Source: Sedimentibacter hydroxybenzoicus DSM 7310
Lineage (GTDB): Bacteria; Bacillota; Clostridia; Tissierellales; Sedimentibacteraceae
NCBI RefSeq assembly: GCF_013403245.1
Contig: NZ_JACBNQ010000013.1
Span: 1 to 64,000 of the forward strand
Direction: 5' to 3'
DNA: 64,000 nt
Numbering within the stretch: the stretch's first letter is position 1; every line of letters starts with the position of its first letter. Below are positions 1 to 64,000 of the stretch, one piece after another. The notes below the pieces were generated by a model that was not told where the DNA came from, ran no database searches, and worked only from the letters and a program-made list of their open reading frames with translations. The translations under genes were made by a program, and so were the position numbers.

Positions 1-74
1 AGTAAATCATAGAGTAGTTTAGATAAATCAATGCTTAGCTATATTTACTTTGCATAATCGTCAACTTTGCATAA

Positions 75-737
75 GGCGGAGTAATCAGTCCGATACTGGC
101 AAATCTATTTATGCACTATGCGTTTGATATGTGGATAACAAAGAATTATCCAAACGCACCATTTGAAAGATACGCAGATGATGCGATTATCCACTGTAGA
201 AGTGAAAGAGAAGCAAAAGAAATATTAAACTCACTGTGAACGAGATTACAAGAGTGCAAATTAGAGCTTCATCCGCAAAAGACCAAGATTGTGTATTGTA
301 AGGATAAGGATAGAAAATTCGAATATCCAACGACAGAATTTGATTTCCTTGGATATACCTTCAAAAGGGTATTCATGAAAGATAGAACTGGAAGACTGCA
401 ATTCAATTTCATTCTATCAGTAAGTAAGAAATCAGCGAAGTCTTTTAGAGATAAAATAAAAGCCAAGAAGATACACTCTATGACAGTTAGCAAGATAGAC
501 ATAATAGCGGAAGTTCTAAATCCCGTGATACGTGGTTGGATAAACTACTTCGGAAAGTATAACAAGTCCGCCATGGAATACACATTAGATTGTGTAAACA
601 GAAGACTTGTAAAATGGGCAATGTGCAAATACAAGCACTTTAGAAACAGACAAGAAAAAGCAAGAACATGGTTAAGAGAAGTAGCAAAACGAGAGCCCAA
701 CATGTTTCCACATTGGGCTGTTGGCTTTAAACCATAA
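75..737 (+). pseudogene. Group II intron reverse transcriptase/maturase, 5'-truncated and interrupted
   Basis: Frame 75-737 carries the C-terminal half of a group II intron RT/maturase. It enters at the GGVISPILANLF block, then shows the YADD catalytic motif (171-182), a TGA stop in frame at 237-239, and continues as a thumb/maturase X domain with NPVIRGWINYFGKY, ending at the TAA before 738. The N-terminal fingers and most of the palm are missing: sequence left of 75 is unrelated and carries a 10-bp direct repeat (47-56 and 64-73) at the probable deletion junction. Truncation plus stop mean no active protein. No HNH endonuclease domain follows the X domain. The stop could be a sequencing error, but the missing N-terminus is real within this window. 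Confidence 0.85.
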
Positions 738-750
738 GGTAAAATGATAA

Positions 751-824
751 GAGCCGTATGAATCGAGAGGTTCACGTACGGTTCTGTGAGAGCATTGAGG
801 TGAAATTCCTCTTTGCTACTCGAC
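751..824 (+). ncRNA. Group II intron 3' end: ribozyme domains V and VI
   Basis: Bases 751-784 match the 34-nt group II domain V hairpin: GAGCCGUA pairs with UACGGUUC, the catalytic AGC triad sits near the 5' end, and an internal bulge and GAGA-type loop are present. It is followed by a second hairpin (about 786-824) with GAGG/CCTC pairing and an unpaired A near its 3' side, as expected of domain VI with the branch-point adenosine. The spacing of 14 nt from the maturase stop is typical. The exact 3' splice junction is uncertain; GAC at 822-824 is a plausible end. Confidence 0.8.
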
Positions 825-827
825 TGG

Positions 828-923
828 GTTTATAGATTACCTATGAGGAATTGAAATGGAGGTACTTATGATTTATGTTGATGACAATTCTGTGTTTATA
901 GATTACCTATGAGAAATTGAACG
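828..923. CRISPR. Minimal CRISPR remnant: two 30-nt repeats, one 36-nt spacer
   Basis: Repeat 1 (828-857) and repeat 2 (894-923) share GTTTATAGATTACCTATGAG or close to it, then an ATTGAA end. They flank a 36-nt unique spacer (858-893). Length, the TTACCTATGAGGAATTGAAA core and spacer size fit the clostridial type I-B repeat family. Repeat 2 is degenerate at its 3' end (GAGAAATTGAACG), as terminal repeats often are. The group II intron ends within about 4 nt of repeat 1. There are no cas genes in the window, so this is a relic or a distant satellite array. Confidence 0.75.
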
Positions 924-946
924 TAAGTGCATTATGCACTTACGTT
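920..946. repeat. Perfect 12-bp inverted repeat after the CRISPR remnant
   Basis: Arms 920-931 and 935-946 are perfectly complementary around a TTA loop. The left arm overlaps the last bases of CRISPR repeat 2. No T-run follows, so it is not a canonical intrinsic terminator. Confidence 0.6.
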
Positions 947-974
947 ACAGATGTTTTTGAAGCTGAGCGAATAG

Positions 975-1004
975 GTTTTAATAGAACTACAGTAGAATGT
1001 AAAT
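975..1004. repeat. Solitary CRISPR-like repeat of a second type
   Basis: A 30-nt stretch begins GTTTTAATAGAACTACAG and ends GAATGTAAAT. The GTTTTA...GAATGTAAAT frame is typical of clostridial type I-B/III repeats and differs from the pair at 828-923. Only one copy is visible, so the call rests on resemblance. Around it (946-974 and 1005-1113) I see AT-rich sequence without genes. Confidence 0.45.
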
Positions 1005-1113
1005 TATAGTAAAATAGAATATGTCAATAAACAATTATTGAAAAACAACCTATTGATAAAGGGCAATTATTCATATACAATAAATAAAAATATTTACAAG
1101 TACTATTAAAGGA

Positions 1114-2013
1114 GTGGTTAAAATATCTAAAAAATTAACTTCTGTTGATAATGTAAAGATTATTTCACTTATTAATAATTCGCCTAAATATGACTCCTAT
1201 TTAAAGGGTTGCTTTGGTGTTTCTTTTTGGATTGAAGCAGGCTCGGATAACAATAAAAAAATTATTCTTTTTGATGTGGGACCACTTGTTGAGCCATTAG
1301 TTTATAATGCAAAGTTAATGGGATTAAATTTATCAGATATTGATATGATTGTACTTTCACATTGTCATTTTGATCATACAGAAGCACTTCACGGTGTTAT
1401 AAAAGAAATTGGACATAAGGTTTCTGTTTATGCTCACCCGGATATCTTCAGACCAAATTTTATTTTAGAACCAGAATATATGAACTATGCAATGAAAGAT
1501 GAAAACAGCAAGGGGAATATTGAGAAATTAGGAGGAAATTTTATTTTAAGCAAAACTCCTATTGAAATATATCCCGGAGTGCTTGTAACAGGCGAAGTGG
1601 ACAAGGTAACAGCTTTTGAAAAAACAGGAGGTGTTTCTTGCTTTACTATAGATGAGGAAGGACGTACAATTCCTGACCTATTGCAGGATGACTTGTCGTT
1701 AGTAATGAATGTTACAGGAAAAGGTCTTGTAATTATAACAGGATGCGGACATGCTGGGATAGTAAACATTATTAATCATTCTATTAAGATTACTAATATA
1801 AATCAAATTGAGGGAATTATCGGGGGTTTTCATCTTTTGGAAGCAAAGCAAGATAGGGTGGATAAAACTGTTGAATCAATAAAACAATTTTCTCCTCATT
1901 GGGTTGCTCCAACTCACTGCACAGGCATAATTCCAACAGCTAAATTTGCATTTGCTTTTGGAGATAAATTTAAGGAAATAAATGCGGGAGATATTATAGA
2001 AATCAACAGATGA
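1114..2013 (+). CDS. MBL-fold metallo-hydrolase (COG1237, RFAP-synthase-like)
   Basis: A 299-residue cytoplasmic metallo-beta-lactamase-fold protein. The binuclear metal motif SHCHFDH lies at residues 82-88, a second metal histidine in TGCGHAG at about 209-215, then GGFHL near 240 and PTHC near 270. This pattern fits the COG1237 branch named after the archaeal methanopterin-pathway RFAP synthase, whose bacterial members mostly have unknown substrates. The GTG at 1114 sits inside the AAAGGAG ribosome site (1108-1114), so the true start may be a few codons later, possibly a non-AUG codon near 1123. Single gene between the CRISPR relic and a terminator-like hairpin. Confidence 0.8.
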   Translation: MVKISKKLTSVDNVKIISLINNSPKYDSYLKGCFGVSFWIEAGSDNNKKIILFDVGPLVEPLVYNAKLMGLNLSDIDMIVLSHCHFDHTEALHGVIKEIGHKVSVYAHPDIFRPNFILEPEYMNYAMKDENSKGNIEKLGGNFILSKTPIEIYPGVLVTGEVDKVTAFEKTGGVSCFTIDEEGRTIPDLLQDDLSLVMNVTGKGLVIITGCGHAGIVNIINHSIKITNINQIEGIIGGFHLLEAKQDRVDKTVESIKQFSPHWVAPTHCTGIIPTAKFAFAFGDKFKEINAGDIIEINR

Positions 2014-2039
2014 CATGTCGGTCAGGCATGTCATCTGTT
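2005..2039 (+). terminator. 13-bp stem-loop overlapping the MBL stop codon
   Basis: Arms 2005-2017 and 2027-2039 pair perfectly around a 9-nt loop, and the TGA stop (2011-2013) lies in the left arm. Only a weak T-rich tail follows, so termination efficiency is uncertain. Confidence 0.6.
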
Positions 2040-2143
2040 CGGTTTATAGGGAGAAATTATAATCTTATCGAAAATTGATTGTCTTAAATTGAGAAGAAAA
2101 GTACCATAACAGGTGATATAATTTTAGAACAGGCGGTGATTTT

Positions 2144-2821
2144 TTGTATTTTGAATATGGAGATAAAGAAATTGAGTTACTGAAGAGAAGAGATAAGAAG
2201 CTGGGCGAAGCTATAGACAAGATTGGCCACATATACAGACAGGTTGATACAAATTTGTTCTCTTCGGTTATACATCATATTATAGGGCAGCAGATTTCCA
2301 CAAGGGCTCAGGAGACCGTGTGGAGGAGGATTTGTGATAGTCTCGGAAATATAGATGCTAAAACCATATGCTCTATTGAACTAAATGAGCTGCAAGGCTT
2401 TGGGATGACGTTTAAAAAGGCAGGATATATAAAAGATTTTGCTGAGAGGGTCAGAAACGGGGATTTCGACATGAACCGGCTTGACGGACTTTCAGATGAT
2501 GAGGTTGTGAGAGAGCTTTCGTCTATAAAGGGCATAGGCGTGTGGACGGCAGAAATGATAATGATATTCAGCATGCAGCGTTCGGATATTGTGAGCTTTG
2601 GAGATCTTGCAATTATACGCGGTATGAGGATGCTTTACCGTCACAAAAATATAGACAGAAAAAGGTTTGAGAGATATAAAAAGAGGTATTCGCCATACGG
2701 GACCGTTGCAAGCCTGTATTTGTGGGCAATTGCCGGAGGTGCGATACCTGAAATCAGTGATTGTACACCGAAAAAGAAAAATGGGTCAGGAAATGAGGTG
2801 CGAAAGGAGCATAGGAAATGA
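2144..2821 (+). CDS. DNA-3-methyladenine glycosylase II (AlkA-type, HhH-GPD)
   Basis: A 225-residue helix-hairpin-helix base-excision glycosylase that removes alkylated purines. The HhH motif SIKGIGVWTA is at about 127-136 and the catalytic aspartate is D154 in SFGDLAII. The conserved IIGQQIS segment (47-53) is the minor-groove intercalation region. It lacks the N-terminal AlkA domain of E. coli, as is usual for the short Firmicute form. The start is TTG at 2144, behind AGGCGGTGAT (2131-2140). Its stop overlaps the next start as ATGA at 2818-2821, so it is translationally coupled to the O6-alkylguanine methyltransferase. Confidence 0.88.
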   Translation: MYFEYGDKEIELLKRRDKKLGEAIDKIGHIYRQVDTNLFSSVIHHIIGQQISTRAQETVWRRICDSLGNIDAKTICSIELNELQGFGMTFKKAGYIKDFAERVRNGDFDMNRLDGLSDDEVVRELSSIKGIGVWTAEMIMIFSMQRSDIVSFGDLAIIRGMRMLYRHKNIDRKRFERYKKRYSPYGTVASLYLWAIAGGAIPEISDCTPKKKNGSGNEVRKEHRK

Positions 2822-3285
2822 TAAAACATGCATTTTATAATTTTGAATTTGGAACTTTGAAAATAGGGTATACGGAGTCAGCGATTATAAGCATTAGGAC
2901 AGTTGGTAAAATAGATGACAAAGATGAACATTCGCAGCTTTCAGACATGGCATATGAGCAAATCTGCGAGTATATAAAAGGAAGACGAAAAACATTTGAT
3001 TTCCCGTATGAGCTTCACGGCACGGAGTTTCAGAAACGTGTGTGGAATGAACTGTGCCGGATTCCTTACGGTGAAACCCGAACGTACAAGCAGGTTGCTG
3101 AGGCTGCAGGCAATTCGAAGGCAAGCCGTGCAGCTGGTGCAGCAAACGGAAAGAATCCGATTATGATTGTTATTCCGTGTCATCGTGTTATCGGTACTGA
3201 TGGAAAACTTACCGGATATGCGGGAGGGATCGAATTAAAAAAAACTCTCCTCAACCTTGAGCAGGGTGCTAATAAAATTTATTGA
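2818..3285 (+). CDS. ogt: Methylated-DNA--protein-cysteine methyltransferase
   Basis: A 155-residue suicide repair protein that transfers the alkyl group from O6-methylguanine to its own cysteine. The active-site motif IPCHRVIG is at 119-126 with the acceptor C121. The recognition-helix arginine lies in SRAAGAANGKNP (103-114), and FQKRVWNELCRIPYGET marks the winged-helix start at 71. The N-terminal half is a short divergent Ogt domain; there is no Ada regulatory domain. It overlaps alkA by 4 nt, making a compact alkylation-damage repair operon. Confidence 0.93.
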   Translation: MIKHAFYNFEFGTLKIGYTESAIISIRTVGKIDDKDEHSQLSDMAYEQICEYIKGRRKTFDFPYELHGTEFQKRVWNELCRIPYGETRTYKQVAEAAGNSKASRAAGAANGKNPIMIVIPCHRVIGTDGKLTGYAGGIELKKTLLNLEQGANKIY

Positions 3286-3423
3286 AAAGACGAAAAAGTC
3301 CGAAAATATATTTGTGTGTAGCACCAAATTATGGGAACAATACTATATTAAAAACCGTCTATATTTTATAAGGGATAAAGTATTAATTTATGCTTATAAA
3401 AATTAAAAGGGGGTTTAAAAAAA

Positions 3424-4866
3424 ATGAAGAAAATCAAAGCATTTGCAACTTATGTATTAGTATTGCTGCTGACGTTATCGTCATTAATGGTTTTTCCAAG
3501 CTATGCTTACGGCAGTACTGAGGTTGAAAAGTTTTCATTTAAAACAAAGGAAGGATATTATCTTTGTGCCGAGGATGGCGGAGGAGATATATTAACAGCA
3601 GACAGAACTGAAATAGGACCTTGGGAAAAGTTTGAAATTGTCAGTCTTTCAAAAGGATATGTTGCGTTAAAAAGCGACGAAGGATATTATTTGAGTGCTT
3701 CTGACGATGAGGAAAGTTTGCACGTTGAGAGTGCGGAAATCGGAAAAAGAGAGAGATTTACACTAGTTGAACTGGATAACAAAAAGTTTGCTCTTAAAAC
3801 GTATTATGACAAATATGTTTGTGCGGAGAATGGTGGCGGTGGAAAGGTAGTTGCCGACAGAACAAAAATAGGTGAATGGGAATCTTTTGAACTTATTAAA
3901 AGTCAGGAAATCAAGGATGAAGAAAAAAGCACTCTGACTGCAAAAGTAAGTGATAAAGAGGTTAAACTTACATGGACTAAGGTAGAAAGTACAAAAAAAG
4001 TAGTTGGGTATAACCTTTATAGAAGTACAGTATCCGGGAAACAATCAAAAACTCCTGTAACAGATTTTCCGATAGAAAAAATATCATATACTGATAAAAA
4101 TATTAAAGCAGATACAAAGTATTATTATGTAGTTAAGCCTGTATATAAGGATAAAACATTAGGTCCTGCATCCAATGAAGTGGAAGCTACTATGAAATCA
4201 ACCATAACTTTAAGTGCAAAGTCAGTGTCTAACGGAGTTGAATTATCATGGAATAAGCCGAAATATTCCAATGAAATAGTTGGATACAATATATACAGAG
4301 CGACTCGATCAGGAAAGCAGTCAGATACTCCTATAACAGATTTCCCGATAGAGGGAACATCATATACCGATAAAAATATTGAAAATAATCAGACATATTA
4401 TTATATATTAAAGGTAGTTTACAAGGATAAGACTCTTGGTGAACCAACCGCTGAAGTTTCAGTTAAATCAAATTTCGGTAAAACCATTGTTTTGCAGGTA
4501 GGAAGTAAATATATGCATGTTAATGGCAAGAAAATAGAAATAGACCCCGGAAAAAGAACGGAAGTAGTTATCAAAAATGGAAGGACATTCCTCCCTATCA
4601 GAGCGCTCATAGAAAATATGGGTGGTGAAGTGGAATGGGACCAATGGGAAAGAAAAGTAAGTTTGTATTTAAATAAGCATAAGATACATCTCTGGATTGG
4701 AAATAAGACTGCAAAGGTTGACGGAGTAAATAAAGAGACGGATGTAGAACCATATATTTCAGATAGTAACAGAACAATGCTTCCTTTAAGATTCATCGTT
4801 GAGAATTTTGACTGCGAAGTTGATTGGGATGGTACTACTAAGACAGTAACTATAAAAACCAAATAA
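3424..4866 (+). CDS. Secreted fascin-like / FN3 / copper amine oxidase N-domain protein
   Basis: A 480-residue exported protein. Residues 1-31 are a Sec signal peptide (KK then a hydrophobic LLLTLSSLMVFP core). Residues about 35-160 hold three tandem units of the form FxxKTxxGYYLCAEDGGG...ADRTxIGxWExFE, resembling a fascin or ricin-type beta-trefoil. Two fibronectin type III domains follow (about 170-255 and 260-350, both with GYNxYRxTxSGKQSxTPxTDFPI). A C-terminal Cu_amine_oxidN1-like domain (about 355-480) has RTFLPIRALIENMGG and RTMLPLRFIVENFDC. It has no oxidase catalytic domain. Probably a wall- or matrix-binding structural protein; this is inference. The RBS is AAAAGGGGG just upstream. 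Confidence 0.8.
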   Translation: MKKIKAFATYVLVLLLTLSSLMVFPSYAYGSTEVEKFSFKTKEGYYLCAEDGGGDILTADRTEIGPWEKFEIVSLSKGYVALKSDEGYYLSASDDEESLHVESAEIGKRERFTLVELDNKKFALKTYYDKYVCAENGGGGKVVADRTKIGEWESFELIKSQEIKDEEKSTLTAKVSDKEVKLTWTKVESTKKVVGYNLYRSTVSGKQSKTPVTDFPIEKISYTDKNIKADTKYYYVVKPVYKDKTLGPASNEVEATMKSTITLSAKSVSNGVELSWNKPKYSNEIVGYNIYRATRSGKQSDTPITDFPIEGTSYTDKNIENNQTYYYILKVVYKDKTLGEPTAEVSVKSNFGKTIVLQVGSKYMHVNGKKIEIDPGKRTEVVIKNGRTFLPIRALIENMGGEVEWDQWERKVSLYLNKHKIHLWIGNKTAKVDGVNKETDVEPYISDSNRTMLPLRFIVENFDCEVDWDGTTKTVTIKTK

Positions 4867-4870
4867 AATC

Positions 4871-4990
4871 CAGGCTGCTGAAAAAGCCCTTGCGTCGTTG
4901 CCATTCAGTCGGTCAATCCTCACGTATGTCTAAATACGCGCGGTTGTCCGACTTCCGGCGCTTTGCAGGATAAACTTTTTCAACAGCCTG
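4871..4990. mobile_element. MITE-like element, copy 1 (also acts as a terminator)
   Basis: A 120-bp element with near-perfect 16-bp terminal inverted repeats: CAGGCTGCTGAAAAAG at 4871-4886 and CTTTTTCAACAGCCTG at 4975-4990. A closely related copy lies at 30594-30714 in the same orientation. It contains no ORF. The whole element can fold into a long hairpin and is followed by T-rich sequence (4991-4995), so it probably terminates the upstream surface-protein transcript. Confidence 0.75.
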
Positions 4991-5057
4991 TTTTTGTTTA
5001 ACATATTCCTTGACTTTGCAACTGTTTTTTTATAATATTAAGCGGGAGAATTAGCTT

Positions 5058-5999
5058 ATGAACAAGATTATGGAATACGTGAGAAAACTTTTTTCCGGTG
5101 ATATTATCGGATACATTATGATTTTTGGAGCAGGAACGCTTTGGGGCACAATAGGGTTGTTCGTAAAATTATTGGGCAGTGTCGGTGCAAGCACTTCACT
5201 TATAGCTTTTATGCGATTATTTATGGGCTTTTGCATTTTAATTCCTATTATGCTTTGTACGGGCGGTCTGAAAATATTTAAAATTGATAAAAAAGGTCTC
5301 ATTCAATGTCTGCTGTTAGGTATATTAGCACAGGCACTTTTTAATTACTGCTACAATATAAGCATAGGAAATGTCGGAGTTGCTACTGCATCTATACTTT
5401 TATACACTGCCCCTGTGTTTGTATGTATTATGTCCAAAATAATTTTTAAGGAATTGATAGGAAAGCTCAAGGTTTTTGCTTTGGCTATAAACTTAGCAGG
5501 GTGCTTTTTAATGGTTACAGGCGGGGACTTATCGGCTTTTAAGATATCTGCTTTTGGAATTTTCTTTGGATTAGCGGCAGCCTTTTTATACAGTATGGTA
5601 ACAATAGTGGGAAAAATTGCATCGGGCAACGTTCATCCGTTTACTATTGTTTTCTACAGCTTTTTGTTTGGATGGCTGACTCTTGGCATAATTTCTGCAC
5701 CCTGGCAAGCTATTGCCGATGTCTCCGGTCTTAAATTCTGGATATATGCATCAGGGTATGGTCTGATACCGACGGTAGGGTCATATTTACTCTACATGGG
5801 CGGCTTGAGAAAGAATCTGGAAATATCAAAGGTACCGGTTATTGCGTCGGTTGAGACGGTTGTTGCAACATTGATAGGGGTATTCGTATTTAAAGAAAAT
5901 CTTAATTTCATAAGTGTGTTGGGAATTATTATACTACTTTCTTCTATCGTTATTATGAATATGAAGTTAAAGGAAAGCCAAATTAAGGACGGCAATTAA
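5058..5999 (+). CDS. EamA/DMT-family transporter
   Basis: A 313-residue integral membrane protein with about ten hydrophobic helices in two EamA repeats. GAGTLWGTIGLFVKLLG opens repeat 1 near residue 23; FGIFFGLAAAFLYSMVTIVGK opens repeat 2 near residue 170. The family exports or exchanges metabolites such as amino acids; the substrate cannot be read from the sequence. The ATG is preceded by GCGGGAG. Its 3' end overlaps the convergent metH stop by 4 bp (5996-5999). Confidence 0.85.
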   Translation: MNKIMEYVRKLFSGDIIGYIMIFGAGTLWGTIGLFVKLLGSVGASTSLIAFMRLFMGFCILIPIMLCTGGLKIFKIDKKGLIQCLLLGILAQALFNYCYNISIGNVGVATASILLYTAPVFVCIMSKIIFKELIGKLKVFALAINLAGCFLMVTGGDLSAFKISAFGIFFGLAAAFLYSMVTIVGKIASGNVHPFTIVFYSFLFGWLTLGIISAPWQAIADVSGLKFWIYASGYGLIPTVGSYLLYMGGLRKNLEISKVPVIASVETVVATLIGVFVFKENLNFISVLGIIILLSSIVIMNMKLKESQIKDGN

Positions 6000-8371
6000 A
6001 TGCCGTCCTCTTTAAATGCTGTTTTTGCAATATTTATAGCTTCTTTAGCGTCCTTTGAATAGAAATCTGCTCCGATTTTATAAGCATAATCAGGAGTTAA
6101 GACTGCACCACCGACCATGATTTTTATGTTAGGAAAATCATTTTTTAAGATCTTTATAGTATCTTCCATATTTTTAACTGTGGTAGTCATTAAAGCGCTT
6201 AAGCCCACTAAATCAATATTTTCCTTATGTACGGCTTCAACGATTTTTTCTGTACTTACATCCTTACCTAAGTCTATGATTTTATATCCGTAATTCTCAA
6301 GGATGAGCTTAACTATATTTTTTCCTATATCGTGTATATCACCCTTTACCGTCGCCAAAAGTATTTTATCTCCGGCTATTATTTCACGGTTTTCCGTAAT
6401 TGATTTTTCTTTTATAGCTTCAAAAGCTGTTTTGGAGGTTTCGGCACTTCTTATGAGCTGAGGCAGAAATATTTCTTGCTTTTCATATTTTTCGCCGACA
6501 ATATCCAATGCAGGTATCATAAATTCATTTACTATTTCGATAGGATTGTATTGTTCTAAAAGTTTCAGGGAAACTTTTTTTGCTTCATCCTTCAATCCCT
6601 TTATAATAATATCCTTTAAGTCATCATTTGAGCTTAATACCGTACTTTCCGCAACTATATTTCCATAAGTGTGTATATAATTCCTGCTGTCCTTATCCTG
6701 ATTAGCTAAAACCTTAAATGACCTTATAACATCCATTAACGCTTCATTGGTGGAATCTGTAATAGGTGCATCCAATCCGTAAGCTAAAGCCATCGCTAAG
6801 TAAGTAGTGTTCAACAGTTTCCTGTTAGGCAATCCAAAGGATACGTTGCTGGTACCCAATACTATCTTTACATTGTATTTGCTCTTAATTAAAGGAATTG
6901 CTTTAAGTGTTTCCATTACTGCTGCCTGATCAGCTGAAGCGGTCAATACGAGAGGGTCTATGAGTATATTTTCTTCTGGTATACCGTATGATTTAGCTGA
7001 TTCTATTATCGTCGAGGCTATTTCCAGTCTTTTTGCAGAGGTTGTGGGGATACCGTCCTCATCCAGTGTCAATGCTACAACCAAGCAACCGTATTTTTTA
7101 ATGATAGGAAATACTTTTTCCATGCTTTCCTTTTTGCCGTTAACAGAATTTATTATGGGCTTTCCGTTATATATTCTCGCAGCAGCATTTAAGACATCAA
7201 TATTTGAGCTGTCTATCTGCAATGGCAGAGAAACTACACTTTGTACCTCGGTTATTGCCCTTATCATCATTTCTTTTTCGTTGATATCGGGAAGTCCCAC
7301 ATTTATATCCAATATTTCTGAACCGCTGTCCTGTTGTGATATAGCTTCTCTTATAACATAATCAAGATTATTTTCTCTCAAAGCTTCCTTTAATCTTTTT
7401 TTACCGGTCGGATTTATTCTTTCGCCTATAATTTTGACTTCTTCACCAAAAAATACTGTTTTTGAAGAGGAGGTTGCAGTTGTAAAGTGTTTTTTTATAA
7501 TTTTTAACGGATTTAACCCATTCAATGCATTTGATAAGCTTTTAATATATTCAGGAGTGGTGCCGCAGCAGCCTCCGAATATTACAACACCCTTTTCTGC
7601 CATTATTCTTATTTCACGGCTGTACTCCTCCGGATCAATATCATAATATGTAGTATTATTTATATACTTGGGAAGACCTGCATTTGCCTGAACCATTACC
7701 GGTATTGAGCTATATTTCAGCAATTCATCAACTGTTGCCTGCAATTCCTTAGGACCTAAAGAGCAATTTACTCCAAGCACATCCACTCCCAGACCTTCTG
7801 CAACCGCAACGAATGTTGCTGTGTCGGTACCCGTAAATGTACGTCCGTTATTCTGAAATGACATAGTACAAAATACAGGAAGAGCATAGTTTTCTTTGGC
7901 GGCAAGTATTGCCGCCTTTAATTCGTAAATGTCAGTCATGGTTTCTATAAGTATTATATTTGCACCTGCTTTTACTCCCGATACTATTTGCTCTTTAAAT
8001 ATATCATAAGCTTCGTTAAAGCTTAGCGTACCTAACGGAGACAGAAGGGTCCCTATAGGACCAATATCCAATGCAATATATTTTTCTTTGAGACCCTCTG
8101 TGGCTTGTCTTGCTATCTTAACTGCAGCAGCAATAACTTCTTCTGTAGTATATGATGAATTTTTCAATTTCAGCCTGTTTGCGCCGAACGTATTTGTGGT
8201 TACAATATTTGCACCGGCATTTAAATATTCCTTATGGATATCGTAGATAACTTCAGGTTCTGATATATTTAATATTTCAGGTAATTCACCTGTTTTCAAT
8301 CCGGACTTTTGCAGCATGGTACCCATCGCTCCATCAAAGAACAGGAATTTTTTATTTAATTTATCTAACAC
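5996..8371 (-). CDS. metH: Cobalamin-dependent methionine synthase, short form without reactivation domain
   Basis: Transfers a methyl group from 5-methyltetrahydrofolate to homocysteine through methylcobalamin. About 791 residues. Domain order: homocysteine methyltransferase (1-290; zinc cysteines in GVNCSLGP and FGGCCGTTP), pterin-binding domain (from IGERINPTGKKR near 310), cobalamin cap, and B12-binding Rossmann domain with the DIHDIG cobalt-ligand motif. The C-terminal SAM-binding activation domain of E. coli MetH is absent and is supplied by the adjacent upstream gene. I chose GTG at 8371 because GAAGGAGA precedes it; the frame stays open to 8407 but lacks a site there. It overlaps the upstream gene by 11 nt. 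Confidence 0.93.
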   Translation of the reverse strand: MLDKLNKKFLFFDGAMGTMLQKSGLKTGELPEILNISEPEVIYDIHKEYLNAGANIVTTNTFGANRLKLKNSSYTTEEVIAAAVKIARQATEGLKEKYIALDIGPIGTLLSPLGTLSFNEAYDIFKEQIVSGVKAGANIILIETMTDIYELKAAILAAKENYALPVFCTMSFQNNGRTFTGTDTATFVAVAEGLGVDVLGVNCSLGPKELQATVDELLKYSSIPVMVQANAGLPKYINNTTYYDIDPEEYSREIRIMAEKGVVIFGGCCGTTPEYIKSLSNALNGLNPLKIIKKHFTTATSSSKTVFFGEEVKIIGERINPTGKKRLKEALRENNLDYVIREAISQQDSGSEILDINVGLPDINEKEMMIRAITEVQSVVSLPLQIDSSNIDVLNAAARIYNGKPIINSVNGKKESMEKVFPIIKKYGCLVVALTLDEDGIPTTSAKRLEIASTIIESAKSYGIPEENILIDPLVLTASADQAAVMETLKAIPLIKSKYNVKIVLGTSNVSFGLPNRKLLNTTYLAMALAYGLDAPITDSTNEALMDVIRSFKVLANQDKDSRNYIHTYGNIVAESTVLSSNDDLKDIIIKGLKDEAKKVSLKLLEQYNPIEIVNEFMIPALDIVGEKYEKQEIFLPQLIRSAETSKTAFEAIKEKSITENREIIAGDKILLATVKGDIHDIGKNIVKLILENYGYKIIDLGKDVSTEKIVEAVHKENIDLVGLSALMTTTVKNMEDTIKILKNDFPNIKIMVGGAVLTPDYAYKIGADFYSKDAKEAINIAKTAFKEDGI

Positions 8372-9053
8372 AGTTATTCTCCTTCCCCTGAAAATCACAA
8401 TTGCCAAAAAGATTGCAGTTTAAACAGGATTTTTTAGTGGTTTCATCGCTCATTGAAAAACCTATAAAAGCCGTTACTGATTTTCTGGGAATCAATATGA
8501 ATGAATCTGTAACAGAAAGGCCTATGAGCTTTTGTGCGTTTAAGGCGGTTAATATATCATTTTGATGAGAAATTGGTACATCTCCATAGCCCGGACTGTA
8601 TCTGAATGTGATATTGCAGCCATCTTTTATTGCGAGCTCTTTTATTTCAGCTTCTGCCAAATCACAAAGATACTCAATACAGGAAGCTGCGCATGCATCA
8701 AATATAACGGCTTTAGATAAATTAGCCATGCTGTAATACTTGATTCTTTTTTCCACCTCAAACCCGAGAGTTGCCGCCATTACAGCCGATCTTTTGCAGT
8801 TTTTAAGAAGCTCTGTAAGGTCATTTGATTTTATATTTATCTGGTTTTCAAAAGAAATAATATTATTGTGTTCAGCAATATCAAAGATTCTGTAAACATA
8901 TTTCAATTCGGTGATTTCTTTCAATTCAGCTATAGATTCATTGAGTAATATATCGGTTTCTTCATCAATATCTTTGCTTTTGTATGCAAGATATCTCAAA
9001 ACCTCGGACTTATCTATTTTGATAAGGTTATTATTAAGATGATTTACTCTCAT
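8361..9053 (-). CDS. Methionine synthase reactivation-domain protein (stand-alone)
   Basis: A 230-residue protein matching the vitamin B12-dependent methionine synthase activation domain. In classical MetH this C-terminal domain binds SAM and remethylates oxidised cobalamin. The RYSPGYGD motif (about 150-157) corresponds to the SAM-binding RxxPGY signature. The C-terminus carries CLNCNLFGNCDF and a further Cys, a possible metal site. This split arrangement is known from Thermotoga maritima (TM0268/TM0269). It overlaps metF by 20 nt and metH by 11 nt, so the three are probably translated as a coupled unit. Confidence 0.85.
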   Translation of the reverse strand: MRVNHLNNNLIKIDKSEVLRYLAYKSKDIDEETDILLNESIAELKEITELKYVYRIFDIAEHNNIISFENQINIKSNDLTELLKNCKRSAVMAATLGFEVEKRIKYYSMANLSKAVIFDACAASCIEYLCDLAEAEIKELAIKDGCNITFRYSPGYGDVPISHQNDILTALNAQKLIGLSVTDSFILIPRKSVTAFIGFSMSDETTKKSCLNCNLFGNCDFQGKENNCVR

Positions 9054-9930
9054 TTGTCAGCACACCCCTGATTGCAGAAATACTGCCTAATATTTTCTTT
9101 GCGGTAGAAGGCTTATTCATGGTATAAATATGAATTCCGTCAACCCCCCAGGATAACAGGTCTATTGTCTGGCTGATTGCATAGGATATGCCGGCCTCGG
9201 TTAAAGCAACCGGATTGTTTTCATACTTATCTAATATCCTTCTTAATTTCACAGGTATCATATTTCCGGTAAGATTTAATATTGTATTTATTTGATTTTT
9301 ATTTAGTATCGGCATAATTCCTGTAATTATAGGTAAATTAATACCCTTTTTATGAACCTTGTCATAAAAATCATAAAACAATTCATTGTCGAAAAACATT
9401 TGGGTTATTAAGAAATCAGCACCTGAATCTGCTTTTCTTTTAAGAAAATCAATATCAGCATTCAGATCATAAGCTTCAGGATGCTTTTCCGGGTAGCATG
9501 CAGCTCCGATGCATAAATTTGTATTTTTTCTCAAATATTCTATGAGCTCCACTGAATTCTTAAAGCCGTCATTTGGCGGAGTATATGCTGCATCCTTTGG
9601 ATAATCACCCCTTAAAGCTAAAACATTATGAATATTATTTTTTTTCAGCGAATTTATTATATTATTTATTTCATTTCTTGAAGATGATATGCAAGTGACA
9701 TGGGCTATAGATGTTAAATTGCATTTATTTTGTATATGCGATGATATTTCAATTGTTCTGTCCTTTGTACTTCCTCCTGCTCCGTAGGTAACACTCATAA
9801 AATCCGGATATAAGCTATACAATTCATCGATTGAATCATATATTGTGTCTACAGGGTAATTTGCCTTAGGCGGAAAAATTTCAAATGATATTAAAGGGTT
9901 TTTTATTTTAAATTTATCTTTTATTTTCAT
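9034..9930 (-). CDS. metF: 5,10-methylenetetrahydrofolate reductase
   Basis: A 298-residue FAD-dependent TIM-barrel enzyme making 5-methyl-THF, the methyl donor for the adjacent MetH. Family features: SFEIFPPK near residue 16, SVTYGAGGSTKDRT near 48, a HVTCISSSRNE block, LALRGDYPKD near 105, and QMFFDNELFYDF and PIITGIMPI further on. There is a strong AAGGAGGA site before the ATG. First gene of the metF-activation-metH operon under the SAM-I riboswitch at 9952-10098. Confidence 0.95.
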   Translation of the reverse strand: MKIKDKFKIKNPLISFEIFPPKANYPVDTIYDSIDELYSLYPDFMSVTYGAGGSTKDRTIEISSHIQNKCNLTSIAHVTCISSSRNEINNIINSLKKNNIHNVLALRGDYPKDAAYTPPNDGFKNSVELIEYLRKNTNLCIGAACYPEKHPEAYDLNADIDFLKRKADSGADFLITQMFFDNELFYDFYDKVHKKGINLPIITGIMPILNKNQINTILNLTGNMIPVKLRRILDKYENNPVALTEAGISYAISQTIDLLSWGVDGIHIYTMNKPSTAKKILGSISAIRGVLTNESKSS

Positions 9931-9951
9931 TAAATCCTCCTTATATAAAAC

Positions 9952-9980
9952 AAAAAATCTTTCCCGACATTGGGAAAGAT
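9952..9980 (-). terminator. SAM-I riboswitch intrinsic terminator
   Basis: Read on the minus strand, ATCTTTCCC and GGGAAAGAT (9-bp stem, 6-nt loop) are followed by six or more T. It lies between the aptamer and metF, as the off-state terminator of an S-box. Confidence 0.9.
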
Positions 9981-10098
9981 ATTATCTTTATGCATCCTCA
10001 TCTGCCGGCTTCTAACCGCTGGAATTAGCACCATATATATGATATTGGTTGCCGGACTTCATAGGGCCAGATCCCTCCGTCGCTCTTGATGAATTTAT
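9981..10098 (-). promoter_or_regulatory. SAM-I (S-box) riboswitch aptamer
   Basis: The minus strand carries the S-box conserved blocks in order: ATCAAGAGCGACGGAGGGA, CTGGCCCTATGAAGTCCGGC, AACC, GGTGCTAATTCCAGC, and a closing GATGAG pairing with the 5' TCATC (P1). With SAM bound the P1 helix would favour the downstream terminator and switch off metF, the activation protein and metH. This is a direct match to a well-known class. Confidence 0.95.
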
Positions 10099-10114
10099 TA
10101 AATTATTAAGTGAC

Positions 10115-10143
10115 AGTATACAATTAATAGCATCTTATGTCAA
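10115..10143 (-). promoter_or_regulatory. Sigma-A promoter of the met operon
   Basis: On the minus strand, TTGACA (10143-10138), a 17-nt spacer and TATACT (10120-10115) form a near-perfect vegetative promoter. Transcription would begin just upstream of the S-box. Confidence 0.85.
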
Positions 10144-10331
10144 TAGCTAGAAAAAATATTTTTATGCAAACATTTTCATAATTATTATTTGCAGATTACC
10201 GTTTTGCCATCCTAGTGATAGCAAAAATATTGGTTAATGGGGCCTCAAAAGTTTTTTCTAACTATTTATATATAAATATGATATAATTAAAATTGATAAA
10301 ATAGTTGGTTTTTAGGGCAGGTGAATGTTAA

Positions 10332-11570
10332 ATGACTATTAGAGAAGATGCTTTTGTGATTATTCAGGAATCAATTAAAGCAGTCTTACCCCAGGCGGCA
10401 GTAATTAAAGCACTTGAAAAGAAAAATTTCTCGGGTGATGTTACAGTTGTGGCAGTAGGTAAGGCAGCTTGGACCATGGCTTTTGCCGCTAAGGAAAAGC
10501 TCGGGGATAAGGTCTTGAGGGGAATTATAGTTACTAAGTACGCCCATTCAAAAGGTCCGATAGAAGGATTTGAAATTATAGAAGCCGGACATCCGGTGCC
10601 TGACGAAAATTCTGTAATAGGTGCTGCGAAAGCTTTAGAGTTGGTAAAAAACCTTGACGAAAACGATGATGTTATATTTTTGGTATCGGGAGGCGGTTCT
10701 GCCATTTTTGAAAAGCCGATGGAGGGAATTGAGCTTGAAGATATTATGGATATCACTAATCAGCTGTTGAGTTCAGGTGCAGATATTGTTGAGATAAATA
10801 CTATCAGGAAACACCTGTCGGACGTAAAGGGCGGGAGATTTGCACTTCATTGTAAAGCAAATATATTTTCTGTAGTTTTATCAGATGTTTTAGGAGACAG
10901 ATTAGATTCGATTGCATCAGGACCGGCATATCCTGACAGTTCAACATCACAGCAGGCATTGGAAATCGTAGAAAAATATAAGCTTAAGGTGAACGAGAAG
11001 GTTCTTGAAGCTTTAAAGACAGAAACACCGAAGGAAATTAACAATTGTGAAACTGTAATAACAGGCAGTGTAAGCGAATTGTGCAGTGCTGCTTCAAGCA
11101 TTGCAAAAAGTTTGGGATATCAACCTCTTTTATTGACATCTACGTTGGATTGCGAAGCAAAGGAAGCAGGAAGATTTATGGCGTCCGTAGGCAGAGAAAT
11201 CAGAAGTGGTAATGGCTTAGCAACTCCTATAGCTGTAATTGCGGGCGGAGAAACAGTTGTTCATATCAGGGGTAAAGGTAAAGGCGGCAGAAATCAGGAA
11301 TTATGCCTGTCGGCAGCCATAGGTATTGAAGGACTCAATGATACGGTTATATTTTCTGTAGGTTCAGACGGTACTGACGGTCCGACAGATGCGGCGGGCG
11401 GTATTGTGGATGGTGAAACAGCAAGCAAGATAAGATCTGCTGATATTCAACCTGAAGTATACCTCGATAATAACGATTCGTATAATGCTCTTAAAGTGAG
11501 CGGAGATTTAGTTATAACAGGTTCAACCGGAACCAATGTTAATGATTTGACCGTATTGCTTTGCAAATAA
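10332..11570 (+). CDS. Glycerate 2-kinase (MOFRL family)
   Basis: A 412-residue glycerate 2-kinase that phosphorylates D-glycerate with ATP to give 2-phosphoglycerate. The N-terminal glycerate-kinase domain shows VVAVGKAAWTMA, EAGHPVPDENS and LVSGGGSAIFEKP. The C-terminal MOFRL domain shows GGRNQELCLSAA and GSDGTDGPTDAAGG. Start ATG has GGGCAGGTGA upstream. It sits next to the sugar-acid locus; glycerate would be expected if an aldolase-derived glyceraldehyde were oxidised there, but a shared pathway is inference because a terminator separates them. Confidence 0.93.
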   Translation: MTIREDAFVIIQESIKAVLPQAAVIKALEKKNFSGDVTVVAVGKAAWTMAFAAKEKLGDKVLRGIIVTKYAHSKGPIEGFEIIEAGHPVPDENSVIGAAKALELVKNLDENDDVIFLVSGGGSAIFEKPMEGIELEDIMDITNQLLSSGADIVEINTIRKHLSDVKGGRFALHCKANIFSVVLSDVLGDRLDSIASGPAYPDSSTSQQALEIVEKYKLKVNEKVLEALKTETPKEINNCETVITGSVSELCSAASSIAKSLGYQPLLLTSTLDCEAKEAGRFMASVGREIRSGNGLATPIAVIAGGETVVHIRGKGKGGRNQELCLSAAIGIEGLNDTVIFSVGSDGTDGPTDAAGGIVDGETASKIRSADIQPEVYLDNNDSYNALKVSGDLVITGSTGTNVNDLTVLLCK

Positions 11571-11573
11571 ATA

Positions 11574-11610
11574 TAAGTCCTCACATGCACATGTGAGGAC
11601 TTAGCTTTTG
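11574..11610 (+). terminator. Terminator of glycerate kinase
   Basis: Perfect 14-bp stem (11574-11587 with 11590-11603) around a 2-nt loop, followed by GCTTTTGCTT. Confidence 0.8.
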
Positions 11611-11613
11611 CTT

Positions 11614-11657
11614 ATTTATCTTTGAACTCTTCCGGAACCGTCTCCCTGAACCTTGTT
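11614..11657 (-). pseudogene. Remnant of a KDG-kinase 3' end
   Basis: On the minus strand 11645-11616 encodes GDGSGRVQR followed by TAA, the same C-terminus as the intact KDG kinase at 27449-28471. At DNA level 11614-11645 (reverse complement) matches 28442-28473 at 30 of 32 positions. Further upstream codons (NKVQ) still resemble the family, then similarity is lost. It marks a former kdgK copy or a rearrangement at the left edge of the sugar-acid locus. Confidence 0.55.
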
Positions 11658-11681
11658 GTTTTGCAATAATAATATAAGGAT

Positions 11682-11709
11682 GGCTGTCTCAAATTAGGCA
11701 GTCTTTTTT
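11682..11709 (+). terminator. Intrinsic terminator-like hairpin with T-run
   Basis: GGCTGTCT (11682-11689) pairs with AGGCAGTC (11696-11703), allowing two G-U pairs, and is followed by a run of T to 11709. No gene in the present sequence obviously needs it, so it may belong to the deleted material. Confidence 0.5.
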
Positions 11710-11800
11710 CATATATAAGAGTTGTTTTTACGGTAATCATTATTATTAGAGATTCAGATATTGATGCTATAAATATTTTCTCGAAGAAATGTAATTAATA

Positions 11801-11829
11801 TTGACAATAAATAAGAAAAATGATATTAT
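11801..11829 (+). promoter_or_regulatory. Promoter of the first binding-protein gene
   Basis: TTGACA (11801-11806), a 17-nt spacer and TATTAT (11824-11829) form a good sigma-A promoter. The IclR-type operator starts 10 nt downstream, where a bound repressor would block initiation. Confidence 0.75.
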
Positions 11830-11839
11830 ACAAAAAAAC

Positions 11840-11867
11840 AGAACAACGTTCCATGATACGGAACAAC
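11840..11867 (+). promoter_or_regulatory. IclR-type operator, site A
   Basis: Overlapping palindromes: GTTCC-N7-GGAAC, and GAAC/GTTC half-sites. It aligns with the site before iclR (13952-13979) at about 22 of 28 positions. It sits just after the -10 box, predicting repression by the IclR protein encoded at 14004. From 11868 to the start codon at 12153 lies a leader of about 285 nt in which I see no gene or recognised riboswitch. Confidence 0.65.
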
Positions 11868-12152
11868 GATTTTTATACATTCTTAAGTAAAGGATTTCTT
11901 TAAATTCATATTATTTTACAAAACCAAGATACAGAATCTTAGTATGTGACGGGAATACGTTTGTCGACTTATAGAATATTTTTTTAATTTAGTGCAGCAG
12001 TAGGAATTTACTTAATAAATTGATGGGATATACTGGGGATAAAGGCTTATAAGAAGTTAGAAGTTACACCTTTTACAAAAAACATCCCTTAATTTCTGGG
12101 TTGTGGAGTTTTTAAACGCTTATAAATTATAAAAAATCGGAGGTAATATTTT

Positions 12153-13091
12153 ATGAAAGACAAAGTATTTATGGTTATCGTTATTTTGTGTTTAGTACTT
12201 GTTGGGTGTAAGTCGAGTGATAGTGTAAGCAAAGCCCCAGAGGAACAATACAAAGTAGGGATAACAACCTTTAGCTTAGCAAACAATTTTATAAGGGTAG
12301 GTAGAGATACTGCAATTGAAGAAATTGAAAAGCTTGGAGGTATAGCATTAGCTAATGTAGATGATAATCTTCAAGGTAGAATTTCATCAATAGAAAACAT
12401 GATAAACCAAGGTGTTGATGCAATAATAGTTCATGAAGGTGATGTTACTCAAGTAATACCTTCACTTGAAGAAGCACAGAAACAAGGCATATTGGTTGTT
12501 GCTATGAATTCTGGTCATACGGATATATTAGATTTATCAGTAGAACCTGATAATGAATATTTAGGTACAAAGGCCGGAGAAGAGTTAGTGGAACTGATGG
12601 GTGGAAAAGGAAACATAATAGAAATATATAATGATGCCGGAGCGATGATCAGAGCTAGAAAAGAGGCTGCACATGCTGTTCTTGATAAGCATCCGGATGT
12701 TAAAGTAACAGCTGGATTTGTATATGCATGGCCTGATTATTTCCCAGATGCAAAAGCGAAAATAGAATCAATTCTGCAGGCAAATCCTAATCCTGGAGAT
12801 ATTTCTGGAGTTTATGCTACATTCTATGGTGTTGGGATTGCCGCCTCTCAGGCGATTACTGAAGCTGGAAGACAAGATGAGATTGTAGTGGTGGGTATAG
12901 ATTCTGATCCTGAAACTTATGAAGAAATGAAAAAAGAAAATAGCCCTTATAAAAGTACAGTTGAATCTGACCCGGAATTTCTGGCAACAGAAACAATTAA
13001 TAGTCTATTTAAGATATTAGAAGGGGAAAAAATTTCAGATAGTCATATTTTTATTCCTGGAAAAGTTGTAAGAGCAAAGGATTTAGATTAG
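12153..13091 (+). CDS. Sugar-type ABC transporter substrate-binding lipoprotein
   Basis: A 312-residue peripheral lipoprotein with signal peptide and lipobox LVGC (cysteine near residue 19). The rest is a periplasmic-binding-protein type 1 fold (Peripl_BP_4, ribose/galactose class): KVGITTFSLANNF, MINQGVDAIIVHEGDV, then GNIIEIYNDAGAMIRARKEA and VVVGIDSDPE. It is a clear paralogue of the protein at 21168-22133, sharing AGFVYAWPDYFPDAK-like and LQANPNPGDISGVYAT-like blocks. The ATPase and permease lie at 17844-20331. The good RBS is CGGAGGTAAT. It is expected to be derepressed together with the main operon through site A. Confidence 0.88.
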   Translation: MKDKVFMVIVILCLVLVGCKSSDSVSKAPEEQYKVGITTFSLANNFIRVGRDTAIEEIEKLGGIALANVDDNLQGRISSIENMINQGVDAIIVHEGDVTQVIPSLEEAQKQGILVVAMNSGHTDILDLSVEPDNEYLGTKAGEELVELMGGKGNIIEIYNDAGAMIRARKEAAHAVLDKHPDVKVTAGFVYAWPDYFPDAKAKIESILQANPNPGDISGVYATFYGVGIAASQAITEAGRQDEIVVVGIDSDPETYEEMKKENSPYKSTVESDPEFLATETINSLFKILEGEKISDSHIFIPGKVVRAKDLD

Positions 13092-13123
13092 TATTAATTA
13101 ATCATTCAATGAAAGGTGAGGTA

Positions 13124-13738
13124 ATGTATTATTATATTAAACATTTTAATCCAAATGGAGATAGAAACGTTATTGAAAGATATTTTATTGATTATATTAT
13201 ACCTTACATTAAATCTAATGGATATAATATAAGTTTATGTAAATCATTTTTTGGACTTAGCAATGAAGAATATTCTTTGATTGTTGAAATGGAAGATATA
13301 AAATCCTTGGAAACATTTTATAAGTTATCCAAAAATGATGATTGTGAACGTTTGTTAAACTTCACAGACAAATTTACAAGAGATTCTTCTGCTTTTGTCT
13401 TTGAGGATATTGAAAATGATAAGTGGCATATAAAAAATGATAAGTTCTATCATATGGAATGTTTTAATTTATTGGTAGATAGAGGAAAATTTGAAAAGTT
13501 CTTTTTAGATGAAGCATTTGGGCATTTAAGAGATAAAGGATTCTGCATAAAAGTATTAAGACCTATTTTTGGTAAAAGCATATCGGAATATTTATTCATA
13601 ACTGAAGTAGAGAAATTAGGAGATATAGATAATTGGGAAAATAGGACTTCATCTGATAAAGAAGGTAAGTATATAATGGATAAGTTAGTTTCCTATGTCG
13701 ATATACCAAGAGCTAAAGTAATTAGATGTATTATATAA
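13124..13738 (+). CDS. Uncharacterised protein with two similar halves
   Basis: A 204-residue soluble protein, rich in aromatic and charged residues, without signal peptide or membrane segment. I do not recognise it. Two halves look related: residues 1-90 (MYYYIKHFNPNGDRNVIERYF, then CKSFFGLSNEEYSLIVEMED) and 105-200 (FYHMECFNLLVDRGKFEKFF, then LRPIFGKSISEYLFITEVEK). This suggests a duplicated ferredoxin-like, dimeric alpha-beta barrel fold as in NIPSNAP-type proteins. I chose ATG 13124 because AAAGGTGAGG precedes it; the open frame also contains an ATG at 13109. It is co-transcribed with the binding protein, so probably accessory to the same substrate. Confidence 0.7.
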   Translation: MYYYIKHFNPNGDRNVIERYFIDYIIPYIKSNGYNISLCKSFFGLSNEEYSLIVEMEDIKSLETFYKLSKNDDCERLLNFTDKFTRDSSAFVFEDIENDKWHIKNDKFYHMECFNLLVDRGKFEKFFLDEAFGHLRDKGFCIKVLRPIFGKSISEYLFITEVEKLGDIDNWENRTSSDKEGKYIMDKLVSYVDIPRAKVIRCII

Positions 13739-13780
13739 TCAAGAAATTGCTTTGCTTATGTTTTTAAAGCAGTTGTGAAG

Positions 13781-13826
13781 AACAAGTCTGGAAAGCGATA
13801 TAAATTCACATCCCAGACTTGTTTAA
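13781..13826 (+). terminator. Stem-loop after the unknown gene
   Basis: AACAAGTCTGG (13781-13791) pairs with CCAGACTTGTT (13813-13823) around a 21-nt loop and is followed by T/A-rich sequence. It separates the two-gene leader operon from iclR. The remaining gap to 14003 holds the iclR promoter and operator. Confidence 0.6.
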
Positions 13827-13914
13827 TTTGATTAATAGGTTGAGGATTATATGCATTGCTAAATATATAAGATAACAATTTAATATTGATGCAAAAATTT
13901 ATCATAGAAATCGC

Positions 13915-13943
13915 TTGCAATAAATAAGTTATTATGTTAAAAT
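13915..13943 (+). promoter_or_regulatory. Promoter of iclR and the downstream operon
   Basis: TTGCAA (13915-13920), a 17-nt spacer and TAAAAT (13938-13943). The operator begins 9 nt downstream, in the same geometry as site A. Confidence 0.7.
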
Positions 13944-13951
13944 AATAAAAA

Positions 13952-13979
13952 GCGGAACGACGTTCCGTTGTACGGAATA
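13952..13979 (+). promoter_or_regulatory. IclR-type operator, site B (autoregulatory)
   Basis: GGAAC-GAC-GTTCC and TTCCG-TTGTA-CGGAA palindromes overlap. The site is nearly identical to site A at 11840-11867. Its position directly after the -10 box indicates autorepression of iclR and the following genes. Confidence 0.7.
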
Positions 13980-14003
13980 ATAAATTTGAAAGAAGGTGTC
14001 TAT

Positions 14004-14804
14004 TTGATTAAAAATTCAATTATAGAAAATACTGATGATAAATCTAGTATAAGATCCATTGAGAGAGCATTTATAATAATGGAAGCTTTAGCTACAAATG
14101 GTGGTGAAGCAAAAGGAATCACAGAGTTATCAAATATTACAAAGCTATCAAAAACAACTGTTCATAGAATTATTAGTACATTGTGCAAAGCAGAATATGT
14201 TCAGAAAGAAATATCAAGTGATAAGTATTGTTTAGGACTAAGATTATCTTATTTAGGTAGTGCTGCTTTAGGCAGAGTAAAACTTATTGAAGTGGCAAAG
14301 AATGACTTAATAAATTTGGCTGATGCTACAAATATGACAGTTCACTTAGCTGTTATATTAGATCATCAAATTGTATATGTTGATAAAGCTAATAGTAATT
14401 TAAGTATTCAAACAGCTTCAAGAATAGGACAACGTTCATATTTACACAGTACAGGATTAGGAAAAGCAATATGTGCATATTTGCCGGAAGAGGAAGTAGT
14501 GAATCATTTAAAGATTATGGGCATGCCACAACAAACAAAAAATACAATAACTAATATAGACGACTTTTTTATGGAGCTTCATAAAATTAGAGAACTGGGT
14601 GTTTCAATTGATAATGAGGAAAATGAAAAATATATTAAATGTGTAGCGGCGCCTATATATGACATAAGCGGTAACATTATTGCCGCTATAAGTGCTTCGG
14701 GATTAGTGGTTCATTTTTCAGAAGATAATATAAAAGACTTAGCTTCAATAGTCAAAACAACGGCAAATCGTATCTCCCATAATATGGGATATCAAGGAGT
14801 TTAA
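14004..14804 (+). CDS. IclR-family transcriptional regulator
   Basis: A 266-residue regulator. The N-terminal winged helix-turn-helix (about 10-75) shows SIERAFIIMEALA, GITELSNITKLSKTTVHRIISTL and YCLGLRLSYLG. The C-terminal IclR ligand-binding domain (about 85-260) shows LHSTGLGKAICAYLPEEE and CVAAPIYDISGNIIAAISASG. The frame opens at TTG 13968, but that codon lies in the operator. I place the start at TTG 14004, preceded by AGAAGGTG. Two matching operators in the window and its position at the head of the operon point to pathway-specific, substrate-relieved repression. Confidence 0.9.
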   Translation: MIKNSIIENTDDKSSIRSIERAFIIMEALATNGGEAKGITELSNITKLSKTTVHRIISTLCKAEYVQKEISSDKYCLGLRLSYLGSAALGRVKLIEVAKNDLINLADATNMTVHLAVILDHQIVYVDKANSNLSIQTASRIGQRSYLHSTGLGKAICAYLPEEEVVNHLKIMGMPQQTKNTITNIDDFFMELHKIRELGVSIDNEENEKYIKCVAAPIYDISGNIIAAISASGLVVHFSEDNIKDLASIVKTTANRISHNMGYQGV

Positions 14805-14842
14805 TTATACGTGACTGTTATTACAATTAAAGGAGCTATGCT

Positions 14843-15466
14843 ATGAAAAAGGAAATAAGTAAAGATAATTTATGCAATTCTGTTTTTTGTTTACAACCGA
14901 GCAGACCGATTCTTTGCACTACTAAAAATGAGGATTTGTCCGATCATGTAGCACCATTTAGCTGGTGTGTACCTTTATCAACAGATCCTCCTATGTTAAC
15001 ATTATCATTATTAAATGCACCAAGAAAAAGCCATAGCTTATGTAATATAGAAAGAACCGGAGAGTTTGTTATTAATCTTCCGGATATGAACTTAATTGAT
15101 GATATTGTATTGGCGTCTTATCATACAAAAAATGGTGAGAATAAATTTGATAGGTCTGAATTCACAAAAATAAAGTCGAAATTTGTAGAATCTGTTTATA
15201 TAAAGGAATGCCGTTCACATTTAGAGTGCAAGGTAGAGAGTATTATATATCCTGGTGACCATGCTTTGATAATAGCCAATATTGTTAATGCCGTATATGA
15301 TGATAATGCTTTTTCAGATAACATGTTAATTAATTTGCAAAATTTCAAACCTGTTATTCATGTACATAATTATATGTTAAAGAATAAGAATTCTCAAATT
15401 CATGTGTTCCTAAATCCACAAGGTCAAATAATTAATGAGGTAATGTACCCAGAAAAAATAGAATAA
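14843..15466 (+). CDS. Flavin reductase-like, FMN-binding split-barrel protein
   Basis: A 207-residue cytoplasmic protein of the flavoredoxin/flavin reductase-like family. Typical blocks are SRPILCTTKNE, APFSWCVPLSTDPPMLTLSL, RKSHSLCNIERTGEFVINLP near residue 60, and a CRSHLECKVESI beta strand near 135. Family members bind FMN and either reduce flavin or act as small electron carriers. In this operon it could support the iron-sulfur flavoprotein or AOR; that is inference. The RBS AAAGGAG is well placed. Confidence 0.8.
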   Translation: MKKEISKDNLCNSVFCLQPSRPILCTTKNEDLSDHVAPFSWCVPLSTDPPMLTLSLLNAPRKSHSLCNIERTGEFVINLPDMNLIDDIVLASYHTKNGENKFDRSEFTKIKSKFVESVYIKECRSHLECKVESIIYPGDHALIIANIVNAVYDDNAFSDNMLINLQNFKPVIHVHNYMLKNKNSQIHVFLNPQGQIINEVMYPEKIE

Positions 15467-15484
15467 ATGTATGTAGGAGGAAAT

Positions 15485-16648
15485 ATGGAATCTTTTTTAA
15501 ACAGTAGAGCTATTGCATTAAAACAAGGTGGTATAAGGGGATTCTTTGATAAGGCAAAGAATTATTCGAATGTAATTAACTTAGGTATAGGGGAACCGGA
15601 TATTGATACACCTAAGGAAATAATTGATTGTGCCTATAATGCAATGCTGGAGGGAAAGACCCATTATACACAAAATGCGGGTGATTTAGACGTTCGTGAG
15701 GCTGTTGCAGACTACGTTAGAAGCTATGGAATTGAATCAAACCCAAGTAATGAAATAATATTAACATGTGGTGGAATGGGGGCTGTTGCTATGGCAATTC
15801 TGGCTATAGTAAGTGAGGGTGATGAAGTAATTATTCAAGATCCGCAATGGCTTAATTATTGTTCTCAAGTTAGATTTGCTGGAGGAGTGCCTGTTCAGGT
15901 GCCCGTTAGAGAAGAAGACAATTTTATTTTTGAAGCAGAAAATTTAGAGAAATATATCACTGACAAGACTAAAGTGCTTATGATTAATTCTCCTAATAAT
16001 CCAACTGGTGCAGTAATGTCTAAAGATGATATGGAGAAGATCTCCAAATTAGCCGTAAAACACAATTTATTTGTTATTTCAGATGAAGTGTATTGTGAAT
16101 TGCTATATGATGGTAATAAACATAAATCTATTGCATCGTTACCGGGTATGAAGGAAAGGACATTGATTGTAAACAGTTTATCAAAAACCTTTGCTATGAC
16201 TGGTTGGAGAATCGGATTTGCAATAGGACCGAAGGAAATTATTGCAAAGCTTATAGTTCTGCAGGAAAATTTGGTTGCTTGTGCACCGGCACCTGCTCAA
16301 AGAGCCGCTAAATATGCTCTTAGCACTATGTGTGAAGTTAAAAGTATGGTAAACATGTATGAAAAAAGGCGTAATATTATAGTAGATGGGTTAAATAGTA
16401 TTGAAGGCATTTCTTGCTTAAAGCCATTAGGTGCATTTTATGCATTTGTAAATATAAAAGGATTAGGCAAGACATCACTAGAATTTGCTGAAGGATTATT
16501 AGAGCAAGAACAAGTTGTAGTAATACCAGGCTCTGCATTTGGACCTAGCGGTGAAGGTTTTGTAAGAGTAGCATACTCAAATTCAGAAGAAAACCTAATA
16601 ATTGCTTTAGAAAAAATCAGAAATTATGTAAGTAAATTAAAAAACTAA
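15485..16648 (+). CDS. Class I/II PLP-dependent aminotransferase
   Basis: A 387-residue fold type I aminotransferase of the aspartate/aromatic (AAT-Ib) group. Landmarks are LGIGEPDIDTP (33-43), HYTQNAGDLDVREAV (60-74), the NSPNNPTGAVMS cofactor asparagine block (168-179), and SLSKTFAMTGWRIGF with the Schiff-base lysine K234. An arginine for the substrate carboxylate lies in GEGFVRVAYSNS near the C-terminus. Start ATG 15485 follows GTAGGAGGAAAT; the frame has an earlier ATG at 15467 without a site. It would interconvert an amino acid and a 2-oxo acid, perhaps to feed the 2-keto acid aldolases downstream. Confidence 0.9.
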   Translation: MESFLNSRAIALKQGGIRGFFDKAKNYSNVINLGIGEPDIDTPKEIIDCAYNAMLEGKTHYTQNAGDLDVREAVADYVRSYGIESNPSNEIILTCGGMGAVAMAILAIVSEGDEVIIQDPQWLNYCSQVRFAGGVPVQVPVREEDNFIFEAENLEKYITDKTKVLMINSPNNPTGAVMSKDDMEKISKLAVKHNLFVISDEVYCELLYDGNKHKSIASLPGMKERTLIVNSLSKTFAMTGWRIGFAIGPKEIIAKLIVLQENLVACAPAPAQRAAKYALSTMCEVKSMVNMYEKRRNIIVDGLNSIEGISCLKPLGAFYAFVNIKGLGKTSLEFAEGLLEQEQVVVIPGSAFGPSGEGFVRVAYSNSEENLIIALEKIRNYVSKLKN

Positions 16649-16689
16649 TATTAATGAAAAAGATTACAAAATAATTGGGAGGAAGTTTT

Positions 16690-17811
16690 ATGTCTAAAAT
16701 AATATTTAAAAGAGAGGATATCAAACCTTTTTTAGAGGGTCTTACAATTTATGGTACCGGTGGCGGTGGAGAACCGGAGTGGGGTAAAGTAATTCTTGAA
16801 AATGATTTGGATCGCGGAAGAGTATATGAAATCGTTAATCCGGAAGATATTGAAGATGACGCATTTATTTGTAGTGGAGGAATAATGGGATCTGTAAAGT
16901 CCCTTGATGATTTGTCATTTGTAGATACAACATTAGGTTGGGAAAAGGACTTCCCGTTAGTAAATGCTATTAGGGCTATGGAAAAAATTAAGGGAAGAAA
17001 AGTAGATTATCTTATTCCATTTGAGGTTGGAGCATTAAATACTCCGGTTATTATGTCAGCAGCTGCAAGACTTGGGATACCTATGATTAATGGGGATGCA
17101 TGTGGTAGAAGTTGTCCTGAGACGCAGATGGCATCTTTTATAGGGCATGGAATAGATCTTTACCCAATGCCTTTGTTAGATAGCTATGGAAATACAACCA
17201 TTGTAATGAAAGGAAACACTCCTACATATGCAGATGAAGTAGGAAGATTTATTGTTGTAAAGGGTGGCGGATTTGGTGCAAATGCACATTATCCAATGTC
17301 AGGTGCAGAGTTAAAACGTTCTTGTGTACCATATACAGTAACTAGAGCAATTGAATTTGGTAAGGTTATTGAAAACGCTAATATAAAAGGTGAAAACCCG
17401 GTAGAGGCATTTAGAAAGACCGTAGATGGCAAATTACTATTTGAAGGCGTAATTAGCCATTTAGAAGGAGAGGACAGAGGTGGTTTCTACCTTACAAACC
17501 TTACAATGGATGGAAAGGGTCAATTTTCCGGGAAAAAATTAAAAATGGTTGTAAAGAATGAATCTATGGCAGTTTGGATTGATGATAAGTTAGCCATTAT
17601 GTTCCCTGATTGTGCATTTATGTTAGACACAGAAACGGGATATGGTATTCCCAGTATAGACCATAAAGTAGGACTTGCTATGTCAATAGTATGTACACCA
17701 TGCCATGAAAGAATTCGAGAATGTATGGAAACTGAAATAGGTAAAATTGCATATGGTGCTGCAAGATATGGATATAGCGAATTAGAATACATTCCTTTTG
17801 AAAATCTATAA
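16690..17811 (+). CDS. DUF917-family protein
   Basis: A 373-residue protein of the DUF917 family (S-methyl-thiohydantoin desulfurase-like in newer domain naming), often found beside hydantoinases and transporters. Recognisable blocks: LTIYGTGGGGEPEWGK near residue 17, ICSGGIMGSVKSLDD near 63, PFEVGALNTPVIMSAAARLG, then INGDACGRSCPETQMAS, and FPDCAFMLDTETGYGI near the C-terminus. The catalytic role is not established from sequence. Start ATG 16690 follows GGGAGGAAG. Its position between aminotransferase and transporter suggests an early step on the imported substrate. Confidence 0.82.
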   Translation: MSKIIFKREDIKPFLEGLTIYGTGGGGEPEWGKVILENDLDRGRVYEIVNPEDIEDDAFICSGGIMGSVKSLDDLSFVDTTLGWEKDFPLVNAIRAMEKIKGRKVDYLIPFEVGALNTPVIMSAAARLGIPMINGDACGRSCPETQMASFIGHGIDLYPMPLLDSYGNTTIVMKGNTPTYADEVGRFIVVKGGGFGANAHYPMSGAELKRSCVPYTVTRAIEFGKVIENANIKGENPVEAFRKTVDGKLLFEGVISHLEGEDRGGFYLTNLTMDGKGQFSGKKLKMVVKNESMAVWIDDKLAIMFPDCAFMLDTETGYGIPSIDHKVGLAMSIVCTPCHERIRECMETEIGKIAYGAARYGYSELEYIPFENL

Positions 17812-17843
17812 CAACTAAAAATGCTAGACTTAATAGAAAGGAT

Positions 17844-19352
17844 GTGGTCAACATTAATCAAAATGTTATTGAGGTAAAGGACATTGGCAAAGAATTTAAT
17901 GGTGTATGGGTTTTAAATAATATTGATTTCGATTTAAAACGCGGAGAAATACATGCATTAGTTGGGGAAAACGGAGCAGGTAAATCGACCTTTATTAAGA
18001 TTTTATCAGGAGTCCATTGTCAATCCTCGGGAAATATTTTTATAAATGGAAAACCAATAAAATTTACTTGTGTTGAACATAGTGAAAGTAGTGGAATACG
18101 TACAGTTCATCAAGAAATAAACTTAGTCCCTTATTTCAAGGTTTATGAAAATATGTTTGTTGGATCAGAACTTGAAAAGTCTGTTGGGGGTTTAAAGATA
18201 ATTGATAGTAAAGAAATGAAGAAATGTGCTGTTGAGGTTTTAAATCGTCTGGGTGTAGAACTTGATATTGATAAAACAACATCAGAAATAAATACAGCAA
18301 TGAAGAAAATTGTTGAAATATGCAAGGTCTTAGTTTATAAGCCTGATATTATCATATTTGACGAGCCTACTACAGCTTTGGGTCAGGAAGAAAGAAAAAG
18401 CTTGTTAAACACAATTACAACGTTAAAGGAACAAGGGATTTCTATAATTTATGTTTCTCACAATCTCGAAGAAATAAAAGAAATTGCAGATAGAGTTACA
18501 GTTTTCCGTGATGGAAAAAAGGTGGCACTTTTAGAAAAGGAAGAAATAACTATTGATAGTATTATTTCAAATATGTTGGGAGAAAAAACATATAACAGTT
18601 ATATAAGAGAAAAGTCTTGTGCACAAGAAGAAGAAATACTGAGGTTTGAAGATGTTTCTACTGACTTACTAAAGCATGTAAACTTCAGTGTAAAAAAGGG
18701 CGAAATGCTAGGCATAGCAGGTGTTGTTGGTGCCGGCAAAACAGAAATAGCAAAAGCAATATTTGGTCTGGATAAAGTTAAATCCGGTTCAATAGTAGTG
18801 AATGGTAATAAAATAACGCCAACTCCGGATAATGCAATCAAAAATAAAATTGCTTTAGTACCTGAAGAAAGACAGCTGCAGGGGATTATTCCCAACTTTT
18901 CAGTATCAAAAAATGTTACTTTAACCTATTTAGAAAAATGGTCAAATAACGGAGTGCTTAATTCAAAAAGTGAATATAATTCTGCTGTAAAATATATAGA
19001 CAAGCTATCAATAAAAACTCAAGGTCCCGAACAAATGATAAAGTACTTAAGTGGGGGTAACCAGCAGAAGGTAATTTTATCAAGATGGTTAGTTGGCGAT
19101 TTTGAAATCGGCGTTTTTGATGAACCAACAAAAGGAATAGATATAAAAGCTAAAGAAGATATTTATATATTAATGGACGAGCTTTCCCAACAGGGAAAAT
19201 CTATAATTATAATGTCATCATATTTGCCTGAATTGATTTACAATTGTGATCGTATCATTGTATTGAAAGATGGCGAAATAGTTGGTGAATTTACAACAAA
19301 TCAAGATAACCTTGAAGAAAAAATCTGCAAGGTAATGTTGGGAGGATGCTAG
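17844..19352 (+). CDS. Sugar ABC transporter ATP-binding protein (two NBDs, RbsA-type)
   Basis: A 502-residue cytoplasmic ATPase with two fused nucleotide-binding domains. NBD1: Walker A GENGAGKST near residue 38 and Walker B IIIFDEPTTALG near 168; its signature region is degenerate (TSEINTAMKKIVEICKVL). NBD2: Walker A-like GVVGAGKTEIAK near 293, signature LSGGNQQKVILSRW near 405, and Walker B IGVFDEPTKGID. A degenerate signature in the first domain is normal for this family. The GTG at 17844 is only a few bases from GAAAGGAT, so a slightly later start is possible. It pairs with the permease at 19354, one base after its stop. Confidence 0.92.
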   Translation: MVNINQNVIEVKDIGKEFNGVWVLNNIDFDLKRGEIHALVGENGAGKSTFIKILSGVHCQSSGNIFINGKPIKFTCVEHSESSGIRTVHQEINLVPYFKVYENMFVGSELEKSVGGLKIIDSKEMKKCAVEVLNRLGVELDIDKTTSEINTAMKKIVEICKVLVYKPDIIIFDEPTTALGQEERKSLLNTITTLKEQGISIIYVSHNLEEIKEIADRVTVFRDGKKVALLEKEEITIDSIISNMLGEKTYNSYIREKSCAQEEEILRFEDVSTDLLKHVNFSVKKGEMLGIAGVVGAGKTEIAKAIFGLDKVKSGSIVVNGNKITPTPDNAIKNKIALVPEERQLQGIIPNFSVSKNVTLTYLEKWSNNGVLNSKSEYNSAVKYIDKLSIKTQGPEQMIKYLSGGNQQKVILSRWLVGDFEIGVFDEPTKGIDIKAKEDIYILMDELSQQGKSIIIMSSYLPELIYNCDRIIVLKDGEIVGEFTTNQDNLEEKICKVMLGGC

Positions 19353-19353
19353 G

Positions 19354-20331
19354 ATGATTAAAGGTGATAAAATACAGTCGCGTGATTGGTTACACTTTTC
19401 AAAGAAGTATGGTACAGCCTTGTTTGGGCTTGTTGTATTTGTGTTTTTTTCAGTATTTGCTAATAATTTTTTTACAATAAATAATCAGCTAATGTTACTC
19501 AGACAAATGAGTATGCTGACAGTTGTTGCTCTTGGTTTTACTTTTGTTATGGCAGCCGGAGGCTTTGATATGTCTTTAGGAAATGCGGCGGGATTAATCA
19601 ATATAACATTCGGTGCCATACTGATTGCTACAAATAATTTTATGCTATCGCTTATAGGTGCATTAACAGTAGGAGTTTTATTAGGCTTAACTAATGGTTT
19701 GTTAGTAGCTATTATTGGATTACCTGATTTTATTGCTACATTTGCAGTGGGTACTATTACGGTTGGATTAAAGATGCTTATAACTAAAGGCAATCCCATG
19801 TCGTTTCCTCAAGATGTGAGTAAAGCAGCTTTATTTGTTGGACAAGGTAAAATAGGCAGCATTCCGTTCCCTGTAATTTTAATGCTGATATTGGTTGTTT
19901 TAGTTGCATTTGTATTAGAGAAAACTCGTTTAGGAAGACGTATATATGCAATTGGAGGTAACAAAGTAGCAAGTCAATATGGTGGAATTAATGTAAAAAA
20001 ATATAGACTTTATACATTTATATTTTCAGGAGTATTTTTAGCAATCGCATCGGTTATGTTGACATCTAGATTAGGATCTGCTCAGCCATTAGCAGGTGAA
20101 GACTTTATGTTAGATACTATCGCCGCAGTATTTTTAAGTACTACTATGTTTGGAGAGGGAGAACCAAAGGCTATAGGTACATTTATTGGTGCATTTATTA
20201 TATGTATGCTTACTAATGGATTAACAATGCTTAATATTGAATATTACTTCCAATATATAACAAAGGGGCTGGTAGTAATTCTATCTGTTTTAACTTCGGT
20301 TTACTTAGGTGGAAAACTTAAGAAATCTTAA
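19354..20331 (+). CDS. Sugar ABC transporter permease (RbsC-type)
   Basis: A 325-residue membrane protein of the BPD_transp_2 family with about eight to ten hydrophobic helices. GFTFVMAAGGFDMSLGNAAG (about 62-81) and the cytoplasmic coupling region GRRIYAIGGNKVASQYGGIN (about 194-213) are the family hallmarks. It forms the channel for the two-domain ATPase encoded immediately before and for the binding proteins at 12153 and 21168. The RBS GGGAGG lies inside the end of the ATPase gene. Confidence 0.93.
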   Translation: MIKGDKIQSRDWLHFSKKYGTALFGLVVFVFFSVFANNFFTINNQLMLLRQMSMLTVVALGFTFVMAAGGFDMSLGNAAGLINITFGAILIATNNFMLSLIGALTVGVLLGLTNGLLVAIIGLPDFIATFAVGTITVGLKMLITKGNPMSFPQDVSKAALFVGQGKIGSIPFPVILMLILVVLVAFVLEKTRLGRRIYAIGGNKVASQYGGINVKKYRLYTFIFSGVFLAIASVMLTSRLGSAQPLAGEDFMLDTIAAVFLSTTMFGEGEPKAIGTFIGAFIICMLTNGLTMLNIEYYFQYITKGLVVILSVLTSVYLGGKLKKS

Positions 20332-20372
20332 TTAACATAGAAAAATAAATTAATTAAAAGTAGGTGGCGGTT

Positions 20373-21104
20373 ATGATAAAAGTATTAGGTTTTTGTGCAA
20401 GCCCGCGTATGGGAAACAGCTTATATTTACTAAATAAAGCAATGGATGAAATTAAAATACATGCAGGTAATTTGGGTGAAGAGGTTTCAGTAGAAATTTG
20501 TTCAGTACGTGGGAAAAAGTTAAGTGGTTGTGTAATGTGTCAAGGTTGTATGAAGGATGGCATTTGTATTATTAAGGATGACTTTAAGGAAATGCAGGAC
20601 ATGTGGTTAAATGCTGATGTAATTATATATTCAGTGCCCGTTTATCATATGGGAATGCCGGCTCAAATGAAAGCATTCATTGATAGATTAGGTAACAGTA
20701 TGTTTGGTAGATATAAGGAAATATTTCCAAATATGACTACAGCACCTAAACCGCTTAAAGTAGTTGGTTGTATAGCACAAGGTGTACATGCCTTTTCGGG
20801 TCAAGAACACACCATTACGCAGGTTATAAATCATGCTATGATTTGTGGTTGTGTACCTGTGGCAGGAGATTTATGGGAATCTTATATAGGTGCCGGTGGG
20901 TGGACATCTAATGATGAAAACAGAAATGCTTTAGAAGAGCAATATGAAGACGGCACAGAGGATTCGCGTATAGTGGTTACATCGAGCCAATCTTTAGCAA
21001 GAAGAGCATTAGATATAGCTATATTGTTAAAAAACGGTGGAATTAATAGTCGAAAAGTGATTGATGATCCAGTGTATATAGCTTTTAGAGATAATTTACA
21101 ATAG
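20373..21104 (+). CDS. Iron-sulfur flavoprotein / NADPH-dependent FMN reductase family
   Basis: A 243-residue flavodoxin-fold protein: GFCASPRMGNSLYLLNKA near the N-terminus binds FMN phosphate. A compact cysteine motif, C53-x2-C56-x2-C59-x5-C65, is that of archaeal/clostridial iron-sulfur flavoproteins carrying a [4Fe-4S] cluster. YSVPVYHMGMPAQMKAFIDR (near 89-108) is the conserved second flavin-binding segment. It probably shuttles electrons between ferredoxin and an unknown acceptor. Start ATG 20373 follows AGGTGGCGG; an in-frame GTG at 20364 lies within that site. Confidence 0.82.
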   Translation: MIKVLGFCASPRMGNSLYLLNKAMDEIKIHAGNLGEEVSVEICSVRGKKLSGCVMCQGCMKDGICIIKDDFKEMQDMWLNADVIIYSVPVYHMGMPAQMKAFIDRLGNSMFGRYKEIFPNMTTAPKPLKVVGCIAQGVHAFSGQEHTITQVINHAMICGCVPVAGDLWESYIGAGGWTSNDENRNALEEQYEDGTEDSRIVVTSSQSLARRALDIAILLKNGGINSRKVIDDPVYIAFRDNLQ

Positions 21105-21167
21105 AACTGGATAACAGAAAGCAGATGATTATTAACCGTTAAAATAAAGTAAAAAAAGGAGAATATT

Positions 21168-22133
21168 ATGTTAAAAAGAATTTTAAGTATTGCATTATGT
21201 ATTATGTTAGTTTTTAGCATGGCTGGTTGTCAAAGTTCTAATGCTCCACAAGAAAACACTGATCAAAACTCATCAGAAAAGACATTTAAAGTAGGTATAA
21301 ATAATTTTGGTCTGGCAAACTTTTTCGCTCGTGCAGGAAAAGCAGCATTAGAGGATGAACTGCAGAAATTAGGTTGTGAAGTACTTGCAACTGTTACTGG
21401 TGATGTTGCTGCTAGAAGTACGGCAATTGAAAACATGATTAGTCAGGGTTGTGATGCTATAATTATTGAAGAAGGCGATATAAATGAAGTAGCTCCGGTG
21501 TTGCGAGAAGCTAAAGAAAAAGGCATAATAATAGGCTCAATGGATGCGGGTAATGCAGATTTTGTTGATGTTTATGTATCCTCCGATAACACTAAGCTTG
21601 GTACCGAGGCAGCAGAACAAATGATGGCAGCTATTGGAGGGAAAGGTACCATTGTAGAAATTGTTAATGATGCCGGTAGTATGATAAGAATGAGAAAGGA
21701 TGCAATGCATGCAGTTGTTGATAAGTATCCAGAAGCAGAAGTAAAATACAGCTTTGTATATGCTTGGCCTGATTTTTATCCAGATACTAAAAATAAGATG
21801 GAATCTCTCTTGCAAGCAAACTCTAATCCAGGTGACATAGCAGCTGTTTATGCTACATTTGATGGTGTCGGAGTAGCAGCGGCTGATGCAATACGTGAAG
21901 CTGGTTTACAAGATAGCATAGTTGTAGTAGGTATTGACGGTGACCCGGAGGCATACAAAGAAATGAGAAAGGCTGATAGTCCATTTATAGCAACTTTAGC
22001 GCAGGATCCAGATACAATAGCAAGAACATGTGTGCAATCAGTTATTGATTTATTAAATGGAAAAACTATTCCGGAGCAATCGATATTTATCCCGGGTATC
22101 TTAATTACAAAGGACAATATACCTGCAGAGTAA
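21168..22133 (+). CDS. Sugar-type ABC substrate-binding lipoprotein, second copy
   Basis: A 321-residue lipoprotein with signal peptide and lipobox MAGC (cysteine near 21), then a Ser/Asn/Gln-rich linker and a type 1 periplasmic binding fold: KVGINNFGLANFF, MISQGCDAIIIEEGDI, GTIVEIVNDAGSMIRMRKDA and VVVGIDGDPEAYKEMRK. Paralogous to 12153-13091 over the full length. One copy lies upstream of iclR and one inside the main operon, which suggests different substrates, anomers or expression levels served by a single permease. RBS AAAAGGAG. Confidence 0.9.
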   Translation: MLKRILSIALCIMLVFSMAGCQSSNAPQENTDQNSSEKTFKVGINNFGLANFFARAGKAALEDELQKLGCEVLATVTGDVAARSTAIENMISQGCDAIIIEEGDINEVAPVLREAKEKGIIIGSMDAGNADFVDVYVSSDNTKLGTEAAEQMMAAIGGKGTIVEIVNDAGSMIRMRKDAMHAVVDKYPEAEVKYSFVYAWPDFYPDTKNKMESLLQANSNPGDIAAVYATFDGVGVAAADAIREAGLQDSIVVVGIDGDPEAYKEMRKADSPFIATLAQDPDTIARTCVQSVIDLLNGKTIPEQSIFIPGILITKDNIPAE

Positions 22134-22209
22134 TATAAAAATGATAATGCCATTATCTGTTGTGTTTGCAGGTAATGGCATGAAAATAAAAGTAAGGAGG
22201 TAAGCAGCA

Positions 22210-24138
22210 ATGTTACCTAAAAATGGCGCAACAATTTTAAGAGTTAATTTAAGCACTAAAGAAATTGAAAAAAGAGAAATTACAGATCAGGAAGTACTTA
22301 AAAAAACCTTAGGTGGAAGAGGTTTGGCAACTTATATTTATATTAATGAATATGACCAAACATTACCGCCGGAAGATGAAAGCTCTCCAATTATGTTCGC
22401 AACCGGTTTGCTAACTAGCACTATGGTTCCTTGTTCCGGAAGAACATCAATAATATTTAAAAGTCCTGTTACAAAATCTTTCTTTAAAACAAATGTTGGT
22501 GGGCACTTTGGCGGTGGATTAAAATATGCAGGATATGATATTTTAATAGTAGAAGGAAAGTCTGAAACTCCTTGTTATATTTACATTAGAGATGATAAGG
22601 TAGAGATTTTGGATGCCAGCGATTTGTGGGGCATGGATAACAGAGAAATAAATGCAGAATTGCGTTCTAGATATAATGATGAAGAGCTTCAGCTTGCTAA
22701 TATTGGTCCGGCAGGAGAAAACCAAGTTGCTTTTGCATCCATACATGCATCAATATATAATGCCGCGGCAAGAGGTGGTGGTGGTGCGGTTATGGGATCT
22801 AAAAACCTTAAATGTATAGCTGTTCACGGCACTAAATGTGTAGAAATAGCCAGACCTGAGGAATTTTATAATGCAGTTACAAGAATAAGTGCTAAGATGG
22901 ATCAGGTTCCGGGAGTTAAGGGTCTTACAATGTATGGGACAAGTATAGGGATAGAGTCAACAAATGCTATAGGTGCATTTCCGGTAAAGAACTTTCAAGA
23001 AAACCAAATTGAAGGTGTTGAAACTTTAACTGGACAATACATAGTAGATAGTGGATTGTTAAAAAATAGGATTGGATGCTATACATGTCCTGTATCATGT
23101 CATAGATTCTGTACAATCGATGAGGGTAAGTATAAGGGCACATTTACAGGGGGACCTGAGTACGAAACATTATCTTCCTTTGGCGGAGGATGTGGAACCA
23201 CAGATACTTATACTGTATTAAAGGCTAACGAGTATTGTAATATTTTGGGAATGGATGTTATATCTGCAGGGGCTATGATTCAATGGCTGATGGAATGTAA
23301 ACAAAGAGGTGTGGTTACAGATGAGATAGCAGATGGACTGGATTTGAGCTGGGGAAATGGAGATACTATAGTTGAATTAACTAGAAGAATGGCGTATAGA
23401 GAAGGTGTAGGTGACCTGCTAGCTAATGGGGTTAAGGTCGCATCTGAAATTATTGGAAAAGATTCATACAAGTGGGCAATACAAGCAAAAGGATTAGAGC
23501 AATCAAGAGTAGAAACAAGAGCAGCTTTTGGATATGCTTTAGCGTTTGCTATAAATTCCCGTGGTCCTGACCATTTAAACACAGAGCCTTTAGCAGAGTT
23601 TGGTGGCGATGCTGTTGGAGTTGAAGTGATTAAAAAAATAACTGGTAGTGAGAAGTATGCATATCCACATACTACCGAAAAGAGACCTGAAATAATACGT
23701 TGGCATGAGGACATTTATGCAGCAGGTGATTCATTAGGAATATGCGCATTTCCTACTACTGCACAGTTTTGGATGGATGAAAGTGATTTAGCTGAGCTAT
23801 TTAGCGCATCAACAGGAATTGATGTAACAGAAGAGGATATATTGGAAGGCGGAAGACGTACCATACTTATGGAGCGTATATGTGTTGGAATGATGGGCTT
23901 TGACAGAAATGATGATAAGCTGCCATGGAGATTAATGAATGAAAAACTTAAAGGTGCTAAACATGATAATGCAATAAATTCTCATGAAGATATTGAAATG
24001 ATGAAAGATAGGTACTATGAATTGCATCAATGGGATGTAACAAGCGGACTTCCAACAAAAGAAATTATTAAAGATTCTAACCTCGAAGAATTTGTGGAAA
24101 AGTATTCAAAATATGTTCATATTAAGGAGGAGTATTAA
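22210..24138 (+). CDS. Tungsten-type aldehyde:ferredoxin oxidoreductase
   Basis: A 642-residue AOR-family catalytic subunit that oxidises an aldehyde to the acid with bis-tungstopterin and a [4Fe-4S] cluster. N-terminal AOR domain: LGGRGLATYIY, VPCSGRTSIIFKSPVT and NVGGHFGGGLKYAGYD. Cluster cysteines are C290, C293 and C297 (GCYTCPVSC), with a fourth in DSLGICAFPTT near residue 500. FGYALAFAINSRGPDHLN contains family residues near the cofactor. Followed at once by a polyferredoxin and MoaD/ThiF-like genes, as in other AOR operons. The aldehyde substrate is not readable; a glyceraldehyde-type product of the aldolases below is a reasonable inference. Confidence 0.9.
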   Translation: MLPKNGATILRVNLSTKEIEKREITDQEVLKKTLGGRGLATYIYINEYDQTLPPEDESSPIMFATGLLTSTMVPCSGRTSIIFKSPVTKSFFKTNVGGHFGGGLKYAGYDILIVEGKSETPCYIYIRDDKVEILDASDLWGMDNREINAELRSRYNDEELQLANIGPAGENQVAFASIHASIYNAAARGGGGAVMGSKNLKCIAVHGTKCVEIARPEEFYNAVTRISAKMDQVPGVKGLTMYGTSIGIESTNAIGAFPVKNFQENQIEGVETLTGQYIVDSGLLKNRIGCYTCPVSCHRFCTIDEGKYKGTFTGGPEYETLSSFGGGCGTTDTYTVLKANEYCNILGMDVISAGAMIQWLMECKQRGVVTDEIADGLDLSWGNGDTIVELTRRMAYREGVGDLLANGVKVASEIIGKDSYKWAIQAKGLEQSRVETRAAFGYALAFAINSRGPDHLNTEPLAEFGGDAVGVEVIKKITGSEKYAYPHTTEKRPEIIRWHEDIYAAGDSLGICAFPTTAQFWMDESDLAELFSASTGIDVTEEDILEGGRRTILMERICVGMMGFDRNDDKLPWRLMNEKLKGAKHDNAINSHEDIEMMKDRYYELHQWDVTSGLPTKEIIKDSNLEEFVEKYSKYVHIKEEY

Positions 24139-24139
24139 T

Positions 24140-24550
24140 ATGAAAAAAATAATTGTTAATCCTAAGTTGTGCTCAGGCTGTAATACTTGTGTATTAAACT
24201 GCTCCTTTATGCATCATAAAGCATTTTCACATAAATTATCAAACATTAGAATTATTGGTAAGGAAGAAAGAGCAAGTTTCAAACCAACACTTTGTATTCA
24301 ATGTGAGGAAAGAAACTGCGTTAAAGTGTGCCCTGTAGAAGCTATATCTATTAACGAAGAAACTGGTGCAGTTATTGTAAATAAAGATAAGTGTATTTTA
24401 TGTGAGATGTGTATTGATGCATGTGAACATAATGCAATTCGTAATACTAACGATACCAATAATAACGAGTATATTGCCATATGTGATTTATGTAATGGTG
24501 ATCCCCACTGTGTTAAATTCTGCAGACTCGGTGCATTAAAATATGAGTAA
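24140..24550 (+). CDS. Polyferredoxin, electron-transfer subunit of the AOR
   Basis: A 136-residue protein rich in cysteine, in the DMSO-reductase-FeS/HycB-like fold with about four [4Fe-4S] clusters. Motifs: CSGCNTCVLNC (near 11-21), CIQCEERNCVKVCP, CILCEMCIDACEHNA, and CDLCNGDPHCVKFC near the C-terminus. Starts two bases after the AOR stop, with GGAGG inside the end of that gene; the earlier open frame (from 24092) lies within AOR and is rejected. It probably carries electrons from the tungsten enzyme to ferredoxin. Confidence 0.9.
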   Translation: MKKIIVNPKLCSGCNTCVLNCSFMHHKAFSHKLSNIRIIGKEERASFKPTLCIQCEERNCVKVCPVEAISINEETGAVIVNKDKCILCEMCIDACEHNAIRNTNDTNNNEYIAICDLCNGDPHCVKFCRLGALKYE

Positions 24551-24564
24551 TGGATGGATGATTT

Positions 24565-24834
24565 ATGGCTAAAGTTAGATTTGTTTCACCCTATAATAAA
24601 ATAACCGGTACTACATGGGACGAGATAGGCGGAAATACAATAGGCGAAGTGTGCCAAAATATAATTAAAAAATACGGTGAGGAATTAGCATTTTTGTTAG
24701 ATAAAAATGGAGATCTTTCTAAAGAGGTAGTAATACTAGTTGATAGAAGAGGTGCTCTAACTTTAGATGGATTTAGTACCCCCGTAAAAGAAGATACAGA
24801 GGTAATAATTATGGAGTATTTAGGATGGGCATAA
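24565..24834 (+). CDS. MoaD/ThiS-like ubiquitin-fold protein with atypical C-terminus
   Basis: An 89-residue beta-grasp protein: KVRFVSPYNKITG opening strand, TIGEVCQNIIKKYGEEL helix, VVILVDRRGALTLDG, and TEVIIMEYLGWA at the end. MoaD proteins donate sulfur for the dithiolene of molybdopterin or tungstopterin and normally end in Gly-Gly. Here the last residues are Leu-Gly-Trp-Ala, so the canonical thiocarboxylate tail is missing. The stop overlaps the start of the E1-like gene. Its location between the AOR subunits and the E1 indicates a role in cofactor supply, but by an altered or processed tail. Confidence 0.78.
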   Translation: MAKVRFVSPYNKITGTTWDEIGGNTIGEVCQNIIKKYGEELAFLLDKNGDLSKEVVILVDRRGALTLDGFSTPVKEDTEVIIMEYLGWA

Positions 24835-25676
24835 TCGTAGACAATAGCAATATGGAAGAAAACTATATAAATAAATCTAAAATAATAATAGAGGGTAAGT
24901 ATGTTTTGCGGATAAAAAATGTTCATGAGCTTTCTGAAATGCTGAACAAAAGCATTCGGCAAACGGAATTATATTTATTAGAGCAAAACATACTACCATA
25001 CAGATATATTGGTACAGCAAGATTTATTGGACTCTCCGGCATAGAAAAGTTACTTAAATCCCGTGTTGCAATAATTGGATGTGGTGGCGTAGGTGGATAT
25101 ATTGGTGAATTATGTGCTAGATTAGGTGTTGGTGAAATACTGCTTTTTGATGGAGATGTGTTTGAAGAAAGTAACATAAACAGGCAAATAGGATGCCTCG
25201 AAAAAAATATTGGAAAGCATAAGGCCGAAATAATAGCTGATAGAATAAAGGATATCAACAGTGCTACTGAAGTTTCTTATAAAAATATATTCCTGCATAA
25301 TGATCAATTTATTGAAGAGTTTTCTAACAGTGATATAGTAATTGATGCTGTTGATAATATCCAGGACCGCTTAGATATTGCCAAAGCTTGCATGGAATTA
25401 ATGATTCCTTTTATTCACGGAAGTATAGGTAATAGTTCAGTCCATGTGGGAGTAGCAACACCTGATAATAATTTTCTAGAAGAAATTTACAGTCATAAAC
25501 ATACAAATAATATGTTGTTGGGAAATCCGGCACCCACTGCCATACTATGTGCGGCACTTCAGGTATGTGAATTAGTAAAAATTATTTGTGGGATTGGAGA
25601 TGTTTTAAGCGGTAGTTTACTGCATTATAACTGGCTATCCAATGATTTAGTAACATTTGATATAACAAATAAATAA
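24825..25676 (+). CDS. ThiF/MoeB/HesA-family adenylyltransferase
   Basis: A 283-residue E1-like enzyme that adenylates the C-terminus of ubiquitin-fold sulfur carriers. The nucleotide motif is IIGCGGVGGYIGELCARLG (about 82-100), followed by FDGDVFEESNINRQIG with the adenylation Asp and Arg. The family DAVDNIQDRLDIAKAC segment follows near 180. An N-terminal extension of about 75 residues precedes the Rossmann core, and the usual CxxC zinc pairs of MoeB are not evident. It overlaps the MoaD-like gene by 10 nt, the normal partner arrangement. The start ATG has no strong RBS, consistent with translational coupling. Confidence 0.85.
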   Translation: MGIIVDNSNMEENYINKSKIIIEGKYVLRIKNVHELSEMLNKSIRQTELYLLEQNILPYRYIGTARFIGLSGIEKLLKSRVAIIGCGGVGGYIGELCARLGVGEILLFDGDVFEESNINRQIGCLEKNIGKHKAEIIADRIKDINSATEVSYKNIFLHNDQFIEEFSNSDIVIDAVDNIQDRLDIAKACMELMIPFIHGSIGNSSVHVGVATPDNNFLEEIYSHKHTNNMLLGNPAPTAILCAALQVCELVKIICGIGDVLSGSLLHYNWLSNDLVTFDITNK

Positions 25677-25689
25677 TAAGGTGACTTGT

Positions 25690-26448
25690 ATGAATAAATT
25701 ACTTAAGAAGATGAATGAGGGTAATTGTGTTTATGGTCCTTTTATGAAAACTGGTGACCCTGCTTTTGTTGAGATTGTGGGACATTCAGGTTTCGATTTT
25801 GCCATATTAGACTTAGAACATGGACCTTCAAATGAATTAGCTTTGCAAAATCTAATTCGAGGGGCACAAATAGTAAACCTGTGCCCAATAGTCAGAGTTT
25901 CAAAGCTTGATGAAGTTTTAATTGGTAGAGCGTTAGATGTTGGTGCTCAAGGAGTTCAGGTACCTCAAATTACAAATTCTAAAGAAGCTGCAATTGCTGT
26001 TAAAGCTTCAAAATTCGCGCCTTTAGGTGAGCGTGGAGTTTGCCGTTTTGTTAGAGCATCTAACTACAGTTCAACAGATAGATTTAAATATTTATCAGAA
26101 GCAAATGATAATTTAGTTATATTACAGCTAGAAGGTCAAGAAGCTATTAATAATTTGGACGAGATATTAGATGTTAGCGGAATAGATGTAATATTTGTTG
26201 GACCATATGATTTATCTCAATCAATTGGAGTACCAGGTAATATTAATCATCCCCTAGTTGAAGAAAAAATGAAATACATAATTAAAAGGGCATCTGAGAA
26301 AGGAATTTTAACAGGTACATTTGTTGACGCTGTTGATGATGCAACTAAGTGGAAAAATATAGGGGTTTCTTATATATCTTATTCCGTGGATGTAGGAATA
26401 TTTTATGAAACCTGTAAAAATATATTATTGATGATAAAGGAAGAATAA
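25690..26448 (+). CDS. HpcH/HpaI-family class II aldolase
   Basis: A 252-residue metal-dependent pyruvate aldolase of the HpcH/HpaI family, which cleaves 4-hydroxy-2-oxo acids or 2-keto-3-deoxy sugar acids to pyruvate plus an aldehyde. Landmarks: FAILDLEHGPSN (catalytic His near 45), VQVPQITNSKEA, RGVCRFVRASNYS, LQLEGQEAINNLDEI (metal-binding Glu) and DVIFVGPYDLSQSIG (metal-binding Asp). The exact substrate is unknown. Start ATG 25690 follows AAGGTGA; an in-frame GTG at 25681 lies within that site. The aldehyde it releases is a candidate AOR substrate. Confidence 0.88.
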   Translation: MNKLLKKMNEGNCVYGPFMKTGDPAFVEIVGHSGFDFAILDLEHGPSNELALQNLIRGAQIVNLCPIVRVSKLDEVLIGRALDVGAQGVQVPQITNSKEAAIAVKASKFAPLGERGVCRFVRASNYSSTDRFKYLSEANDNLVILQLEGQEAINNLDEILDVSGIDVIFVGPYDLSQSIGVPGNINHPLVEEKMKYIIKRASEKGILTGTFVDAVDDATKWKNIGVSYISYSVDVGIFYETCKNILLMIKEE

Positions 26449-26467
26449 ATATAATTGGAGATCTTTT

Positions 26468-27436
26468 ATGAATAATCTTTTAGAACAAATTTACAAATTA
26501 GGTATTATTCCGGTAATAAAAATAGATGATGTTGAAAAAGCAGTACCATTAGCAAAATCACTTATAGATGGAAATCTATCATGTGCAGAAATCACTTTTC
26601 GTACATCACAAGGAGAAGAAGCAATACGAAGAATTTCAAAAGAGTTTTCACAAATGTTAGTTGGGGCAGGTACAGTCCTTACAGTAGAACAGGTTGATCG
26701 TGCAATTGATGCAGGTGCCAAATTTATTGTTAGTCCTGGTATTAATAAAAAAGTAGTTGAGCATTGTATAAATAATAATATTCTAATTATACCTGGATGC
26801 TCAAATCCTACTGATATAGAAATGGCATTAGAATTAGGTCTTGAAGTAGTTAAATTTTTTCCGGCAGAGCAAGCAGGAGGTTTAAATTATATTAAGGCTA
26901 TTTCAGCGCCCTATACAAATATTAAATTTATGCCGACAGGTGGCATAAACATTTCTAATATCAATAACTACTTATCCTTTAATAAAGTAATCGCCTGTGG
27001 TGGCTCATGGATGGTAAAATCAGAGTTAATTAATGAAGGTAGCTTTAATGAAATAACAAACTTAGTAAAACAAGCAATTGCTACTATGCTAGGCTTTGAA
27101 TTTGCTCATGTTGGCATTAATATGGAGAATGAAAAAGATGCTTTGCAAAGTGCAAGCTTATTGCAAAAAATGTTTAATTTCAATGTTAGAAATGGCAATA
27201 GTTCAGTATTTTCCAGTGAGTTTTTTGAGTTTACAAAAACTCCATACTTAGGTAAAAATGGACATATTGCAATTAGCACGAACAGTATAGAACGTGCGAT
27301 ATATTATTTAGAGTTAGAAGGATTTGAATTTAACTATAATGCATGTAAAAAGGATCCTTCGGGTAAATACGTATCAATTTATTTTAAAGATGAGATAGCA
27401 GGTTTTGCTGTTCATCTAGTTCAAAAAAAGAAATAG
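26468..27436 (+). CDS. eda: KDPG/KHG aldolase with C-terminal VOC-like domain
   Basis: A 322-residue fusion. Residues 1-205 are a class I 2-dehydro-3-deoxyphosphogluconate aldolase: catalytic Glu in AEITFRT (E41), VGAGTVLT and Schiff-base lysine K129 in VVKFFPAEQAGG, then GGINISNINNYLS. It splits KDPG into pyruvate and glyceraldehyde 3-phosphate. Residues about 212-322 add a domain resembling glyoxalase/bleomycin-resistance (VOC) folds: FAHVGINMENEKDALQSASL at its start and YVSIYFKDEIAGFAVHLVQ at its end. The extension may bind a metal or an effector. It lies 13 nt before the KDG kinase that makes its substrate. Confidence 0.9.
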   Translation: MNNLLEQIYKLGIIPVIKIDDVEKAVPLAKSLIDGNLSCAEITFRTSQGEEAIRRISKEFSQMLVGAGTVLTVEQVDRAIDAGAKFIVSPGINKKVVEHCINNNILIIPGCSNPTDIEMALELGLEVVKFFPAEQAGGLNYIKAISAPYTNIKFMPTGGINISNINNYLSFNKVIACGGSWMVKSELINEGSFNEITNLVKQAIATMLGFEFAHVGINMENEKDALQSASLLQKMFNFNVRNGNSSVFSSEFFEFTKTPYLGKNGHIAISTNSIERAIYYLELEGFEFNYNACKKDPSGKYVSIYFKDEIAGFAVHLVQKKK

Positions 27437-27448
27437 GAGAATAAGACA

Positions 27449-28471
27449 ATGAGCAAGGTTATTACTTTTGGTGAAATAATGTTAAGATTAGCACCTTTTA
27501 ATTACTATCGCTTTGTACAAGCTAACAGATTTGAGGCTACTTATGGTGGTGGGGAAGCAAATGTGGCTGTTTCATTAGCTACACTTGGTGTCGATGTAGG
27601 CTATGTTACAAAATTACCGAATAATGAAATAGGCCAGTCAGCTGTCAATTCATTAAGACAATATGGAGTTAACACTTCCTCTATTGTACGTGGTGGAAAT
27701 CGTGTTGGCATATATTTTCTAGAAAAAGGTGCATCTCAGAGACCGTCTAAGGTCGTTTACGATCGTGCAGGTTCTGCCATAGCCACAGCTTTAAAGGAAG
27801 AATTTAATTGGAACGTCATATTTGAAGGTGTAGAATGGTTTCATTTTACTGGTATTACACCTGCCTTAGGTGATAATGTAGCCGATATTTGTTTAGAAGC
27901 ATGTAAAATTGCTAAGGAAAAAAACATCACTATTAGTTGTGATTTAAACTATCGAAAGAATTTATGGAGCAAGAAAAAGGCTTGTGAGGTTATGTCAAAA
28001 TTGATGCCTTATGTTGATGTTTGCATCGCAAATGAAGAGGATGCAGCGGATGTATTTGGAATAAAGGCACAAGGTTCAGATATAATTACAGGTAAAGTTA
28101 ATCACGAAGGTTATAAAGAAGTAGCTAAGAAATTAGCTGATAAATTTGAATTAAAAAAAGTTGCAATAACTTTACGTGGTTCTATATCTGCAAGTGATAA
28201 TAATTGGGCAGGTATCTTATATACAGATAACGAATTTTTCTTATCAAAAAATTATTTGATACATATTGTTGACCGTGTTGGAGGCGGAGACAGCTTTGGA
28301 GCCGGTTTGATTTATTCTTTCATAAATGGATTTGCTCCAGAAGATGCAATTGAGTTTGCAGTTGCTGCAAGCTGTTTAAAACAAACGATTGAGGGTGACT
28401 TTAATTTCGTTACTGTAGACGAAGTGAAAAAGTTAGCAAGTGGAGACGGTTCAGGAAGAGTACAAAGATAA
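27449..28471 (+). CDS. kdgK: 2-dehydro-3-deoxygluconokinase (PfkB family)
   Basis: A 340-residue ribokinase-fold sugar kinase. Landmarks are FGEIMLRLAP at the N-terminus, GGGEANVAVSLATLG (34-48), SCDLNYRKNLWS near 170, and the C-terminal DRVGGGDSFGAGLIYSFING with the catalytic Asp. It ends with the KDG-kinase-like GDGSGRVQR tail. It phosphorylates 2-keto-3-deoxygluconate or a close analogue for the adjacent aldolase. Last gene of the operon. Its 3' 32 bp recur inverted at 11614-11645. Confidence 0.92.
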   Translation: MSKVITFGEIMLRLAPFNYYRFVQANRFEATYGGGEANVAVSLATLGVDVGYVTKLPNNEIGQSAVNSLRQYGVNTSSIVRGGNRVGIYFLEKGASQRPSKVVYDRAGSAIATALKEEFNWNVIFEGVEWFHFTGITPALGDNVADICLEACKIAKEKNITISCDLNYRKNLWSKKKACEVMSKLMPYVDVCIANEEDAADVFGIKAQGSDIITGKVNHEGYKEVAKKLADKFELKKVAITLRGSISASDNNWAGILYTDNEFFLSKNYLIHIVDRVGGGDSFGAGLIYSFINGFAPEDAIEFAVAASCLKQTIEGDFNFVTVDEVKKLASGDGSGRVQR

Positions 28472-28572
28472 ATTTAATTAATGATTAACCATGGTCTATT
28501 CCTTTCAGGTTGTTACCGGGTCTCGCTGGAACCGTTGAATGACGGATAAAGCAATAATTTAAAAACACAAGT

Positions 28573-28626
28573 AACAAGAAATCTAAAAATATACTTAAAG
28601 GTATTTTGGGATTTCTTGTTCTTTTA
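28573..28626 (+). terminator. Terminator of the sugar-acid operon
   Basis: AACAAGAAATC (28573-28583) pairs with GATTTCTTGTT (28610-28620), with further imperfect pairing inward, followed by CTTTTATT. The remaining gap (28472-28572 and 28627-28762) shows only a weak TATAAT box at 28676-28681 before the hydrogenase genes. Confidence 0.75.
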
Positions 28627-28762
28627 TTAACAAATAATAATTTAATTACCAATTATACGATGCAATTATTATCAGTATAATTGATTTTTATATAGAAATT
28701 TAGCTATTGATATTATATAATAAAAAAATAACAAAGAATATAAAATGTTTGGAGGCATATTA

Positions 28763-29032
28763 ATGAAGGTAAAAGTCTGCGTAGGTTCAAACTGTACTTT
28801 ATTGGGAGCGATGAGTATATTAGATCAGATTGATGATTTGAAAATTATTATCAGCGAGGATTCAGATAATTATAATGATGAAGAACTGGAAGTTGAAGCT
28901 ATCAGGTGTTTGGGATTCTGCAAGAACACTGATGAAAAGGTTGCGCCGATAGTAGTGATTGATGGTGAGACAATGTATAATGCTACAAGCCAGACAGTGA
29001 TGGAGAAGATTGTTAACAAAATCAGGAAATGA
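28763..29032 (+). CDS. Thioredoxin-like [2Fe-2S] ferredoxin (NuoE-type)
   Basis: An 89-residue protein with the four-cysteine pattern of thioredoxin-fold [2Fe-2S] proteins: C-x4-C in VCVGSNCTLLGA and C-x3-C in RCLGFCKN. It ends with a PIVVIDGETMYNATSQTVMEKI segment as in NuoE C-terminal domains. The start is ATG 28763 behind TTGGAGG. It precedes the [FeFe]-hydrogenase by 24 nt and is probably its electron partner. Confidence 0.82.
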   Translation: MKVKVCVGSNCTLLGAMSILDQIDDLKIIISEDSDNYNDEELEVEAIRCLGFCKNTDEKVAPIVVIDGETMYNATSQTVMEKIVNKIRK

Positions 29033-29056
29033 CAGAAGAGACTTGGAGGAATAATA

Positions 29057-30556
29057 ATGAAAGAAAGTTATGTCGATCTTGTTCGCATTAGGAGACAGGT
29101 ATTTGCAAAGGTTGCAAAATTAGCTTATGATGGTGCTGATTTATCAGAACTGGAGAAGGCATCTTTTGAAATTTTACCGGGAGAAGTAGCTACATACAGG
29201 GATAGTATATTCAGAGAAAGAGCTATAGTTGATGAGCGGCTTAGGTTAACATTGGGATTGAATGCGAGAAAACCTACTGAGCACCATCGCGTAACCGACG
29301 GAATTAACGATGTAGATGTCGATAAAATCCAATTTATAGAGCCGTTAATCAATGTTATCACATTTGCATGTGAAGCTTGTCCTACTAAGCAATTTTATGT
29401 AACCGACAATTGCAGAAAGTGCTTAGCTCATCCATGTACCAACGTATGCCCCACAAATGCCGTTTCAATAGGACGAAAAAGAGCGATAATTGATTTGGAT
29501 AAATGTATCAAATGCGGCAGATGCAAGGATACATGTCCATACAGTGCAATTGTACAATATGACAGACCTTGTGCTGCTGCATGCGGTGTTAATGCAATAG
29601 AAAGTGATTATCTGGGCAGGGCAGAGATAAATATGGACAGATGTGTATCATGCGGAAATTGCATTATCCAGTGTCCTTACGGAGCTATATCAGATAAATC
29701 TCAAATATACCAGCTTATTAAGGCTTTAAAGTCAAATGATCACATGTATGCTATAGTGGCACCGTCATTTTTAGGACAGTTTGGACCTTTGGCTTCTCCT
29801 GTTCAAATATTTGAAGGGATAAAGCAGCTTGGATTTGAAGATGCTATAGAGGTAAGCTTAGGGGCAGATATTACAACTTTAAGAGAAGCAAATGAATTTC
29901 TTGAAAGAGTGCCAAACGAAATTCCATATATGGGAACAAGCTGCTGCAATTCATGGACAATAATGGTTGAAAAATTATTTCCGGATCAATTTGAATATAT
30001 ATCAGATTCTTCTTCGCCGATGGTTGAAACTGCAAAATATATTAAGAAAAATGATCCTGATGCAAAAATAGCCTTTATAGGACCTTGCATTTCCAAGAAA
30101 TTAGAAGCATTAAGAGAAGATGTCAAGGATTATGTGCATTTTGTAATTACTTTTGAAGAACTTATGGGTATGTTTGTTGCTAAAGGGATAGAATTGTCGG
30201 AAATTGAGGTATCTGAAAAAATACAGGATGCGTCTTCATTAGGTCGCGGTTATGCTATAGCAGGCGGAGTAGCCGAAGCAGTAAAGCAGGTAGCTTTGTC
30301 CATGGACCCGTCAAAGGAGATAAATGTCGAAGGCGCTTCTACCTTGCATGAATGTGTGAAGCTTATGAGAGTTGCAAAGTCCGGAAAAAGGAACGGATAC
30401 TTGCTTGAAGGCATGGCATGTTCGGGTGGGTGTATTGCGGGTCCCGGAACATTAGCGTCACTTAACAGGGTAAGAAAGGCCGTAATAGATTTTAAAAATC
30501 AAGCAGATATTAAGTCTCCATTAGAAAATAAAATTATAGATGAAAATTTATCTTGA
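29057..30556 (+). CDS. [FeFe]-hydrogenase, monomeric, with variant H-cluster motifs
   Basis: A 499-residue ferredoxin-type hydrogenase. The N-terminal 100 residues are a clostridial leader domain. Cysteine clusters follow at 105-131 and then two or more [4Fe-4S] motifs (CIKCGRCKDTCP near 150-161 and CVSCGNCIIQCP near 196-207). The H-cluster domain carries L1 TSCCNSW (294-300), L2 GPCISKK (342-348) and L3 MACSGGCIAGPG (453-464). Compared with the classical TSCCPxW, MPCxxKK and MACPGGC, L1 has Asn for Pro and L3 has Ser for Pro. All four cluster cysteines are present. It could be a ferredoxin-linked H2-evolving enzyme or a sensory/regulatory homologue. Confidence 0.88.
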   Translation: MKESYVDLVRIRRQVFAKVAKLAYDGADLSELEKASFEILPGEVATYRDSIFRERAIVDERLRLTLGLNARKPTEHHRVTDGINDVDVDKIQFIEPLINVITFACEACPTKQFYVTDNCRKCLAHPCTNVCPTNAVSIGRKRAIIDLDKCIKCGRCKDTCPYSAIVQYDRPCAAACGVNAIESDYLGRAEINMDRCVSCGNCIIQCPYGAISDKSQIYQLIKALKSNDHMYAIVAPSFLGQFGPLASPVQIFEGIKQLGFEDAIEVSLGADITTLREANEFLERVPNEIPYMGTSCCNSWTIMVEKLFPDQFEYISDSSSPMVETAKYIKKNDPDAKIAFIGPCISKKLEALREDVKDYVHFVITFEELMGMFVAKGIELSEIEVSEKIQDASSLGRGYAIAGGVAEAVKQVALSMDPSKEINVEGASTLHECVKLMRVAKSGKRNGYLLEGMACSGGCIAGPGTLASLNRVRKAVIDFKNQADIKSPLENKIIDENLS

Positions 30557-30570
30557 TAAATTAAATGAAA

Positions 30571-30593
30571 ATGCTCTTTAAAATAAAGAGCAT
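30571..30593. terminator. Terminator palindrome, copy 1, left of MITE copy 2
   Basis: ATGCTCTTTA-AAA-TAAAGAGCAT, a 10-bp perfect stem after the hydrogenase gene. The same 23 nt recur at 30744-30766. Here the T-run expected after the stem is replaced by the MITE. Confidence 0.75.
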
Positions 30594-30714
30594 CAGGCTG
30601 CTGAAAAAGTCCCCCTGCGTCGTTGCCGTTCAGTCGGTCAATCCTCACGTATGTCTAATACGCTGCGGTTGCCCGCCTTCCGGCGCCTTGCAGGATGAAC
30701 TTTTTCAACAGCCT
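30594..30714. mobile_element. MITE-like element, copy 2
   Basis: About 120 bp with the same terminal inverted repeats as 4871-4990 (AGGCTGCTGAAAAAGT at the left end, ACTTTTTCAACAGCCT at the right). The interior is highly similar, including the shared TCAGTCGGTCAATCCTCACG. No ORF. It begins directly against one terminator palindrome, with a second identical palindrome 30 nt beyond its right end. A small 8-bp hairpin (30721-30739) lies in that gap. Confidence 0.78.
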
Positions 30715-30743
30715 ACCATCTTGATGACTTTGTCATCAATCTG

Positions 30744-30772
30744 ATGCTCTTTAAAATAAAGAGCATTTTTTT
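30744..30772 (+). terminator. Terminator palindrome, copy 2, with T-run
   Basis: Identical to 30571-30593 and followed by seven T. This is presumably the original or duplicated functional terminator for the hydrogenase operon. Confidence 0.8.
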
Positions 30773-30786
30773 GTTGTACAGAAATC

Positions 30787-30837
30787 ATTGACCATCTGGT
30801 CAATTTCATGTATAATTATATTGACTGAATAGTCAAT
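30787..30837 (+). promoter_or_regulatory. Autoregulated promoter with two TetR operators
   Basis: The -35 TTGACC (30788-30793), 17-nt spacer and TATAAT (30811-30816). Operator 1, 30787-30804, is a perfect palindrome (ATTGACCA-TC-TGGTCAAT) covering the -35. Operator 2, 30820-30837 (ATTGACT-GAAT-AGTCAAT), lies just after the -10. Centres are 33 bp apart, three helical turns, so two TetR dimers could bind the same face and shut the promoter. Confidence 0.8.
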
Positions 30838-30854
30838 GGGTAAGGAGGTTATGC

Positions 30855-31466
30855 ATGATTGACAATTCAAAAAGAGATAAAATTTTAGAAGCAAGCTTAT
30901 GTGAGTTTGCGGAATACGGTTATGATAAAGCAAGCACCGACAGGATAAGTGAAAAAGCAGGAGTTTCCAAGGGGTTGATTTTTCATTATTTTGGTTCTAA
31001 GGATAATTTGTACATGATTATCATAAACAAGTGCATAGATGATTTTTTTGATAAATTTAATAAAATGAAATTCGACGATTCTGAATTCATACAAAAATTT
31101 ATTCAAATTACTAAAATGAAATATAATTTTTTTATTAGCAATCCCATGCATTACAGAATACTGACAAGCGGATTTTATAATGCTCCGAAAAAATTACAAA
31201 AAAAGCTTGAACTTAGGTATTCTGAACTTAAGCAAATCGGATTAAATATAATAGTAGATATGATTAAAGGTTTACCCATCAAGGAAAATATTTCGGCAGA
31301 TGATATATTAATAGTATTTGAATCCTTTACCGGCTTAATGGAAAGCAGATACTTGCCTCATTTTACAGAGGATATAGATAATTTTGAAGAAATATACGAT
31401 GTTATTATCGATGAATATATTAAGCTTATAAATATTATTTTATACGGTATTTTAGACCAAAATTAA
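30855..31466 (+). CDS. TetR-family transcriptional repressor
   Basis: A 203-residue regulator. The N-terminal HTH shows ILEASLCEFAEYGYDKAST, then RISEKAGVSKGLIFHYFGSKDNLY (residues about 10-55). The C-terminal helical ligand-binding domain is divergent. It heads an efflux-type operon and has two palindromic operators overlapping its own promoter, so it probably represses the whole operon until an amphiphilic ligand binds. RBS TAAGGAGG. Confidence 0.92.
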   Translation: MIDNSKRDKILEASLCEFAEYGYDKASTDRISEKAGVSKGLIFHYFGSKDNLYMIIINKCIDDFFDKFNKMKFDDSEFIQKFIQITKMKYNFFISNPMHYRILTSGFYNAPKKLQKKLELRYSELKQIGLNIIVDMIKGLPIKENISADDILIVFESFTGLMESRYLPHFTEDIDNFEEIYDVIIDEYIKLINIILYGILDQN

Positions 31467-31477
31467 GGGGTGATAAT

Positions 31478-32185
31478 TTGAGTGACACAGTATTAAAAGT
31501 TAAAAATCTCAGTAAGAATTATCAAATGGGTGAAGTTACGGTTAAAGCATTGGAGGATGTGACCTTTGAAGTGGAAAAAGGGGAATTTATAGTTATCTTA
31601 GGACCCAGTGGTTCCGGAAAAAGCACATTGCTAAATATAGTCGGCGGTATGGATAATCCCAGTGACGGCGAGGTTTATTTTAATAATGAATTAATAACGA
31701 AAATGAAGGATAAGGAGCTTACCTATTACAGAAGAAATAAAATCGGATTTGTATTTCAATTTTATAATTTAATGGCTACACTGACAGCAAGAGAAAATGT
31801 GGAGCTTGCTGCGGAGCTTTGCGAAAATGCCGCTGATATAGACGAGGTTATGGAATCTGTAGGTCTTGGGGACCGCGCCGACCATTTTCCGTCTCAAATG
31901 AGCGGAGGAGAACAGCAAAGAGTTGCAATAGCCAGAGCCGTTGCTAAGAATCCGCAGATTCTATTGTGTGATGAGCCTACCGGAGCACTTGATTTTGAAA
32001 CCGGCATACAGATATTGAAGGTATTAAAGGATGTAAACGAGAAATTTGGAAATACGGTTATGGTTATAACTCATAATGCTTCCATAGCTGATATGGCAGA
32101 CAAGATCATAAAAATGAGGAGCGGAAAAATAGCCGATATTATAATAAATGAAAATCCGATTTCTCCCGAAAGGATTGAATGGTAA
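31478..32185 (+). CDS. ABC transporter ATP-binding protein (MacB/LolD-type)
   Basis: A 235-residue ATPase with Walker A GPSGSGKST near residue 42, Q-loop FQFYNLM near 91, signature MSGGEQQRVAIARA near 140, Walker B ILLCDEPTGALD and H-loop MVITHN. TTG start behind AAGGGGTG. The gene overlaps the FtsX-type permease, its membrane partner. Confidence 0.93.
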   Translation: MSDTVLKVKNLSKNYQMGEVTVKALEDVTFEVEKGEFIVILGPSGSGKSTLLNIVGGMDNPSDGEVYFNNELITKMKDKELTYYRRNKIGFVFQFYNLMATLTARENVELAAELCENAADIDEVMESVGLGDRADHFPSQMSGGEQQRVAIARAVAKNPQILLCDEPTGALDFETGIQILKVLKDVNEKFGNTVMVITHNASIADMADKIIKMRSGKIADIIINENPISPERIEW

Positions 32186-34527
32186 TGAAAAAGCTTGATC
32201 TGAGATTGTTCAGGATGATTAAAAATACCAAGGGTCAATATATTGCGGTTCTTTCAATAATTATTACCGGAATTTTTGTATTCACGGCCGTTAATAACTC
32301 TGCCGTAAATTTAAAGGATTCCATAAATGATTATTATGATGCCACCAACTTTGCTGATATTTTCATTCAAGGAAGCAATATGCCTGAAAGCTTGGAAAAT
32401 CAGCTGATCGGTTCAAATGGTATAAAAGAAGCTGAGGCAAGATTAGTGTTCGATACGAAGTTTTTAACAGGTAATGATGATGATAATGTTAATGTACGTG
32501 TAGTTTCTGTTCACCAATACGAAAATAAAATAAACAAACTGTTTATGAAGAACGGAAAAAGAATATTGACAGGCAGAGATATAATTGTTATAGAAAAATT
32601 TGCAGAAGCAAGAAGTATCAAGCTCGGGGATGAAATTAAGCTTAGAATTAACGGCAGGGAGCATAAATTTAATGTTTCCGGTATTGCTACCAGTGCCGAA
32701 TACATTTATATAATGGAAAACGAGCAATCATTACTTCCGGCACCTGAAAAATTTGGTGTTGTCTACGTTGAAGAAAGCTATCTGCAAAAAATAAATGGAA
32801 ATAAAGGCGGATTTAATGATATTGTTATAAAATTAAATACACCTGATAATACGGATAGGACAGCGAAATATTTAGAAGATAAGCTTGATAAATATAGTGC
32901 AAGGGTTATAAAAAGAGCCGACCAGCTGAGTAATAATGTAATGAATCAGGAAATATCGGGACTTGAAATGATGTCACAGTCCATACCCTTTATATTTTTA
33001 TTGTTTGCGGGCGTTATGCTTTCGGTAATGCTTTCAAGAATTGTAAAAAAGGACAGAATATCAATTGGTGTATTAAAGGCTATGGGCTTTACAAACGATG
33101 AGATTGTAATGCATTATCTGAAATATGCCGGTTCTGTGGGACTAATCGGAGGAACAGCAGGGTCAATAATTGGAACTGCATTGTCGGGAATGATGACTAA
33201 TCTTTATTTAATGTTTTTCAGCATACCCATGCTTGTTGTACAGGTGTATTACAGAAAAATTATTATATCAATTATTTTATCCTTTGTTTTTTGTGTTCTG
33301 GCAGGCTTTTGGGGAGTTAAAGATATTCTTAGAATCAATCCCGCCGAAGCTATGAAGCCCGAGTCGCCAAAGAAGGGTAAAAGAATATTCATCGAGAAAA
33401 TAAAGATTATATGGAATCATGTTTCTTTTTCATGGAAGCTTGTTCTAAGGAATATATTCAGAGAAAAAAAGAAGTTTGTATTCATTGGTGCCGCAGTGGC
33501 AATAACCTGTGGTATGATGATTATGACAATGTGGATGACAGATATAATGGATTTGATGTTTAACAGGCATTACGGAGAATTCATTAATGTCCAGTACAAT
33601 ATAAGCTTTAATGAGTTTAAAAGTGAAAATACTATGAAGGAATTTTCTAAGCTTATTAATGTTAAAGAAATGGAACAAAGGGTTGAGATGCCTTTTGAAA
33701 TAAAAAACGGCAAGGATTCAAAAATAGTAAGCGTCATTGGCTTGAATGACAGTACGAAATTTTATGCATTCAGAGATATAAACAACAATGCGCTTGAACT
33801 TCCTCAGGATGGAATATTATTATCATCTAACCTAGCAACAGAATTGAATGTGGATGTCGGAGACGAAGTGATTTTAAAAAGCTTAGTAAAGGATGATGAT
33901 CATAGCTATGTTTATGTTAAGGGTATAGTAAATCAGGCACTTGGTATAAACGGTTATACAAATATTGATTTTCTGAGGGGTAAGTTTTTAGATAAAGGAA
34001 TTATAAATGGGGTATACATAAACTCGGATGATAACGTAACAGATAAATTGAAGGATATTAAGGATATAACCGTATTGTCACAATTTGATATGAAGGACGC
34101 ATTTTCGGAATTTACGGCTATGACTGCGGCCGCTATGGGAACTATGGTTATTTTCTCGGGACTTTTGGGATTTATTATAACGTACAGTATGACCCTGATG
34201 AGTATAAATGAAAGGGCATTGGAGTTTTCGTCCCTCAGAGTTATGGGATTCACTAAAAAGGAAATCTTCAATATGCTTATCAGAGAGAATATGATAATGT
34301 CCGTAATAGGAATTATATTCGGAATACCAATAGGGCTATGGCTTGTACATTATATGGGTGTTTCTTTTACAACGGATCTTTACACCATGAAGGAGCCGGT
34401 CACCATAAGCGGTATTGCAACATCCATAGCATTAACGATAGTTTTTATAACGTTAGCTCAGTTAATGACTTATGCTAAAATTCATAGGCTTGATTTTATG
34501 CAGGCATTGAAAAATAGAGTTTCATAA
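32185..34527 (+). CDS. FtsX-family ABC permease
   Basis: A 780-residue membrane protein with an N-terminal transmembrane helix, a large extracytoplasmic MacB-PCD-like domain, a block of three helices (about 265-390; KKDRISIGVLKAMGFTNDEI coupling segment), then a second repeat of the same layout ending at NERALEFSSLRVMGFTKKEI and two further helices. The pattern of two FtsX domains is typical of Gram-positive drug, bacteriocin or lipid export permeases. Start ATG 32185 overlaps the preceding TAA, with AAAGGA 10 nt upstream; ATG 32179 is an alternative two codons earlier. Confidence 0.9.
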   Translation: MKKLDLRLFRMIKNTKGQYIAVLSIIITGIFVFTAVNNSAVNLKDSINDYYDATNFADIFIQGSNMPESLENQLIGSNGIKEAEARLVFDTKFLTGNDDDNVNVRVVSVHQYENKINKLFMKNGKRILTGRDIIVIEKFAEARSIKLGDEIKLRINGREHKFNVSGIATSAEYIYIMENEQSLLPAPEKFGVVYVEESYLQKINGNKGGFNDIVIKLNTPDNTDRTAKYLEDKLDKYSARVIKRADQLSNNVMNQEISGLEMMSQSIPFIFLLFAGVMLSVMLSRIVKKDRISIGVLKAMGFTNDEIVMHYLKYAGSVGLIGGTAGSIIGTALSGMMTNLYLMFFSIPMLVVQVYYRKIIISIILSFVFCVLAGFWGVKDILRINPAEAMKPESPKKGKRIFIEKIKIIWNHVSFSWKLVLRNIFREKKKFVFIGAAVAITCGMMIMTMWMTDIMDLMFNRHYGEFINVQYNISFNEFKSENTMKEFSKLINVKEMEQRVEMPFEIKNGKDSKIVSVIGLNDSTKFYAFRDINNNALELPQDGILLSSNLATELNVDVGDEVILKSLVKDDDHSYVYVKGIVNQALGINGYTNIDFLRGKFLDKGIINGVYINSDDNVTDKLKDIKDITVLSQFDMKDAFSEFTAMTAAAMGTMVIFSGLLGFIITYSMTLMSINERALEFSSLRVMGFTKKEIFNMLIRENMIMSVIGIIFGIPIGLWLVHYMGVSFTTDLYTMKEPVTISGIATSIALTIVFITLAQLMTYAKIHRLDFMQALKNRVS

Positions 34528-34547
34528 TTTCTGATTTGGAGGGTAAA

Positions 34548-35741
34548 ATGAAAATAAAATACAAGAAAAAATACGTAGTATTATCTCTGTTATTGGTTTT
34601 GTCCGTAGCTGTTGTCTACTCGCTGTTTGCAGGAGGTCAGGAAGTAGGTGCGGACAAAACAACAACTGTTAAATCAGGTGTTATTCAAAGTACCTTAGAG
34701 GAAACGGGAACGGTTTATTCTAAAAGAGTCAATACCTTTTATTCGGATTTTAGCCAAAAGGTAAAGGTTTTAAACGTATCTGTCGGAGATAAGGTTGAAA
34801 AAGGGGATATTATATTAACATATGATAATAATTACGATCTGGAAATAGAAAGGGCCAATAAACAAATAGAGGCAGTAACAGCCACATATAATGAAACGAT
34901 TAAGGGTGCTGATTTCAAAGAGATTTCTAATATGAAGTTAAACATCAGCACAATTGAAGGCAGTTTAAATCTTGCAAGAAATAATTTTGAAAAAATAAAG
35001 GACTTATACGAAAATAATGCTGTCAGTCAGGTTGAATATGATGAGGCAAAGAACAATGTTACAACTCTGGAAAATCAGCTGCAGGAAGCTAATAATAATT
35101 ATGATTTGCTGCTAAGAGGTGTTTCATCCAATGTGAAGAAGCAATATGAATCACAAATTGAAGAAATAATGGTACAGATAAAAATTCTTGAAAAGAATAT
35201 TGAGCAATCATCAATTAAGGCAGAATTTGACGGAATTATTACTGAATTAAACGTCCATCAGGGAGGCATGACTCAGCCGGGAGTAATTGTTGTTGAAATT
35301 CAGGATGAGAAAAATCTGGGTGTCTATGTGGAAGTGTTGGCTGAAGATGCGATTAAAACATCAAAGGATATGCCGTTTATAATAGATTTGAATGGTGATG
35401 TGAAAGAGCTCACGATAAACAGAGTATATCCAAAGGCAACATCATCGGTTTCAGAGCTTGGTGTTGAACAAAAAAGAGTAAGAATTGAGGCTGATTTAGA
35501 GGCCGATAACAAAATGAAAATCGGTACAGAGGTTGATGTGGTAATCGTGCTTGAAGAAAAAGACAATGTTCTGATAGTAGACAGAGACGCTGTCTATGAA
35601 AAATCATATAAAGAATATGTTACAGTCATAGCCGGAGACAAGCAAATAGAAACTGAAGTCACAACAGGTTTAAAGAATGATGACTTTATAGAAATAATTT
35701 CCGGTTTAAAAGAAAATGATGTTGTATTATTGAACTATTAA
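34548..35741 (+). CDS. HlyD/RND-type membrane-fusion (adaptor) protein
   Basis: A 397-residue secreted or membrane-anchored adaptor. An N-terminal signal anchor (KKKYVVLSLLLVLSVAVVYSL) is followed by a lipoyl-like half (VLNVSVGDKVEKGDIILTYDN), a coiled-coil hairpin (about 90-220, rich in Glu/Gln/Asn), the second lipoyl half (IKAEFDGIITELNVHQGG) and a beta-barrel/MP domain. Together with the ABC pair it forms a MacAB-like export system in a Gram-positive setting. Start ATG 34548 follows TTGGAGGG. Confidence 0.88.
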   Translation: MKIKYKKKYVVLSLLLVLSVAVVYSLFAGGQEVGADKTTTVKSGVIQSTLEETGTVYSKRVNTFYSDFSQKVKVLNVSVGDKVEKGDIILTYDNNYDLEIERANKQIEAVTATYNETIKGADFKEISNMKLNISTIEGSLNLARNNFEKIKDLYENNAVSQVEYDEAKNNVTTLENQLQEANNNYDLLLRGVSSNVKKQYESQIEEIMVQIKILEKNIEQSSIKAEFDGIITELNVHQGGMTQPGVIVVEIQDEKNLGVYVEVLAEDAIKTSKDMPFIIDLNGDVKELTINRVYPKATSSVSELGVEQKRVRIEADLEADNKMKIGTEVDVVIVLEEKDNVLIVDRDAVYEKSYKEYVTVIAGDKQIETEVTTGLKNDDFIEIISGLKENDVVLLNY

Positions 35742-35790
35742 ATGTATAATACTGAAGGTTAATGTTGATACTTTAACGAAGGAGAATAAA

Positions 35791-37209
35791 ATGAAATACG
35801 ATTTAATAATAGTCGGAGCAGGACCATCCGGTATATTTACGGCATTTGAGCTGAACAGAATGTGCCCGGACAAAAAAATATTATTAATAGAACAGGGTAA
35901 ATCTATAAGAAAACGCCATTGTCCAAAGGATAAAACCAAGGAATGTATAAATTGTCAGCCATATTGCAGTATAACTACAGGTTTCTCGGGAGCAGGAGCG
36001 TTTTCTGACGGAAAGCTGTCACTCAGTCCCGAAGTGGGAGGAGATTTGCCTGAATTAATAGGCTATGAATATGTTCAGGAATTAATAAATTACACAGATG
36101 AAATATATCTTGATTTTGGTGCCGATACAAAAGTGGAAGGCGTTGAAAGCAAGGAAGAAATAAAGGAAGTAAGACGAAAAGCCATTGAAGCGGGACTTAA
36201 GCTGGTAGATTGTCCTATCAGGCACTTAGGAACTGAAAAAGCACAGGATATATACGGTAAAATAGAGCAGCATTTAGTTGACAACGGGATTGAAATAAGG
36301 TTCAGCACTCAAGCTGTTGATGTAATAATTGAAGACGGTGCTTTAAAGGGAGTTATATTGACAGATGCGGTAAGAAAGGCAAAAATGGAAGAGGTTTATG
36401 GCGATACCGTTGTTATTTCTGCAGGCAGAAAAGGTGCCGATTGGTTGAAGTCGTTGTGTGTTAAACATAATATAGCTCACAGAGCCGGAACTGTCGATAT
36501 AGGCGTAAGGGTTGAAGTAAGAAATGAAGTAATGGAAAAGGTTAATAATATTCTTTATGAGTCAAAGCTCATCGGATATCCTCGACCATTCAGAGATAAA
36601 GTAAGAACTTTTTGCCAAAATCCGGGTGGCTTTGTAAGTCAGGAAAATTACGATAATAATCTTGCAGTTGTCAATGGCCATTCATATAAGGACAGAAAAT
36701 CAAACAATACTAATTTAGCTATATTAAGTTCGCATAATTTCAAGCATCCGTTCAACGAGCCTATCAAGTATGGCGCTAAGGTTGCTGAATTGTTAAATAT
36801 GCTTGGAGACGGCAGCATTATTGTTCAAAGATACGGAGATATATTAGACGGAAAAAGAACATGGCAAAATGAATTGTCAAGATCAAACGTAATTCCCACA
36901 CTGCCTGATGCGGTTGCAGGAGATTTAACATCTGCAATGCCGTACAGAACAATGACTAATATATTGAATTTTATAGAAGCATTGAATACGGTAGTGCCTG
37001 GATTTGCGGGAACCGAAACTCTTCTTTACGGACCGGAGGTAAAATTCTACAGCAATAAGGTTGAAATATCTGAAGATTTTGAAACAAGCATCAAAAATTT
37101 ATATTGCTTAGGCGATTCGAGCGGTTGGACCAGGGGGTTAATGATGGCATCCCTCATGGGAGTAAGAATGGGTCAGATATTAGGAAAGGGGACACACCTT
37201 AACGGATAG
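35791..37209 (+). CDS. FAD-dependent dehydrogenase (COG2509)
   Basis: A 472-residue flavoprotein. The N-terminal dinucleotide-binding motif is VGAGPSGIFTAFEL (8-21), followed by a cysteine-rich stretch (CPKDKTKECINCQPYCS) and SGAGAFSDGKLSLSPEVGG, and a C-terminal GDSSGWTRGLMMASLMGVRMG FAD-binding block. This is a conserved but functionally unassigned bacterial family related to aminoacetone/geranylgeranyl-type oxidoreductases. The last six codons (GTHLNG) and stop lie in the GGGGAC palindromic repeat that begins at 37188, so the C-terminus is repeat-derived. Confidence 0.82.
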   Translation: MKYDLIIVGAGPSGIFTAFELNRMCPDKKILLIEQGKSIRKRHCPKDKTKECINCQPYCSITTGFSGAGAFSDGKLSLSPEVGGDLPELIGYEYVQELINYTDEIYLDFGADTKVEGVESKEEIKEVRRKAIEAGLKLVDCPIRHLGTEKAQDIYGKIEQHLVDNGIEIRFSTQAVDVIIEDGALKGVILTDAVRKAKMEEVYGDTVVISAGRKGADWLKSLCVKHNIAHRAGTVDIGVRVEVRNEVMEKVNNILYESKLIGYPRPFRDKVRTFCQNPGGFVSQENYDNNLAVVNGHSYKDRKSNNTNLAILSSHNFKHPFNEPIKYGAKVAELLNMLGDGSIIVQRYGDILDGKRTWQNELSRSNVIPTLPDAVAGDLTSAMPYRTMTNILNFIEALNTVVPGFAGTETLLYGPEVKFYSNKVEISEDFETSIKNLYCLGDSSGWTRGLMMASLMGVRMGQILGKGTHLNG

Positions 37210-37316
37210 AAAGTCGTTGGGGCGGACGTCAAGTAATGTCCCCCAATTATAAATAAGTAGGAATATGGGACATATCTTAGCGGATGGGAAGGTCGTTAGA
37301 GGTATGTCCCTAATTT
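37188..37316. repeat. Two tandem GGGAC-type palindromic repeats
   Basis: Copy 1 (37188-37244) runs from GGGGACACACCTTAACGGAT to TGTCCCC; copy 2 (37267-37311) from GGGACATATCTTAGCGGAT to ATGTCCC. Both contain a GTCGTT in the middle and fold into hairpins. They probably terminate transcription and look like one small repeat duplicated and diverged. Confidence 0.65.
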
Positions 37317-37407
37317 TAGGAATAAAAAATAAAAATCCAAATATATTATACTATTACATGTCTGAAGAACTGATTAAACTACATCAGATTATTAAGGGGG
37401 AAGAACA

Positions 37408-40104
37408 TTGGAATGGTATAATATCGGTAAAAGTGAATTAGTAAAGGAACTAAAGACGGATTTAAATCGCGGATTGAGCCGTAGAGAAGCGGAGAAAAGA
37501 TTAGAGGATTACGGTAAAAATGAATTAGAGGCTACAGGAAAGAAAAGCTTTTTGACTAAATTAATTGCTCAGTTTACAGATTTCTTAATTATTATTTTAA
37601 TGGTTGCTGCAGGTATTTCAGGCTTTGTAGGTGAAAAGGACGATGCAATTGTTATTTTAGCCATTGTAGTCATTAATGCTGTTCTTGGAATATATCAGGA
37701 AGGCAAGGCAGAAAAGTCCGTTGAAGCACTTCAAAAATTAAGTGCTCCAAATGCTAAGGTAATCAGAGACGGAAATCAGATAGTTGTTCCTGCGGCAGAT
37801 ATTGTGCCCGGAGATTTGATAGCTTTAGATGCAGGGGATATTATCCCCGCTGATATAAGATTAATTGAAAGCTCTAATTTAAAGGTTGAAGAAGCTTCTT
37901 TAACAGGTGAATCCGTTCCGGTTGAAAAGGACGCCAATACCAAAATTGCAGGTCGTGTCGGAATCGGGGACAGGCATAACATGGCCTTTTCCAGCACAAT
38001 TGTAACTTATGGCAGAGGTAAGGGTATAGCTATAGGAACCGGACATAATACCGAAATCGGTAATATAGCTATTAAGATTCAATCCTATGACGACGAAGAA
38101 ACACCGTTGCAGTCTAAGCTGAATCAGCTTGGCAAGGTTCTGGGAACCTTGACCATCGGAATCTGCATAATGGTCTTTGTTTTGGGACTTTTTCAAGGAA
38201 GACCAATACTTAAAATGCTTTTAACATCCATAAGCCTGGCAGTGGCTGCAATACCCGAAGGACTTCCGGCAATTGTTACAATTGTTTTATCAATAGGAAT
38301 GAACAGAATGGCAGGAAAGAATGCCATAGTAAAAAAGCTTTTGGCAGTTGAAACTCTGGGGGCAACCTCGGTAATTTGTTCCGATAAAACAGGTACGCTG
38401 ACCCAAAATGAAATGACGGTTGTAAAAGCATACGTTGACGACAAAATATTGGATGTGGAAGGTATCGGCTATGATCCGACAGGAAATATTAAGCTATTGG
38501 GCAAAAATGTAGATATATCGTCACTTCCGAATCTGAAAAATCTTGTATGCATCGGTGCTCTTGCCAATGATGCATTGCTTGATAATTCCTCAGGTATGTA
38601 TAAAATAATGGGAGATCCCACCGAGGGTGCGATCATTACTTTTGCGGGAAAATTAGGACAAACTACATATGGGCTTAATAAATCATATCCTAGAATCGCA
38701 GAACTTCCGTTTGATTCAACAAGGAAGATGATGACTACGTTTCATTCCGATTATATTAACGGAAAGATTGTATCCTTTACCAAAGGAGCTCCCGATATCG
38801 TAATAAGCAAGTGCAGTAAAATTGCCATAAACGGAATGATAGTAGATTTCACCAAGGAATTAAAAGACAGAGTTCTTAAGGTTAACAAAGATTTTGCCCG
38901 TTCAGCATTGAGAGTTTTATCTGCAAGCTATAAAGTATGGAACGAGGTTCCAAAGTCCATTAAGTTTGATGATGTGGAAAATGATATGATTTTTGTCGGG
39001 CTTGTTGGCATGATTGACCCGGCAAGATCTGAAGTTAAGGAATCAATAAAATTATGTAAGCAAGCCGGAATTGAAACAATAATGATTACCGGTGATTATA
39101 AAGATACTGCCTATGCTATCGCCAAAGATTTAGGGATGGTTGAACATGAAAATCAGGCAATGATGGGTGAAGAACTTGATAAGCTGTCGGATAAAGAGCT
39201 TAGAGAGGCAGTAAAAAATACAAAGGTCTATGCAAGAGTTTCCCCGGAACACAAGGTAAAAATCGTTACGGCATTGAAAGACAACGGCTATATAACTTCC
39301 ATGACAGGTGACGGGGTAAATGATGCCTTGGCTCTAAAAAAAGCTGATATAGGGGTAGCAATGGGTATAACCGGTACTGATGTGGCTAAAAATACGGCCG
39401 AAGTAATACTTACTGATGATAATTTTGCAACCATTGTCAATGCTGTAGAAGAAGGCAGAATAATATTCAGCAATATTAAGAAGTTCGTATTTTTCCTTTT
39501 AAGCTGCAATATAGGTGAAATACTGCTTGTGTTCATAAGTATACTGCTGGGATGGGAAGTACCTCTTTTGCCGATCCAGCTTCTTTGGCTTAATCTTGTA
39601 ACAGACAGCTTTCCCGCTATGGCATTGGGAGTTGAAAATGCTGAACCGGGAATAATGCGTTTACCTCCGAGAGATACGAAGGAGCCGATTTTGGATAAAA
39701 GCATGCTTGGCGGGATTATGTTCCAGGCTGTAGCTATAAGCGCGGCTTCACTATTTTCGTATTTGTGGGCAATGCGTATGTATGGCGTAGGAGAAGGTCT
39801 CATTCACGCTCGCAGTGTCGTATTTGCCACATTGATAACGGCTGAATTATTAAGAGCATTCTCATCTAGGTCACAAACATACACATTGTTTAAAATCGGT
39901 TTTTTCTCCAATGTGAGGATGATTCAGGCGGTGCTGGTATCATTTTTACTGACTGTGGCTGTGTTGTACGTACCGGTGCTTAACAATATATTTGACGTAA
40001 TTCCTTTAACATCACATGATTGGTTAATAGTAACGACTTTTTCATTCATACCGATGATTACAGGCGAGCTGTACAAGGATTTATTCAAAAACAAGGTAAA
40101 ATAA
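37408..40104 (+). CDS. P-type cation-transporting ATPase (calcium/SERCA-like, P2A)
   Basis: An 898-residue membrane pump. N-terminal cation-ATPase domain, actuator TGES (166-169), M4 motif AAIPEGLPAI (280-289) with the calcium-ligand Glu, phosphorylation site CSDKTGTLT with D326, hinge TGDGVNDALALKKADIGVAMG, and M6 LWLNLVTDSFPAMALG with Asn and Asp ligands. About ten membrane helices. The P2A ligands suggest Ca2+ export, though Mn2+ cannot be excluded. TTG start behind AAGGGGGAAG. A perfect terminator palindrome follows. Confidence 0.92.
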   Translation: MEWYNIGKSELVKELKTDLNRGLSRREAEKRLEDYGKNELEATGKKSFLTKLIAQFTDFLIIILMVAAGISGFVGEKDDAIVILAIVVINAVLGIYQEGKAEKSVEALQKLSAPNAKVIRDGNQIVVPAADIVPGDLIALDAGDIIPADIRLIESSNLKVEEASLTGESVPVEKDANTKIAGRVGIGDRHNMAFSSTIVTYGRGKGIAIGTGHNTEIGNIAIKIQSYDDEETPLQSKLNQLGKVLGTLTIGICIMVFVLGLFQGRPILKMLLTSISLAVAAIPEGLPAIVTIVLSIGMNRMAGKNAIVKKLLAVETLGATSVICSDKTGTLTQNEMTVVKAYVDDKILDVEGIGYDPTGNIKLLGKNVDISSLPNLKNLVCIGALANDALLDNSSGMYKIMGDPTEGAIITFAGKLGQTTYGLNKSYPRIAELPFDSTRKMMTTFHSDYINGKIVSFTKGAPDIVISKCSKIAINGMIVDFTKELKDRVLKVNKDFARSALRVLSASYKVWNEVPKSIKFDDVENDMIFVGLVGMIDPARSEVKESIKLCKQAGIETIMITGDYKDTAYAIAKDLGMVEHENQAMMGEELDKLSDKELREAVKNTKVYARVSPEHKVKIVTALKDNGYITSMTGDGVNDALALKKADIGVAMGITGTDVAKNTAEVILTDDNFATIVNAVEEGRIIFSNIKKFVFFLLSCNIGEILLVFISILLGWEVPLLPIQLLWLNLVTDSFPAMALGVENAEPGIMRLPPRDTKEPILDKSMLGGIMFQAVAISAASLFSYLWAMRMYGVGEGLIHARSVVFATLITAELLRAFSSRSQTYTLFKIGFFSNVRMIQAVLVSFLLTVAVLYVPVLNNIFDVIPLTSHDWLIVTTFSFIPMITGELYKDLFKNKVK

Positions 40105-40114
40105 ACACATATGA

Positions 40115-40156
40115 GGGACGGTCCTTTTTGGGTTACAATCCAAAAAGGACCGTCCC
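40115..40156. terminator. Bidirectional palindrome with 17-bp perfect stem
   Basis: GGGACGGTCCTTTTTGG (40115-40131) pairs perfectly with 40140-40156 around 8 nt. It sits between the convergent ATPase and MocR genes. The MocR stop (40133-40135) is in the loop, so its last codons are made of this repeat. Related GGGAC palindromes occur at 37188-37316 and 55505-55527. Confidence 0.8.
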
Positions 40157-41506
40157 CAATGTGTTGGTGAAAGTGTTGATTTCATTCATGTTAATTCCGC
40201 TGTAGTTCAATGAGAACAACAGCTTGTTGTTGCTTAAGTTTATAATGTTTAACAAAATATCGTCGGCCTTTGCATCTTCCTTTATTTTTTCAATGCTTTT
40301 GGAGGTGGTTGCCTGACACACTATATGAAGACCTGAATCAGAATTAATAATTTCTATTTTATCTTTATAATTACTTTTTAAGCTGCCTGCCAAATTTAAA
40401 TTTTTCTTTCTGTAAATTCTTTTTACTTTTCTCAGATGCTTTTGCATATATCCGTCCTTCATAAAATGAGCAAGTACAATTTGGTCTATTTTTGAAGTAG
40501 ATTGAGTATGACGGTTTTTGATATCATTATATTTCGGCAAAAGCTTTTTTGGTATAACCATGAAGCTGATTCTTAGGGAAGGCAAAAGCATTTTAGAAAA
40601 TGACCCTAAATAAATTACGCAATCATTTTTATCCATCCCCTGAAGACATGGTATGGGCATACCTCCGTATCGTATCATGGCATCATAATCATCCTCAATT
40701 ATGAGTCCGTCATTTTTATATGCCCATTCCAACAGCTCCATACGCTTATTTACGGGCATAACAGTTCCCAAGGGGTATTGATGAGAAGGACTTATATAAA
40801 TCAATTTGGATTCGCTTTTTCTTAACATTGAAATATCAAAGCCGCTGTCGTTAATTTCAATGTGATTAATATTGAAATTATAATCTTCAAAAATATATTC
40901 CGCCTTGTTAAATCCCGGCTTTTCAAATGCAATTGTATTGTGTCTTTCTTTGATTACTCCTATTAATATGCCCAGCAAATATTGAACACCCGCGCCCACA
41001 ATAACCTGTTCCGGGTTCGTATGTCCTCCCCGCATTGTATTTACAAAATCGGATATTTCTTCTCTCAAAAATTGCTCACCCTGTATTGAGCAGCTGTTAT
41101 AAATTTTAGTTTCCTTGTCTGAAATTACTTTATTGTACAGCCTCTTCCACGTAGATATATCAAAGCTTTCCTTGTCTACACCATCATTTATATAATCATT
41201 ATCAAGCTGATGATTCATTACATTCTTATGAGTTTCCCTGATGATTTCAAAATTATATTCACTTAAGTCACATACAAAATACCCTCTCTTAGGGGAGTTT
41301 TCGATATAACCCTCTGCCACAAGCTGGCTGTATGCATTTTCAACGGTTGTCTTGCTTAAATTCAAGGTCGCTGAAGCCTCTCTGATAGAAGGAAGCTTAA
41401 CATCAGGCTTTAAAACTCCCGATGTTATTTCTGATTTTATAAATTCATAGAGCTGCATGTATATGGGAATGCTGCTTTCTCTGTTAAATATAGGCGATAT
41501 AATCAT
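40133..41506 (-). CDS. MocR/PdxR-type GntR regulator with aminotransferase domain
   Basis: A 457-residue regulator. The N-terminal GntR winged helix (about 10-75; PIYMQLYEFIKSEI, KLPSIREASATLNLSKTTVENAYSQL) is joined to a fold type I aminotransferase domain (about 110-455). The PLP lysine is in YLGSFSKMLLPSLRISFM, and SPSHQYPLGTVMP and IIEDDYDAMIRYGG are family blocks. Such proteins sense PLP or an amino compound. The last codons (GTVLFGL) are encoded by a terminator-like palindrome. RBS AAGGAGTAT. Divergent from the laccase-domain gene. Confidence 0.9.
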   Translation of the reverse strand: MIISPIFNRESSIPIYMQLYEFIKSEITSGVLKPDVKLPSIREASATLNLSKTTVENAYSQLVAEGYIENSPKRGYFVCDLSEYNFEIIRETHKNVMNHQLDNDYINDGVDKESFDISTWKRLYNKVISDKETKIYNSCSIQGEQFLREEISDFVNTMRGGHTNPEQVIVGAGVQYLLGILIGVIKERHNTIAFEKPGFNKAEYIFEDYNFNINHIEINDSGFDISMLRKSESKLIYISPSHQYPLGTVMPVNKRMELLEWAYKNDGLIIEDDYDAMIRYGGMPIPCLQGMDKNDCVIYLGSFSKMLLPSLRISFMVIPKKLLPKYNDIKNRHTQSTSKIDQIVLAHFMKDGYMQKHLRKVKRIYRKKNLNLAGSLKSNYKDKIEIINSDSGLHIVCQATTSKSIEKIKEDAKADDILLNIINLSNNKLLFSLNYSGINMNEINTFTNTLGTVLFGL

Positions 41507-41560
41507 AAATACTCCTTAAACTGACTTGTTCAAATTTTATAAAATTAACACAAATTGAGG

Positions 41561-41596
41561 TTACACATATTTTATCATATTTTTACACATATACAA
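41561..41596 (-). promoter_or_regulatory. Promoter of mocR with overlapping direct repeats
   Basis: On the minus strand TTGTAT (41596-41591), 16 nt and TAAAAT (41574-41569). Two direct repeats TTACACATAT at 41561-41570 and 41583-41592 (22 bp apart) overlap the core, as expected for MocR sites that bind direct repeats, suggesting autoregulation. Between 41597 and 41757 I see no other clear element except short ATCAAT repeats. Confidence 0.5.
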
Positions 41597-41757
41597 TAAA
41601 AAAATCATATGATATACTTATTAATATACTTCTTTGACGTTCGGAGTGACATAAACCGATGGTTTTAAGAAATTACTGTGGATAGTAATAATCAATAGCT
41701 AATCAATTGTTTAACAACTGCATATCAATTGATTATCAATCGTGAAAAGGAGCTGCT

Positions 41758-42585
41758 ATGTACAATATAAATGAAATTCAGGATTTTAAATATATAACAT
41801 TTCCGTCTTTTGAAGAATATGATGATATTTTCCACTGCTTTACTACAAGAGCGGGAGGAGTAAGCGAAGGTTCTTTTGCTTCTATGAACATAGGATTCAG
41901 CACCGGGGATAATGATGAAAATGTTAAAAGGAACATTGAAATAATGGCTGAAAGGCTTAACCTGAACGTTGACGACATAGTTGAAACTCATCAGACGCAT
42001 ACAAATAATATTATGTATGTAACGGAGGAGCATAAGGGAAGAATTTTTACAGAGGGAATCGAAAATAACATAAAGAATATAGACGGTATTTATACGGACA
42101 AAACAAATTTAACGTTGATGTCCTTCCATGCGGATTGCACACCTGTCTTTTTATATGATCCCATAAAGAAGGTTATCGGTTTAGCTCATGCAGGATGGAG
42201 AGGCACCGTTCAAAATATCGGAGGGGTTATGGTTAAAGCATTTATTAACGACTTTAATTCAGATCCGAAGGATATTAAAGCAGCCATAGGACCGTCTCTT
42301 TGCAAAGAATGTTTTGAGGTTGATGAGGATGTGAAGGATTTATTCGTTGCAACAGATGAAAGCTTTATGGATTTCATGGATACGAAGGGAATTAAATATT
42401 ACTTCAATCTGTGGGAAATCAATAAATATTTATTATTAAAAGAAGGACTAAGGGGAGAAAACATCGAAATATCAGGCATTTGCACTAAGTGCCGAAATGA
42501 TTTGCTTTTTTCACACAGAGGACAGGGTGGAAAAAGAGGTTTAATGACGGGCTTGCTAATGATGAAAAAACTACCACCCTTATAG
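41758..42585 (+). CDS. pgeF: Laccase-domain protein (YfiH/PgeF, CNF1-like)
   Basis: A 275-residue member of the Cu-oxidase_4/DUF152 family, purine-nucleoside phosphorylase-like or peptidoglycan editing factor. Metal and active residues are in FTTRAGGVSEG, VETHQTHTNN (near 76-85), FHADCTPVFLYDP (near 122-134) and LAHAGWRGT (near 142-150), plus AAIGPSLCKECFEV and CTKCRNDLLFSHRG. RBS AAAAGGAG. The 3' end forms a terminator hairpin. Confidence 0.9.
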   Translation: MYNINEIQDFKYITFPSFEEYDDIFHCFTTRAGGVSEGSFASMNIGFSTGDNDENVKRNIEIMAERLNLNVDDIVETHQTHTNNIMYVTEEHKGRIFTEGIENNIKNIDGIYTDKTNLTLMSFHADCTPVFLYDPIKKVIGLAHAGWRGTVQNIGGVMVKAFINDFNSDPKDIKAAIGPSLCKECFEVDEDVKDLFVATDESFMDFMDTKGIKYYFNLWEINKYLLLKEGLRGENIEISGICTKCRNDLLFSHRGQGGKRGLMTGLLMMKKLPPL

Positions 42586-42599
42586 AAGTGTGGTAGTTT
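42568..42599. terminator. Bidirectional terminator overlapping the pgeF stop
   Basis: AAACTACCAC (42568-42577) pairs with GTGGTAGTTT (42590-42599). On the minus strand it is followed by extra T, so it also serves the convergent amidinohydrolase operon. Confidence 0.75.
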
Positions 42600-42623
42600 A
42601 CATTCAATAGAAACTTAATTATT

Positions 42624-43574
42624 CTAACCTCTTTTTAAGAATGCGGTTACACAGTGAATAGCACCCCAGCCCTTTAGTATTTCGAAGAAGTCTGTGGAGA
42701 TAACTTTTATGCCGTTGTTTTCAAGTAGTTCCTTACACCTTGGATTTCCTTCGGGCTGGACAACTAATCCAGGTTTTATAGCTACAAAATTGATTCCTAA
42801 GGTTTCTTTTGCTTCAGTTTGTGATGGGGCTTCTAACAGTTTGAAGCCTTTCCTTTTTAAAGCCTCACAAACATCGTATGGAACTTGTGAGGCGTGAATC
42901 ATAGCAGTGTCATTGCTGGCGATGTTTAGCAGCCCATCTATATGTGCATGACCGTAAGGTATTTGCATATGTATAATATTATCTACGCCGATTCTTTTCA
43001 ATTCGTACTCAACCTGTTGGTATCCGTCTTTGTTGCATCTTACACCTGAAGCCAGTACAACAGTGTGCTTGTCAATCCATAGACCCATTGCTCCGTCAAA
43101 GGTTCCGTTTCCTGTAACGGTTTTAAGTATAGGAACTCCTAAATCAGAAAGAGCTTTGGCTGCATATCTTTCCTCGCCTCTCCTGGCAGCAATTGCGGGT
43201 CTTGTTACTATTGCTCCCTCAGGAGTCATAAAAACCAGGTCTCTCATGAACAAAGCATTAGGACGGTCCCCTCTTTGTTCTTTAACATAATAAACTTTAA
43301 CACCGTGGTTACTGTAAATTTCAGCTAAATCATCATGCTGTTTTCTAAATAAATCCACGTTTATGGGCTCTTTAAATCGCACTTCCTTATAATCGAAATT
43401 CTCTATTTCCTTTCCGGGTCTTCTCATTAGAACAGCTTTTAAATCTTCAACTTCGGAAGCTACTCCCCAATCACCCCAGTAAAGATCTATTTCGTCCTTA
43501 AAGCTGTTTTCATTTGGGAACCAGCGTTCACCGGGAATAGCATCAGTATCTATTTTAACTATGTCTTTATTCAT
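42624..43574 (-). CDS. Amidinotransferase/amidinohydrolase family enzyme 1
   Basis: A 316-residue guanidino-group-modifying enzyme of the DDAH/arginine deiminase superfamily. Landmarks: GDWGVASEVEDLKAVLMRRP near the N-terminus, RPNALFMRDLVFMTPEGA near 108, GNGTFDGAMGLWIDKHTVV, catalytic-histidine motif HAHIDG, and GAIHCVTAF with the nucleophilic C308. Much shorter than classical ArcA (about 400 residues). Likely reaction: hydrolysis of a guanidine to a ureido product and ammonia or an amine. Second gene after a sigma-54 promoter at 44610-44626, 38 nt after its paralogue. Confidence 0.85.
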   Translation of the reverse strand: MNKDIVKIDTDAIPGERWFPNENSFKDEIDLYWGDWGVASEVEDLKAVLMRRPGKEIENFDYKEVRFKEPINVDLFRKQHDDLAEIYSNHGVKVYYVKEQRGDRPNALFMRDLVFMTPEGAIVTRPAIAARRGEERYAAKALSDLGVPILKTVTGNGTFDGAMGLWIDKHTVVLASGVRCNKDGYQQVEYELKRIGVDNIIHMQIPYGHAHIDGLLNIASNDTAMIHASQVPYDVCEALKRKGFKLLEAPSQTEAKETLGINFVAIKPGLVVQPEGNPRCKELLENNGIKVISTDFFEILKGWGAIHCVTAFLKRG

Positions 43575-43611
43575 CGTAATGACTCCTTCTTAAATTTAAG
43601 TTGTATAGCAG

Positions 43612-44568
43612 CTATTGTCCTCTTTTTAAAAATGCCGTGACACAGTGTATTGCTCCCTTACCCTTCATAATTTCAGATACGTCAACGGTTATAACTTTTA
43701 TACCGTTGTTTTCGAGAAGCTCCTGGCTTCTGGGATTACCTTCCGGCATAACTATCAAACCCGGCTTCAATGCTACAAAATTACAGCCAAATGTACTACG
43801 TACTTCAGTGGTAGAAGGAGCTTCCAATATTTTGCATCCACATTTTTTCAGGGCATCGCATACATCATATGGTACCTGCGAAGCATGAATCATTACTATT
43901 TCTTCACTGGCCATGTTCATAATGCCGTCTATATGTATATTACTATAGGGAATCTGCATAGGTATAATATTATCTACTCCCATTTTTTCAAGCTCGTATT
44001 TTACTTGTTCATATCCGCTTTTATTAGTTCTGCTGCTGGTTGATAAAACTACGGTTTTTCTATTAACCCACATAGCATTTGCACCTTCAAATATGCCGTC
44101 ACCGTTAATTGTTCTTAATATAGGGACTCCCAGTTTAGCGAGAGCCTCCGCGATATATCTTTCTTCTCCCCTTCTGGCAGACATACCCGGTCTTGTAATT
44201 ATTGCTCCTTCTGGGGTCATAAACATTAAATCTCTGCAGAAAACAGCGTTAGGTCTGTCTTCTCTCTGTTGCTCCACGTAATATACTTCAATATTGTGAT
44301 TTCTGTATATTTGGGCAAGGTTGTCATGCTGATTTCTCATTAGCTCCACATCAATAGGTTCATCTGAAAATCTTACTTCATTTGCGTTGAATTTTTCTAC
44401 TTCCTTTCCGGGTCTGTACATTAGTACGGATTTTAAGTCATCTACTTCCGAGCATACTCCCCATTTTCCCCAATAAATCTCAATATCATCTCCAAAATAC
44501 GATTCTTTTGGGAACCAGCGCTCTCCGGCAATAGCGTCTATATCTTTTTTTACCGCTTCTTTATTCAT
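43612..44568 (-). CDS. Amidinotransferase/amidinohydrolase family enzyme 2
   Basis: A 318-residue paralogue of the next gene, alike over the whole length: GKWGVCSEVDDLKSVLMYRP, RPNAVFCRDLMFMTPEGA, GDGIFEGANAMWV, HIDGIMNMASEE and GAIHCVTAF with C309. It has Glu in IFEGA where enzyme 1 has Asp (TFDGA), which may alter substrate choice or allow heteromer formation. First gene after a sigma-54 promoter. RBS AAGGAG. Confidence 0.85.
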   Translation of the reverse strand: MNKEAVKKDIDAIAGERWFPKESYFGDDIEIYWGKWGVCSEVDDLKSVLMYRPGKEVEKFNANEVRFSDEPIDVELMRNQHDNLAQIYRNHNIEVYYVEQQREDRPNAVFCRDLMFMTPEGAIITRPGMSARRGEERYIAEALAKLGVPILRTINGDGIFEGANAMWVNRKTVVLSTSSRTNKSGYEQVKYELEKMGVDNIIPMQIPYSNIHIDGIMNMASEEIVMIHASQVPYDVCDALKKCGCKILEAPSTTEVRSTFGCNFVALKPGLIVMPEGNPRSQELLENNGIKVITVDVSEIMKGKGAIHCVTAFLKRGQ

Positions 44569-44609
44569 TGTAATTGCTCCTTATATTTTCTTTTTCTTAA
44601 TTTCATATC

Positions 44610-44626
44610 ATGCAATTTCTGTGCCA
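44610..44626 (-). promoter_or_regulatory. Sigma-54 promoter of the amidinohydrolase pair
   Basis: On the minus strand TGGCAC-AGAAA-TTGCAT: GG and GC exactly 10 nt apart, full consensus. It lies about 45 nt before the ATG at 44568. Confidence 0.85.
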
Positions 44627-44685
44627 TATGTAAAACACAACCTGAAATTTTTGTTTTAGTATGGTCTGCTAATATTTTAAGGGGC

Positions 44686-44736
44686 AAAAAAAAATTAGTA
44701 AAAAATTTTTTACTAATTTGTAAAGTAATACTTTAC
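44686..44736 (-). terminator. Activator-gene terminator and adjacent inverted repeat
   Basis: 44692-44719 is a perfect 28-nt palindrome (AAATTAGTAAAAAA and its complement), followed on the minus strand by a T-run (44691-44686). Next to it, 44720-44736 is a GTAAAGT-AAT-ACTTTAC inverted repeat overlapping the activator stop. It lies about 95 bp upstream of the sigma-54 -24 box, a possible enhancer site. Confidence 0.6.
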
Positions 44737-46109
44737 TTAAAACATAAATTATCTTTATCTAATTCATATTTTTCCATTTTATAGTATAGGTTTTGCTTTG
44801 TTATCTTAAGTTTTTTTGCTGCATCTGTAAATTTATCTGATTTTTTTATTGCATTTATAATTAATTTTTTTTCATAATTATGAACTGCTTCATTCAGCGA
44901 AATATCATTGTCTATCTCAAAATTGCAGTTATTAACTGGAATTTTATAGATGTATTCCGGCAGATCCTTTTTTTGAATTATCCGAGATGATGTTAAATTA
45001 AAGGCGCCTTCTATAATATTCCTAAGCTCTCTGACATTTCCCGGCCAGTTGTATTTTTGAAAAATATCTTCCACTTCTTCAGATATATCAATTATATTTC
45101 TGTTCATTTTGTTGTTAAAATAGTCGATAAAATACTTTGTAAGGTAATTTACATCTTGTCTTCTTTCCCTTAAAGAAGGCAAATCCAATTGAACAACGCT
45201 GAGTCTGTAAAATAAATCCTCTCGCAGTTTTTTTTCCTTAAGACATACTGAAGGGTCCTCATTTATAGCGGAAATAATTTTTACATCCGTGTTTATGGCT
45301 TCAATTCCACCTATTCTGGTAATTTTTTTTTCTTCAATTGCTTTAAGTATTTTGGCTTGTACACTTATTTCCATTGAATTTATCTCATCCAGAAATAGGG
45401 TTCCTCCATTAGCTATTTCAAATAATCCGGGTCTGTTTTCGGCTCCGGTGTAACTTCCTTTTGTTGTACCGAACAGAATGCTTTCCAAGAGAGTTGATGG
45501 TATAGATGCACAGTTTTGAGACACAAATCGTTTGTTTTTACGATTGCTGCTTGTGTGTATAGATTGGGCCACTAACTCCTTTCCCGTTCCGGTTTCTCCA
45601 TAAATTAAAACTGTGGAGTCCGTCTGGGCGACTTTCTTGATTTTTTCCTTAATATTATCTAATGTAGGGGAATTTGTAATAATATCATCAACAGTATACA
45701 AGGATTTTTTCTGCTCATTGTTTTTAATTGACAGCACTATATCCTGACGTTGGTAGCAGTCATCCACATATCTGGAGACATCTACTACTCCTATTATATC
45801 TTCGTTATGCTTTACTAAAAGTGTCGAATTTATAGCATTTATCGTTTGTCCCTTATAAGAAACTAAAGATTGAAATTCGTTAAATATAGATTTTCCGGTT
45901 TTAAGTGCCCTCATAACACTGCTTGTTTCTTCCGTCAATGTGGGATATACAGTTAATACATGTTTTCCTATAGCATCTTTTTCCTCTAAATTATTTATAT
46001 CCTGCCTAAAGTTTGTGTAATACTCGATTATCCCTTTGTTATTAGTAACAAGAACACCATCTATATAATTATATATACTTAAAATCTGTTCCACATATCT
46101 TCTCAGCAT
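44733..46109 (-). CDS. PAS-containing sigma-54-dependent transcriptional activator
   Basis: A 458-residue enhancer-binding protein. The N-terminal PAS-like sensor is at about 1-125. The AAA+ domain is at about 140-380: Walker A YGETGTGKELV (170-180), sigma-54 contact loop GSYTGA (218-223, Ser-Tyr in place of the common GAFTGA), and Walker B GGTLFLDEIN (235-244). The Fis-type HTH is at about 415-450 (FTDAAKKLKITKQNLYYKM). No receiver domain, so it senses a ligand directly. Two sigma-54 promoters on either side are the obvious targets. Confidence 0.93.
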   Translation of the reverse strand: MLRRYVEQILSIYNYIDGVLVTNNKGIIEYYTNFRQDINNLEEKDAIGKHVLTVYPTLTEETSSVMRALKTGKSIFNEFQSLVSYKGQTINAINSTLLVKHNEDIIGVVDVSRYVDDCYQRQDIVLSIKNNEQKKSLYTVDDIITNSPTLDNIKEKIKKVAQTDSTVLIYGETGTGKELVAQSIHTSSNRKNKRFVSQNCASIPSTLLESILFGTTKGSYTGAENRPGLFEIANGGTLFLDEINSMEISVQAKILKAIEEKKITRIGGIEAINTDVKIISAINEDPSVCLKEKKLREDLFYRLSVVQLDLPSLRERRQDVNYLTKYFIDYFNNKMNRNIIDISEEVEDIFQKYNWPGNVRELRNIIEGAFNLTSSRIIQKKDLPEYIYKIPVNNCNFEIDNDISLNEAVHNYEKKLIINAIKKSDKFTDAAKKLKITKQNLYYKMEKYELDKDNLCFK

Positions 46110-46195
46110 GACTTTTCTCCTTGATTATTAATGTTAATACTATATCAAAAACGTTGATTTGTCAAGGTATATTATGATATGTCAATTTTTTAACA

Positions 46196-46215
46196 TTGTT
46201 ATTTATGAATAACAA
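46196..46215. promoter_or_regulatory. Inverted repeat, candidate activator enhancer site
   Basis: TTGTTATT-TATG-AATAACAA, a perfect 8-bp palindrome about 80 bp upstream of the sigma-54 -24 element. The rest of the 46110-46407 gap is AT-rich and otherwise shows only short GTCAA repeats. Confidence 0.45.
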
Positions 46216-46294
46216 GTATTATAATAATAAAGTATATTTTTTGTCTGTGTTCTGTCGGAATTAATATAAATAACTATATTTTATAGTTTGATTG

Positions 46295-46312
46295 TTGGTA
46301 CGGAAATTGCAT
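46295..46312 (+). promoter_or_regulatory. Sigma-54 promoter of the oligopeptide-type transporter
   Basis: TTGGTACGGAAATTGCAT: GG (-24) and GC (-12) 10 nt apart with a TTGCAT -12 block. It is about 95 nt before the binding-protein start. Confidence 0.8.
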
Positions 46313-46407
46313 ATGATTAGTTAGTAGTGAAAATTATTTACATAACAAAAGGAGGAAAGTTAGACTTAACACCATAACAAAAACTTAAATAATATGGAGG
46401 AAATTGT

Positions 46408-47976
46408 ATGAATAAAAGATTTGTGGCAATCGTTTTAACAGTTTTAATGGTTGCGGGATTAATTTCAGGCTGTGCAGGAAATTCTGTATCACAGAACGAC
46501 AACCTGTCTCCTGAGGAAAGAACAATTAGACTCAGAGTAAATGATTCTATACCATCACTCGATTGGGAGCAATCTACAAGTCTACGTGCTGTTAAGGTAT
46601 GGCATCAAATGTTTGAAGGACTATATGGAATGGATGAGGCAAAGGGCGGCTATTATAAGGAACTGGCTAAGGAAGTAAGCCTTAGTGACAATCAGAAGGA
46701 ATATACTATTACTCTGCAGGATGGAGTAAAGTTCCAGAACGGGGAAGTTATGAAAGCTTCTGATGTCGTGTTCAGTTATGAGAGAGCAATGAAAAATCCA
46801 AGATTTAATTATGTAACGTCTATGATTGAAGATGTTGTTGAAATCAATGATAATACTGTAAAAATAACTTTAAAAACTCCTTTTTCTGCAATTGATCATA
46901 CTTTTTTCAGCATAAAGATTTCCAGCGAGAAAGAAGTATTGGAACAGGGAGACAAGTTTGGTACTATACCGCACAAAGCTGGTACAGGTCCATATTATGT
47001 AACTGAATATAATGTAGCAACGGACATAAAGCTTAATGCATTTGAAGATTATTGGAGAGGTTCACCGGCTATTAAAAAAATTGAGTATAGAGTTATATCT
47101 GATGATGCTGCCGCAGTAATAGCTTTTGAAAACCATGAGCTTGATTATTTAGAGGATGCTCCTCTGACAGACTGGGAATCGCTGGTTAAGGCTTCTGGTG
47201 AAAATCACTCATTAACTAAGGGTAATGACGTATTGTTTTTAGGCGTAAACTATTTGTCCCCTACGAACAATAATATTCTTGTTAATGACAAGGTAAGACA
47301 AGCAATATTCTATGCTGTAAATAAAAAGGATATGAATTCCGCTGCATGTAACGGTTACGGTGTAGAGACACCTTACTATATGCCTCCGGAATATGTTGCT
47401 ACTTCACCTAAGGACGGATTTGAAACATATGAGTACAATCCTGAGAAGGCGAAACTACTTTTAGCAGAAGCAGGTTATCCTGACGGAGTAGATGTGGGAA
47501 CTATTCTTACTTATGGAGCAAGTACAGGTGACAAGGCAAAGATGGCACAGGTTCTGCAGGCAAATCTTGCTGATGTGGGAATAACCTCTGCTGTATCTGT
47601 AATGGAATCTGCCGTGGTATTACCTAGGTTGTATGATCAGGATTATGATATTTGTATATATGCTGATTCCAATAATTTTGATTTCAATAATATAAGACAA
47701 ATGGTTCACAGTGAATCGGTAGGTATGTATATTGTTAAGTACAAGGATGGTCCGTTTAACTGGAAACGTCTTGAAGAACTTGTGGATCTAGGTGTTTCTA
47801 CATCTAATGTAGATGAACGCGTCGGATATTACAGGGAGTTATGGTCGATTACTATGGATTCTGCGACTCTGCTGCCTTGCCTGTCAAAGCCTGTACCTAC
47901 TGTGTGGGCATCTAATCTGGAAATCGGAACTCCTGTTCCTTCATTCTATAAGATACGTACATTCAGCTGGAAATAA
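46408..47976 (+). CDS. Oligopeptide/dipeptide-type ABC substrate-binding lipoprotein
   Basis: A 522-residue SBP_bac_5 family lipoprotein: signal peptide with lipobox ISGC (cysteine near 22), then TIRLRVNDSIPSLDWEQS, YTITLQDGVKFQNGEVMKASDVVFSYERA and KAGTGPYYVTEY. Binds peptides, nickel or other cationic ligands. Here the context of guanidino enzymes suggests a guanidino amino acid or small peptide. RBS GGAGG. First gene after the sigma-54 promoter, with its four partners following. Confidence 0.92.
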   Translation: MNKRFVAIVLTVLMVAGLISGCAGNSVSQNDNLSPEERTIRLRVNDSIPSLDWEQSTSLRAVKVWHQMFEGLYGMDEAKGGYYKELAKEVSLSDNQKEYTITLQDGVKFQNGEVMKASDVVFSYERAMKNPRFNYVTSMIEDVVEINDNTVKITLKTPFSAIDHTFFSIKISSEKEVLEQGDKFGTIPHKAGTGPYYVTEYNVATDIKLNAFEDYWRGSPAIKKIEYRVISDDAAAVIAFENHELDYLEDAPLTDWESLVKASGENHSLTKGNDVLFLGVNYLSPTNNNILVNDKVRQAIFYAVNKKDMNSAACNGYGVETPYYMPPEYVATSPKDGFETYEYNPEKAKLLLAEAGYPDGVDVGTILTYGASTGDKAKMAQVLQANLADVGITSAVSVMESAVVLPRLYDQDYDICIYADSNNFDFNNIRQMVHSESVGMYIVKYKDGPFNWKRLEELVDLGVSTSNVDERVGYYRELWSITMDSATLLPCLSKPVPTVWASNLEIGTPVPSFYKIRTFSWK

Positions 47977-48095
47977 TTAAAAGCATACTATGTACTAATA
48001 AGGGTATTTGCGGAATGTATTAGGATATTCATAGCATCTCCTAAGAATAGCTGAGGAGATGCTGATGAATATATAAGAAAAGTTAGGAGACAAAA

Positions 48096-49037
48096 ATGTA
48101 TAGATATATTATAAAAAGGATACTATTTCTTATACCTACGGTTTTGGGAGTTGTGTTTATTATTTATTTCGTAATGAATATAACACCGGGAGATCCTGCC
48201 CGTGCAATGCTTGGTTCATCAGCTCCCCAAGCAGATATAGACAAGCTTAATCATGAGTTAGGATATGACCTACCGTTTCTTCAGAAATATTTTAATTATA
48301 TTTACAATATGGTAGTAAAACAAGACTTTGGAATATCTTATTTTACTAGGCAATCTGTTTTCGCAGAAATATGGCCAAGGTACATCGTAACCATAAATTT
48401 GGCCTTAATGGGTGTTGTGTTATCCTCTGTAATAGGAATACCTTTGGGAATATATGCTGCAGTAAAGCAGTATTCTTTATGGGATACAGTTCCATCCATT
48501 TTTGCATTTTTAATAGCCGCAGTACCTTCATTCGTACTAGGAATGATTCTACTTTTTGTATTTTCTCTTAAGCTTAATTTACTTCCATCATACGGAATTA
48601 CATCCTTCAGTAATTATATAATGCCTGCACTTACCATTTCTATACCGCCAGCTGCAATGAACTTAAGATTTACCAAGTCTTCTATGCTGGAATCAATTAG
48701 ACAGGATTTTGTTCGCACAGCAAGAGCTAAAGGAGCGCCTGAAAAAATAGTTATATGGAAGCATGCTCTAAAGAATGCCATGTTACCAATTATAACTAAT
48801 ATAGGGTTAAATCTTGGAATGCTTATAGCAGGAGCAGTTGTTGCGGAAAAGCTGTTTTCTATTCCTGGTATCGGAAGTTTGATTGTAGATAGGATAACAT
48901 ATAAGGATGAACCTGTTATTATCGCCGGAACAATATTAATTGCAGTTTGTTTTACAATTGTTATGCTAATGGTTGATGTAATATATGCATATATAGATCC
49001 GAGAATAAAGGCTAAGTATGCAAGAATGAAGGGATAA
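48096..49037 (+). CDS. Dipeptide-type ABC transporter permease (DppB-like)
   Basis: A 313-residue inner-membrane permease with an N-terminal helix (ILFLIPTVLGVVFIIYFVMN), about six helices and the EAA coupling loop DFVRTARAKGAPEKIVIWKH near 207. It forms the pore with the next gene. RBS TTAGGAG. Confidence 0.94.
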   Translation: MYRYIIKRILFLIPTVLGVVFIIYFVMNITPGDPARAMLGSSAPQADIDKLNHELGYDLPFLQKYFNYIYNMVVKQDFGISYFTRQSVFAEIWPRYIVTINLALMGVVLSSVIGIPLGIYAAVKQYSLWDTVPSIFAFLIAAVPSFVLGMILLFVFSLKLNLLPSYGITSFSNYIMPALTISIPPAAMNLRFTKSSMLESIRQDFVRTARAKGAPEKIVIWKHALKNAMLPIITNIGLNLGMLIAGAVVAEKLFSIPGIGSLIVDRITYKDEPVIIAGTILIAVCFTIVMLMVDVIYAYIDPRIKAKYARMKG

Positions 49038-49041
49038 AGAT

Positions 49042-49941
49042 ATGAAGGATACTACAATGGACAACGTTATGAGAAATAGCGGTATATCATTTAAAAAACA
49101 AAGTCAAACAAAAGAAATATGGAGAAGGTTTAAAAAAAGCAAAGGTGCCGTTATCGGGTTGGTTATGCTTGTGATTATTTTAATGATTCTGTTATTTGCA
49201 GATTTTATTGCGCCCTATACAGCGGCTACAAAGCAAAATCTTGCTAACAAGCTTCAAGGTCCTTCTTTAGCACACTTGTTCGGGACAGATTCTTATGGTC
49301 GTGATGTGTTTGCCCGTATAGTGCATGGAGGCAGAACATCTATACTTATAGCTATCCTATCTACTATTTCTTCATGTATAATAGGCAGTGCACTAGGAGC
49401 TATTGCCGGTTATTTCGGAGGTAAAATAGATAGTATTATTATGAGATCATTGGATATTTTTATGTCCGTACCTGATATTCTTTTTACCATGGCTGTGGTA
49501 TTTGCCCTTGGTGCTAATTTTGTCAATTTGCTGGTTGCACTTACATTAGCATATTTTACAAATTATGTGAGGCTGGTTCGTTCACAGGTTCTTAATCTTG
49601 CAGAACTTGACTATGTTGAAGCTGCAAGGGCCGGTGGTGCAAGCAGTGCAAGAATTATAGCATCTCACATTCTGCCTAATGCTATGGGAGTTATAATCGT
49701 AAATACTACACTTAACGTTTCTAAGATTATATTGTACGAGTCTACATTAAGTTTTTTAGGTTTGGGGATGCCACCTCCGGCTCCTGAATGGGGATTGATG
49801 CTTTCAGAGGCAAGGGAGTTTATGCGTACTTCTCCTCACTTGCTGTTTTTCCCGGCTATGGCAATCGTTTTGACTGCGTGTTCCGTGAACCTCATAGGTG
49901 ACGGACTGAGAGATGCACTTGACCCACATTTAAAATCTTAG
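49042..49941 (+). CDS. Dipeptide-type ABC transporter permease (DppC-like)
   Basis: A 299-residue permease: N-terminal OppC_N helix ([20 protein letters not shown]), [20 protein letters not shown] near 79, EAA loop [20 protein letters not shown] near 191, and [16 protein letters not shown]. Four bases after the DppB-like stop. Confidence 0.94.
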
Positions 49942-49967
49942 CTTACTTAAGTAGAAAGGATATGATT

Positions 49968-50978
49968 ATGAACGAATTGATTTTAGATATAGATGATTTG
50001 TCGGTTATTTATAAAACGGACCTAGAAACTGTTAAGGCTGTTAATGGTATCAACCTTAAAATAGGGAAGGGAAAAACTCTAGGTTTGGTAGGAGAAACCG
50101 GAGCAGGCAAAACTACAACTGCTTTGTCAATATTGAAATTGCTGCCGGAAAATACGGGAAAGGTAACAAGTGGAAATGTTAAATTTGAAGGCACTAACCT
50201 CCTTGAGATGAATGAGCATGAAATACGTGAAATAAGAGGGGGACAGATTGCTATGGTTTTTCAGGACCCTATGACAAGTCTTAATCCGGTTATGACCGTA
50301 GGGGACCAGATTGCAGAGGCTATTATAATGCATAATGAAGGACTGAGTAAAGGGGAGATAGAAAAACGCATTGATGAAAAACTTACAATGGTAGGAATAC
50401 TTCCATCAAGAAAGACTGAATATCCTCACCAGTTTTCTGGAGGTATGAAGCAAAGGGTTGTAATAGCCATGGCACTTGCATGCGAGCCTAAGCTTCTTAT
50501 TGCTGATGAACCAACTACCGCACTTGATGTTACAATACAGGCACAGGTGTTGATGATGATTAAGGAACTTAGAAATCGTTTGGGAACATCAATGCTAATG
50601 ATAACCCATGACTTGGGAGTTGTGGCAAAAATATGTGACGACGTGGCAGTTATGTATGCAGGAGAAATTGTTGAGGCGGGTACTGTTCATGATATATTTC
50701 TTGGAGAGGATCATCATCCGTATACTGAAGGTCTATTTGGCTCTATTCCCAACCTTTCTTCCAGAACAAAAAGGCTGAACTCTATTCCAGGATTGATGCC
50801 TGACCCAACAAATCTGCCGGAAGGCTGTATTTTTGCTCCAAGGTGCAAATATTGTATGGACATATGTATTAGAGTACATCCAAATACCGTATTTGACGAA
50901 ACTCATTCCCTGAAATGCCATTTGTTTGATGGCAAATTACGTAGGGACAAGCAGGAGGGAAAAAGTGAAAAACAATAA
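49968..50978 (+). CDS. Dipeptide-type ABC transporter ATPase (DppD-like)
   Basis: A 336-residue ATPase: Walker [10 protein letters not shown] near residue 42, Q-loop [16 protein letters not shown], signature [15 protein letters not shown], Walker [13 protein letters not shown]. The C-terminal oligo_HPY domain has [15 protein letters not shown], a probable cysteine-ligated iron-sulfur or metal site typical of the family. ATG 49968 has AGAAAGGA eight bases upstream; ATG 49962 is too close. Confidence 0.93.
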
Positions 50979-51951
50979 ATCAACTCCGTTAATAGAAACC
51001 ATAGGGTTAAGAAAACTGTTTAAATTAAATGGCGGTGCAAGGCTTCATGCTGTAGATGGTATTAATCTTAAAATATATCCCGGAGAAACTGTAGGGGTGG
51101 TAGGAGAGTCCGGATGTGGCAAAAGTACTCTTGGAAGAACTATACTTAGACTGATTGAGCCAACATCAGGTCAAATTTTATATAATGGAAGTGATATAAC
51201 TAAGATAAGTGCGGGAAAAATGCGCGAGATGAGAAAAGATCTTCAGATAATTTTTCAGGATCCGTATTCAAGCATTGATCCACGTAAATCGGTTATAGAT
51301 ATAATAGCTGAATATATGTTTATACATAAGGTATATAAAAATAAAATTGATACTTATAACCGTGCAGCGGAGCTTATGGATTTAGTAGGTTTGGCAAGAA
51401 GATATTCAAGCTCATATGCTCACGAACTTGATGGCGGGCGCCGCCAGCGTATAGGAATTGCCAGAGCATTATCGTTAAATCCCAAATTTATTGTATGCGA
51501 CGAGCCGGTTTCTGCATTGGATGTTTCAATTCAGGCTCAAATTCTGAATCTTTTGATGGATTTGGAGGAGGAGCTGGGTCTTACATATATGTTTGTTACT
51601 CATAACCTAAGTGTAGTTAAGCATATTTCAACTAAAATAATGGTTATGTATCTTGGTAAATGTGTGGAAATGGCATCTTCGGACGAATTGTTCCAAAATC
51701 CGATGCATCCATATACAAAGGCATTGCTAAAGGCAATACCAGAGCCGGATATTTCAAAGAGGGATGAAGAATTTGCTCTTATTAAAGGAGAAGTAAGTAG
51801 TCCTATTAACGTAAAGCCTGGATGTAGGTTTGCAAAACGATGTGATTTTTGTTTTGACAGGTGTATCCAGGAGGATCCAAATCTTACGGAAGTTTCCTAT
51901 GAACATTTTGTTTCATGTTTTTTGGTAGAAAAAAATAAAGTAGAAAAGTAA
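50965..51951 (+). CDS. Dipeptide-type ABC transporter ATPase (DppF-like)
   Basis: A 328-residue ATPase: Walker [11 protein letters not shown]-loop [15 protein letters not shown], signature region [16 protein letters not shown] (LDGGR in place of the usual LSGGQ), Walker [13 protein letters not shown], and C-terminal [18 protein letters not shown] start at 50965 behind GCAGGAGGG, overlapping the end of dppD by 14 nt. The Ser-to-Asp change in the signature suggests this site may be the less active one of the heterodimer. Confidence 0.92.
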
Positions 51952-52138
51952 ATGAAAAAATACTATTTATTGTCTGTTATGGCGTTATAAGTTACCGGAA
52001 AACTTGCAATTATGATATTGAAAATAATCGTATTTTAAGAATTAGAATCTCTTTATGAGGTTTCATATTGCTAATTTCAATTGTTTATTATTTTTATAGA
52101 TGTTTGGTATTATATATATTTTTTAGGAGGAAGGTAAA

Positions 52139-53137
52139 ATGTCAGTTAACTTAAAAGGAAGAAGTCTTTTAACACTAATGGATTTAACACCTGAAGAAAT
52201 AAGGTATATTTTGGATCTTGCTCATGACTTAAAAGCAAAAAAAAGAGCTGGTATCAGCAATTACCTGTTAAAAGGGAAAAATATTGTATTGCTGTTTGAA
52301 AAAACATCAACAAGAACAAGATGTGCATTTGAAGTTGCAGCGTTAGAGGAAGGAGCTCATGTTACATTCTTGGATTCAGGAAGTTCGCAAATGGGCAAAA
52401 AAGAATCATTGGAGGATACGGCAAAAGTACTGGGAAGATTTTATGATGGAATAGAATATAGGGGATATGAGCAGCAGGTTGTAGAAAAACTAGCAAAATG
52501 TTCTGGAGTGCCTGTATGGAATGGACTGACTGATGTAGATCATCCCACACAAATACTGGCTGATATGATGACTATAGAAGAGCATGTTGCAAAACCGCTT
52601 AATAAAGTGAAATTAGTATTTACGGGTGATATAAGAAATAATATGTCGTTTGCTTGGATGTACGGCTGTGCTAAAATGGGAATGCACTATGTTGCATATG
52701 GGCCAAAGGAACTGTTTAATGAAATAGATTCAGAAATGATTAAAAAAGTCGAAGAGGTTGCCAGCTATACCGGTGCCATCATAGAAATAACTGATGATGC
52801 AGGAGCTCTAAAGGGAGCGGATGTTATTTATACAGATGTATGGGCATCAATGGGAGAAGAATCACAGATACCGGAAAAGGTAAGAATTATGACACCTTTT
52901 AAAGTTACAATGAAAATGCTGAAAGCAACAGAGAATACTGATGTAAAATTTATGCATTGTCTACCGGCATTTCACGATTTTGAAACTAAAATGGCTAATG
53001 ATCAAAAAGATTTGGGATTTGATATAAGAGAAGTTACTGATGAAGTATTTAGAAGCAGACATTCTATAGTATTTGATGAAGCAGAAAATAGAATGCATTC
53101 TATCAAAGCTGTTATAGTGTCAACTATAGGATACTAA
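52139..53137 (+). CDS. arcB: Ornithine carbamoyltransferase (catabolic, ArcB-like)
   Basis: A 332-residue transcarbamylase. Carbamoyl-phosphate motif STRTR (57-61), HPTQ (135-138), ornithine-loop DVWASMGE (233-240) and the HCLP motif (273-276). The DIRNNMS segment replaces the usual DGRNNV. With carbamate kinase next door and the amidinohydrolases in the same locus, it probably runs in the catabolic direction: citrulline plus phosphate to ornithine and carbamoyl phosphate. RBS TTAGGAGGAAGG. The 187-nt gap before it holds no clear sigma-54 site. Confidence 0.92.
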   Translation: MSVNLKGRSLLTLMDLTPEEIRYILDLAHDLKAKKRAGISNYLLKGKNIVLLFEKTSTRTRCAFEVAALEEGAHVTFLDSGSSQMGKKESLEDTAKVLGRFYDGIEYRGYEQQVVEKLAKCSGVPVWNGLTDVDHPTQILADMMTIEEHVAKPLNKVKLVFTGDIRNNMSFAWMYGCAKMGMHYVAYGPKELFNEIDSEMIKKVEEVASYTGAIIEITDDAGALKGADVIYTDVWASMGEESQIPEKVRIMTPFKVTMKMLKATENTDVKFMHCLPAFHDFETKMANDQKDLGFDIREVTDEVFRSRHSIVFDEAENRMHSIKAVIVSTIGY

Positions 53138-53163
53138 AGTAACTATAATATACGGAGTGTGCA

Positions 53164-54111
53164 ATGAAACCAAAAAGATTAGTTATCGCACTAGGCGGAA
53201 ATGCTTTAGAAGATAAAAATATGCCTTCTACTGCGGAGTCTCAGTTAGAAGTAGTAAAAAAAACATGCGAATTTATAGCAGAAATCATATATTTAGGTTA
53301 TGAAATCGCTATAGTACATGGAAATGGACCACAAGTAGGAAGAATAATGCTGGCATCTGAAGCTGCCAAAGACGTAACGCCTGTAATGCCTTTTGATGTA
53401 TGCGGGGCTATGAGCCAGGGTTATATAGGATACCATATACAACAGAGCTTAAAACAAGTCATGGCAAAACGAAATATAACAATGCCTGTTGTAAGTATAA
53501 TAACGCAGGTTATTGTGGATAAAAATGATGAGGCCTTTCAAAATCCAATGAAACCAATTGGACCATTTTATACAGAAGAAGAATCAAAGAAGTTAGCTCA
53601 TGAAAGAGGATATACAGTTAAAGAAGATGCCGGAAGAGGTTATAGGAGGGTAGTGCCATCACCAATGCCAACACAAATAGTTGAAATAGATACTATTAAA
53701 ACATTGCTGAATACAACTATTCCTATAGCGTGTGGCGGTGGTGGAATTCCTGTAATAGAAAGCGAGAATGGTTCACTAAAAGGAGTAGCGGCAGTAATAG
53801 ATAAGGATTTAGTTGCTGAAAGGTTAGCAGAAGATATAGGTGCCGATATACTTTTGATTCTTACTGAGGTAGAAAAAATATCAATAAACTTTAAAAAAGC
53901 AAATCAAATAGATCTATCTTATCTGACTGTAGATGATGCAAAAAAATATATTGAAGAAGGCCATTTTGCACCGGGTAGTATGCTCCCAAAAGTAATTGCT
54001 TCTGTAAATTTTGCAAAATCTTCTCCCGGAAGGAAAGCAATAATAACTTCTTTGTATAAGGTTGCAGATGCTTTAGAAGGAAAAAACGGTACAGTTATTG
54101 AATGTAAGTAG
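53164..54111 (+). CDS. arcC: Carbamate kinase
   Basis: A 315-residue amino-acid-kinase-fold enzyme making ATP from carbamoyl phosphate and ADP. Landmarks: VIALGGNALED at the N-terminus, VHGNGPQVG near 52, GYIGYHIQQSL near 77, EDAGRGYRRVVPSP near 151, IACGGGGIPV and VIDKDLVAERLAEDIGAD. It is 27 nt after arcB, and the pair forms the energy-yielding end of the deiminase route. Confidence 0.95.
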   Translation: MKPKRLVIALGGNALEDKNMPSTAESQLEVVKKTCEFIAEIIYLGYEIAIVHGNGPQVGRIMLASEAAKDVTPVMPFDVCGAMSQGYIGYHIQQSLKQVMAKRNITMPVVSIITQVIVDKNDEAFQNPMKPIGPFYTEEESKKLAHERGYTVKEDAGRGYRRVVPSPMPTQIVEIDTIKTLLNTTIPIACGGGGIPVIESENGSLKGVAAVIDKDLVAERLAEDIGADILLILTEVEKISINFKKANQIDLSYLTVDDAKKYIEEGHFAPGSMLPKVIASVNFAKSSPGRKAIITSLYKVADALEGKNGTVIECK

Positions 54112-54216
54112 AATGTACGGGAAACTTTATATTTAAATTATAATTAAATTATTATCATAACCTTCGTACATGCTAAATATAATAATATATATAAAGCTGT
54201 GAGGAGGTTATGAAAA

Positions 54217-55269
54217 TTGGCATATAAGAGGATAATATCTCTGATTATGATTGTTTGCTTAAGCTTAAGTATTACCGCATGTGGCACTTTAGATATGATG
54301 GTAGGGCTGAAACAGGAAAATAATCCGGATACAACTGATTTTGCAAACTTAACTGACTTTGAAATAGTGGAAGATACAATCGGAGAAGAAATAGTCGAAG
54401 AACCTGTTATAGAAACCGTTACCGTAGATCCGGAGCAAGCTAAAGTGACAGATATTTTGGCTTATTTTGAGGATGAAAACGGATTTGTAGTTCCTGTTAA
54501 TACAAAAATTGACTGGGAAGAAGGAATTGCAAAAGCTACCCTTAGAAGTATGGTAGCTGGAAGTGAAACTGAAAAAAAACTGGCAGGCTCGGGACTTCAC
54601 GGTGTGCTGCCTGAAGGAACAGAAATCAGAGGGATGGCTATAAAGGATGGTCTTTGCAGAGTGGATTTTACTAAGAACATATTAAATACTTCTTCCTATG
54701 AGCAGGAAGAAAATATGATTTCTGCAATTACATATACACTAACTGAATTCCCCACTATAGATAAAGTCGAATTGTTGGTTGAAGGTCAAGTTTTAGCTTC
54801 ATTATCAAAGGGATACGCTATTAATACTGCATTCGAAAGAGGAAATATTAATTTGCACGGCTCCAGGGACGGTGTTAATTTTACAGTATACTATAAGGCA
54901 CCTGACACAGAGGTTATGGGTCACTATGTTCCTATAACATTCTCAGCTTCATCACTCAATAATCCTGTTAAAAACGTATTGGAAAAATTGTTCAGCGGGG
55001 CACCGGAAGAAACAGTTCTGAGCAATAATATTCCTGTCGGAATCAATTTACGAGGAGTAGATATTGTAAGTGATACGGCTGTAGTTAACTTAGGTGTCGG
55101 GGCTGTTAATTTGTCGGAAGAAGAATACAGAGATATGAATGCGATTGTTGTACTTTGTTTAGAGCAGTATGGAATTTCCGATGTAGAATTCAATATCGAA
55201 GGAGTTTCGTTTGAAGAAGCGGGCTTGCATTTCGATGATGGGGTAATGCCAGCATTTAATCAATATTAG
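54217..55269 (+). CDS. GerMN-domain lipoprotein
   Basis: A 350-residue lipoprotein: signal peptide with lipobox ITAC (cysteine near 22), acidic Thr/Glu-rich linker, then two GerMN domains (about 80-195 and 210-340; LPEGTEIRGMAIKDGLCRVDF and VPVGINLRGVDIVSDTAVVNLG). GerM family proteins act in spore cortex and germination. The start is TTG 54217, nine bases after AGGAGG. A decoy ATG at 54210 gives only a 5-codon reading frame that overlaps it. Confidence 0.85.
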   Translation: MAYKRIISLIMIVCLSLSITACGTLDMMVGLKQENNPDTTDFANLTDFEIVEDTIGEEIVEEPVIETVTVDPEQAKVTDILAYFEDENGFVVPVNTKIDWEEGIAKATLRSMVAGSETEKKLAGSGLHGVLPEGTEIRGMAIKDGLCRVDFTKNILNTSSYEQEENMISAITYTLTEFPTIDKVELLVEGQVLASLSKGYAINTAFERGNINLHGSRDGVNFTVYYKAPDTEVMGHYVPITFSASSLNNPVKNVLEKLFSGAPEETVLSNNIPVGINLRGVDIVSDTAVVNLGVGAVNLSEEEYRDMNAIVVLCLEQYGISDVEFNIEGVSFEEAGLHFDDGVMPAFNQY

Positions 55270-55272
55270 TTC

Positions 55273-55500
55273 TTGTCATCCTAAGTTCTTTGTCATCCTG
55301 AACGCAGTGAAGAATCTCAGATTTTGAAGTTCTGAGATCCTCAGTCTCATTCATCAATGTTTTAGCTTCCTTTGGTCGCAAACATTGAGAATTCGTTGTG
55401 AATTACTTACCGCCATTTCTCAGAAAAAGACTCTGAGAAATAGTGGCAGGGCAAATTTCGCTATCGCTCTGGATGACGCAAACGAAGTTTGTCAATAGCC
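55273..55500. repeat. Palindrome-rich intergenic repeat
   Basis: No gene in this 335-nt gap. It starts with two copies of TTCTT(T)GTCATCCT (55270-55306), contains AATCTCAG/CTGAGATC and CATTTCTCAG/CTGAGAAATA hairpins, and closes with GGATGAC (55471-55477), inverted to the opening GTCATCC. The TCATCCTGAACGCAGTGAAG block is a type of dispersed repeat seen in many bacteria. Confidence 0.6.
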
Positions 55501-55504
55501 TATG

Positions 55505-55527
55505 GGGACGCTATGTCCCTTTTTTTC
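55505..55527 (+). terminator. Short GGGAC/GTCCC terminator with T-run
   Basis: GGGAC-GCTAT-GTCCC followed by at least seven T, ending the GerMN transcript. Confidence 0.75.
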
Positions 55528-55604
55528 TTGCTTATTTTTCCATAAGGAAATACAATAGAAGAAAATGAATTAAAGAGATTAAACATATCAAACATATAAG
55601 GGAG

Positions 55605-57608
55605 GTGCCGCATATCAAAAAATTTATTTATAATCATAAGCTGCTGTCTGTTATATTAGCGGCACTTTCAACGGTTGCAGTACTGACAGTCTTTGTGAAT
55701 TATGATTTTTTAAAGGACGAACCGCAAAAGAGTATCAATGTCACAGAGCAAGGCGGCATTTATGACTTGACTGATATAGACAGCTTGGAGCAAACAGTTA
55801 TTAAATTGGCTCCCGGAGCCGCTTATTATCCCAACATATACCTGACGCCGGAAAACTTTGATACTGCTATTTCCGAAAGCACGGAATATTTTGAAGAAAT
55901 CAGGGCGGACTATCTGTCACAGAGATTTGTTCTGAAGGTTCCCGAAAATAAAGATGTATATTCAATAACCCTTAAGCTTTCCGGACGCCATGCTATGAGA
56001 GTTTATGCAAACGGCAAGCTCGCGGCACAGACAGGACAAGCCGGTACTACAAAGCAGGAAACGGAGGTTTGGGAAAACAACATTACATTTCATGGGTCTG
56101 CAGTAAACGGTGAAATAGATATTCTCCTTAACAGTGCACAATTTTACCATGCTAAGCGAGGGGCATCACTTGCGGAGCTGAGCCTGAGCAAGAATGAAAC
56201 GGATCCGTTTTTTTTCGGTCGTATAAAAGGAATAGCAATTATGGGTGCGTTTTTATGCGCGGCTGTGTTGCTGCTTGGAGTTTATCTGATGCTTTCACAT
56301 ACCCGGGCAACACTGTATTTTGCTGCTGCCTGTATAGTTATGGCATTGAGAGAATGTCTGCAAAGTCAGGCATGGATTTATTTTCCCATATCCGGCAGAC
56401 TGTCATTCATGCTTGAATACCTCAGTGTGGTACTGTTGACTATTTTCCTTACACTGTATCTTACACAGTATACATCCGGCAAATTTCTTCAGGTCGTTCA
56501 ATATACAGCCATCATCGGTTCATGTATTTATGGAGTCTGTGTACTGTTTGGAGATTCTTTATTTTATACGTCGGTGCTGAAATATTATCAGTTCCTCCTT
56601 GTTGCCTGTATTATTCCGGGAATTACGGTTCTGTTTCTGAAAATGCGTAAACCCATAAAGGAACAAATGACTGCAATATACGGAATAGCGGTATTTTATA
56701 TTTCTGCCTTGTATGACATTTTAATGTACAGTGATATTTTCGGTGATGGACCAAATGTGCCTATTTCTGAAATTGCAATGCTGATATTTGTTGTGGCACA
56801 GGCAGTATCCCTGTTCCAGATGAACAGCAGGGTGCTGGCGGAGGCAAAGGAAGCTGAGCAGAAGTTAGAAGCAGAAAAAATAGCATTAGAAAGCTTAAAC
56901 AGACTGAAAACGGAATTTTTGGGCAATGTTTCTCATGAGCTGAAAACACCCCTGACGGTTATGTCCGGCTATGCTCAGACAACAAGGCAGCTTGCCCAAA
57001 ATTCAAACGTACCTGAATGCGGCGAGGTATCCCGTCGTATGACCCTCATTTCATCCGAAGCGGAGAGGCTTTCCCTGATGGTGGGACAGATTCTGGACGT
57101 TACACGTATGGAGGAAGGGCGTATGGTCATGGAGCCTGTGCGCTGCTATGTGGATGAAATTATACATACAGCCGTTGAAACCCATTATCCAATACTCAAC
57201 AAAAATCGCAACCGTCTTGATATTCGTATAGAAAGCGGTCTGCCTGCCGTCTATGCCGATCCCGCAAGGATTTCACAGGTTGTGGTCAATCTTATTTCCA
57301 ATGCGGTGCGTTTCACTTCAGACGGTGTAATTACCATATCCGCAAAGAATGAAAATGACAAAATTCTTGTTTCTGTCTCGGATACGGGTGCAGGGATAGC
57401 AGAAGAGCAACTTTCCCACGTATTTGAACGCTACAACAAAAAACAAAAATCCGGCGGACAGGATACCGGCACCGGACTTGGATTATATATATGTAAGCAT
57501 ATTGTGGAGCAGCACTGCGGCGAAATCCGGATAGAAAGTGAAAAGGGAAGAGGAACCTCCGTATTTTTTACGCTGCCTGCATGTGAAACTAATACCGTAT
57601 CTTGCTGA
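55605..57608 (+). CDS. 7TMR-DISM-type sensor histidine kinase
   Basis: A 667-residue membrane kinase. One N-terminal helix (LLSVILAALSTVAVLTVFV), an extracytoplasmic beta-rich domain (about 40-200), seven further helices (about 205-405) as in 7TMR-DISM receptors, a coiled-coil linker (LAEAKEAEQKLEAEKIALES), HisKA with H444 in VSHELKTPL, and HATPase with NLISNAVRF, DTGAGI and TGLGLYICK. The GTG at 55605 overlaps the GGGAGG site, so the real start may be a few codons on. The cognate regulator lies convergently and overlaps by 20 bp. Confidence 0.9.
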   Translation: MPHIKKFIYNHKLLSVILAALSTVAVLTVFVNYDFLKDEPQKSINVTEQGGIYDLTDIDSLEQTVIKLAPGAAYYPNIYLTPENFDTAISESTEYFEEIRADYLSQRFVLKVPENKDVYSITLKLSGRHAMRVYANGKLAAQTGQAGTTKQETEVWENNITFHGSAVNGEIDILLNSAQFYHAKRGASLAELSLSKNETDPFFFGRIKGIAIMGAFLCAAVLLLGVYLMLSHTRATLYFAAACIVMALRECLQSQAWIYFPISGRLSFMLEYLSVVLLTIFLTLYLTQYTSGKFLQVVQYTAIIGSCIYGVCVLFGDSLFYTSVLKYYQFLLVACIIPGITVLFLKMRKPIKEQMTAIYGIAVFYISALYDILMYSDIFGDGPNVPISEIAMLIFVVAQAVSLFQMNSRVLAEAKEAEQKLEAEKIALESLNRLKTEFLGNVSHELKTPLTVMSGYAQTTRQLAQNSNVPECGEVSRRMTLISSEAERLSLMVGQILDVTRMEEGRMVMEPVRCYVDEIIHTAVETHYPILNKNRNRLDIRIESGLPAVYADPARISQVVVNLISNAVRFTSDGVITISAKNENDKILVSVSDTGAGIAEEQLSHVFERYNKKQKSGGQDTGTGLGLYICKHIVEQHCGEIRIESEKGRGTSVFFTLPACETNTVSC

Positions 57609-58275
57609 AAGTATATTCATTTCTGCCGGAGCTTGACAGCTCAAACCAGCCAACCTCATCCAGCTTCAGCTTTTTTCGCAGATTGGCCACATGGGTCTTG
57701 ATAGTTCCAGTGGCGCTGGGAGATGCCTCACCCCATGCGCGGCGGTAAATTTCTTCAACACTGAGACGCCGTCCCGCAAACAGGGCAAAGCAGCCCAAAA
57801 GCTGCAGCTCCTTCTGAGTGAGGGAAATCCGTTCTCCGTCAAGGGTTGCTTCCCCTGACAGAAAGTCAATGACAAGAGGTTCAAGCTCAATTTTTCCGGC
57901 AGTCATTATACCGGATCTGCGAAGCTGTGCAGCCACCCTTGCATTCAATATATTCAAATCATAGGGCTTGGTTACGTAATCATCCCCTCCCTGCAAAAGA
58001 CCCTTTACAACGCTTTCGTTTTCGTCCCTGCACGTCAGGAAGATGATGGGGGCGTTTGTTTTTTGTCTCAGCTCGGAGCAGAAGTCAAAGCCTGAGCCGT
58101 CGGGCATCATCACATCCAAAAGAATTAAATCGGGGGCATGCTCCTCTAAGAGAAACCGCGCCTTTGCCATGGTGGAGGCGCACACTACCTCATATCCCCT
58201 GCCTTCAAAATATTCACGGTTGATTTCCAGCACATCCGCCTCATCCTCTATCATCAAAAGCTTTATTGTTTTCAC
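57589..58275 (-). CDS. OmpR/PhoB-family response regulator
   Basis: A 228-residue regulator: receiver domain (1-115) with acidic pocket E10/D11, phospho-acceptor D54 (LLDVMMPDG), Thr in IFLTCRD and Lys in YVTKPYD; C-terminal winged helix (130-228; LTQKELQLLGCFALFAG, then RAWGEASPSATGTIKTHVANLRKKL). GTG start behind GGGGTGAT. Convergent with the kinase, the reverse of the usual tandem order, yet probably its partner. Confidence 0.9.
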   Translation of the reverse strand: MKTIKLLMIEDEADVLEINREYFEGRGYEVVCASTMAKARFLLEEHAPDLILLDVMMPDGSGFDFCSELRQKTNAPIIFLTCRDENESVVKGLLQGGDDYVTKPYDLNILNARVAAQLRRSGIMTAGKIELEPLVIDFLSGEATLDGERISLTQKELQLLGCFALFAGRRLSVEEIYRRAWGEASPSATGTIKTHVANLRKKLKLDEVGWFELSSSGRNEYTFSKIRY

Positions 58276-58456
58276 GACATCACCCCGATTATCAACAATT
58301 TATCAGTACAATCTTACCACATTACACCAAAAAAGGAAATGAAAAAATTTTTTATAACAAACGGTCAAGATTTCTTAACCTTTCACACAACGTAAAAAAA
58401 TTCTGATATCCTCAAAAATAACAGATAATCAATAATAAAACAAGGAGGATATAACA

Positions 58457-60952
58457 ATGAAACAAACAAGAAAACGAATAAGCATAATATTGGCAGTATG
58501 CATGCTTATAACCATGCTGCCGGTAACGGCATACGCCGAAACAGGGAAATCGGATGATACTATCACTCAGACTGTGAAGCCGTATGTGATAAGTACGTTA
58601 ACCACCGGAGCAGCCATAACCGTAGGAACTCAGGAAGGCGTATTGTATGAAGGAGTGGAAAGTGCTGATAACGAGATGTTCAGTCACGTAACATATAGGT
58701 TGGAAACTGAGAATATTGGTGAAGGAACTTACAACGCAACTGTTGACAATCTGCCCACGGGAGTAAGTATGAAGGGTACTACGGTTAATATTGATTATGA
58801 AGGTAAAGGTACCTTTGAATTGGCGGGAAATACTGCTACCGCAGCGGGAACCACAGAAGGGCTGACATTAACCATCAAAGGCGGAAGCTTGCCTGAAGAC
58901 GGTGTAAAATCCGGGCCCTTTGAACTTACCATAATAGACAAGGAGTTTATGGAGACTATCATGGAGCTTTTTATTAAGTCTTTAGAAATTCAGATTCCGT
59001 ATGAAATAATTGGATTTTTACATGACAAATCCAAAGCCTATGTTGAGGTTGAGGATGAGGATGATTTTGAAGCAGCGATAGAGGATGCATTAGAGGAATT
59101 CATGGAAACGGGTGAAAAATTTAAAGATTATTTTGATGATGAAAGTCTTATAAGTAAATATCTTAAGAATCTGGATGGCTTAATAGTTATAATTGATGAA
59201 TTGCTTGAAGAGTACAAAGATGCTTCGGATAAGCTTGCTGATGCTGCAAAGCCTTTTTTCAAGGATGAGGCATGGGAGTATGCCCAGCTTAAGTATGAGG
59301 TAGTGTTATTATCAATGAGAATAAACGTCGGATTGCAGAGCGGTAAAATAGATGAGAATGCTTTCGACGAAATTGAAAATAAAATAAAATCAGCATTTAC
59401 GGAAATTAGCACCAAATACAATATAACCGACGACGAAGATGCAATAAGTAACGGAAATTGGGAAACTTTAGTGGCATTCTACACTGAGGTTTACGATTTT
59501 TTATACGGTGTTCTTGAGGAATACGGAATTGTCGGAGGTATCACAAAGGAATATTATGGTCTCACCGTGGGTGGAGTTAGGGTTTCAAGTGAAAATTGCG
59601 GCAATATCAAAGGGAAGGGTATAGACGGAAGCGGCACCGTCAGTTATAATCCGCACACTAAAACCCTCACTCTCGACAATGCTGAAATAGCGGTAATTGA
59701 CAATCCAACAGATGGATACTATATCGGAGCAGCCATTGAGGTGTACGGCGGAATTGAAAATCTGACCATAGAGTTAAAAGGCAGCAGTCAGATAGGAAAT
59801 AAACCCGCGGATCAAGGTGAATCTGAGGATTATACTGTTTACTACGGTATTATCTCTGATAATAATATAACCGTACAAGGCAGCGGCAGCCTGACGATTT
59901 ATGATAGGGCACAAGGAATCTCAGCTGAGAACATCACCATTGATGCCAAAGGAACTATAACGATTATGGAGCATGGCGAAGATAAATCCTGCTGCCTGAA
60001 AGCAGGGGGAACCTTAGAGATAAAAAATGGTACTCTGGAGCTATCTTCAATTGTATCAAACTGTCTGTATGGAGATGAAATTATAATCAGCGGCGGCACT
60101 ATTACTGCTGAAAGCTTTGATGAATGGGATGTAGAGTTGTACGCCTTCAACACAGCACCGACATTTGCTTCCGGCTATAAATACAAGGTTTATGCCGGTG
60201 AAGATAAGGATTCAGCCAAGGAAGTAACAAACCATACCGCTGCAACCTTTACTACAAGTAAATACGTTAAAATAGTTCCTGTTACTTCCGGCGGCAAGGA
60301 TGACGATGACGACAACGGCGGCGGCAGAGACAAGGATACATCTCCTGCTACACCAACAGTACCGACACCTCCGGCAGAAACTTCGAAAAAGCCTGTAGAA
60401 CAGGTGTTGAATGATGTGGGAACACATTGGGCGCTTGACAGCATCCGATTCGTATATAACAGGGGCATAATGACGGGAACCTCAGCGGAGCAATTCTCTC
60501 CCGATGCACGTATGAACAGGGGTATGCTTATTACGGCACTTGGAAGGCTTGCGGGGATAAATGCGCTTGACTTCACATCGGGCAGCTTCAATGATGTTGA
60601 CATGTCATCCTACTACGGATCGTATGCTGAGTGGAGCTTAAGAAGCAATATAACAATGGGAACAGGAAATAACAGCTTCTCACCGGACAATCCGGTTACG
60701 AGAGAAGAATTAGCCGTAATTCTGGTTAATTTCGCAAAAGCAATGAGATATTATCTTCCTTCGGGAGAAGGAGCACAATCCTTTGCAGATGGCAGCACCA
60801 TAAGCCCATGGGCAATGGAAGCAATCGAAATAATGAGGAGCGCAAACATAATGCAGGGAGACCCAGACAACAACTTCAACCCGAAGGCTCCTGCCACAAG
60901 AGCAGAAATAGCGGCAGTACTCCAACGCTTCATAGAATATATGGGATTATAG
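58457..60952 (+). CDS. SLH-domain surface protein
   Basis: An 831-residue exported protein. Signal peptide 1-28 (cleavage near AYA-ET), a beta-rich N-terminal region (30-160), an acidic helical region (about 165-360), a beta-helix-like domain (about 370-600; GVRVSSENCGNIKGKG and repeated LTI..GSG strands), a low-complexity Asp/Gly then Pro/Thr linker (GGKDDDDDNGGG; TPTVPTPPAE) and three SLH repeats (about 645-831; HWALDSIRFVYNRGIMTGTS and YGSYAEWSLRSNITMGTG). SLH repeats anchor proteins to pyruvylated cell-wall polymer. RBS CAAGGAGGATAT. Confidence 0.88.
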   Translation: MKQTRKRISIILAVCMLITMLPVTAYAETGKSDDTITQTVKPYVISTLTTGAAITVGTQEGVLYEGVESADNEMFSHVTYRLETENIGEGTYNATVDNLPTGVSMKGTTVNIDYEGKGTFELAGNTATAAGTTEGLTLTIKGGSLPEDGVKSGPFELTIIDKEFMETIMELFIKSLEIQIPYEIIGFLHDKSKAYVEVEDEDDFEAAIEDALEEFMETGEKFKDYFDDESLISKYLKNLDGLIVIIDELLEEYKDASDKLADAAKPFFKDEAWEYAQLKYEVVLLSMRINVGLQSGKIDENAFDEIENKIKSAFTEISTKYNITDDEDAISNGNWETLVAFYTEVYDFLYGVLEEYGIVGGITKEYYGLTVGGVRVSSENCGNIKGKGIDGSGTVSYNPHTKTLTLDNAEIAVIDNPTDGYYIGAAIEVYGGIENLTIELKGSSQIGNKPADQGESEDYTVYYGIISDNNITVQGSGSLTIYDRAQGISAENITIDAKGTITIMEHGEDKSCCLKAGGTLEIKNGTLELSSIVSNCLYGDEIIISGGTITAESFDEWDVELYAFNTAPTFASGYKYKVYAGEDKDSAKEVTNHTAATFTTSKYVKIVPVTSGGKDDDDDNGGGRDKDTSPATPTVPTPPAETSKKPVEQVLNDVGTHWALDSIRFVYNRGIMTGTSAEQFSPDARMNRGMLITALGRLAGINALDFTSGSFNDVDMSSYYGSYAEWSLRSNITMGTGNNSFSPDNPVTREELAVILVNFAKAMRYYLPSGEGAQSFADGSTISPWAMEAIEIMRSANIMQGDPDNNFNPKAPATRAEIAAVLQRFIEYMGL

Positions 60953-60996
60953 GATAAGGAAAAATTTCTGAAATAATCTGAAATGAGGTGAGTTTT

Positions 60997-61245
60997 ATGC
61001 TGCAAATAACCAGAGTTGATATTGTTGACGGTCAGACCCTGGATATTGAGCTAAGTAACGGACATCTGATTCTTTTCGATACCCGGCATTTACCAAGAAT
61101 AAATCAGGGCTATGACAGTCTCAGAGATCTGGAGGTATTGCCCCGGCCCGATACCAACGGAGAGAGTATTTTCTGGAAGGACGGTCCTCGGATTACCTTG
61201 GAGGAAGTTCTGCAATGGCTGTCAATTCAAACAATAAAAGAATAA
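60997..61245 (+). CDS. DUF2442-family small protein
   Basis: An 82-residue protein of the DUF2442 type: LQITRVDIVDGQTLDIELSN, then LILFDTRHLPRINQGYDSLR and IFWKDGPRITLEEVLQWL. Function unknown. Start ATG 60997 follows GAGGTGAG; an in-frame upstream GTG at 60988 is part of that site. No toxin or antitoxin partner is next to it. Confidence 0.75.
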   Translation: MLQITRVDIVDGQTLDIELSNGHLILFDTRHLPRINQGYDSLRDLEVLPRPDTNGESIFWKDGPRITLEEVLQWLSIQTIKE

Positions 61246-61251
61246 AGAAAT

Positions 61252-61294
61252 AACCAAGAACCCGGTTTTCGTTAAAGAGGTCGGGTTCTTGGTT
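61252..61294. terminator. Bidirectional terminator
   Basis: AACCAAGAACCCG (61252-61264) pairs with CGGGTTCTTGGTT (61282-61294), a 13-bp stem between convergent genes. Confidence 0.85.
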
Positions 61295-61300
61295 TGTTAC

Positions 61301-62308
61301 TTATTTACCGTAGTTTTCCTTTGCTTTTGCTGCAAAATCCGGAGTTTGTATTTTATCATAGGGTGCGCCTTCTTCTATTTCTCCTGCTGTCTTCATTATG
61401 TCGATCAATCTGTTGTAACCGTCCTCTCCCAGTACCAGATCGGGGTTCCATGCTCCGATATCTCTGTAGGTTTCAACTATTTTTGCAATGAATTCTTTAT
61501 CCGAATCAGGGAATTGTGGTGCTATAACCTCTGCTACTTCTTCGGCAGAATGCTCGTTAACCCATACCATTCCCTCGTAAAGTGCATCTGAAAAGCTTTG
61601 AATTACGTCAGGATTTTTTTCTATATAGCTTCCCAAAGCACTGTAGCATGTATATGGAATATATCCTGCCAGTTTTCCTACAGACTCCAACACGTAACCG
61701 TTGCCCTGTAGTTCAAACGTTGAAGCCAATGGTTCAAAAAGTGTGGTGTAATCTGCCTCACCTGAAGCAAAGGCACCTGCCATCATATCAAATTGTACAT
61801 CTGTTCTCACTTCAACGTCCTCACCGGGAGTCAATCCTGCCTGCTTCATGGCATATTCCAACGCCATCAAAGGCATTCCGCCCTTACGGCCTCCAAGTAT
61901 CGTATGTCCCTTTAATTTTTCCAATGTAAAGCTGTCGTCCTTTTCTCTTCCCACAATAAAAGAACCGTCTCTCTGGGTTAGCTGTGCAAAGTTAACCGCA
62001 TGATCTTCTCGCCCCTGTAAATAAACGTAGACGCTCGCTTCCGGTCCCATGAAGGCTATATCAGCTTCTCCGCTTACCATGGCAGCCATACATTTATCGG
62101 CTCCTCCTCCGTTTGTTAATTCAATCTGCAGCCCGTGTTTTTCAAAAAACCCCTTTTCAATAGCCACATATTGCGGTGAATAGAAGATTGAATGAGTTAC
62201 TTCTATTAAACGCACCTTTGCCACATCCGTTTGCTTTTGCTCGCATCCTGTCAGGACTAACGCTGATACAAGTAAAACAACTAACAGTAAAGAAATAAAT
62301 TTTTTCAT
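61301..62308 (-). CDS. NMT1/SsuA-type ABC substrate-binding lipoprotein
   Basis: A 335-residue lipoprotein: signal peptide with lipobox LTGC (cysteine near 21), then an NMT1/THI5-like or SsuA-like binding domain: SIFYSPQYVAIEKGFFEKHG, GGGADKCMAAMVSGEADIAF and LKGHTILGGRKGGMPLMALE. The family binds sulfonates, nitrate or thiamin precursors. No permease or ATPase is nearby, so it is an orphan in this window. Start ATG 62308 follows GGGAGG; the frame opens earlier without a site. Confidence 0.85.
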   Translation of the reverse strand: MKKFISLLLVVLLVSALVLTGCEQKQTDVAKVRLIEVTHSIFYSPQYVAIEKGFFEKHGLQIELTNGGGADKCMAAMVSGEADIAFMGPEASVYVYLQGREDHAVNFAQLTQRDGSFIVGREKDDSFTLEKLKGHTILGGRKGGMPLMALEYAMKQAGLTPGEDVEVRTDVQFDMMAGAFASGEADYTTLFEPLASTFELQGNGYVLESVGKLAGYIPYTCYSALGSYIEKNPDVIQSFSDALYEGMVWVNEHSAEEVAEVIAPQFPDSDKEFIAKIVETYRDIGAWNPDLVLGEDGYNRLIDIMKTAGEIEEGAPYDKIQTPDFAAKAKENYGK

Positions 62309-62443
62309 AGATACCTCCCATTTTTGCTCGTTATTCATAATATTCAATGTGATGAAAAAAAGTTACCGATAAATTTATGACAATTACCTCAAAAACTAAT
62401 GGCATAATTGTTTTAACTTGAAATTTTCATTAAAAAAGAAGAA

Positions 62444-62486
62444 AAAACCCGTACATCCAAGTAAAACAAATGGGAGTAAGGGTTTT
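62444..62486 (-). terminator. Hairpin after the IS transposase
   Basis: AAAACCC...(62444) pairs with ...GGGTTTT (62486), about 12 of 15 positions complementary, followed on the minus strand by TTTTTTCTTC. The 62309-62516 gap holds this and presumably the unresolved IS end. Confidence 0.5.
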
Positions 62487-62516
62487 GTTTTCATCATAAA
62501 CCTGTAGTTCTATGGT

Positions 62517-64000
62517 CTATCTTTTAACATTAGCAATAATTTTTTTAATTTCTCCTAAAGTCATGAAACGCTTGGAGAAGTCAGTACCTGTAATTGATTC
62601 AAATTCCTTAACTATATCGCTGTAATAGTCAAGCATATAGTAATTTTTATCAAGATAAGTTCCTGAAATTTTATTCAATTCATTTACAAGAATCCTTGTT
62701 GAATATTTGTTGTCAGTGCTTAACTGTAAGAGCCTAATAAGCAATAGAGCAATAAAACAAGTCAGAAAATGAGCTTCAATGTGCTCTGGAGTTGACACGT
62801 TGACAGGTCTTGTCTTTAGCTCGGTTTTAGTTATCTTAAAACTTTCTTCAATCTTCCATAAACTACGATAAGCATCTAATATTTCTTCGTTGGGCATATC
62901 TAATTCACTGGTTACAATTGCATAGTAACCGTCATATTTACATTCCTCAGCAATTCTATTTGAATCTATCCAGTGGACTTCAGACAACTCAAATATTTCA
63001 CCTGTTTTTTTATCTAATGATTGAGATTTAATATATTTAGCTGCACCTTTTTCTGGTAATTTCCCGTTCTTTGATATACTCATAAGTTTTCTTGCTTTTT
63101 CGATAGCTTTTTCTCTTTCGTGTCCAGCTCGTTTGGCAAAGTCAGGGCTGTAGAATACAACCTGCTTTTGAATAATATCAACCTTTTTAGTTTTATCCTC
63201 AGTGTTTGTAACATTTATTTTAACACTTACAACCCGTGATTTAATTTTAAAACCATCATCATGTATTATGTATCCGCTTTGATCCAAGACATATTTTTTA
63301 AACTCATCAGTACCACCGCGAATAGTTTGCGAATAGATATAACCATTTTTCTTAAGTATGTTGTAAGCAATATTTTCTCCAGTATTCATACCTTTATCAG
63401 CAACTACAATAATTTTGCCCAAGGCATAATCATCTTTTAAATTATCAAGAACGGGCATTAAGGTTTCGCAGTCGTTAGTATTGCCCTCAAACAGTCTGTA
63501 TGTAATTGGTAAACCGTTGTTATCCATCAATAAACCCATTTGTATAATTGGGTTTTTCTTGTTTTCCTTAGATACGCCCTTCTTTCGCAAATCATCAGGT
63601 TCTTTAATCTCAAAGTAGTAATTAGTGACATCGTAATATACCTTATTGGTATCTCTGCCATAATGTATTCTAATCATTTCGTGTAAATGTAAAAGCAGAT
63701 CATCCTTATACCGCTTAAAATGATCTAAAGACCTATAGACATCATTTATACCAATATCCAAGTCCATAAAAAGATCATCCTTAGTTTCAAAAGCTTCCTT
63801 CTTAGAGCATGGATTTAGAACCCTTGAGTAAACAAGGAGTTGGAAAATATTGTTGAGAGAAAATTCAATATTCAAATTTCTTTGCCTATTGATTAAAAAT
63901 CCATCAATACCTAATTTATGATAAAAGTAACTTAAAACAACAAATCCAAGATTCTTTCTTAAGGTGGTGGAAGAATCTATGATTTCGTTCAGCCGAAATG
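62517..64000 (-). mobile_element. IS1634-family transposase, partial (continues past the window)
   Basis: The minus frame is open from 62517 to the right edge; residues beyond the first Met-like codon (STTLRKNLGFVVLSYFYHKL, then GIDGFLINRQRNLNIEF) also fit the family, so the gene is cut by the window boundary, not truncated. DDE transposase of the IS4 superfamily, IS1634 group: YDVTNYYFEI, KIIVVADKGMNTGENI and YRSLWKIEESFKITKTEL (YREK-like). It lies upstream of the orphan binding-protein gene. Confidence 0.85.

Follow-up and report, generated by a model that had tools for sequence, protein, structure and literature searches.

A sigma-54 activator gene flanked by two consensus sigma-54 promoters on opposite strands in Sedimentibacter hydroxybenzoicus

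In Sedimentibacter hydroxybenzoicus DSM 7310, the gene of a sigma-54 activator is the sole gene between two sigma-54 promoters that face in opposite directions. This arrangement raises the question whether one activator serves both promoters and from which sites on the DNA it would do so. The locus lies in a stretch of 64,000 nucleotides (contig NZ_JACBNQ010000013.1, positions 1 to 64,000), referred to here as the window, and its features are compiled in Table 1. A preliminary description of this DNA had reported two consensus sites with exact GG-N10-GC spacing, each with an inverted repeat upstream. As the two repeats differ, it had regarded the enhancer motif as unresolved.

Table 1. Features of the locus, with positions in the window.
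Feature	Position	Strand	Remarks
Arginine-deiminase/DDAH-like protein 2, 316 aa	42624..43574	minus	PF02274, 62.6 bits
Arginine-deiminase/DDAH-like protein 1, 318 aa	43612..44568	minus	PF02274, 88 bits (cut-off 22.8)
Sigma-54 promoter TGGCACAGAAATTGCAT of the deiminase-like genes	44610..44626 (44626-44610)	minus	counterpart in L031
Perfect 28-bp palindrome	44692..44719		holds predicted enhancer dyad 2 GTAAAAAATTTTTTAC, 44698-44713
Predicted enhancer dyad 1 GTAAAGTAATACTTTAC	44720..44736		overlaps the activator stop codon
Sigma-54 activator, 458 aa	44733..46109	minus	PAS fold, AAA+ with GSYTGA loop, Fis-type HTH
Sigma-A type promoter TTGACA-N17-TAGTAT of the activator gene	46137..46165	minus	
Two TGT-N10/12-ACA dyads, rival local sites	46180-46195 (N10), 46197-46214 (N12)		second inside the plus-side palindrome
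Plus-side palindrome	46196-46215		8-bp arms, 4-bp loop
Sigma-A-like match TTGTTA-N18-TATAAT	46196-46225		upstream of oppA
AT-rich block upstream of the opp promoter	46253..46290		conserved between window and L031 (alignment)
Sigma-54 promoter TGGTACGGAAATTGCAT of the opp-type operon	46296..46312	plus	16-base element identical in L031
Opp/Dpp/Nik-type importer genes, here named oppABCDF	46408..51951	plus	
Ornithine carbamoyltransferase (OTC) and carbamate kinase genes	52139..54111	plus	above TIGR00658 and TIGR00746 cut-offs

Inspection of the sequence confirms the exact spacing and the -24/-12 consensus at both promoters. The pattern TGGYACN5TTGCAT is matched twice in the 64-kb window, by these two promoters only, against a mean of 0.01 in 100 dinucleotide shuffles. 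Across the organism's own genome (G000; 3.81 Mb, 71 contigs), the pattern TGGYAYN5TTGCW has 61 matches, whereas its reversed form has 5; the genome also contains one sigma-54 gene (PF04552, E 4.2e-65). Both elements of the window are present again in the related locus L031. Furthermore, a scan of 35 loci showed a sigma-54 site of score 10-11 no more than 420 bp behind the activator in 26 of them. Judged by sequence, both promoters of the window look real. Sequence, gene context and conservation in L031 all support their arrangement on opposite strands around one activator, as first described.

The minus promoter faces two deiminase-like genes, while the plus promoter faces the importer genes, followed downstream by those of OTC and carbamate kinase. 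The terminator scan gave no terminator-like match in the 188-bp gap ahead of the OTC gene. The reaction of the deiminase-like proteins is assigned from context, because both pass PF02274 but neither reaches an NCBIfam cut-off. Against the ArcA profile TIGR01078 they score 91.6 and 62.2 bits, below its cut-off of 489.1. Both paralogues lie far under the ArcA and DDAH cut-offs and may catalyse a reaction other than that of a classical arginine deiminase. Adjacent in the window, the paralogues are found side by side or apart in relatives. Among the importer proteins, the binding protein matches PF00496, the two permeases match Opp families under the cut-off in both cases, and the two ATPases are named from their translations and from BLAST matches between loci only. 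Further along the window, an open reading frame on the minus strand (62517-63875) has a translation that reads like an insertion-sequence transposase.

The activator contains the AAA+ sigma-54 interaction domain PF00158 and the HTH domain PF02954, as identified by profile search. Its first 118 residues have no PAS match in Pfam; structure prediction gives a PAS fold for them (pLDDT 89.4), with the CitA PAS domain as the best PDB match (E 7.7e-6). The loop GSYTGA represents a double change from GAFTGA. Single-change variants such as GSFTGA and GAYTGA are named in the part of PMC6615313 available to us, and the double variant is not among them. The best NCBIfam match is PrdR (NF041552; residues 14-449), at 346.8 bits below the cut-off of 795. 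PrdR is likewise a clostridial sigma-54 activator of amino-acid use. The sigma-A type promoter of the activator gene has a counterpart, TTGACA-N17-TATTAT, seen by eye ahead of the L031 activator. When the own genome was queried with one activator, 31 matches were obtained, one of them very weak, which gives about 30 activators. With this number and the 61 sigma-54-like sites, sigma-54 control in this genome is very extensive.

For comparison, 43 loci from named genomes were used, plus further loci. L031 is probably one and the same contig as L002 and L155, given their equal length, and was counted once; it encodes an activator 91% identical to that of the window. It has the same order of opp genes, activator and two deiminases, with both promoters kept. 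Activators that are about 61-66% identical are found near deiminase or OTC genes in L032-L038, L040, L045 and L178-L180. Those of L039 and L053 reach best-segment identities of 56% and 51%. In a tree of 40 activators, the window pairs with L031 (100/99) and is then joined by L060 (96/78). These three fall within a 13-row group (95/89), 12 rows of which are linked to deiminase or OTC genes. Three other deiminase/OTC-linked rows lie outside this group, and the label requires four changes on the tree, two of them forced by well-supported branches. The loci with a deiminase/OTC link do not form a single clade on this tree.

Gene order in three of these loci supports joint control of import and breakdown. 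L178 has one twin-dyad promoter ahead of a deiminase gene and opp genes, whose products are 71-78% (OppBCDF) and 53% (OppA) identical to those of the window. In L039 the opp set downstream of a deiminase gene is less similar (25-62%), and in L037 an OTC gene follows the promoter.

The candidate binding motif emerged from an alignment of 11 regions behind the activator gene, in which two dyads are conserved. They have the form GTAAA-N6/7-TTTAC and lie 22 bp apart in the window, where dyad 1 directly adjoins the 28-bp palindrome that holds dyad 2. Both inverted repeats of the preliminary description exist and do differ, but only the minus-side one exceeds chance. Its 14-bp arms did not occur in any of 300 shuffles of 44627-44760, while the 8-bp arms on the plus side occurred in 14% of 300 shuffles of 46110-46295. 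The window holds 23 repeats of the latter class, and the plus-side palindrome is absent from L031. It is probably not a site of this activator and was rejected as such. On the minus side, comparison resolves the motif as twin GTAAA-N6/7-TTTAC.

A search for the same site in related loci, suggested at the outset as a check, bears this out. Of the 250-bp regions that precede 16 deiminase/OTC promoters, 11 contain an exact dyad; in three others the best dyad has one mismatch and in two it has two. The dyad is thus present within one mismatch in 14 of the 16 regions, whereas in 200 shuffle sets no dyad, whatever its sequence, was shared by more than 4 of 16. A single one-mismatch dyad is not rare, occurring in 0.5-15.5% of shuffles. 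Among the loci outside the alignment that suggested the motif (L034, L053, L178, L179, L180), three have an exact dyad, one has one mismatch and one has two. The weak cases are L038 and L053, with two mismatches at the near promoter. The set of 16 leaves out L043 (contig end before any promoter), L035 (a near-duplicate of L034), L046 and L048 (twin dyads, yet not deiminase-linked) and the more distant activators L141-L143 and L148.

Spacing is conserved as well. The two dyads lie 20-23 bp apart in 12 of 17 loci, here including L035, 40-45 bp apart in three and 19 bp apart in one; one locus has no pair. The conserved part consists of the paired GTAAA/TTTAC arms at fixed spacing. Among the 61 sigma-54-like sites of the own genome, one has such a pair within 300 bp upstream, namely the deiminase promoter. 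Single dyads are not enriched in this genome (20, compared with 30 in the reversed control). In L034 and L035 the deiminase promoter is 3.5 kb from the activator gene, and it is the promoter that has the pair beside it; this ties the pair to the promoter. It is conservation that points to a specific site upstream of the deiminase promoter. Sequence comparison also supports an association of the twin dyads with this group of activators and with deiminase/OTC genes.

Relatives of the activator with 41-55% identity, including L042, L047 and the Flavonifractor loci, have no dyad within one mismatch near the activator end; the motif is thus not shared by the wider activator family as a whole. L142, L143 and L148 have one exact dyad each, and L141 has none. 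The activators of L143 and L148, about 50-55% identical to that of the window, stand ahead of Na+/H+-antiporter-type genes with an exact GTAAA/TTTAC dyad. Given these two loci, the site may predate the link to deiminase genes.

No comparable site is found near the opp promoter. The best GTAAA/TTTAC match there has three mismatches in the window and two in L031, as in shuffles. The same applies to the six promoters located beyond the activator gene (window, L031, L032, L036, L038 and L060), with best matches of 2-3 mismatches; the upstream sequence was 250 bp for L032, 123 bp for L036 and 157 bp for L038. The distant promoters have no dyad in common. Those of L032, L036 and L038 are deiminase-1 promoters. 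The 16.8-kb locus L060 has a single full-score sigma-54 site, which precedes a TauE-type gene and lies on the other side of the activator gene from the dyads, at a distance of 1.47 kb; by our own count, one of these dyads has one mismatch and its partner three. The distance from the dyad midpoint to the distant promoter is 1579 bp in the window, 1636 bp in L031, 2506 bp in L032, 2490 bp in L036, 2553 bp in L038 and 1465 bp in L060. A seventh candidate, site 5966 of L039, was dropped, as it lies inside a lysozyme-type coding region.

With the minus side resolved and the plus-side repeat probably no site of this activator, the comparison points to one enhancer for two promoters rather than two different enhancers. 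We therefore favour, with reasonable though far from full confidence, a model in which the twin dyads act as enhancer for both promoters, reaching the opp promoter over 1.58 kb by looping. The activator would be transcribed from its own sigma-A type promoter and would sense a signal, probably arginine or a product of arginine, through its PAS domain. It would bind the twin dyads at the 3' end of its own gene and open the deiminase promoter, 80-100 bp away. By DNA looping, the same enhancer would open the opp promoter on the far side of the activator gene. Uptake of the presumed substrate by the importer and its breakdown by deiminase, OTC and carbamate kinase would then be switched on together. 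A broader proposal is made tentatively, its chances being slightly short of even: an enhancer within the 3' end of the activator gene, over the stop codon, would work in both directions, including on a second promoter 1.5-2.5 kb away. This layout would be kept across several genera while the distant target changes (opp, deiminase, TauE-type exporter).

A real rival, though a clearly less likely one, is that the opp promoter depends on sigma-54 but answers to another activator with binding sites nearby, such as the TGT-N10/12-ACA dyads. These two dyads are 18 bp apart and lie 90-110 bp upstream of the opp promoter, and TGT-N10-12-ACA is used by 15 clostridial activator groups according to the available part of PMC6615313. 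At least one such dyad nevertheless arises in about a third of shuffles and at least two in 77 of 1000 (7.7%), and L031 keeps the opp promoter with no TGT/ACA dyad of 10-12 bp spacing; a TGT-N9-ACA is seen there by eye. The own genome would offer about 30 activators for this role. In genome G009 a related oppA adjoins another activator, but the best match of the latter in the own genome is only 45% identical.

Less probable still is control of opp by the same activator from local sites that are degenerate or differently built. The AT-rich block, conserved between the window and L031, could be such a site; against this, the best local dyads are no better than those of shuffles and the distant promoters lack a common dyad. 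It is very unlikely that transcription of the operons begins at sigma-A promoters, with the sigma-54 sites unused. The region 41500-54400 does contain 72 sigma-70-like matches (shuffle mean 53.9, sd 8.3), and one of these lies upstream of oppA; this reading leaves the recurrence of both sigma-54 elements in L031, and of high-scoring sites behind the activator in most scanned loci, unaccounted for. The palindrome lies at the stop codon with a T run after it on the minus strand and may double as a weak terminator for the activator gene, but termination as its sole role was rejected as scarcely credible, given its absence from the matches of the terminator scan, the position of the pair in L034 and L035 and the conservation of paired arms.

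The shared-enhancer model has precedents, and comparison with them suggests that the locus may be a further case of known control of the sox/rocG type. SoxR of Bacillus thuringiensis HD73 acts through a single site in the sox locus on both soxB and soxC, the latter at least 1.7 kb away (PMC4941409). As proposed for the window, one activator site there serves two sigma-54 promoters, near and far, that flank the activator gene and drive operons in opposite directions. The SoxR site, however, is at the 5' side of the activator gene, with the distant promoter after the gene, whereas the predicted site of the window is at the 3' end. SoxR furthermore targets sarcosine genes through one 11-bp repeat with a 7-bp gap, in contrast to twin dyads. 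For rocG of Bacillus subtilis, the same source recounts that RocR activates from 1.5 kb downstream. The rocG/rocABC system shares arginine catabolism, sigma-54 and one activating region that works at short range and from 1.5 kb; its target genes are different, and the comparison is at the level of description. Matches in Bacilli were not accepted as RocR: L062, the one looked at, has neighbours that do not read like roc genes. The most unusual trait of the present locus is the predicted enhancer position at the activator's stop codon, with the second promoter beyond the gene.

PMC6615313 describes 39 clostridial activator groups, mostly of PAS type, involved in amino-acid catabolism and encoded near the genes they control; multiple sites 100-250 bp upstream are frequent. 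By description, AguQ (aguDA, aguBC) is the nearest parallel there, for agmatine; Table 1 of that paper, as available, contains no group with arginine deiminase or opp targets. A literature search with most subscription papers outside its range found no paper on a sigma-54 activator of arginine deiminase or opp genes. For the deiminase route and its importer in a group of Clostridia-related bacteria, the present analysis puts forward a candidate activator together with a binding motif and targets. The window, L031, L032 and L060 may serve as natural variants for how far a bacterial enhancer acts. They also raise the question whether activator genes are often bracketed by promoters sharing one enhancer. 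Another pair of opposite sigma-54 sites (contig C5, 70953/72771) was discarded; the stretch read, that around the second site, has no activator ORF. In L140 (G009:C43, 1624-1960), a related oppA is preceded by a sigma-54 promoter and by another activator, 38% identical; large GC-rich dyads between oppA and that activator could be its sites.
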